A program made the translations under genes and the position numbers. A stretch of 26,151 bases of DNA from a virus: the IMG/VR virus record IMGVR_UViG_3300047388_000177, positions 1 through 26,151 of that record; one strand, given 5' to 3'. This document shows positions 1 to 26,151 of this stretch, piece after piece. Within the stretch, counting starts at the first letter, position 1, and every line of letters starts with the position of its first letter. The notes under the pieces were generated by a model. It did no database searches. It saw only the letters and a list, made by a program, of their open reading frames with translations, and was not told the DNA's origin.

Positions 1-482
1 CTTCTAAATGGGCACGTAAAGAATCGAGCATTTCAGAAGAAATGATGCAATCGATCACACAGTACGGTTTGGTCGACCTAGCAACTTATCTTCCAAAGCG
101 ACCAACACCTGAGCAATTAGCAATCATATTCGAAATGTTCCAAGATTCAGTCGACGGCGAATTGTATGACCCGGCTAAGTTCGGCCAGCACTACAAGCCA
201 TTTGGGTTCGACTCCGGTGATGATTCGGATGGTGGTGAACGTCAGCGTGTTGCACGTTCCACTTCTGTTCAAACAGCTCGTACAACAGTTCCTACAAACA
301 CTACAACAGTGGTCAAAGTTCCTACCCCTGTCTCACACCAGGGTTCGGTATCAGAATCCGAAGGCAATGATCCACCCTTTGTAGTCGATTCCCCGAAGGA
401 AGCAGTTACTGCTACAACCGAGGTGAAGGCTGAAAAGTCGCCACAGGAAATTTTGGCGATGCTCCGCAACAGGAATCGTTAA
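1..482 (+). CDS. 32: C-terminal part of a probable gp32-like ssDNA-binding protein (5' incomplete)
   Basis: The reading frame is open from the left edge (first full codon at base 3), so the ATG at 42 is probably internal and the gene starts outside the window. What remains is about 159 residues. A folded-looking segment comes first, containing LPKRPTPEQ and a FEMFQDSVDGELYDP stretch. Next is a short acidic DSGDDSDGG patch, then a low-complexity Thr/Val/Ser/Pro linker of about 60 residues, and a short conserved-looking tail ending SPQEILAMLRNRNR. A globular core, flexible linker and C-terminal interaction tail fit T4-like gp32, which coats ssDNA and recruits UvsY and gp59. The position just ahead of uvsX and a strong stem-loop also fits. 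The OB-fold itself is not visible, so the name is an inference. It could be another replication or virion protein. Confidence 0.45.
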   Translation, partial: SKWARKESSISEEMMQSITQYGLVDLATYLPKRPTPEQLAIIFEMFQDSVDGELYDPAKFGQHYKPFGFDSGDDSDGGERQRVARSTSVQTARTTVPTNTTTVVKVPTPVSHQGSVSESEGNDPPFVVDSPKEAVTATTEVKAEKSPQEILAMLRNRNR

Positions 483-500
483 ACAATAAGACAACGGATA

Positions 501-531
501 GAAATAAGCAACAATAATTGTTGCTTATTTC
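501..531 (+). terminator. Perfect 14-bp stem-loop after the first gene
   Basis: Bases 501-514 (GAAATAAGCAACAA) pair perfectly with 518-531 around a 3-base TAA loop. The hairpin lies 19 bases after the stop of the gp32-like gene and 33 bases before uvsX. The descending arm contains TTATTT but no clean T-run follows, so it may act as a terminator, a processing site, or a 3' stabiliser of the upstream mRNA. Confidence 0.6.
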
Positions 532-563
532 GGTGTCATTAAAATATAAAGGAAGGTATAAAA

Positions 564-1628
564 ATGGTAAAATCGGTCGATATTTCTCGGTTCCGTAAAA
601 CACTTACCAAGAATATTCCCGGATTAAGTATCGGATTTAACGATCCAAAGACTTGGGTTAGTTTTGGCAATAAATCGTTAAATTATTTAGTTAGTGGTGA
701 CTTCGATAAGGGAATTGCACTTGGTAAAGTTTCGATTTTAGCGGGAGAATCCGGTTCGGGAAAATCCCTATTGTCGGCGAATGTTATTAAAAATGCGCAA
801 GATCAGGGTATCTTTGTTATTTTAATTGATACCGAAAATGCACTTGATGAGAGTTGGCTTAAGGAATTTAATGTTGATACATCGCCGGAAAAGTTACTGA
901 AACTCAATATGGCAATGGTGGATGACGTTGCAAGAACCATTAGTGAATACGTTAAAGAATATAGAGAAATTCCAGAGGACGAGCGAGCTGAAATACTATT
1001 TGTAATTGATAGTCTTGGCATGTTACTAGTTGAAGCACAGACAGCACAATTTGAACGCGGCGAACTGAAGGGCGATTTTGGTCATAAGCCGAAGGCATTG
1101 AAGGCTTTAATTACGAATTGTGTAAATATGTTCGGTAATCTCGGCATAGGTATGTTATGCACAAATCACACCTATGCATCACAGGATATTTTTAGCCCAG
1201 ATGATGTTGTAAGTGGTGGATCCGGGCCTATCTTTGCAGCAAGTGCATTAATTGCGATTAAGAAAGGTAAGCTTAAAGAAGACGAAGAGGGGGATAAAAC
1301 AACAGAAGTCGCCGGCATTCGTGCAATGTGTAAGGTTATGAAGACACGATATAATAAGCCGTTTGAAGGAACTCAGCTTAAGATTCCTTATTCAGGCGGC
1401 CTGGATGCATATTCGGGATTATTTGAGATGTTTGAGGATAGATTGCTTACTAAAGACGGCAATCGTTATATCTATGTAACACATTCCGGTAAGATTCATA
1501 AATTATTTAAGAAGGAATGGAATAAAAATATTGATGGATGCATGGATGATATTATGGCAGATGTTATGAATACACCTGGTGGTTTATTTAAATCCGGGTC
1601 TAAACAAGAAGAGATAGTGGAGGTATAA
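564..1628 (+). CDS. uvsX: UvsX RecA-like recombinase
   Basis: The 354-residue product is the phage counterpart of RecA. It polymerises on ssDNA and drives strand exchange for recombination-dependent replication and repair. The Walker A motif GESGSGKS is at residues 61-68, the Walker B segment ILFVIDS at 144-150, and a DTENALDESW segment at 89-98 carries the RecA-type acidic residue after the P-loop. NHTY at 201-204 is the polar motif preceding the DNA-binding loop region. T4 UvsX is slightly longer (about 390 residues). The start is fixed by a GGAAGG ribosome site at 551-556, seven bases before the ATG. It follows the gp32-like gene and a stem-loop, and leads a cluster that also holds UvsY- and UvsW-like genes, its known partners. 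Confidence 0.95.
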   Translation: MVKSVDISRFRKTLTKNIPGLSIGFNDPKTWVSFGNKSLNYLVSGDFDKGIALGKVSILAGESGSGKSLLSANVIKNAQDQGIFVILIDTENALDESWLKEFNVDTSPEKLLKLNMAMVDDVARTISEYVKEYREIPEDERAEILFVIDSLGMLLVEAQTAQFERGELKGDFGHKPKALKALITNCVNMFGNLGIGMLCTNHTYASQDIFSPDDVVSGGSGPIFAASALIAIKKGKLKEDEEGDKTTEVAGIRAMCKVMKTRYNKPFEGTQLKIPYSGGLDAYSGLFEMFEDRLLTKDGNRYIYVTHSGKIHKLFKKEWNKNIDGCMDDIMADVMNTPGGLFKSGSKQEEIVEV

Positions 1629-1629
1629 T

Positions 1630-1875
1630 ATGGTTAATGACAGTCATGAACTATTATTAGAGCTATGGGCTAGAATTAAATCCCATATTACTCCAAAGGA
1701 ACGTCTTGAAGTAGCAGATATTCTTATGGTTGTTTTTGACGAGTTTGGTCTTGTTGAGGATGACCTGCTAGATGAAGATCTCGATAAGGAAATGCGTGCC
1801 GCAGCAAGAAGTCATCTTTCGGACGAAAATTACGAAGAAAGCTTCGACGAAAGGTATGACGATGACAACTGCTAA
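1630..1875 (+). CDS. Small acidic hypothetical protein
   Basis: An 81-residue protein that I do not recognise. It starts one base after the uvsX stop, and the GTGGAGGT just upstream gives it a good ribosome site inside the uvsX end. The first half looks helical (HELLLELWARIKSH, ERLEVADILMVVFDEF). The second half is very acidic (VEDDLLDEDLDKE and a DERYDDD tail). No Cys pairs or membrane segments are seen. It is presumably co-transcribed and translationally coupled with uvsX. Small acidic helical proteins of this kind are common among phage replication genes and often act by protein contacts, but no function can be assigned. Confidence 0.7.
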   Translation: MVNDSHELLLELWARIKSHITPKERLEVADILMVVFDEFGLVEDDLLDEDLDKEMRAAARSHLSDENYEESFDERYDDDNC

Positions 1876-2167
1876 AGAGTTGGGCGAATTACTTCTCGAG
1901 ATAATCAAGAGCAAGGATGCTCTGAGATCAATGACGACAATCCGACAGTTTAGGGATTCTATGCAAGATGCAACTGTGGGCGCAGATTACGTTACTTGGA
2001 TTTCAGAGCCTGTTAATCTGACCAGGGTACATCAGGCCTTGGCAGAAGACCTAGATGTCCCTCCTCGTGCTATGGCTATCAAGCGAGTATTAATGTCCAG
2101 ACCTCAGAGAGCATCATTATTGATTCAGGCAATGGAAATCGCTATTAAGAGAGTTCATAAACTATGA
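1862..2167 (+). CDS. Hypothetical protein, 101 residues
   Basis: The frame is open from 1772, but the likely start is the ATG at 1862. An AAAGG site at 1850-1854 sits seven bases before it, whereas the ATG at 1856 is too close to that site. This start overlaps the preceding gene by 14 bases. The product is mostly helical and basic towards the end (QALAEDLDVPPRAMAIKRVL, then QAMEIAIKRVHKL). I see no catalytic motif. The middle (RVHQALAEDLDVPPRAMAIKRVLM) could be a small helical or helix-turn-helix-like domain, but this is only an impression. It overlaps the next gene by 4 bases, so the run 1630-2531 looks like one translationally coupled set. Confidence 0.65.
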   Translation: MTTAKELGELLLEIIKSKDALRSMTTIRQFRDSMQDATVGADYVTWISEPVNLTRVHQALAEDLDVPPRAMAIKRVLMSRPQRASLLIQAMEIAIKRVHKL

Positions 2168-2367
2168 GCAATGAATATAGGATATTAGAGGAACTGTCGG
2201 TTGGTGATAAAATAAGAAGACAAGAAGAACTTTTGAGCTTACTTAATTCAGCGGACCCAATGGATAGCGAGTATCCGTTGTTAATGACTGAATTATCTAC
2301 CGTTATGAAAGAAATAGCTAGCTTTACTCAAACCTTCTCAGAAAATTTAAAGGAAGATGATTTATGA
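2164..2367 (+). CDS. Small helical hypothetical protein
   Basis: A 67-residue protein that overlaps the previous stop by an ATGA junction and is itself overlapped by the next ORF. Sequence blocks such as EELSVGDKIRRQEELLSLLNSA and LLMTELSTVMKEIASF suggest two helices that could pair as a coiled coil. There are no Cys residues and no recognisable family. It probably belongs to the same transcript as uvsX and the uvsY-like gene. Confidence 0.6.
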   Translation: MSNEYRILEELSVGDKIRRQEELLSLLNSADPMDSEYPLLMTELSTVMKEIASFTQTFSENLKEDDL

Positions 2368-2531
2368 ATACACAAAAATTAACACTTAAAGAAGAGATTA
2401 ATGCAATTCTTCAGGAGTTGTCAGATACAGGATATCTCTCAATTGAAGATCAATCCGATACCTCACAAATTACTAAGCTATCTGTAATGATTGAGGCAAT
2501 AATTCGCAGAATTGATAATATTGGTAATTAA
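2364..2531 (+). CDS. Very small hypothetical protein (55 residues)
   Basis: This short ORF begins MNTQKLTLKEEINAIL and ends RRIDNIGN. It starts at an ATGA overlap with the previous gene, and an AGGAAG site lies at 2351-2356, seven bases before the ATG. It looks like two amphipathic helices joined by an acidic turn. The tight coupling and good ribosome site argue that it is translated. No function is apparent. Its size and helical pattern resemble the preceding 67-residue protein, but the sequences are not clearly related. Confidence 0.55.
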   Translation: MNTQKLTLKEEINAILQELSDTGYLSIEDQSDTSQITKLSVMIEAIIRRIDNIGN

Positions 2532-2539
2532 ATAAAACT

Positions 2540-2998
2540 ATGAGTTGGTATTATAAGATAACCTCAGATCTTTCAAATATATCTGGATTCATAGACTACT
2601 ATGAATCCGAAATGGAATCTGCACGAAAGGAGTTGTCCCTTAAGGGTAAGTCCTTAGAAAAGCATGCTGCGGAACTTCCGGGATTAGTTGAGCAGCGTTT
2701 CGCACAGTTGCAAGAGATTGAAGCAGTCCTTGAATATCTAAATATCAAATTACGTAAAGAACGGTCTGCTGAGTTTAAGAAATTCTTAGAGGCCTATAAT
2801 AAGGCATTAAGTTCACGAGATGCCGAAAAATACGTCGATGGTGTTCAATCTATAGTGGATACAACTATGTTGATAAATGAAGTTGCTTTGTTACGAAATA
2901 AATTTTTAGGAATATCTAAGGGTTTTGAGCAAAAATCATTCAGCTCATCGAATATTATAAAGCTAAGAGTGGCCGGATTAGATGACGCGAGCGTGTAA
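2540..2998 (+). CDS. uvsY: UvsY-like recombination mediator
   Basis: A 152-residue, highly helical protein immediately before uvsW, the same neighbourhood as in T4, where uvsY and uvsW are close together. T4 UvsY (137 residues) forms a multimer that loads UvsX onto gp32-coated ssDNA. The C-terminal half follows the UvsY pattern of an aromatic/basic helix, then an SRDAEKYVDG-type segment, then a long helix (INEVALLRNKFLGISKGFEQK) resembling the last helix of T4 UvsY. Cyanophage-type T4 relatives carry a protein of this length and motif order. No ribosome site is obvious upstream. The 3' end overlaps the uvsW ATG (TAATG), implying coupling. The call rests on pattern and context. Confidence 0.7.
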   Translation: MSWYYKITSDLSNISGFIDYYESEMESARKELSLKGKSLEKHAAELPGLVEQRFAQLQEIEAVLEYLNIKLRKERSAEFKKFLEAYNKALSSRDAEKYVDGVQSIVDTTMLINEVALLRNKFLGISKGFEQKSFSSSNIIKLRVAGLDDASV

Positions 2999-4458
2999 TG
3001 ACTATAACAAAATTGATAATTCAGGATGAATGTAATGTGAAATTTACGGATCTTTCACCGGAATGCAGGCGCAAGATGGTGTCAGAATTGGAATATTTTG
3101 TGCCTGGTGCACAATATTCCCCGGCCGTGCGCCTCGGGAGATGGAACGGTAAGCAAAGTTTTTGCGATCTGGCAGGAAGATCGTATCTTAATCTTTTAGA
3201 TCGATTATTACCCATTGTGCAATCTCACGGCTATGAAATCGAAATCGAGGATTTACGAAAGCCTACACCAGAGTTTGAATTTAAACAGGTTGATGAAAAT
3301 AGCTATAGTCATATTACGTGGCCTATTGGCCACCCAAAAGTGGGTGAATCAATCTTATTAAGGGAACATCAGGTAAACGCTATTAATTTGTATTTAGAAA
3401 ATCTAACTGGAATATCTGTACTACCCACTGGTGCAGGCAAAACGATTGTTTGCGCAGTTCTTAGCCATAAAGTTCAAGAATATGGACGCAGTATTATAAT
3501 TGTCCCCACAAAAGATCTTGTAACACAGACCGAGGAAGATTACATCAATATGGGATTAGATGTCGGTGTGTTTTATGGAGATAGAAAAGATTATTTAAAA
3601 ACTCATACGATATGTACATGGCAAAGTCTTCAAAGCTTGGCAGAGCGCTCAAAAAAAATAAATTTAGAAATAGATATAAACGATTTCTTCGAGGGAGTGG
3701 TTTGCGTTATCGTAGACGAAGTTCACAAAGCAAAAGCAGATGTATTGAAAAAGCTATTGTCGACTTATTTAAAGAACGCACCGATTAGATGGGGACTCAC
3801 AGGGACAATGCCTGAGGAAGAACACGAAAAACTCTCTGTAATATCGTGTCTTGGTTCGGTTTTTGGTAAAATAAATACTATCGACCTACAAGAAAAGGGG
3901 ATATTAGCAAAACTTAATATCAATATTTGGCAATTGCAGGAAGTGAATGCACCAGATGTGAATAATTACCAAGCCGAGTTAAAGTGGTTAACTACCAATA
4001 AGTTACGAATAAAATTTATTGCTGATAATATTACTGAGATTTCAAACTCGGGGAACACTTTAGTTTTGGTAGATCGTATTGAAACAGGGAAGATGCTACA
4101 ATCTTTAATACAAGACTCGGTATTTGTATCTGGTGCAATGAAGTCATCGGATAGAAAAGAAGAATATAAAGAAATTCAGGATATTGATGGTAAGGTGATT
4201 ATTGCTACATATTCTGTCGCTAGTACTGGAATTAATATTTCTCGAATTTTTAATCTTTGCTTAATTGAAGCTGGCCAATCATTTGTTCGGGTTATTCAGA
4301 GCATTGGTAGAAGTCTTCGTGTTGCAGAAGATAAGACGTCTGCACAGGTATATGACATATGCTCAAATACAAAGTATAGTAAAAAACATTTAACTAAACG
4401 TAAGAAAATTTATGATGAGGCACAGTATTCATATTCTGTCAAGAAAATAAAATACTAA
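2998..4458 (+). CDS. uvsW: UvsW recombination/branch-migration helicase
   Basis: A 486-residue SF2 helicase, close to the 503 residues of T4 UvsW. The first ~100 residues form the small DNA-binding module typical of UvsW (LGRWNGKQSF, near residue 46). Helicase motifs follow in order: Q-like LREHQ at 121-125, Walker A PTGAGKT at 143-149, IIIVPTKDL near 167-174, the DEVH box at 240-243, LTGT at 267-270, and motif VI QSIGRSLR at 434-441. In T4 the enzyme unwinds R-loops and migrates branched DNA, switching replication from origin-primed to recombination-driven. It overlaps the uvsY-like gene by one base and is followed within two bases by another ORF. Confidence 0.95.
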   Translation: MTITKLIIQDECNVKFTDLSPECRRKMVSELEYFVPGAQYSPAVRLGRWNGKQSFCDLAGRSYLNLLDRLLPIVQSHGYEIEIEDLRKPTPEFEFKQVDENSYSHITWPIGHPKVGESILLREHQVNAINLYLENLTGISVLPTGAGKTIVCAVLSHKVQEYGRSIIIVPTKDLVTQTEEDYINMGLDVGVFYGDRKDYLKTHTICTWQSLQSLAERSKKINLEIDINDFFEGVVCVIVDEVHKAKADVLKKLLSTYLKNAPIRWGLTGTMPEEEHEKLSVISCLGSVFGKINTIDLQEKGILAKLNINIWQLQEVNAPDVNNYQAELKWLTTNKLRIKFIADNITEISNSGNTLVLVDRIETGKMLQSLIQDSVFVSGAMKSSDRKEEYKEIQDIDGKVIIATYSVASTGINISRIFNLCLIEAGQSFVRVIQSIGRSLRVAEDKTSAQVYDICSNTKYSKKHLTKRKKIYDEAQYSYSVKKIKY

Positions 4459-4459
4459 A

Positions 4460-4795
4460 ATGATTATTAATTCAATTATTTCCATCGGGTATTTAGATTT
4501 ATTAGAAACTTTCTTTAGGGCAAACAATCTTCAGGTGACCTGTTCATTGTTGGATGATAAAACTAATAATCTAAAGCTGATAACACTTGAATATGAGGAT
4601 AATTCTGAAACAGCACTTGCAATTACCTTTATGTCAATACGGCATCTTGGATTTGAAAATATGTTAGTTGATTATCTTATTAAATGTGGCGCACCTAGGA
4701 ACTTAATTTCTGTAGGCAGAACAGCCGTAAAGAGAGATATGAAAAAGTTAGATGAGGAGTGGGCAGAAAAACGAAGAGAACTGGGATTTAGATAA
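4460..4795 (+). CDS. Hypothetical protein downstream of uvsW
   Basis: A 111-residue protein that starts one base after the uvsW stop, so it is probably translated by coupling. The N-terminal part looks alpha/beta (IISIGYLDLLETFFRANN, then a strand-rich LKLITLEYED). The C-terminal third is a charged helix (KRDMKKLDEEWAEKRRELGF). No catalytic motif is visible and I do not recognise the family. It is the last gene of the uvsX-uvsW cluster. The 71 bases that follow hold no gene but contain a weak late-promoter-like box. Confidence 0.65.
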   Translation: MIINSIISIGYLDLLETFFRANNLQVTCSLLDDKTNNLKLITLEYEDNSETALAITFMSIRHLGFENMLVDYLIKCGAPRNLISVGRTAVKRDMKKLDEEWAEKRRELGFR

Positions 4796-4845
4796 TTTAC
4801 AATTATCTCCAAGCCATCCACTGATACCATTTAGAATACTTATTT

Positions 4846-4853
4846 TGTAAATA
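4846..4853 (+). promoter_or_regulatory. Weak late-promoter-like box TGTAAATA
   Basis: TGTAAATA lies 13 bases before the ATG at 4867, in a short gene-free gap after the uvsW cluster. It differs from the GATAAATA box seen repeatedly later in the window, so it is only a candidate. An AGGA site at 4859-4862 would remain in the leader only if the transcript began at or just before it. Confidence 0.25.
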
Positions 4854-4866
4854 CATATAGGACCAT

Positions 4867-5373
4867 ATGACATATATACTGCAAGTTGATAATACTAGCT
4901 ACGATTTGAATAAAATCCCCGACGAAATTCTTGACATACGCTATTGCGTAATGGATTATTCAGATCCTAAAAATCCTGATTACTTTTTCATTCCATTGAT
5001 CTTTCTTGAAAGTTTTTATGCTCCGGCAGTAGTCTTACAAATCGGGCAATACACAGTCCAGATGCCCTTAGATTGGTCAATCCTTGTATGCGACGATGAT
5101 TACAGCGATCTAGAGGTAATGCCACTTACAAGTTTAAATGATCGCGGATTTCATACAATGGTATTCAACCCACTAAGACACATGGTCCCGAGACCGCAAG
5201 AAATCAATATCACAAACGTATATGCAGAAGTGAAATGGTTTTTTCCTAAATTGAAAAATGGTAACATCTTAGTTGTCCCTGTAGAGGATAAGCCACACCC
5301 AAATTGCGTCCTCTTTGTTAAGGAAGTATCTAAGATTCCGGATGTTATTTCTATAGGGGCACTCTTTGAATAA
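4867..5373 (+). CDS. Conserved T4-like phage protein of unknown function
   Basis: A 168-residue soluble protein rich in aromatic residues and short strands. Landmark segments are MPLDWSILVCDDDYSDLEV, LTSLNDRGFHTMVFNPL and a WFFPKLKNGNILVVPV strand pair. I associate this pattern with a protein found among replication genes of marine T4-like phages, but know no established function. No nucleotide-binding motif or Cys pairs are seen. The ATG is preceded by AGGA four bases upstream. The 3' end overlaps the next ORF by 8 bases. Its position between recombination genes and a probable clamp-loader subunit suggests a DNA-metabolism role, by inference only. Confidence 0.7.
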   Translation: MTYILQVDNTSYDLNKIPDEILDIRYCVMDYSDPKNPDYFFIPLIFLESFYAPAVVLQIGQYTVQMPLDWSILVCDDDYSDLEVMPLTSLNDRGFHTMVFNPLRHMVPRPQEINITNVYAEVKWFFPKLKNGNILVVPVEDKPHPNCVLFVKEVSKIPDVISIGALFE

Positions 5374-5551
5374 TGAACAAGATTTAGTATACCGCCTTAG
5401 AAAAAGGGCAGAGATTAGGAGACAAATTACTTCACGTAAGAGTGTCCAGGATGGCGCCCCTGATCGTATTTCTGACCTTTTAGAAGAGGCAGCAAATGAA
5501 ATTGAGCGCTTGCGAACAGAGGAAGGATTTAATCCGGGAATGGGTCAATGA
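5366..5551 (+). CDS. Small coiled-coil-like conserved phage protein
   Basis: A 61-residue protein overlapping the genes on both sides (8 bases upstream, 4 downstream). It is highly charged. An Arg-rich start (YRLRKRAEIRRQITSRKSVQ) leads into a heptad-like helix (RISDLLEEAANEIERLR). This looks like a short helical hairpin or coiled coil that could bind a partner protein or nucleic acid. Similar tiny proteins occur in marine T4-like phages, but I know no function. The double overlap makes expression with its neighbours very likely. Confidence 0.65.
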   Translation: MNNEQDLVYRLRKRAEIRRQITSRKSVQDGAPDRISDLLEEAANEIERLRTEEGFNPGMGQ

Positions 5552-6087
5552 GTAATTGGGTAGAACAGTTCTTTGAACTTAATCCAGAAGCAGTTAAGGT
5601 TGAGATAACTAAAGAAAAGAAAGGCAAGGAGTTTAAGAATGACTTGTTTAAGGATGTTATCCCGGCCTTGGACCGTCGTGATAAGAAGTTCTACAGTAGA
5701 CTCAATAATGAGCAGAAGAAGGATATCTCTATTTGGATACTCACACGTTGGATGAGTTCGACAGTTCGGGATTCTGATTTACAATTGAGCAATGTAAATT
5801 CCATTTGCAATGTGAATTCTGGAGCACTTATAAAGCATAAAGAGCTTCAATGGATGTTGCTTGCAGTCGCCGGCACCGGGAGAGCAGAACGTCACGAATG
5901 GATTGCTCCACCAAAGGGAATGAAAAAGAATAGGGTAGAAGAAGTTATTCTGCAATATTATCCTAATCTAAACGATCAAGAACTCGAATTGTTTCAGCAG
6001 TTAAACACAATTGAGGATTTGGAACTTTTACTAAAAGATAATGGATTTGATGACAAGACAATCAAAGAATTATTGGCAAAAGGATAG
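5548..6087 (+). CDS. 62: Probable clamp-loader small subunit (gp62-like)
   Basis: A 179-residue helical protein. Recognisable blocks are FKNDLFKDVIPALDRRDKKF near residue 29, a Trp-rich helix (ISIWILTRWMSS), and HKELQWMLLAVAGTGRAERH followed by HEWIAPPKGMKKNR. This order and length fit my memory of the divergent gp62-like subunits of cyanophage-type T4 relatives. In T4, gp62 works with gp44 to load the gp45 clamp. There is no Walker motif, as expected for gp62. The partner genes 44 and 45 are not in the window, which weakens the contextual argument. It starts at an ATGA overlap with the previous ORF. Confidence 0.5.
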   Translation: MSNWVEQFFELNPEAVKVEITKEKKGKEFKNDLFKDVIPALDRRDKKFYSRLNNEQKKDISIWILTRWMSSTVRDSDLQLSNVNSICNVNSGALIKHKELQWMLLAVAGTGRAERHEWIAPPKGMKKNRVEEVILQYYPNLNDQELELFQQLNTIEDLELLLKDNGFDDKTIKELLAKG

Positions 6088-6090
6088 TGA

Positions 6091-6792
6091 TTGTTAGCGA
6101 AAAAGAAAACAATGGAACAAAAGTTTGAATGCAAGTTCTGTGGGTGTAAATTTCATCGAGATGGGACCCTTGCATCACATATTTGCGTTAAGAAACGTCG
6201 ACATTTGGACGCTAACACAGATGGGTCGCGCTTCGGGCTGAGAGCGTTTCAGAGATTCTATGTATTAACAACGACTTCGAAGAAGATTAAGTCATTTGAG
6301 GAATTTGCTGATAGTCCATATTATATTGATTTCGTAAAGTTTGGCAATCACCTTGCACTGTTAAAACCAGTTCATATCGAGCAGTATATCGATTTCGTTA
6401 TACTAAGTGGTCTTAAAATGCCAAAGTGGACATCTGACCCAGTCTATGAACTTTATGTTGAAAATCTTGTAAAGACCGAGCCACCGGTGAGTGCAGTGGA
6501 GAGATCCATCACAACAATTATGAAGTGGTGCGAAACAAACTCGATTAAATTTAGCCAATTCTTTTCTAATATCTCTGCCAACGAGGCAGCATACCTTATT
6601 AAGACTGGTAGAATTAGTCCGTGGGTTTTGTATTTGTGCGAAACAGGTGGACTTCTTATGGATCGGTTCAATGAAGATCACGCGAAGATGATTGGGCAGG
6701 TAATTGATCCGGGGTTTTGGATGAAAAAATTTAAGAAATCTGGCGATGATGTTGATTACATCAAGCCACTGTTGGAGCAGGTTGGACTCTAG
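6091..6792 (+). CDS. Zinc-knuckle conserved phage protein (TTG start)
   Basis: A 233-residue protein. The N-terminus holds a putative metal site, CKFCGC...H-I-C, with Cys14, Cys17, His30 and Cys32 (C2HC-like). A mainly helical domain follows, with the segments AFQRFYVLTTTSKKIKSF, PYYIDFVKFGNHLA and SPWVLYLCETGG. The chosen start is TTG at 6091, because an AAAGGA ribosome site at 6079-6084 sits six bases upstream. The first ATG (6112) has a weaker site and would still keep the zinc site. I recognise it as a conserved marine T4-like phage type, but of unknown role. A nucleic-acid-binding or regulatory function is a reasonable guess from the zinc site. Confidence 0.7.
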   Translation: MLAKKKTMEQKFECKFCGCKFHRDGTLASHICVKKRRHLDANTDGSRFGLRAFQRFYVLTTTSKKIKSFEEFADSPYYIDFVKFGNHLALLKPVHIEQYIDFVILSGLKMPKWTSDPVYELYVENLVKTEPPVSAVERSITTIMKWCETNSIKFSQFFSNISANEAAYLIKTGRISPWVLYLCETGGLLMDRFNEDHAKMIGQVIDPGFWMKKFKKSGDDVDYIKPLLEQVGL

Positions 6793-6814
6793 GTGATGAA
6801 ACAAATCGAAACCG

Positions 6815-6937
6815 ATGATGACTCCTAAGGGTAAATTTGAAAGTATAAATGATGCAATGGAATTTTTCGGTGTATCTAAGGGCACCTTTTATAATTATAG
6901 TTGGAAATAGCCTAATGATTTTTACTGGATTAAATAA
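6815..6937 (+). pseudogene. Remnant of a homing-endonuclease DNA-binding tail, broken by an in-frame TAG
   Basis: From the ATG at 6815 the frame reads MMTPKGKFESINDAMEFFGV, then SKGTFYNYSWK, an in-frame TAG at 6908-6910, and PNDFYWIK before a TAA at 6935-6937. A TP-x-G-x-F-xS start, a helix-turn-helix core and a final FYWIK-like strand are characteristic of the C-terminal DNA-binding repeat of phage HNH and GIY-YIG homing endonucleases. The match continues across the TAG, so the stop looks recent. The TAA overlaps the next gene's ATG (TAATG), as if it had once been a coupled gene. The catalytic domain is absent here. Confidence 0.55.
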
Positions 6938-7527
6938 TGACTCGTAAAATTTCGACTGACGTTGATATAGATTGTATACGAAGAGATGAAATACTTAATG
7001 GTATCGAGTGCATCTTTGGTCGAATTGATCGGCCCGATGGCAAAGTTGAAAAACATAATACTGGTGTATATTTTCAGAATATCCCGAGAGATCCAACTAC
7101 TAATATATCGACGCTTGACCATAGGATTGCAAAGGATTATGGGTATTTTAAGATTGACTTTCTGAATGTCAATATGTATGAAGGCATTAAGTCTGAACAA
7201 CATCTCCTCGACCTAATTAATAAAGAACCACCCTGGGACTTCTTTTTGTATGAAGAGATTACTGATCGACTATTTCACTTAAAAGGTCACAGCAATCTGT
7301 TGGTGAAATATAAGCCGAATTCTGTCGAAGATTTAGCTATGATTCTTGCAATTATACGCCCTGCAAAGGCGTATTTACAGCACTGTGAGTGGGATAAGAT
7401 TAGAAAGGAAGTTTGGCTTAAAGTCGCCGACGATGGGTATGCTTTTAAAAAGGCGCATGCGGTTAGCTATAGTTTAGCCATTATTGTAAATCTTAATTTA
7501 CTGATTGAAGAAATGAGCAAAGAATGA
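6937..7527 (+). CDS. Miniature DnaE (Pol III alpha)-like protein
   Basis: A 196-residue protein with motifs in the same order as the palm and fingers of bacterial DnaE. TDVDIDCIRRDEI (residues 7-19) resembles the PDxDxDF...RRD motif holding two catalytic Asp residues, here Asp10 and Asp12. GYFKIDFLNV (69-78) resembles the KFDFLGL motif with the third Asp, here Asp74. KPNSVEDLAMILAIIRPAK (126-144) resembles the KPxSFEDLxALxALYRPGP finger segment. GYAFKKAHAVSYSL (167-180) resembles the FNKSHAxAY segment. A full DnaE has about 1,100 residues, so the PHP, thumb, beta-binding and OB parts are missing. Whether it polymerises, binds DNA or regulates is unknown. It overlaps the next gene by 4 bases. 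Confidence 0.65.
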   Translation: MTRKISTDVDIDCIRRDEILNGIECIFGRIDRPDGKVEKHNTGVYFQNIPRDPTTNISTLDHRIAKDYGYFKIDFLNVNMYEGIKSEQHLLDLINKEPPWDFFLYEEITDRLFHLKGHSNLLVKYKPNSVEDLAMILAIIRPAKAYLQHCEWDKIRKEVWLKVADDGYAFKKAHAVSYSLAIIVNLNLLIEEMSKE

Positions 7528-7724
7528 GAATTGTCGAATATATGACTGCAACAGATACAGACGAAGTAAAGCGCCACTACGCGGAAAATGATTCCAGTGA
7601 ATCCGAAATAGACGAAGGCGATCTTATCATATTTCGCCTATTAGGTGCAAAGTTTGAATATTCTGCCATTGAATTTAAGAAAACTAATCCATTCGCCTTA
7701 CTAGTTGAATTTGCCTCTTCTTAA
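7524..7724 (+). CDS. Small acidic hypothetical protein
   Basis: A 66-residue protein that overlaps the DnaE-like gene by an ATGA junction. It has an acidic Ser-rich middle (AENDSSESEIDEGD) and a hydrophobic end (LLVEFASS). I do not recognise it. Its last 41 bases overlap the 3' end of the convergent minus-strand gene, so transcripts from the two strands are complementary there. No terminator is visible between them. Confidence 0.55.
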   Translation: MRIVEYMTATDTDEVKRHYAENDSSESEIDEGDLIIFRLLGAKFEYSAIEFKKTNPFALLVEFASS

Positions 7725-8055
7725 TCCGTTTCTTCATAATATTGTTTAGGCTTGTTACAGGGCCAAACATAATTTCTATATCTTTGTTTACGACAGTTTT
7801 CATGCAATAGCGAAATGACTGCATCTGTCCCTGTAAAAAGATATTGATTGGGAGTAAGCGATTACTTTCCCACCACCATGTCTCCCCGTACTCAATAAAG
7901 AGTAATTTCTCTTCCGGGGAACGGATCAATTCATAGTCGTAAAAACTAATAATCTTATCGTCAGCATTTTGGATAATGCCGATATACTCGTGGCTTTGGC
8001 AACGTAACCCGGTTAGAAAGGGAAATTTTTCTTGGATTTGTGATAAATCAATCAT
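7684..8055 (-). CDS. Conserved phage protein on the minus strand
   Basis: A 123-residue protein, the only convincing minus-strand gene. Segments such as FPFLTGLRC, EYIGIIQNADDKIISFYDYE, GETWWWESNRLLPINIFL and KDIEIMFGPVTSLNNI read as a compact alpha/beta protein ending in a basic helix (KKRIKKRQIQLVRR). I associate this pattern with an uncharacterised protein of marine T4-like phages. The codon-level structure is clean and the opposite strand has no comparable gene. An exact T4 late-promoter box (TATAAATA) sits seven bases before its ATG, so it should be a late gene with almost no leader. No ribosome site is present. Confidence 0.75.
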   Translation of the reverse strand: MIDLSQIQEKFPFLTGLRCQSHEYIGIIQNADDKIISFYDYELIRSPEEKLLFIEYGETWWWESNRLLPINIFLQGQMQSFRYCMKTVVNKDIEIMFGPVTSLNNIMKKRIKKRQIQLVRRMD

Positions 8056-8061
8056 ATGGTT

Positions 8062-8069
8062 TATTTATA
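8062..8069 (-). promoter_or_regulatory. T4-type late promoter TATAAATA, minus strand
   Basis: On the minus strand the sequence reads TATAAATA, the exact T4 late consensus recognised by the gp55 sigma factor. With the usual -13 to -6 placement, transcription would start at about 8056, one base before the ATG of the minus-strand gene. Confidence 0.7.
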
Positions 8070-8109
8070 CATTTCTTTTTGATATGAAACTTTTTTTGGT
8101 GCTTGTTGT

Positions 8110-8117
8110 GATAAATA
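8110..8117 (+). promoter_or_regulatory. Late promoter GATAAATA, plus strand
   Basis: GATAAATA precedes the ATG at 8124 by six bases. With -13 to -6 placement the transcript would start near 8123, one base before the ATG, and no ribosome site is present. It is divergent from the late box at 8062-8069. Confidence 0.7.
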
Positions 8118-8123
8118 TAGAAT

Positions 8124-8993
8124 ATGACAGCTTTTAATAAACTATATCTCTATGATCACGTTCGGCATCTTATGTTGATCGGTGATACATTTTGTAATTT
8201 CAGGGACAACGCGCCTATGACAAATTTAACGCCGATTAAGGCTCATAAAGGGATCGACAATTCTATAATTTTTCGAACACTAGGGCCGGATAGGGTCCCA
8301 CAAGATATCGCATGTGATCAGCAAGTTTATGCAAGAATTATTGATCCAGATAATAGAACAGTTGTTCTTGAAAAGCTTTGTCGGCTGGGTCCAGCTAAGG
8401 GCATTATTACCTTAGAGCTCGATGGTGGCGATTTAGCACTTATTGCTGCCGGCCTTTATGAAATGGTTTTAATTAGAACACAAGAATTTGTGTCGAATAT
8501 ACCGGATTATTATATAGAGAAACCATTGTATAGTGATATGAATGATAATGTTGCTATGGAAATTGAGATTACAGAACAAGCATTCAAGGCACCTGCTCCG
8601 AGTGTTACAATTCTTCCGGAAGATTGGACACCGGATATTTTAATTGGCACAATGACACCACCGATGCCCTGCTTCTATACAGCAAGAATTCCTGGTGGCA
8701 GAGTTCTAAATCACATTGAATCGGTCCAGTCTTTTTCGACATATACCGAGAATGCAACTTCTAGACTTGAAATTTGGGGTTCCCTTGAGGAAACCCCCGA
8801 CCCATATCTGAGCTCGGCTAGATGGTTTAAAATTTATCCATCGACTATGTCACAAGACATTGAGTTTATCGGATATACCGGGACGCAAGCATGGTCTTTC
8901 CAAGCAAATTTCATGTGGCTGAAGTTCAGGTATTTTCCATCACAACAGGTATTAGATCCGGGAATCTTGAAAAAACTGATAGTTCGTACTTGA
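8124..8993 (+). CDS. Probable late virion (structural) protein
   Basis: A 289-residue protein directly behind a late promoter. The first ~120 residues look like a beta-sandwich: IIFRTLGPDRVPQDIACDQQ, YARIIDPDNRTVVLEK, IITLELDGGDLALIAAGLYE, ending in MVLIRT. This resembles the small Ig-like domains in phage baseplate and neck proteins. The second half has another beta-rich domain (SFSTYTENATSRLEIWGSLE, then FIGYTGTQAWSFQANFMW). I do not recognise the precise family. It sits apart from the other late genes, between replication genes, and is followed immediately by the primase. A role in the particle is inferred from the promoter and fold pattern. Confidence 0.6.
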   Translation: MTAFNKLYLYDHVRHLMLIGDTFCNFRDNAPMTNLTPIKAHKGIDNSIIFRTLGPDRVPQDIACDQQVYARIIDPDNRTVVLEKLCRLGPAKGIITLELDGGDLALIAAGLYEMVLIRTQEFVSNIPDYYIEKPLYSDMNDNVAMEIEITEQAFKAPAPSVTILPEDWTPDILIGTMTPPMPCFYTARIPGGRVLNHIESVQSFSTYTENATSRLEIWGSLEETPDPYLSSARWFKIYPSTMSQDIEFIGYTGTQAWSFQANFMWLKFRYFPSQQVLDPGILKKLIVRT

Positions 8994-9019
8994 TCTTCAT
9001 CTAGAATATCTGTTACAAT
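8990..9019 (+). promoter_or_regulatory. Candidate sigma70-type promoter for primase
   Basis: TTGATC (8990-8995) and TACAAT (9014-9019) are separated by 18 bases. The expected transcript start, about seven bases after the -10 box, is at or next to the primase ATG (9026). The primase has no visible ribosome site and follows a late gene, so a private early/middle promoter is plausible. This is by eye only. Confidence 0.35.
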
Positions 9020-9025
9020 TCGTGC

Positions 9026-10084
9026 ATGATTCTAGACTTATTAGCCGATGCTATCAAGACAAATATCGGGCCCACAAAATCTGCACCCAAAGGATATCAG
9101 AAACGGAATTGCATGTTATGCCACACGCAAGGACACGGTAAAGATACTCGAAGCCGTTTTGGTATTAAATTTGATGCAACTTCTATTTCCTTAAATTGTT
9201 TTAATTGTTCCTATAAAGCATCATATACCGAGGGAAAGGAATTATCCAAGTCAATGAAATTTTTCCTACAACAAATACATGTTGGTGAAGAATTTATTAA
9301 GACAATTGAATTTGAAATTTTCAGAGAGAAAAATAAATTACCCGGTATTCGTGAAGGGCATACTACCGAAGACTCCGAGGGTAAATTTAAGAAACTTTTT
9401 CAGAAGTGGAAATCAGTGGAGTTACCACCGGACTCTTTAAGGGTTACAGAATGGCTAGAGTACGGTTTAGATGATCCACAGTTCCTAAAAGTTGTCAACT
9501 ATGCCGTGAATAGGCATATCTACAATCTAGATGAATTTTACTGGAGTCCGGAAAGATCTCACAATTTAAACCAGCGACTAATAATTCCGTATTATTATAA
9601 GAAAAATGTTGTTGGATACACTTGCCGTTTATGTTACGATACAGAGGAAAAGATAATCCCAAAATACTATCAGCAGTGCCCTATTGACTTTGTCTATAAT
9701 CTTGATCCACAACAAGGGTGGGCACGTAAATACGTTCTGGTTAACGAAGGTGTGCTAGATGCTTGGTCTGTTGACGGCATAAGTATATTGGGGGAAATTG
9801 GGCAGGCAAAGATAGATATTATTAATCGTTTGCAGAAGCAGGTGATCGTATGTCCCGACAGGGACAAGAAGGGATCGGATTTAGTTGATGCGGCAATTGA
9901 AAACAATTGGTCGGTTGCATTCCCAAAATGGTCAGCAGGAATTAAAGACGCTGCCCAAGCATCGGAAATTTACGGAAGATTACTGACTACACACTCTATT
10001 ATTTCTACCGCAGTATCTGGAAAGGAAAAAATACAGTTGACCTGGGATATACAGGCCGCCGAGAGGAAAAGACGAAATAAATGA
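9026..10084 (+). CDS. 61: DNA primase (gp61-like)
   Basis: A 352-residue primase that makes RNA primers on the lagging strand with the gp41 helicase. The N-terminal zinc-binding domain shows CxxC pairs at Cys29/Cys32 and Cys58/Cys61. The RNA-polymerase and TOPRIM core follows: a FNCSYKA-like segment after the zinc site, LIIPYY near 185-190, then TOPRIM VNEGVLDAW with Glu241, and CPDRDKKG with Asp278 and Asp280. The length matches T4 gp61 (342). Its stop overlaps the ATG of the first half of the gp41 gene (ATGA), so primase and helicase are translationally coupled. No ribosome site is seen, and initiation may be leaderless from the promoter overlapping the previous gene's end. Confidence 0.93.
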   Translation: MILDLLADAIKTNIGPTKSAPKGYQKRNCMLCHTQGHGKDTRSRFGIKFDATSISLNCFNCSYKASYTEGKELSKSMKFFLQQIHVGEEFIKTIEFEIFREKNKLPGIREGHTTEDSEGKFKKLFQKWKSVELPPDSLRVTEWLEYGLDDPQFLKVVNYAVNRHIYNLDEFYWSPERSHNLNQRLIIPYYYKKNVVGYTCRLCYDTEEKIIPKYYQQCPIDFVYNLDPQQGWARKYVLVNEGVLDAWSVDGISILGEIGQAKIDIINRLQKQVIVCPDRDKKGSDLVDAAIENNWSVAFPKWSAGIKDAAQASEIYGRLLTTHSIISTAVSGKEKIQLTWDIQAAERKRRNK

Positions 10085-10758
10085 CCGAAGAAAATTCTAG
10101 TGAGATAAACGACTATAGTAAGGACGTAGAGGATTTGTTTATCAATTTTATGATGAGCAAACCGGATCTATTCATTCGCTGCAAAGGTATTCTGAAATCA
10201 GACTATTTTGATGATAAGCAAAACAGGGATACAGTGGCTTTCATCGAAGGATATAGTATTGATTTTTCAAATATACCGTCACTGCAACAAATAAAGGCAC
10301 TGACACGGAAAGAAATTGAAATTATGGAGGTCGAGGCAGCTCAGCACGAGGACTGGTTTTTAAGAGAGTTTGAAAAATTCTGCAGACATAAAGCACTACG
10401 CGATGCAATTTTAGCATCACCGAAATTATGGGAGGGGGGAAGATATGGGGAAGTTGAAGCAACCGTTAAGGCTGCGGTACAGATTGCCCTTGTTAAAGAC
10501 CTCGGGACCGATTATTATGCGAATCCGAAATCTCGTCTTGAAGCGATTCGAGAAGGTAAAGGGCAGGTATCCACGGGATGGAAAACAGTAGATGATAAGC
10601 TCTACGGCGGGTTTAACAAGGGTGAAATTACAATCTTTGCAGGTCAATGTGTAACAGCAGATACAAAGGTGACGGCGGTAAAAATATTAGATATAGATAA
10701 ATACTTTAGCCAGAGTGGACTGCATAAAGGATTTATACATGAAGAAAACAAATGTTGA
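10081..10758 (+). CDS. 41: gp41 replicative helicase, N-terminal half fused to a short N-intein
   Basis: A 225-residue protein. Residues 1-189 are the N-terminal part of a DnaB-type T4 gp41 helicase (LFINFMMSKPDLF near 23-35, STGWKTVDDKLYGGFNKGEI before the break). They stop just inside the P-loop at FAGQ. Residue 190 is Cys and opens an intein block A (CVTADTKV), followed by ILDIDKYF and a stop after 36 intein residues. Alone, this protein lacks Walker A, Walker B and the arginine finger, so it cannot be an active helicase. Trans-splicing to the partner at 11809-13152 would restore GQSGAGKS and a 481-residue helicase (T4 gp41 is 475). Its last 20 bases overlap the endonuclease gene. Confidence 0.92.
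   Translation: MTEENSSEINDYSKDVEDLFINFMMSKPDLFIRCKGILKSDYFDDKQNRDTVAFIEGYSIDFSNIPSLQQIKALTRKEIEIMEVEAAQHEDWFLREFEKFCRHKALRDAILASPKLWEGGRYGEVEATVKAAVQIALVKDLGTDYYANPKSRLEAIREGKGQVSTGWKTVDDKLYGGFNKGEITIFAGQCVTADTKVTAVKILDIDKYFSQSGLHKGFIHEENKC
10648..10755 (+). other. Split-intein N-fragment (36 residues)
   Basis: It begins with the nucleophile Cys1 in CVTADTKV (block A) and ends in HEENKC. Most split inteins have N-fragments of about 90-120 residues carrying blocks A and B. This one carries only block A, as in the few 'atypically split' inteins known from metagenomic phage genes. The ILDIDKYF segment corresponds to the region after block A, just before the loop where the break lies. Confidence 0.85.
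10696..10703 (+). promoter_or_regulatory. Candidate internal late promoter for the intein-associated endonuclease
   Basis: GATAAATA lies in the N-intein coding sequence (codons for Asp-Lys-Tyr). A transcript from it would start near 10709, 30 bases before the endonuclease ATG and upstream of its AAAGGA site. Two other copies inside genes (15982, 19356) serve no nearby start, so this match could be chance. Confidence 0.35.
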
Positions 10759-11821
10759 GAAATTTTTAGGAATAAAGGCAGTAAAAAATATATTGTTCGA
10801 CTACAATATAACCGATGTACAAAAATCTGCAATAGAATTATATTTTGAAATAAACGGATATAGAAACTCCCAAGATAGATATCCAAGACTAGCATGGTTT
10901 CTTAAACAAGGGATAGTGAATTTGATAGACAGAGAAACAGAATTGCTAAAATATAATAGAATGAGTGTAGAATATTTTCGCATTTTATACGGAAGTAAGC
11001 TCGGGGAACATAAATGGTATGCGAATTTAGAAAATATAAAATCATACCTTCCTTCTCGAATTATATATTGGGAAAATAAAGGATATTCTTTAGAAGATGC
11101 TGAGTCGATGGTAAAAACACATCAGAAAACAGCATCGCAACAATCATTATTTAGAGAACATAAGAAATTTAGTGTTAGATGCAAAGAATATTGGATGGAT
11201 AAGGGATATGATGAAGAACTGGCAATAGATCTTGTAGGCAAATCTCAGACAAGGGATTTACCATTTTACATAGAAAAGTATGGGGAAGAATTGGGTAATA
11301 AAAAATATAGGTATTCTTGCAATAAGAGAATAAAGACGTGGGAAAACAAAACACCAGAGGAAAGACATGATCATTATTTAAAAACTCTCCCTATTATATA
11401 CAATGAAAATGGGCAAGAAATGCAAGCGATTAAACTATTCTTGCAACAAAATAATATACCTGAAAATAATTGTATGTTCGGCGCGCCAAAAGATCAATTT
11501 TATCAATGGATACCCGACTACGGATTCAGAAGATATGACTTGGCTGTGTTCGCCGATCATACAAAAAAAGAATTAATATCAATAATGGAATTTCACGGCC
11601 CCGGTCATATAAATTTTTCCGATTATGCAGAAAGCATGTCTAATTCTATCATAGAAATAAATGGCAAGAAATTACCGCACTTAGGAACTTATGGTAATAG
11701 TTATAGAAATGATTATAGAAAAAGAGATCATATAGAAAATGTATTTCCCAACGTCAAATATTATGTATTCTGGAATACAGATTTAAAAATAAAGGATTTA
11801 AAAATTAAATGTATGATATAA
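10739..11821 (+). CDS. Free-standing homing endonuclease between split-intein halves (Vsr/PD-(D/E)xK-like)
   Basis: A 360-residue protein located between the two helicase fragments. The frame extends to 10715, but the ATG at 10739 has an AAAGGA site seven bases upstream. A module is repeated twice: YGSKLGEHKWYANL (84-97) with YWENKGYSLEDAESMV (110-125), and YWMDKGYDEELAIDLV (151-166) with YGEELGNKKYRYSC (181-194). This suggests DNA-recognition repeats. The C-terminal domain resembles a Vsr/PD-(D/E)xK nuclease: Asp267 in RRYDLAVF, Glu284 with His286 in IMEFHGPGH, RNDYRKRD (323-330), and a VFWNTD strand near the end. It overlaps the genes on both sides (20 and 13 bases). AT-rich codon use (ATA, AGA, AAA) contrasts with the flanking helicase. 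The nuclease family is inferred from motifs. Confidence 0.75.
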   Translation: MKKTNVEKFLGIKAVKNILFDYNITDVQKSAIELYFEINGYRNSQDRYPRLAWFLKQGIVNLIDRETELLKYNRMSVEYFRILYGSKLGEHKWYANLENIKSYLPSRIIYWENKGYSLEDAESMVKTHQKTASQQSLFREHKKFSVRCKEYWMDKGYDEELAIDLVGKSQTRDLPFYIEKYGEELGNKKYRYSCNKRIKTWENKTPEERHDHYLKTLPIIYNENGQEMQAIKLFLQQNNIPENNCMFGAPKDQFYQWIPDYGFRRYDLAVFADHTKKELISIMEFHGPGHINFSDYAESMSNSIIEINGKKLPHLGTYGNSYRNDYRKRDHIENVFPNVKYYVFWNTDLKIKDLKIKCMI

Positions 11822-12273
11822 AAATGGAATATCTGGCTAAGTTCTATGACATAGATAAGCTAAAATATTATAAAACTCGTTATCCCGACAGATTCGACGA
11901 ACTATATAATGATATGTTACCTAATGAATACAATATTCTTGACTTGCATGATACAAACGATAAATGGTTTGTGGATTCTGCAGATGGGCTTGTTCCGGTA
12001 GCTGGTTTGATTTCTAAAGGGTCGTATGAAATATATAAGACAGAATTCACAGATGGCACATTCATAAATTCATCAGGGCTGCATTGTTATGAGAATATCT
12101 ACGGCGGATATATCGCGCCTATAAACTTAAAAAGGGGAATGCAGCTAAAATCATCAGATGGTATAAAGATAGTTTCTGATGTAACAAACACAGGAATAAT
12201 AGACCTTGTGTTTGATCTTGTGGTAGATAGTGAAAATCATAGATACTATACAAACGGGGTGTCATCCCATAAT
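11809..12273 (+). other. Split-intein C-fragment (155 residues)
   Basis: After a charged, Tyr-rich extension of about 50 residues (LAKFYDIDKLKYYKTRYPDR within it), the canonical intein fold resumes: WFVDSADGLVPV (53-64), YEIYKTEFTDG (73-83), block B INSSGLHCYE with His92, block F VFDLVVDSENHRYYTNG (134-150), and block G VSSHN with Asn155. Ser156 is the acceptor. No endonuclease domain lies between blocks B and F. The extension has no counterpart in mini-inteins I know and could help bind the 36-residue partner. Confidence 0.85.
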
Positions 12274-13152
12274 TCGGGAGCGGGCAAATCTCTTTTCCTG
12301 CAGAATCTTGCAGTGAATTGGGCCCAGGCAGGATTAAACGTAGTTTACCTTTCGTTAGAACTTAGCGAAGCTTTATGTTCGATGCGTATCGACGCAATGC
12401 ATACCGGATTTGAAACTCGAGAAGTTATGCGCAATATCGATGATGTTCATATTAAAGTAAGGGCATCTCAACAGAAGAGTCATGGAACACTTCGTGTTAA
12501 ACAATTAAAGAATGGATGTACCGCAAATGATATTCGGGCATACATTAAAGAATACGAAATTCATTCAAAGATAAAGGTAGACGCAATTCTAGTTGACTAC
12601 CTAGATTTAATGATGCCAATGAGCACAAAGATCTCAGCAGAAAACTTATTCGTTAAGGACAAATATGTAACCGAAGAGTTGCGTAATCTTGCAGTCGAAT
12701 TGAATACAGTAACAGTATCGGCTTCACAGCTAAATCGGGGATCCTATGAAGAAATTGAGTATGACCCGAGCCACATCGCCGGTGGTATTTCTAAAGTCAA
12801 CACCGCAGATAATGTTGTGGGTATTTTTACAAGTGCTGCAATGAAGGAAAGCGGCCGCTATCAGATTCAATTCATTAAGACACGTTCGAGTTCGGGTGTT
12901 GGCTCGAAGGTTGATTTAGCATTCAATAATAAGAGTTTGCGTATTACTGACCTTGAAGAGGGCGAAGATAATGCTGTGGCTGCAACTACAAAGAATATCT
13001 ATGATCAGCTGAAGAAGAGGAGTGTAGTTAAGTCTGATGAAAAACTTGATCCGTCAACCGGCGAAATTACCTCTACAACACAAATTAGTGGAAAGTCCGG
13101 TGTATTGACTGGTGCTGCACTCGTAAGAGAAATGCAGAAAAACCGTAGATAA
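11809..13152 (+). CDS. 41: C-intein fused to the C-terminal half of gp41 replicative helicase
   Basis: A 447-residue protein. Residues 1-155 are the C-intein, ending SSHN. Ser156 is the +1 residue and starts SGAGKS, the second half of the Walker A motif. The helicase core follows: VVYLSLELSE (RecA-fold helix region), AILVDYLDLMMP (Walker B), VTVSASQLNRGSYEE (DnaB motif 3), and FIKTRSSSGVGSKVDLAF near the end. A long tail (TTQISGKSGVLTGAALVREM) ends it. The ATG at 11809 directly follows an in-frame TAA. The nearest ribosome site, AAAGGA at 11791-11796, is 12 bases away, so translation may depend on coupling from the endonuclease gene, which it overlaps by 13 bases. It is inactive without splicing to the N-half. 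Confidence 0.92.
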   Translation: MYDIKMEYLAKFYDIDKLKYYKTRYPDRFDELYNDMLPNEYNILDLHDTNDKWFVDSADGLVPVAGLISKGSYEIYKTEFTDGTFINSSGLHCYENIYGGYIAPINLKRGMQLKSSDGIKIVSDVTNTGIIDLVFDLVVDSENHRYYTNGVSSHNSGAGKSLFLQNLAVNWAQAGLNVVYLSLELSEALCSMRIDAMHTGFETREVMRNIDDVHIKVRASQQKSHGTLRVKQLKNGCTANDIRAYIKEYEIHSKIKVDAILVDYLDLMMPMSTKISAENLFVKDKYVTEELRNLAVELNTVTVSASQLNRGSYEEIEYDPSHIAGGISKVNTADNVVGIFTSAAMKESGRYQIQFIKTRSSSGVGSKVDLAFNNKSLRITDLEEGEDNAVAATTKNIYDQLKKRSVVKSDEKLDPSTGEITSTTQISGKSGVLTGAALVREMQKNRR

Positions 13153-13179
13153 CAAAAGACGTATCAAAGATGATTAATA

Positions 13180-13187
13180 GATAAATA
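13180..13187 (+). promoter_or_regulatory. Late promoter GATAAATA
   Basis: The box lies in a 60-base gap after the helicase. The expected transcript start is near 13193, giving a 20-base leader that includes the GGAGA ribosome site at 13201-13205 before the TTG start at 13213. It opens the late block 13213-17290. Confidence 0.7.
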
Positions 13188-13212
13188 TAGGAAAATAATC
13201 GGAGATTATAAC

Positions 13213-13494
13213 TTGTCAATTAATCGCAGAAGTAGGTCCATCTTAGAGGAAATTAGCACTTATGTCCCTCAGAAGAGTAAAGAAGACCTCATTGAGGCTA
13301 GAGCGCAGCATATTATAGTTTCAGCTATCAATCTGCTAGAATCCATTGATGCAGCTTTTACTCCAGAGGAGGCCGAAGCTTTAAAGAAGCGTTTTGTCTC
13401 TAGTATTCGCGGATCTGACCCAAACCGTTTTACTAGAATGGTAAAACGTATTAGAACAGGATGCGAGGGAGACGAAGACGTCGATGGCAATTAA
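13213..13494 (+). CDS. Small conserved late protein (TTG start)
   Basis: A 93-residue protein beginning at TTG 13213, chosen because GGAGA lies seven bases upstream and no ATG exists near the frame start. It begins SINRRSRSILEEISTYVPQK and is helical throughout (IIVSAINLLESIDAAFTPEE, FTRMVKRIRTG), with an acidic tail (EGDEDVDG). I associate a similar protein with marine T4-like phages, without known function. It is the first gene after a late promoter and overlaps the next gene by 11 bases, so it is probably a minor virion or assembly protein. Confidence 0.65.
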   Translation: MSINRRSRSILEEISTYVPQKSKEDLIEARAQHIIVSAINLLESIDAAFTPEEAEALKKRFVSSIRGSDPNRFTRMVKRIRTGCEGDEDVDGN

Positions 13495-14782
13495 TATCAC
13501 AACACTTACTAGGGAATGGATCCAATTTTTAAAGAATAACCAGATTGTAAGTACCAATTCGGATCCAAAGACTGGTAAACTTAAATATAACAGAAAACCT
13601 AATGTCCAGGAACTAATACGATTTCTTAGTCTTAAGACCGACTTCGACGAGGAGGATATTAGACGAGCAATTAAGACAGTTATGTCAAAGAAGGGTGTCG
13701 GCATCCACCCCGAAGAGCCGAAGACTCTGGGTGCTACCCCGCCTGAAACTTCACAGCAAAGACAACTACCGGGACCAAAGTCTGATAAGGTGTCGACATG
13801 GCAGCATGACGAACTTACTCCCGGGAAAAGACAGGCACCGAAAACTCCGATGCCACCGCAAGACAAGACTAGAAAATATTCCAATGATGATGCTGAGGAT
13901 GTTGAATTTAGGGATGCACCGTTAGGGCCTGGAGAACCGCCGGCCCTAACACATAAGAGAAGGCCACGGTTTAAGTACAGAAATAAAGATGGGCTCAATG
14001 AAGATTTTTATGATCGCCAAGGTGCTGAATTAGACGAAAACGATATTAAGGAAATTTTCCGCATACTTCTATCTCCAGCGCCGGCAATGGCAGAACCTAC
14101 GGAAGAACCGGGACCATCTGATGAAGAAAAGATTGCTAAGAAGCAGGAATACATGCGTAAGTTGAAGCAGATGATTCGTGAAGTCATGACGCCTCAACAA
14201 CGTAAGGCACTATGGAGAGCACTGGGTGAAAATCTGACGGAATCTATTATCAACCGTGCAGATGCTGAGGAAATCTTCAAGGATGCTGCGTATCTACGTA
14301 GCAAGCCAACAGGTCTTGGAAAAATCTTTAAGGGCTTAAGAAAGGACACAGTGAGCGTCGAAGATTTACGTCAGGTCTGGGCAAACGGGTTAGAAGGCGA
14401 TGGCTCCGATGGATATTCGAATGACACAAACGATATTAAGCGTATACTGTTAAAGTTCGGGTTCGGTGAGAAAGAAATCAATAAGGTTTTTGCTCAAGTA
14501 TTTAATACCGATGATGGGGATTACGACGAGATCACAGATGCACCAGCAGGAAGCCCTGCAGTGCAAAAGGTTGCTGATCTAGCCAAAGAATATGGATTGA
14601 GTAAACAATTGAGAGCATTCTTAGAGCAGGAATTTTCGGACGAACTTGGCCTCGACAAGAGAAAGGCCATGTCGGAAGATGTTAGACAGATTTTTACATT
14701 CATGGTGCAGGAAGAGCGCACAGAATTAGCAAGACTAATCCACGAACAGGAACAAAGACAACTTGGCCGCACAAGAAAATGA
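13484..14782 (+). CDS. Late protein with disordered middle, probable virion or assembly protein
   Basis: A 432-residue protein. Residues 1-70 look like a small helical domain (LTREWIQFLKNNQIV, ELIRFLSLKTDFDEEDIRRA). Residues ~75-210 are Pro/Lys/Glu-rich and probably disordered. From about 215 on it is helical again (KKQEYMRKLKQMIREVMTPQ, VEDLRQVWANGLEG, DIKRILLKFGFGEKEINKVF, then an Arg/Glu/Gln-rich end). The two segments DEEDIRRAI and DIKRILLKFGFGEKEINKVF look like related 'pair of helices' modules, perhaps binding domains repeated at both ends. No enzyme motif is seen. It overlaps the preceding gene and the following ligase-like gene (ATGA), so the three are coupled. Confidence 0.65.
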   Translation: MAINITTLTREWIQFLKNNQIVSTNSDPKTGKLKYNRKPNVQELIRFLSLKTDFDEEDIRRAIKTVMSKKGVGIHPEEPKTLGATPPETSQQRQLPGPKSDKVSTWQHDELTPGKRQAPKTPMPPQDKTRKYSNDDAEDVEFRDAPLGPGEPPALTHKRRPRFKYRNKDGLNEDFYDRQGAELDENDIKEIFRILLSPAPAMAEPTEEPGPSDEEKIAKKQEYMRKLKQMIREVMTPQQRKALWRALGENLTESIINRADAEEIFKDAAYLRSKPTGLGKIFKGLRKDTVSVEDLRQVWANGLEGDGSDGYSNDTNDIKRILLKFGFGEKEINKVFAQVFNTDDGDYDEITDAPAGSPAVQKVADLAKEYGLSKQLRAFLEQEFSDELGLDKRKAMSEDVRQIFTFMVQEERTELARLIHEQEQRQLGRTRK

Positions 14783-16182
14783 ATTTAAAAGAAGTATCAA
14801 GAGGAATATCTCATATTGAGGATATGCCTGTAGGGGAGATTATAGAAATTCTCACTAATCTTCCCGACTTTACCATTACTGAAAAAGTGGATGGTGCACA
14901 GATTCTTTTTGGGATAGATGAGACTGGTTTCTACACAAGTCGTGAGACTAAGGGTGGAACAAGAATTTACAATGAAGCAGATTATGGCATCACATTTGTT
15001 TCAACATACATGCGTTCCACACACAAGTTATTGGAACAAATGTTGCCTGTCTTGAAAGGTGCTGGTCTGAGATCCGGTGATCAAGTTGAGGCGGAAGTTC
15101 TTTATGGACAAGTTCCTAACGTTGTTCCATACTCTGCGGATACAAACTATCTAATCTTCCTACGCACTACCGAGGGCACCGTGAATATTGACCGTTTGAA
15201 GCAAAAGCTTGATAGTCAAGCGGTTTCCGTTTCCCTTGTGTCACCTTGCACAGATGATGGAAAAAGTATTACATTAAGGGAGCAGACCAATAATTGGAAA
15301 TTTGCTCGAGTACCCATTATTGAGAAAAGCTACGATATAGCACTTATCTCTAACCATCTTTCTGAAATACGTCGCTATCTTTCATTGAAAGATAGCTTCA
15401 CTATGCAACCATTGAGTGTTATTTTAGAGACACCACTTAACAAAATTCCGGATTGGGTTCCCGCAGGTGCATGGAAAACAACTAAAGAATATCTCAAAGA
15501 ACGTAGAGAGGAAATTTGTAACGAATTAGATCAGGCACATATTTTTCCACTCAAGACTGTATTGCTGAATAATTTTGTAAGAGAAACAGCTAGTGCCTTT
15601 GGCCCACCAATCGAAGAAGGCGGATGGATCGAAGGAGTTGTGCTAAGAAGCAATACTACCGGTCGAATGGTAAAGATTGTCGACAAAGACGTCTTTGGTG
15701 CAATTCGTGAAATGGCATGGCAAAAAAGAAACATGCTTACTGAGCGTGCAAAGGGAATTTATGAAGCATCAAGCTTTATGGGTCGCTTGATGTTGGATAT
15801 GGCTACATCTATTGGCCATCCCGAATTGGGAACCATGCAGGCCAAGAACTATTTGCGTAAGGCCGGAAAAATCACCGAAGAAAGGGTGTCTTCTTTAGCA
15901 GAAGGAACAGATTTTGATTCAGTACGATTGTACTGGTCTTCCTTACTAGAGATCAGGCATACCGATCTTGAGAGAGAATTAGATAAATATGAAAAAGAAG
16001 AGGCCGACCTTTCCGGGACCGGACACCACCGAAACCTGGTGGTTGCCATTAAAGAAAAGACAAAGCAGACGTTTGCACAGGCTTTTCAACAGATTAATGA
16101 GTTTCAAGAAGCTACGTTACAAGCGAAAACAACAGGAGACTTGATAAAGGCTCTAGCAGGAAAACAGTTAGGCGAAATTTGA
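14779..16182 (+). CDS. Covalent nucleotidyltransferase of the DNA/RNA ligase superfamily
   Basis: A 467-residue protein with the ordered motifs of ATP-dependent polynucleotide ligases and capping enzymes. Motif I is EKVDGAQ (35-41), where Lys36 would carry AMP. TSRETKGG (53-60) is a following Arg/Glu motif. VEAEVLYG (103-110) is like motif III/IIIa, WIEGVVLR (283-290) is motif IV, and RMVKIVDK (296-303) is motif V. The spacing between III and IV is longer than in minimal RNA ligases. About 150 C-terminal residues are helical (LERELDKYEKEEADL, FAQAFQQINEFQEATLQAK). Whether it seals RNA, DNA or modifies another substrate cannot be told. It sits in a late operon and, after a 214-base decayed region, next to a Pol-beta-type nucleotidyltransferase, which suggests end-repair or end-modification. 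Confidence 0.75.
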   Translation: MNLKEVSRGISHIEDMPVGEIIEILTNLPDFTITEKVDGAQILFGIDETGFYTSRETKGGTRIYNEADYGITFVSTYMRSTHKLLEQMLPVLKGAGLRSGDQVEAEVLYGQVPNVVPYSADTNYLIFLRTTEGTVNIDRLKQKLDSQAVSVSLVSPCTDDGKSITLREQTNNWKFARVPIIEKSYDIALISNHLSEIRRYLSLKDSFTMQPLSVILETPLNKIPDWVPAGAWKTTKEYLKERREEICNELDQAHIFPLKTVLLNNFVRETASAFGPPIEEGGWIEGVVLRSNTTGRMVKIVDKDVFGAIREMAWQKRNMLTERAKGIYEASSFMGRLMLDMATSIGHPELGTMQAKNYLRKAGKITEERVSSLAEGTDFDSVRLYWSSLLEIRHTDLERELDKYEKEEADLSGTGHHRNLVVAIKEKTKQTFAQAFQQINEFQEATLQAKTTGDLIKALAGKQLGEI

Positions 16183-16183
16183 C

Positions 16184-16400
16184 ATGAGAGTTGACGAGAT
16201 TCTGTCATTAAACGATGTTCTGATTTAGACAGCTTCTATAATTCGATAGATATAATCAGCGCCAACTACAGAATTTGAATGTTACTAGAATCTCGAATCG
16301 GGTATTGCAATCTTGGCAGGAAGGAATGAGATTACGTAAGCATTACAATTCTCTACACGACCAAACTGTTATCGGCCTAAATCAACTAATTGACAAATGA
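16184..16400 (+). pseudogene. Probable decayed small gene between the ligase-like and nucleotidyltransferase genes
   Basis: This 214-base gap holds no long ORF but has gene-like pieces in three frames: MRVDEILSLND from the ATG at 16184 (stop at 16226), LDSFYNSIDIISANYRI (about 16225-16275), and a frame open from 16242 to a TGA at 16398 that ends MRLRKHYNSLHDQTVIGLNQ followed by LIDK. The last piece has an AGGAAGGA site at 16318-16325 before an ATG at 16326, and an ATGA overlap with the next gene. This looks like a ~70-residue gene with at least two frameshifts. The 24-residue end may still be translated, coupling the next gene. Confidence 0.4.
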
Positions 16401-17290
16401 AATTAAAATACACCGGGACTCCCACCGATTTGGGAGGCACAGCCGTTCCCGGTTGTGGCACAATCCACATAAGCGAAATTAAAGAGACGCTAACTAAGTT
16501 ATCTAATGACTTAGAGATGCCTTTTGACTTCAACGACTACATCGTGGGTTCGGCCGGAAAAAGAGAATATTCCGGCGATATTGACCTTGTATTAGATGAT
16601 GCTCGGTGGGATTACGGTGTAACTGCATTTAGAGAGAATTTAGAGGAAGTATTTGGCAAAGATAATGTCGCACGCAATGGCGACATGTTGCACCTCAAGT
16701 ATCCCGTTGTCATGTACGAGGAAGACCTACAAGAGGCACAACCACGCACGGGATTCGTGCAGATTGATTTCATGTTTGGAAATTCAGTCTGGAAGAAATT
16801 TTATCATTATGCTGACGAGAATTCAGAATATAAGGGCGCACATCGAAATCTGATGTTAGCAGCCATTACATCTGAGTTGAATACCTATCCACACATTGAC
16901 TTGAATGATCTTTGTCCAACCGTTCGGGAGAGTGATCGTCCAGCCGGTATTATTAGGTGGAAATGGGGTTCAAATGGACTCATTCAAGTAAATAGACATA
17001 GTGTTAAAGATAAGCACGGACACTGGAAGAAAAAACAAGAAGATACGGTAATTGCTGGTCCGTACACTGATCCGAAAACAATTGCAGGTATTTTATTTCC
17101 GTCTGCACAGAATGAAGATGTATTCAAAAGTATGGAATCACTGATGATTGCTGTGAAGGAAAATTACGGAATGGTTGATTGTGAACGTGTTTGGAGACGT
17201 TCCGCACGTAATTTTTACGACTGGCCACAGGGAAAACTGTTTGAATATCCATCAGAAATTGCCACATATCTACCGCCAAATGATAAATAA
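16397..17290 (+). CDS. Pol-beta-superfamily nucleotidyltransferase
   Basis: A 297-residue enzyme with the nucleotidyltransferase signature VGSAGKREYSGDIDLVLDD (50-68): the GS motif at 51-52 and metal-binding Asp61 and Asp63. The third acidic residue is in VQIDFMFG (Asp124). This is the catalytic triad of the Pol-beta fold, which includes poly(A) and CCA-adding enzymes and aminoglycoside or protein nucleotidylyltransferases. The N-terminus holds VPGCGTIHISEI and the C-terminal half is mixed helical, with ARNFYDWPQGK. No ribosome site precedes the ATG. It overlaps the end of the small ORF before it by ATGA. Being paired with a ligase-superfamily protein, it may act in RNA or DNA end-processing. 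The substrate is unknown. Confidence 0.75.
   Translation: MKLKYTGTPTDLGGTAVPGCGTIHISEIKETLTKLSNDLEMPFDFNDYIVGSAGKREYSGDIDLVLDDARWDYGVTAFRENLEEVFGKDNVARNGDMLHLKYPVVMYEEDLQEAQPRTGFVQIDFMFGNSVWKKFYHYADENSEYKGAHRNLMLAAITSELNTYPHIDLNDLCPTVRESDRPAGIIRWKWGSNGLIQVNRHSVKDKHGHWKKKQEDTVIAGPYTDPKTIAGILFPSAQNEDVFKSMESLMIAVKENYGMVDCERVWRRSARNFYDWPQGKLFEYPSEIATYLPPNDK
17282..17289 (+). promoter_or_regulatory. Late promoter GATAAATA at the end of the nucleotidyltransferase gene
   Basis: The box overlaps the preceding gene's stop codon. Transcription would begin near 17295, giving a leader of about 42 bases containing a small GGGA/TCCC hairpin (17301-17311) and an AGGAG site (17323-17327) nine bases before the next ATG. 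Confidence 0.7.
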
Positions 17291-17336
17291 GTTTATGAAT
17301 GGGATAATCCCGTCACAAATTTAGGAGATTAAAATT

Positions 17337-18158
17337 ATGACAACTAAGGTCAATGGTTCTGCTTACCCAGGCATTTGGGTAGAAAAGCAAGTTACATTCG
17401 TTAAGTTAACATTTAGCAAGGACATTTCGGCTCTTGGCGCCTCTGATTTGTTTGTCCTTGGCACAACAACCGCTGCCGGTGCTGGTACTGTTGCTGATTC
17501 GTCTTTCGGTGTAGTCGAAAGCGCGTTGGTACAGGCTCTAAAGACTTTAGAAACAAAGTCGACAGTTCTTGGCATTAGTAAATATCTGCAAACTACACCC
17601 ACTGTTGTGGTTACAATGGCTGCCGGTGCTGGTTCTACAACCACTATCACAGTGACAAGCACCACAGGTCTTGTTGCAGGCCAGACTGTTGCAGTTACCG
17701 CAGGAACTGGATCCTTCCTTCCAGGCACAAAGGTTACCGCAGTGTTAAGCGGAACACAATTTACAGTTAATTTGGCACCTACTGTTGCGTTATCTGGCGC
17801 TACAGTTACTGGCTCGACTTTTGCTGGTGGTCAGGTTGATGTTATGCTTGGTTATGCCGAAGGTTGGTTCTCGGATATTGCCGGTGTCGTTGCCACTGGT
17901 CTTCCAGTTATTAATGCCGAAGCATATGTGTTCGCTCCAGGCGCTGCACCTACAAACGTCGCAGGCGCGTTGGTTACCGTCGGTGACACTGCCGTGACAT
18001 TCGGGATGGAATTTGTTGCATTTAATGGTTCGATGCCTGTTGCTACATTTGCTAATGGCGATTTGGATCTTGGCCCGGGCGCAACTTCAGGTGCTACACC
18101 GACAAACAGCCCAACTGGCACTCCGGGTTATTACCCATCGGAACTCATTACAGCTTAA
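17337..18158 (+). CDS. Late structural protein with an Ig-like insertion
   Basis: A 273-residue protein with all the marks of a strongly expressed virion protein: its own late promoter, a strong AGGAG site, its own terminator, and an Ala/Gly/Thr/Val-rich composition without Cys. The first ~85 residues (NGSAYPGIWVEKQVTFVKLT, then a SALGASDLFVLGTTT stretch and ESALVQALKTLETK) and the segment from about 165 on (GGQVDVMLGYAEGWFSD, VINAEAYVFAPG) seem to form one domain. The Thr/Gly-rich part between them (TTTITVTSTTGLVAGQTVAV and what follows) looks like an inserted beta-sandwich. A similar protein occurs in cyanophage-type particles, to my memory. It could be a head decoration, tail or whisker protein. 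Confidence 0.65.
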   Translation: MTTKVNGSAYPGIWVEKQVTFVKLTFSKDISALGASDLFVLGTTTAAGAGTVADSSFGVVESALVQALKTLETKSTVLGISKYLQTTPTVVVTMAAGAGSTTTITVTSTTGLVAGQTVAVTAGTGSFLPGTKVTAVLSGTQFTVNLAPTVALSGATVTGSTFAGGQVDVMLGYAEGWFSDIAGVVATGLPVINAEAYVFAPGAAPTNVAGALVTVGDTAVTFGMEFVAFNGSMPVATFANGDLDLGPGATSGATPTNSPTGTPGYYPSELITA

Positions 18159-18180
18159 TTGTTGTTTTGACCAAACAAAG

Positions 18181-18201
18181 ACCTGCTTCGGCAGGTTTTT
18201 T
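18181..18201 (+). terminator. Intrinsic terminator (UUCG tetraloop)
   Basis: ACCTGC (18181-18186) pairs with GCAGGT (18191-18196) around a stable TTCG loop, followed by a run of T residues. It lies 23 bases after the stop of the structural gene 17337-18158 and separates that unit from the HNH endonuclease gene. Confidence 0.9.
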
Positions 18202-18224
18202 GTTGATTAAAATTTTTAAGTTAT

Positions 18225-18232
18225 GATAAATA
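18225..18232 (+). promoter_or_regulatory. Late promoter GATAAATA for the HNH endonuclease
   Basis: It is placed 24 bases after the intrinsic terminator. Transcription would begin near 18238, which lies after the ATG at 18223 and so rules it out as the start, in favour of ATG 18256. Confidence 0.65.
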
Positions 18233-18255
18233 TATCAAGCTTTGTGGGGTTTACT

Positions 18256-19560
18256 ATGGAACAGTCAATTGAATATCAGATGAAAAGGTATACAAAATTT
18301 ATAGAGGGCAGGAAAAATCGAGAAATCGATAAAAATTTTACATACACCGAGATTCATCACATAAATCCCAGGTCGTTAGGTGGCACGAATGATGTAGACA
18401 ATCTTATATGTTTAACTGCACGGGAACATTATATTGCTCATTGGATGTTATTTAAGGTTTATCCAAATTCTTATAAGATGTTTAATGCATTTTATTCCAT
18501 GTGTTGTAAAAATTCTGGTAAAATAGAATATAATATTGTTTCTTTTAAAAGATTATTGAATTCCAAAACATTTCAGATATTAAAAAATAAAAACAGTGAA
18601 TATAGAAAAGGTAAAGTTTTTGTAATAGAAAAAGCCACAGGGCTAAATACGATGATTACCAAACATGAATTCAGGGCGAATCGAGAGAAATATTCTTATT
18701 ATACAGAAGGGATGGTCTCTGTCTTTGACGAAGAGGGAAATACCTGTTATATAGATTGCGATACCTATCATAAAAATAAAAATAAATATAGTCATAGAAA
18801 TTCTGGCAAAGTCTTTGTTTATTCCAAAAAAGAGTCCGAAAATAATGGAGTTTGGCTTGATATAAACGAATATGAAAATAATAAACATTTATATATAACA
18901 CATTCGACCGGGTTAGTTACTGTTAGAGACATTACCGGTAATAAAGTCAGAATACCGACTGAGATTTATCAGTTAAATAAAAATGAATTTACTCACAAAA
19001 ATTCGGGTTTGTTAAGTGTTAGAGATTTAAACGGTATAGAACAATTAATAACAGTTGACGAATATAATAACAACAGGGATTTATACATTCATAAAAATAA
19101 AAATTATATAAACGTGTTTAATGATTCCGGCGATAGATTAAGAATAACAATGGACGAATATCGAAAAAACAAGAGTTTATATAAAACTATATCATCGGGA
19201 ACAGTAGTTGTGTTTAATTCCTTGGGTAAGAGAATCAGGATATCCAAGAACGAATATGCAAAAAATGCAGGATCTTATACACCTTATAAAAAGAATGATA
19301 TCACTTTATTAAACCCCGATGGGGAAAAATTATCTATTACATCAAGTGAATATAAGATAAATAGGGAATACTATCGTTCTCTGGGATTCAGGACTGCATT
19401 TGAGTTCGCTAAAATTCAATATTATGATAAGTATTATAATATAATAGTGCATCTTACATCCGAGGAAGCCAGGAACTTAAATAAAGTGTATGAAAGAAAT
19501 AGATTCTTACAACTATCGAAAATGAAAAATCAGATAAAGGATAATGAAAATGGTAATTAG
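18256..19560 (+). CDS. HNH homing endonuclease with eight tandem DNA-binding-like modules
   Basis: A 434-residue protein. The nuclease part, residues 30-70, shows YTEIHHINPRSLGG with His34/His35, Asn49 in DNLICL, and REHYIAHWML with His58 and His62. This is the HNH signature of phage homing endonucleases. Residues 119-378 are eight repeats of 32-35 residues with the pattern G-x-V-x-V-x-D-x-x-G, a short strand, x-E-Y-x-x-N-x-x-x-Y. They are probably DNA-recognition modules. The start at 18256 is chosen because the upstream ATG lies in the late promoter. A GGGG tract is six bases before it. AT-rich codon use (ATA, AAA, AAT) differs from flanking virion genes. It ends inside the start of the next structural gene and supplies that gene's ribosome site. 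No intron or interrupted gene is seen, so it is free-standing. Confidence 0.85.
   Translation: MEQSIEYQMKRYTKFIEGRKNREIDKNFTYTEIHHINPRSLGGTNDVDNLICLTAREHYIAHWMLFKVYPNSYKMFNAFYSMCCKNSGKIEYNIVSFKRLLNSKTFQILKNKNSEYRKGKVFVIEKATGLNTMITKHEFRANREKYSYYTEGMVSVFDEEGNTCYIDCDTYHKNKNKYSHRNSGKVFVYSKKESENNGVWLDINEYENNKHLYITHSTGLVTVRDITGNKVRIPTEIYQLNKNEFTHKNSGLLSVRDLNGIEQLITVDEYNNNRDLYIHKNKNYINVFNDSGDRLRITMDEYRKNKSLYKTISSGTVVVFNSLGKRIRISKNEYAKNAGSYTPYKKNDITLLNPDGEKLSITSSEYKINREYYRSLGFRTAFEFAKIQYYDKYYNIIVHLTSEEARNLNKVYERNRFLQLSKMKNQIKDNENGN
18610..19389 (+). repeat. Eight tandem ~32-residue coding repeats in the HNH endonuclease
   Basis: The units start GKVFVIEK, GMVSVFDE, GKVFVYSK, GLVTVRDI, GLLSVRDL, NYINVFND, GTVVVFNS and NDITLLNP, with lengths of 33, 32, 35, 32, 32, 32, 32 and 32 residues. 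DNA identity between units is modest, so the array is old. Units 4 and 5 are the most alike. Confidence 0.8.
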
Positions 19561-20131
19561 AGCTAATGGTGGAATAATCAATAGTCAGTCATTAACAGGT
19601 GGAATGAGATTTTTTAAGATTATTGCTTCAGGCACCGAATTTGCTTGGGCGGTGTCGGACGGGACAGTTAATCTTGACATATCTACAACCGGTGGCGCAA
19701 CCCCGGTAACAACATATTTTGAAGTCGGTAATAATAGACCAGTTCCTAACAGCGCAGCTGAAATTGTTTTGAGAGAAGTTAGTAAACAAGCTGATATTGT
19801 TATTATTGGTATGGAACCTGGACTTTATGGATCCACAACTGAGTTACATATTGGTGTATCAGCATCCGCATTTGGGTGGGGTTCAGATTTACCTGATTAC
19901 CAGACACCACCCGCAAATGCCGATGAAGATCAGCTTCCTACCTCACCAACAAATGCTGCATTAGAAATGCAGGCAGCAATTCAAGCTCTTCCGGATGCGA
20001 CAGTGTATATTACAACCGGAAGTGCAGATCAAACTAACACACCGGTCTCTGCGGTCGTAAGTTTTGCAGCAGTTACTGTAGTTGAGGTTTCTTTCACACT
20101 TGGAACAGCAACCTACTTTACCTTGGCATAA
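19550..20131 (+). CDS. Virion structural protein, paralogue of the next gene at its N-terminus
   Basis: A 193-residue protein. The ATG at 19550 is preferred over 19544 because the AAAGGA site (19536-19541) is then eight bases away. It begins MVIRANGGIINSQSLTGG, then has an aromatic beta-rich segment (FFKIIASGTEFAWAVSDG), SAAEIVLREVSKQADIVIIG, and a Pro/Ala-rich loop (DYQTPPANADEDQLPTSP). The N-terminus and the SAAEI element recur in the protein at 20228, so the two are duplicated particle proteins. The HNH gene lies directly upstream, apparently inserted before this gene. A strong terminator follows. It is probably a minor head, tail or fibre-associated protein. Confidence 0.65.
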   Translation: MVIRANGGIINSQSLTGGMRFFKIIASGTEFAWAVSDGTVNLDISTTGGATPVTTYFEVGNNRPVPNSAAEIVLREVSKQADIVIIGMEPGLYGSTTELHIGVSASAFGWGSDLPDYQTPPANADEDQLPTSPTNAALEMQAAIQALPDATVYITTGSADQTNTPVSAVVSFAAVTVVEVSFTLGTATYFTLA

Positions 20132-20148
20132 TTTAGCCAAATAAGAAC

Positions 20149-20171
20149 ATAGGGCCTTGCGCCCTATTCTT
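20149..20171 (+). terminator. Intrinsic terminator-like hairpin
   Basis: ATAGGGC (20149-20155) pairs with GCCCTAT (20161-20167) around CTTGC, followed by TCTTTT. It lies 18 bases after the stop at 20131 and before the next late promoter. Confidence 0.8.
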
Positions 20172-20195
20172 TTGGTCCCGCAATCTGAAATTCTT

Positions 20196-20203
20196 GATAA
20201 ATA
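20196..20203 (+). promoter_or_regulatory. Late promoter GATAAATA
   Basis: Transcription would start near 20209, leaving a short leader with TAAGGAA (20214-20220) before the ATG at 20228. The box sits inside a TTCTTG/CAAGAA inverted repeat (20191-20209), which may be chance. Confidence 0.7.
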
Positions 20204-20227
20204 CAAGAATAATTAAGGAATACTTTT

Positions 20228-21154
20228 ATGCCTATCAGAACCTCGGGTGGTGTCTTTAATGACCAGATGCTAACTGGGTCCTTGTCCCATTGGGTGGTGT
20301 GCGGTGCTGATTTCAGCGGTGCGATAAACAGTTTCGGACAGCCAGTTCCTTTTTCGGCTGCAGAAATCATCTTTAATAAAATTGAAGCTGGCGCATATGT
20401 AGATATCATGAATCCCAATGAAGTAAATCTTTCTTTCGCGTTAGAAGAAGGTAGATCTACATGGGACGAAGCTTCGTTAACTGCAATGATTCAATCACTG
20501 GGAACGGATGTCGGTGTTGACCATGTTGATTGCTCGGTTTGTGTTTGCACAAGAGTTCCGTATGTTTGGTGTTGTGGTAATGGATCAGAATCTTTCTTAG
20601 ATCTTACTGACACACCGGATACCTATGCAGGTTCGGCAGGATTTGTCGTAACAGTTAATCCTACGGAAGATGGTTTAATTTTTCTATCGCCGACGCCAAG
20701 CTCAAACGCCTTCTCTTTTGTGGCTGTTCCAACACAGTCTACCCTTGCAGCAGTTGGTAATGATACTCTTACAATCCTCCCCGGGTCGAATATTGTTATT
20801 ACCACAAATTCTCTTACAAATGAAGTAACAATTAATGCAATAACGCTGGGTTTAAATGATTATATTCCTATACCCGGTGGATCAGCAATGTCGATTAGTC
20901 AGAAATATTTTGTTACATCAGATGGAATTGTAACATTGCCACCCTTGACTCTAATTAATGCACCGGGGCAATCTGTGACTGTTACAAAGACAGTGGGATT
21001 TAATGCAGTATTTGTCAACGTGGGCGATGTTTCGGATCAGATAAACACAGATCTGGGATCAACAAATTCTATAGAATTTGATGCAACTCAGGAATTGATC
21101 TTTATTGCAAGCGATGCTAATAATTGGGAACTCCAGATTGGATCAGCCAATTAA
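20228..21154 (+). CDS. Virion structural protein with Cys cluster and tail-fibre-like segment
   Basis: A 308-residue protein. Residues 1-60 resemble the previous structural protein (MPIRTSGGVFNDQMLTGS, SAAEIIF). A Cys-rich patch follows at about 102-116 (CSVCVC...CC), possibly a metal site. Next comes FLDLTDTPDTYAGSAGFVVT, then PTEDGLIFL, a phrase common in phage fibre and adhesin-like proteins. The remainder is a beta-rich domain (LTILPGSNIVITTNSLTNEV, SVTVTKTVGFNAVFVNVG), typical of particle surface proteins. It has its own late promoter and a good ribosome site. It could be a head or tail fibre component. A homing-endonuclease-like mini-ORF follows directly. Confidence 0.65.
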   Translation: MPIRTSGGVFNDQMLTGSLSHWVVCGADFSGAINSFGQPVPFSAAEIIFNKIEAGAYVDIMNPNEVNLSFALEEGRSTWDEASLTAMIQSLGTDVGVDHVDCSVCVCTRVPYVWCCGNGSESFLDLTDTPDTYAGSAGFVVTVNPTEDGLIFLSPTPSSNAFSFVAVPTQSTLAAVGNDTLTILPGSNIVITTNSLTNEVTINAITLGLNDYIPIPGGSAMSISQKYFVTSDGIVTLPPLTLINAPGQSVTVTKTVGFNAVFVNVGDVSDQINTDLGSTNSIEFDATQELIFIASDANNWELQIGSAN

Positions 21155-21176
21155 TACACTCCAGGTAAATAAAGAA

Positions 21177-21323
21177 ATGAATTATATTAAGCATTACGGA
21201 CTATTGATTGAGCATGCGATATCTGAGAAAAGAAAGCCATTTTCGGGAGAGCATAGGAAGACATTATCTGATGCAGGAAAGAAGAGGTATTTAAAAAATA
21301 AGGGTAAAGAAAATGCCGATTAA
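21177..21323 (+). CDS. Mini-ORF: HNH-type N-terminus joined to a NUMOD3-like motif
   Basis: A 48-residue ORF. MNYIKHYGLLIEHA resembles the usual opening of phage HNH homing endonucleases (YxxHYxxLIExA), and KPFSGEHRKTLSDAGKKRY resembles the NUMOD3 DNA-binding motif. The catalytic HNH core between or after them is missing. It overlaps the next structural gene by 11 bases. It could be a deletion remnant, or a small protein still translated to couple the neighbours. The short length makes either reading tentative. The frame is open further upstream (21105) inside the preceding gene, but the ATG at 21177 is the natural start. Confidence 0.5.
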   Translation: MNYIKHYGLLIEHAISEKRKPFSGEHRKTLSDAGKKRYLKNKGKENAD

Positions 21324-21813
21324 TACAAATGCAGCAGCTTCGGCAATGCAAAATCTTACAGCTGATTTGCAGGCATATATATGTTATGTTAAAAGTCCTT
21401 TGTGTTTCACAGCACCTAACCCAAACCCCCCACCTTCACAGGAAGTAGAACGTTTAGTCAATATTCAAGTTACCGGTAATCCACTAGATGAAAGCCAGAA
21501 GAACTTTGAGGTATTACTAATGAGTATTGGTCTCCGGGCCATGCCTGTTATTCTTACTGATCCATACCCTGTGATGGAACTTGCAAATTACACGATGCAA
21601 CTTTCCGGCGAAGGATTCATTTGGAAGTTTGCAGTTGAGCGCGGTGTGCAATTCTATAACTTCACACCATTTGGGACACCGGGGCCTGTTGGACTTTTAA
21701 TTGATGACCTCGACGGTGTTATCATCCCGAGTACAGTAAGAATTACTACTGTCACCGGGAGCCCTAGTGGATGGGCCCGGAATGTAGCTTTTGAGAGGCA
21801 GGAGTCACTATGA
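21313..21813 (+). CDS. Late structural protein, unknown
   Basis: A 166-residue protein. An N-terminal helix (AAASAMQNLTADLQAYICYV) and a Pro-rich turn (APNPNPPPSQE) lead to a beta-rich domain (EVERLVNIQVTGNPL, QKNFEVLLMSIGLRAMPVIL, NYTMQLSGEGFIWKFAVERG, FGTPGPVGLLIDDLDGV). There is no membrane segment or enzyme motif. The beta-rich composition and position in the late block suggest a particle component, perhaps a neck or tail protein. It starts after an AAGGGTAAAG site and overlaps the mini-ORF by 11 bases and the next gene by 4 bases. Confidence 0.6.
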   Translation: MPINTNAAASAMQNLTADLQAYICYVKSPLCFTAPNPNPPPSQEVERLVNIQVTGNPLDESQKNFEVLLMSIGLRAMPVILTDPYPVMELANYTMQLSGEGFIWKFAVERGVQFYNFTPFGTPGPVGLLIDDLDGVIIPSTVRITTVTGSPSGWARNVAFERQESL

Positions 21814-22616
21814 AGAAACTTGATAATTTAGCCAATGATCTTATCTACGGTGATATGGTTCATAAACTTGCAGTACAGAGAAATATAGAATTAACCGAAG
21901 CACGAATCCTTATCTCCAAAATGTCCTTTATGGAATATAGGAAACTCGAAGAAGATAATACATCTATTGTTCCGCCATCGGGAAATACACTTACACCAAC
22001 AACACAGAATACCCAATCGCAAGCAAATTCGCCGGCATCAGCAAACGCCAGGGCAACATGGACCGGTAAGGGACCGATTACAGTTGGCATGACAGTAGGA
22101 CTGAAAGGCCCAAACGGATTGCCGGTGCCCGGCCAAGTCTCGCAAGTTGATATGGGGGCAAAGGGCGTAAAGGTTAAGAATCCCACAACTGGCCAAGACG
22201 AATGGATGAATATGAACACATTGCAGCCATTTATGGCCGCCAATCAGGGTGGGGCACAAAATATTCAGCCGGGTACACAACAGCCTACACAACAGCCTAC
22301 ACAGCAACCTACACAAGAAGCAGAGGATGCAGCCGGTCTAATGAGGTTGCGTGAATTAGCCGGAATCAGCGAAGAATGCAGTGGCGGCGCCACCGGTGCT
22401 GCGGCTATTGCAATTGCGCCTGCAGCAATGGGGAAAGTTAAGAGACGCGATTACCCGGAAGAATCTCTTCAAACTGAATATACACCAAAAAATCCAGCAA
22501 AGACTATCATCGGTGATACAAAACCTAATCAGGCAACAGGAAAGCTATCGGCAGATCTAGCAGCGTCTGGGAAGGTTTCTGCCGGGAGAACTAATAATGG
22601 AAGAAAGAGGCGATAA
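21810..22616 (+). CDS. Late protein with KOW/SH3-like segment and QPTQ repeats
   Basis: A 268-residue protein. An N-terminal helical stretch (DMVHKLAVQRNIELTEARIL) is followed by an SH3/KOW-like beta segment (GPITVGMTVGLKG, then PGQVSQVDMGAKGVKVK) of about 60 residues. Next are three QPTQ units, a short hydrophobic/Ala-rich segment (TGAAAIAIAPAAMGK) and a basic tail (GRTNNGRKRR). The linker and repeat suggest flexible attachment between two binding parts. AGGAG five bases upstream supports the start. It overlaps both neighbours (4 bases and 1 base). I do not recognise the family. A scaffold, core or tail-assembly role is only a guess. Confidence 0.6.
   Translation: MKKLDNLANDLIYGDMVHKLAVQRNIELTEARILISKMSFMEYRKLEEDNTSIVPPSGNTLTPTTQNTQSQANSPASANARATWTGKGPITVGMTVGLKGPNGLPVPGQVSQVDMGAKGVKVKNPTTGQDEWMNMNTLQPFMAANQGGAQNIQPGTQQPTQQPTQQPTQEAEDAAGLMRLRELAGISEECSGGATGAAAIAIAPAAMGKVKRRDYPEESLQTEYTPKNPAKTIIGDTKPNQATGKLSADLAASGKVSAGRTNNGRKRR
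22281..22316 (+). repeat. Three 12-base tandem repeats (QPTQ)
   Basis: CAGCCTACACAA at 22281-22292, CAGCCTACACAG at 22293-22304 and CAACCTACACAA at 22305-22316, in frame, encode QPTQ three times. They form a small, likely slippage-prone minisatellite in the linker of the late protein. Confidence 0.85.
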
Positions 22617-23065
22617 TGAATAGGTCAGATTTATTAGATAGGCTCGATAAAGTTACTGATAGGGCAGCATCCTTTGCAATTCAGAGAGGAATGCCTATTC
22701 CAATGTCTAAAAAATCTGTGATAATAGGCGCTGCTGTGATTGAGAAAAACGATTGTGGATTCTATGATGTGATGAGTGTTGACAAAGATATGCTGTATGA
22801 AAATATTTCAGTATTTGATGTAGCAGTCATTATTGCACAAAGATATAATCGTAGAGAGTCCGGTGTGATTAAGCAGGTGTTAACACTTGAAGAAAAGTTT
22901 TCGAAATATCACAATGACATGATTCATTATCTACATTGCATGAAGACTGCAAAGAAGGCAAAAGATGCAGAGCGTATGGCCATACTCGAAGATAAATTTC
23001 AGCTTGCAGAGCAGAAGGCTAAGGATACCAGGGATAGCATCTCGATTTTCAAGAGTGTGAAATAG
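22616..23065 (+). CDS. Conserved late protein of unknown function
   Basis: A 149-residue protein starting at a TAATG junction with the previous gene. The N-terminal half is mixed (LDRLDKVTDRAASFAIQRGM, KKSVIIGAAVIEKNDCGFYD) and the C-terminal half is a long charged helix pair (FSKYHNDMIHYLHCMKTAKK, then RMAILEDKFQLAEQKAKDTR), like a coiled coil. Similar proteins occur, to my memory, near structural genes of marine T4-like phages, without known role. No catalytic motif is visible. It lies before a late promoter, so it is probably the last gene of the unit starting at 20228. Confidence 0.6.
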   Translation: MNRSDLLDRLDKVTDRAASFAIQRGMPIPMSKKSVIIGAAVIEKNDCGFYDVMSVDKDMLYENISVFDVAVIIAQRYNRRESGVIKQVLTLEEKFSKYHNDMIHYLHCMKTAKKAKDAERMAILEDKFQLAEQKAKDTRDSISIFKSVK

Positions 23066-23074
23066 TCGATAGAT

Positions 23075-23082
23075 GATAAATA
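23075..23082 (+). promoter_or_regulatory. Late promoter GATAAATA
   Basis: The box lies in a 49-base gap. The expected transcript start is near 23088, with AACAGGAACGG (23099-23109) as the ribosome site region before the ATG at 23115. It heads the last unit of the window. Confidence 0.7.
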
Positions 23083-23114
23083 CTAGAAATAAAACTTAAA
23101 CAGGAACGGTTTAT

Positions 23115-24755
23115 ATGCTTTTAAACGATATTGGCAAATCACCAGGTACCACTTTTAGGAAGATAAATCAGCACCTAGAAACAAACTATGGTTTCAAAAT
23201 TACCGAAGATGTTAGCGATGGCGACCTAGTTGCTATTATGGAACAGATTGAAGGCGAAATCACTGATCTGAAGATTAAGGGCGACGACGCAAAAGAATCT
23301 CCAGAAATTTCAAAGAGGCTTCTTGTCCTAGAAGGTATTACGGCACTTCGTGAATTTGCAATCATGCAATTTCAATCACCGGATCTGGAGAATGTAATTA
23401 ATGGCATGTGCGATTTTGTCAGCGACCATTTCAGACTTAGCGGTATGCATCACGCAGATTTTGAAGAATCCGTAAAGGATGCAATGAAACATTATCGTTC
23501 GAGTAAATATCGTTTTCCGGATGACCTAATCGAACAAAGAGTGCGCCAGGGCGCAATGAATAAGATTCAGTCTATGTCTAACACTTCTCCACTGACAGAT
23601 GTTGGAATGGAATCTATGTTCGAGGAAGAAGACGAAACACCAGAAGAGGACTCCGAAATGAAAGGAATTGATATTGACGAAGGAATGAATGATGTATGGG
23701 GCAATACACCACAGGGTTCTCGCCAACGAGATACAGCCATGGGCGGCCACGCAGCATCGGCTCCAACGACAGCAGCAGGAAAGCATGCCGCAAGAGTTTT
23801 AGATAATCCGGAACTTTCTCTAGCACCACAGCATGATGAACCTGTCCCAATGATTCGTGATAAAAATGGTCGCATGGTACCAGATCCATTCGCTGCACAA
23901 AAAGCAGCAAGAGCTAAAGGAATTGTATCTGAGGTATCAGATGATGTAGAGGAGGCTACAAGAATGGGAAATTTCGATCCATCTGCAGCCCCGGGCTCAC
24001 AAGTATCTCGCCCACAAGATCAGCCTGGGCGTAATGAATTGGCAGCCAATGTACGGGATTCCCGCAATAGAAAAAGAGCTGCCCTACCGCATGGGAATCC
24101 CAACCGTCAGGGGGCATCTTCTGGGGCATCAAATTATAGTATTGATAGTCAATTTTCGGGACACAATCCAATGGCAAAAGGAACATCGGTAATGAGAGAA
24201 CAAGATAATCTAGTAAAGAATTTACGCCGCCTACTTGAAACAGAAGTTAGCCAGGCTGAAGTTATGATGGCAGCCAAAGAGTTTGCCAAAGAGTTGCAGG
24301 AAATGGTTGAAAAGATTGGTCGTCTACAAAACGAAGATCTACCACCAGTAGTTGATCAGATGCGCGAAACATACGGACAAGAATCGGCCGCCGCATTCCA
24401 AACTCAAATCTATGGTGCAATGCAAGGTGTTATGGATGCATTGTTCACAGCGAAGACTCAAGTCGATGACGCAGTCACTAACATGGCATCAACCGGGCAG
24501 TTCAACGCGTCGACCGATATGGATGTTCCGGTCGACGGTATGGATGATGGTATGGGCGGCGTCGATGCCGCAGCCAGTGATGAAGCCGATCTGGATAACC
24601 TAGCCGGTGATCTAGATGCCGAAGACGAATTCGGCGGTGCATCCGAAGAAGAACCGTTGGGCCGCGCAATGAAGACGGAGTCTTTGCAGCATCGGGTCGT
24701 TGAAATGCAGAAACTGGTTGAGAAAGCACGCAGGTTGCGTGGTGTAACAATTTAA
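23115..24755 (+). CDS. Large acidic late protein, probable virion or core protein
   Basis: A 546-residue protein. Residues 1-160 form a helical domain (GTTFRKINQHLETNYGFKI, LVLEGITALREFAIMQFQSP, SVKDAMKHYRSSKYRFPDDL). Residues ~170-370 are low-complexity and probably disordered, with acidic clusters (EEEDETPEEDSEM) and Gly/Ser/Pro/Asn-rich stretches. Residues ~380-465 are helical (NLVKNLRRLLETEVSQAEVM, EFAKELQEMVEKIGRL), followed by an acidic Asp/Gly-rich run and a basic end (QKLVEKARRLRG). No enzyme motif is visible. The domain-linker-domain layout and acidity suggest an internal or assembly protein that binds basic partners. It may be processed by a prohead protease, but no cleavage consensus was verified. 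Confidence 0.6.
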   Translation: MLLNDIGKSPGTTFRKINQHLETNYGFKITEDVSDGDLVAIMEQIEGEITDLKIKGDDAKESPEISKRLLVLEGITALREFAIMQFQSPDLENVINGMCDFVSDHFRLSGMHHADFEESVKDAMKHYRSSKYRFPDDLIEQRVRQGAMNKIQSMSNTSPLTDVGMESMFEEEDETPEEDSEMKGIDIDEGMNDVWGNTPQGSRQRDTAMGGHAASAPTTAAGKHAARVLDNPELSLAPQHDEPVPMIRDKNGRMVPDPFAAQKAARAKGIVSEVSDDVEEATRMGNFDPSAAPGSQVSRPQDQPGRNELAANVRDSRNRKRAALPHGNPNRQGASSGASNYSIDSQFSGHNPMAKGTSVMREQDNLVKNLRRLLETEVSQAEVMMAAKEFAKELQEMVEKIGRLQNEDLPPVVDQMRETYGQESAAAFQTQIYGAMQGVMDALFTAKTQVDDAVTNMASTGQFNASTDMDVPVDGMDDGMGGVDAAASDEADLDNLAGDLDAEDEFGGASEEEPLGRAMKTESLQHRVVEMQKLVEKARRLRGVTI

Positions 24756-24762
24756 GTAATTC

Positions 24763-25080
24763 ATGAGAGCAAGAGAATTATTTGAGGATTACAATCAAAG
24801 CCTAGAATCGGATTTGAATAACCTTCTCATTGGGGCAAAGGGAAACGGGGTTCAGCAGGTAAAGACACAGGACATCGTTGATCAACTTTATAATATGGGT
24901 TATTCTGTAGATGCCAACAGTATTATGTCACTATTATCTAATAACCCCGTAGTTATGAATGCGACTCCGGAAATGATAACTATGACCACACCGGAAGGTA
25001 CAAATCAGGATAGTGGCACAGACGGCGAGGATAGTGCATCTCATGTAAGAGATATGGCATCCAGAGCATCGAAACTTTAG
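24763..25080 (+). CDS. Small conserved late protein
   Basis: A 105-residue protein beginning MRARELFEDYNQSLESDL. It contains a short winged-helix-like stretch (VKTQDIVDQLYNMGYSVDAN followed by SIMSLL), a Thr/Met segment (EMITMTTPEG) and an acidic Ser-rich tail. The 'MR-x-x-EL' start is common among proteins of marine T4-like phages. It follows the large acidic protein by seven bases with only a weak ribosome site, so coupling is likely. Function is unknown. The helical segment might bind a partner such as the preceding protein. Confidence 0.6.
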   Translation: MRARELFEDYNQSLESDLNNLLIGAKGNGVQQVKTQDIVDQLYNMGYSVDANSIMSLLSNNPVVMNATPEMITMTTPEGTNQDSGTDGEDSASHVRDMASRASKL

Positions 25081-25090
25081 GAAATAAGAA

Positions 25091-26151
25091 ATGACTGATT
25101 GCTGCACACCCGGATCGGGTTTTCCAAATGCTGCTACAATGGAGCTTTTGGCTACCAATAATGCTGTTGTTTGGGAAGAAATTTGTAAGCTTCAACAAGC
25201 AGTTCTTGCAGCATCTAGTCAATGTCAAGTGGGCGGCGGTCAAATGTGCACCACTATCGCCGGTACAACACCAATGACATTTGTCTCTGGTGTGTTATCA
25301 GTGAATATTACAAACAGTGGCACAAGTTCGATTCCTAATTACGAGGGTCAGACTGCAACAGCCGGTCAGACTATCGTAAATACTACGGTAAACACTGTAC
25401 CTATTACCAATAATACTGCATACCTAATAGTTTTCGTTAACGGTGTTCAACAAATGGAAGGCGCGTCCCTTCAGTTTACTGTCACCGGCGCAAATCAGAT
25501 TACATTCACATATCCACTTACACTCGGAATGAGTATTGCGATATACTCATATGCAACCGGAGTTTCGTTTGGTGGTGGAAGTGGTTACTACGCTGATACT
25601 CCGTCGGTATTCTTTCAGCCGCCAGTTGGTTCTGTCCCGAGCGTGGTGGCTACCGGAACAGTTACAACAAACGGCGGTAACATTATTTCTGTCAACATAA
25701 CAAACGGTGGAGCAGGATATCAGCCTGTGCCGTCCACAATGGGTGTAAGTTCATTACTTGGTGCCGGTGCGATTCTGCAACCACTTGTAAATGGTGCCGG
25801 CGGAGTCGTTTCTGTTAATATTGCAAATGCCGGCTCGGGATATACCGTTGATGATACTGTAACAGCAACAAGAGCAGTCCTGCCTAATTTAGCATATGTG
25901 GATGCAGTTTTCAAGATCACAGCAGTAAGTATCACCGGCCAGATTTTGAGCGTTGCGGTATTAAATCCCGGGTCAGGTTACCAAGACAGCGTCACTACAC
26001 CAATTATCGTTTCGAGCCTGAATCCGTTGGTTGCTTACCCGTTGGGGACTGGATTTCTTGGAAGTGTTTTCACAGATATTTCTGGAACAATCACTGCTGT
26101 GACTGTTGATAATCCGGGTGCTGGATATGCTACATATTCACCATATTTAGT
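25091..26151 (+). CDS. Tail or fibre-like virion protein with GxGY repeats (3' incomplete)
   Basis: An open frame from the ATG at 25091 to the window edge, at least 353 residues, still open. AGGAAA lies six bases upstream. The start holds a Cys pair (MTDCCTPGSGFPN). A helix (EEICKLQQAVLAASSQ) and beta-rich sequence (NNTAYLIVFVNGVQQMEG) follow. Then come repeated units of the form xSVxIxNxGxGY: SVNITNGGAGY, SVNIANAGSGY, SVAVLNPGSGY and AVTVDNPGAGY, at roughly 25690, 25810, 25950 and 26095. Such GxGY repeats are common in phage tail or fibre-associated structural proteins. The exact role and attachment cannot be told because the C-terminus is missing. Confidence 0.7.
   Translation, partial: MTDCCTPGSGFPNAATMELLATNNAVVWEEICKLQQAVLAASSQCQVGGGQMCTTIAGTTPMTFVSGVLSVNITNSGTSSIPNYEGQTATAGQTIVNTTVNTVPITNNTAYLIVFVNGVQQMEGASLQFTVTGANQITFTYPLTLGMSIAIYSYATGVSFGGGSGYYADTPSVFFQPPVGSVPSVVATGTVTTNGGNIISVNITNGGAGYQPVPSTMGVSSLLGAGAILQPLVNGAGGVVSVNIANAGSGYTVDDTVTATRAVLPNLAYVDAVFKITAVSITGQILSVAVLNPGSGYQDSVTTPIIVSSLNPLVAYPLGTGFLGSVFTDISGTITAVTVDNPGAGYATYSPYL

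Follow-up and report, generated by a model that had tools for sequence, protein, structure and literature searches.

How can a phage replicative helicase work if its gene is broken inside its own ATP-binding loop, and what are the sequences that break it? This question is raised by 26,151 nucleotides of viral DNA (IMG/VR record IMGVR_UViG_3300047388_000177; hereafter the window), where an initial annotation had proposed a gp41 helicase split by an intein, with an endonuclease gene between the halves. Our analysis leads us to conclude that this is very probably a composite mobile element, consisting of a split intein and a homing endonuclease and inserted into the codons for Walker A in a jumbo-phage helicase; trans-splicing would rebuild the helicase, and the endonuclease would home into intact gp41 P-loops.

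The fractured helicase gene

The relevant features of the window are as follows.

9026..10084, + strand: DNA primase (gp61-like, Toprim), from weak matches to Pfam Toprim_2 and PHROG DNA primase
10081..10647, + strand: helicase N-extein, 189 residues, C-terminal end ..GEITIFAGQ; PHROG_19 DnaB-like helicase, E 1.3e-17
10648..10755, + strand: predicted intein-N, 36 residues, with Cys1 and block A CVTADTKV
10756-10758, + strand: TGA stop codon of the N-half ORF (10081-10758)
10739..11821, + strand: probable homing endonuclease ORF, 360 residues, from an ATG with AAGGA 7 nt upstream; homologues and dN/dS
11066..11125, + strand: YWxxKGYxxExAxxxVxxxQ repeat 1 of the endonuclease, likely a DNA-binding module, from alignment
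11189..11248, + strand: YWxxKGYxxExAxxxVxxxQ repeat 2 of the endonuclease, from alignment
11381..11818, + strand: putative nuclease domain of the endonuclease (RYDL..F, I.E(F/Y)HGP.H, SY..D..K, Y.V.W), from invariant core residues and weak hhalign similarity
11809..12273, + strand: predicted intein-C, 155 residues, with an N-terminal extension of about 50 residues, blocks B (SSGLH), F (FDLVVDSENHRYYTNG) and G (SSHN), then Ser+1; profiles and fold model
12274..13152, + strand: helicase C-extein, 292 residues, its first the +1 Ser of SGAGKS (Walker A remainder); Pfam DnaB_C and PHROG_19
564..1628, + strand: UvsX recombinase (PHROG_97, E 2.2e-61), a comparison gene outside the element, with an uninterrupted P-loop, AGESGSGKS, where PA5oct has its UvsX fracture

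The gene structure can be observed directly. The three ORFs overlap, as had been annotated; the overlaps measure 20 nt (N-half and endonuclease) and 13 nt (endonuclease and C-half). The best start of the endonuclease ORF is the ATG at 10739; choosing mechanically, one would take the GTG at 10715 and obtain 368 residues. The C-half ORF (11809-13152) encodes 155 intein residues ending in SSHN and then 292 residues from SGAGKS. Between Cys1 and HN each frame contains 20-59 stops, so the region is not a single ORF. The primase stop and the helicase N-half start share ATGA, and the primase-helicase order is common to the window, phage PA5oct and relatives.

The break falls at FAGQ^SGAGKS, within Walker A. 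When the exteins are joined (189 + 292 = 481 residues), 478 residues align without gaps to the uninterrupted PA5oct helicase of 479 residues (55% identity, 74% similar). The proposed fracture and all its coordinates are confirmed. The C-half ORF matches Pfam DnaB_C (E 7.7e-16) and PHROG_19 (E 2e-46), and by these similarities the joined product is a gp41/DnaB replicative helicase, with a DnaB_C domain in which Walker A would be restored. We can soundly infer that neither unspliced half could hydrolyze ATP. The larger ORFs of the window, a 26 kb fragment, include no second gp41 gene, and the best reading is that the phage helicase would be functional only after trans-splicing. As anticipated, intact gp41 relatives without the insert exist: 77 of the 80 best helicase relatives have an empty site (FAGQ/SGAGKS or equivalent), and the nearest intact relative is 94% identical over the C-extein.

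A predicted atypically split intein

The C-terminal fragment is homologous to the characterized split inteins VidaL, gp41-1, Cat and PolB16. Its profile detected VidaL (E 8.3e-21) and gp41-1 (E 3.7e-13) in the PDB, and its structural model matches the VidaL, DnaB and gp41-1 inteins (Hint fold). Curated intein models from Pfam and NCBIfam were below threshold or without a match on either fragment, and we therefore built family profiles. The family HMM recognized the C-half ORF (E 2.9e-19), but the 36-residue intein-N alone gave no signal (3 bits, in the wrong columns). The expectation that intein profiles would identify the fragments thus held for intein-C, through family profiles, whereas with generic profiles the shorter piece formally fails.

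Because the HMM gave no signal on intein-N, we used a block-A motif derived from inteins outside the window intein's own family. Nucleotide 10648, the intein-N Cys, ranks first among the 23,012 12-mers of the window. Intein-N is conserved in three other contigs (L003, L006 and L086), and it ends after the segment ILDIDKYF, which, by comparison with other inteins, we read as its first helix. SSGLH, FDLVVDSENHRYYTNG and SSHN^S of intein-C are likewise conserved in relatives, and the class 1 splicing positions (Cys1, block B His, Asn, Ser+1) are kept in four independent elements. Family profiles and modeled fold secure the assignment of intein-C, and the motif test and conservation that of intein-N. 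Together they support the P-loop split intein of the initial annotation as an atypically split class 1 intein with a Hint fold, predicted to splice.

We propose that the 36-residue intein-N and the 155-residue intein-C would associate into one Hint domain, and that class 1 trans-splicing (Cys1, terminal Asn, Ser+1) would join FAGQ to SGAGKS, restoring the ATP-binding loop and yielding the 481-residue helicase. The overlapping N-half, endonuclease and C-half ORFs are probably translated as a coupled unit. The endonuclease would cut uninterrupted P-loop codons in related gp41 genes, and repair off the occupied copy would spread intein and endonuclease jointly.

The intervening ORF and the distribution of the element

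The middle ORF is 55-62% identical to counterparts in three contigs and 38-45% identical to three more. No match was found in Pfam, NCBIfam or PHROG. Its N-terminal region is homologous to an endonuclease that lies within a fractured UvsX gene of PA5oct (E 2.9e-19). The core residues of its nuclease domain are invariant in 11 sequences from two architectures, and the conserved D/ExH/H/D..K core is also present in Hef-like endonucleases. By hhalign, similarity to an EDxHD-type set was weak (E 0.0011 in one comparison, probability 20%). The predicted structure is poor (pLDDT 67) and matched no solved fold in the PDB; PDB profile searches were empty or without a meaningful match, and no relative of the nuclease domain was found in bacterial genomes. 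Because the N-terminal repeats are homologous to other inter-intein endonucleases, the D/ExH/H/D..K core is conserved and there is weak EDxHD/Vsr-type profile similarity, we regard the ORF as a probable homing endonuclease, its nuclease domain unlisted and perhaps EDxHD-related. It has the motif order of EDxHD/Vsr-like homing endonucleases (E(F/Y)xG..H, D..K/R, W), but is one residue shorter between E and H and lacks the W-E motif. Of the endonuclease originally annotated, a conserved 360-residue ORF with a nuclease-like core stands; it matches no listed family.

All seven loci with a full-length homologous endonuclease, the window included, are gp41 P-loop fractures. The inteins of the five window-type loci group together in a single clade (support 99/98), whereas for their host helicases such a clade is rejected (AU p 4e-7 for four hosts, 2e-4 for five), the hosts lying scattered among empty-site relatives. 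The P-loop site of gp41 commonly holds inteins, both contiguous and split, in uncultured phages. Large contigs of empty-site relatives, up to 369 and 382 kb, contain no copy of the intein; one empty-site relative (166 kb) has a weak match to the nuclease domain alone. Old presence followed by many losses could also produce scattered occupancy. DNA identity to the nearest empty relative is not raised by the site (79% and 76% over the flanking 63 nt, 80% and 78% overall), so nothing suggests that the element came recently from that lineage.

Purifying selection acts on all parts of the element. The endonuclease has a dN/dS of 0.10-0.16, silent sites being saturated, so that dN/dS values are rough and some not computable; pN/pS is 0.27-0.41 for intein-C and 0.08-0.18 for the exteins, the most conserved parts.

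These data bear on four other explanations. The strongest, which we nevertheless think unlikely, accepts splicing but holds that the middle ORF is not an active homing endonuclease here, having decayed or acquired another target, and that the fracture is merely inherited. The lack of a match to any known nuclease family, together with a structural model that matched no solved fold, would fit this idea, but the ORF is under purifying selection with its invariant core kept, its family accompanies gp41 P-loop fractures at seven loci, and element-bearing hosts are scattered among empty ones. Far less probable is assembly of the halves without splicing, as in the endonuclease-split NrdA of phage Aeh1, leaving the intein remnants as a mere tether or inert. 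Split phage enzymes active as two chains are indeed documented (PMC2988022); against this, the class 1 splicing positions persist in four independent elements, purifying selection has maintained the intein parts, and an ATP site would probably not form from two loose ends within a P-loop.

A helicase pseudogene or an assembly error is very improbable. Beyond the interruption itself nothing favors it, and the complete layout recurs in three independent IMG/VR contigs from separate metagenomes (L003/L004, L006, L086), while a fourth contig (L005) carries the 3' half; this recurrence excludes chance and assembly error; the conservation of the exteins and the lack of a second gp41 gene among the larger ORFs also argue against a pseudogene. 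Finally, although endonuclease-bearing introns are common in phages, a group I or II intron without an intein is hardly credible, as an Rfam search of the window found no match and what occupies the exact junctions is Cys1 and HN, residues typical of an intein, alongside homology to Hint domains.

If the element does trans-splice and home, a jumbo-phage replicative helicase is apparently made as two inactive chains until splicing, implying a natural and testable gate on replication. The new atypically split intein, with its 36-residue N-piece, has potential use in protein ligation, and the endonuclease apparently represents an undescribed family with a recognizable nuclease core. The loci also form a comparative set on how sites are chosen and changed: it includes occupied and empty sites, two registers two codons apart, helicases interrupted by two split inteins and, from Pseudomonas phages in isolation, a mirror-image UvsX case.

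Comparison with known systems

The gp41-1 and gp41-8 inteins have a canonical split and presumably lie elsewhere in gp41 than Walker A; the window intein interrupts Walker A itself, is divided close to its own N terminus and is accompanied by an endonuclease of an unlisted family. Fractured genes with a split intein at the break and an endonuclease gene between the halves, gp41 being among the hosts, were reportedly described by Dassa et al. in 2009 (Nucleic Acids Res 37:2560, as cited in PMC6892783 and PMC13014065), and the window has the same layout, with a probable endonuclease gene in the middle.

In its short intein-N and long intein-C the window resembles VidaL (PDB 6vgv), AceL TerL, GOS TerL, PolB16 and Cat, VidaL being the closest solved structure to its intein-C. 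In atypically split inteins, intein-N measures 15-37 residues (PMC13014065), and the split follows either beta-2 or the first helix. The 36 residues here lie within that range; the split is placed much as at S2, which follows the first helix, whereas that of VidaL is S1, and intein-C has about 50 extra N-terminal residues relative to inteins such as VidaL. Inteins generally prefer P-loops (PMC5050341), and, as with the DnaB, RadA and TerL P-loop inteins, the host here is a RecA-fold or related ATPase interrupted in its ATP-binding loop. In RadA a P-loop intein blocks ATPase activity, and at mycobacterial DnaB site b the +1 residue is the Mg-binding Ser of the P-loop (PMC6195587); the window +1, the first Ser of SGAGKS, lies five residues upstream of the latter, and its intein is split.

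A parallel outside gp41 is seen in Pseudomonas phages PA5oct, MIJ3 and relatives, where UvsX is fractured. In the PA5oct record, an N-part ending in AGESG carries a 17-residue intein-N, followed by an endonuclease and then an intein-C with SGKS... This intein-C is close to VidaL (E 1.7e-35) and about 30% identical to that of the window. The two endonucleases are homologous in their N-terminal regions, but the PA5oct protein has an EDxHD-like nuclease end, and its site is two residues deeper in Walker A. PA5oct has an intact gp41 and a fractured UvsX; the window has the reverse. In the literature searched we found no description of an intein in PA5oct UvsX, and the MIJ3 authors reported a PolB intein alone.

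The window's endonuclease family occurs at two positions in gp41: AGQ^SGAGKS, which is the window type, and AGGSG^SGKS (L199-L202), which is the register of PA5oct UvsX. A single origin of window-type and L199-type inteins gave an AU p of 0.39. We tentatively suggest, without holding it to be the likelier case, that the element family may jump from the Walker A motif of one phage ATPase to that of a paralogue (among gp41, UvsX and perhaps PhoH and TerL) and may slide by two codons within the motif, with endonuclease and intein as exchangeable modules.

Within the literature that could be searched, this combination and endonuclease family are apparently new. The same applies to the family's reappearance in other gp41 genes at a site two codons further downstream, to gp41 genes bearing two split inteins and to the related fracture of UvsX in PA5oct phages. 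The novelty first suggested thus applies to the combination, but the P-loop site, the atypical split and the fractured gene were each already known. Overall, the window element is a well-formed example of a known selfish arrangement rather than a new kind of system.

Layout of the fractured helicase and its empty site

The initial annotation read the gp41 helicase gene as an N-half, an intervening ORF and a C-half, and rechecking the coordinates bore out this arrangement:

10081-10758, + strand: helicase N-half, ending ..GEITIFAGQ, then CVTADTKVTAVKILDIDKYFSQSGLHKGFIHEENKC, then a stop
10739-11821, + strand: middle ORF, the predicted endonuclease, from its most plausible start (ATG, with AAGGA 7 nt upstream)
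11809-13152, + strand: helicase C-half, with 155 residues up to VSSHN, then SGAGKSLFLQN...

From Cys1 to HN there are 20 to 59 stops in every frame. The start of the N-half overlaps the primase stop (ATGA); the N-half overlaps the endonuclease ORF by 20 nt (a length shared by two of three relatives; in contig L006 it is 50 nt), and the endonuclease overlaps the C-half by 13 nt (4 to 20 nt across the window and its relatives). These overlaps, together with the AAGGA-type sites, suggest that the three ORFs are translationally coupled.

In the Pseudomonas phages PA5oct and MIJ3, the closest isolated relatives, the helicase is a single ORF adjoining the primase. Joined together, the exteins of the window (481 aa) align with this intact type without gaps over 478 residues, at 55% identity, placing the junction at FAGQ^SGAGKS. 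Intact relatives, which the initial annotation proposed seeking, were found: 77 of the 80 best C-extein relatives in IMG/VR are uninterrupted at this point, the nearest being 94% identical, and the other three (L100, L122 and L005) have the element. No intein copy was found in 13 contigs of empty-site relatives, up to 382 kb long, one of which encodes a Hef-like endonuclease that weakly matches the nuclease domain.

The intein and the predicted endonuclease

A search of all PDB chains with a profile built from intein-C sequences of the window type and their relatives matched the split inteins VidaL (8.3e-21), gp41-1 (3.7e-13), Cat (1.9e-5) and PolB16 (6.3e-5). VidaL was also the best match of the intein-C AlphaFold2 model (pLDDT 78), followed by DnaB, RecA and gp41-1 inteins. 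Inteins named VidaL have been catalogued in the helicase and UvsX genes of phages. An HMM of contiguous phage inteins, from other gp41 lineages and one UvsX, matched only the C-half among the window's ORFs, at 2.9e-19. With these purpose-built profiles the proposed match held for intein-C; the 36-residue intein-N gave no signal with this HMM. A block-A motif from 20 intein starts, all outside the window's own family, ranked position 10648 first among 23,012 window 12-mers (18.5 bits; runner-up 9.5). Generic curated intein profiles on their own would miss this intein. Its split position and length agree with natural atypically split inteins, whose intein-N spans 15-37 aa (PMC13014065).

The middle ORF had no match in Pfam, PHROG or NCBIfam; its AlphaFold2 model is poor, and a structure search with it found nothing. 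It contains two YWxxKGYxxExAxxxVxxxQ repeats, and its C-terminal domain conserves RYDL..F / I.E(F/Y)HGP.H / D..K / Y.V.W. The resemblance to EDxHD-type endonucleases is suggestive only. Over its N-terminal 148 residues the ORF product matches the endonuclease that separates the UvsX halves of PA5oct (hhalign probability 99.2, E 2.9e-19), and in some free-standing endonucleases (L192, L203-L206) the nuclease domain is likewise present, joined to Hef-type repeats. These Hef-like endonucleases, with DUF7487 repeats, adjoin a conserved small MazG-like gene. Elsewhere in the window, 18223-19560 is an apparently free-standing HNH homing endonuclease gene (PHROG 655, E 1.9e-30).

Recurrence and diversity at the gp41 P-loop

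The complete layout recurs in three other contigs (L003/L004, L006 and L086), and its 3' half in L005. Window-type elements share 55-62% identity in the endonuclease and 56-65% in intein-C; silent sites are near saturation, and all parts are under purifying selection. Occupied helicase genes are scattered among empty ones on the helicase tree, and the AU test rejects a single group of them (p 4e-7 for four, 2e-4 for five), whereas window-type inteins form one clade (support 99/98). The discordance between host-helicase and intein trees supports horizontal movement of the element; repeated loss is a less likely explanation.

Inteins often occupy the gp41 P-loop in uncultured phages, as contiguous mini-inteins or as splits with an intein-N of 14-20 or 27-46 aa. 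Within the T4-like gp41 clade (L018-L079) the tree intersperses split with contiguous forms; splitting, or rejoining, has therefore probably recurred at this site. A second group at the window's insertion site (L007, L009-L011, L013, L014, L017) has a different, Hef-like endonuclease of 601 residues. In L086 and L009-L011 a second, gp41-8-like split intein at SQLNR|C, distinct from the P-loop intein, means that three pieces encode gp41, separated by additional endonuclease ORFs (L086 3298-8132). Endonucleases of the window's family are also present in L199, L200 and L201/L202, within gp41 genes broken two codons downstream, at AGGSG^[ST]GKS, with an intein-N of 17-21 aa. Between the two registers endonucleases are 38-45% identical but intein-C 28-37%, a hint that the two have partly separate histories.

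Proposed mechanism and comparison with known systems

By analogy with known split-intein biochemistry, intein-N and intein-C would associate; an N-S acyl shift at Cys1, transesterification to Ser+1 and Asn cyclisation would then yield FAGQSGAGKS. Because Walker A is broken, the unspliced halves should lack ATPase activity; in Pyrococcus RadA, a P-loop intein abolishes ATPase activity (PMC6195587). The middle ORF product is predicted to cut intact P-loop codons and so drive homing.

Other P-loop ATPases are also interrupted. One phage genome of 462 kb (LR756500.1) has its PhoH-like ATPase (L171 156-3427) split at the P-loop, GKAG|TGKT, by a split intein accompanied by an EDxHD-like endonuclease with similar repeats, and it also has a split TerL P-loop (L172). 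In Salicola phage SCTP-2 (L170 1279-3285) a UvsX ORF annotated hypothetical contains contiguous inteins at two positions, one of which is in the P-loop and has the PA5oct register. Of two further UvsX fractures (L089 3968-6170 and L090 511-3097), one lies directly before the P-loop Thr (HN^TFFALAV), its endonuclease lacking the window's nuclease domain, and the other, at DTISGG|C, is accompanied by an EDxHD-like endonuclease.

The initial annotation suggested that the combination may be new. Three of its features are already known separately: the gene fractured by a split intein with an endonuclease, the atypical split and the P-loop insertion. No description was found, in the openly accessible literature, a scope outside which the key 2009 paper falls, of the present combination, of this endonuclease family, of a register shift by two codons or of the mirror case in UvsX. 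The mirror case is in PA5oct:

L084 1723-4729 (NC_071039.1 134722-137728): UvsX fracture, comprising gp276 (17 aa intein-N), gp275 (endonuclease) and gp274

UvsX breaks here at AGESG^SGKS, the register shared by the L199-L202 gp41 genes. gp276 ends AGESG + CLPETAKVKIRLSKKQS; gp274, annotated ESI-MS/MS, comprises intein-C, then SGKS and the UvsX remainder, and gp275-276 are annotated hypothetical. This intein-C is closely related to VidaL (1.7e-35), and matches to the fracture also occur in MIJ3 and in further records from this group. The window and PA5oct are mirror images: in the window gp41 is occupied and UvsX intact, whereas in PA5oct UvsX is occupied and gp41 intact.
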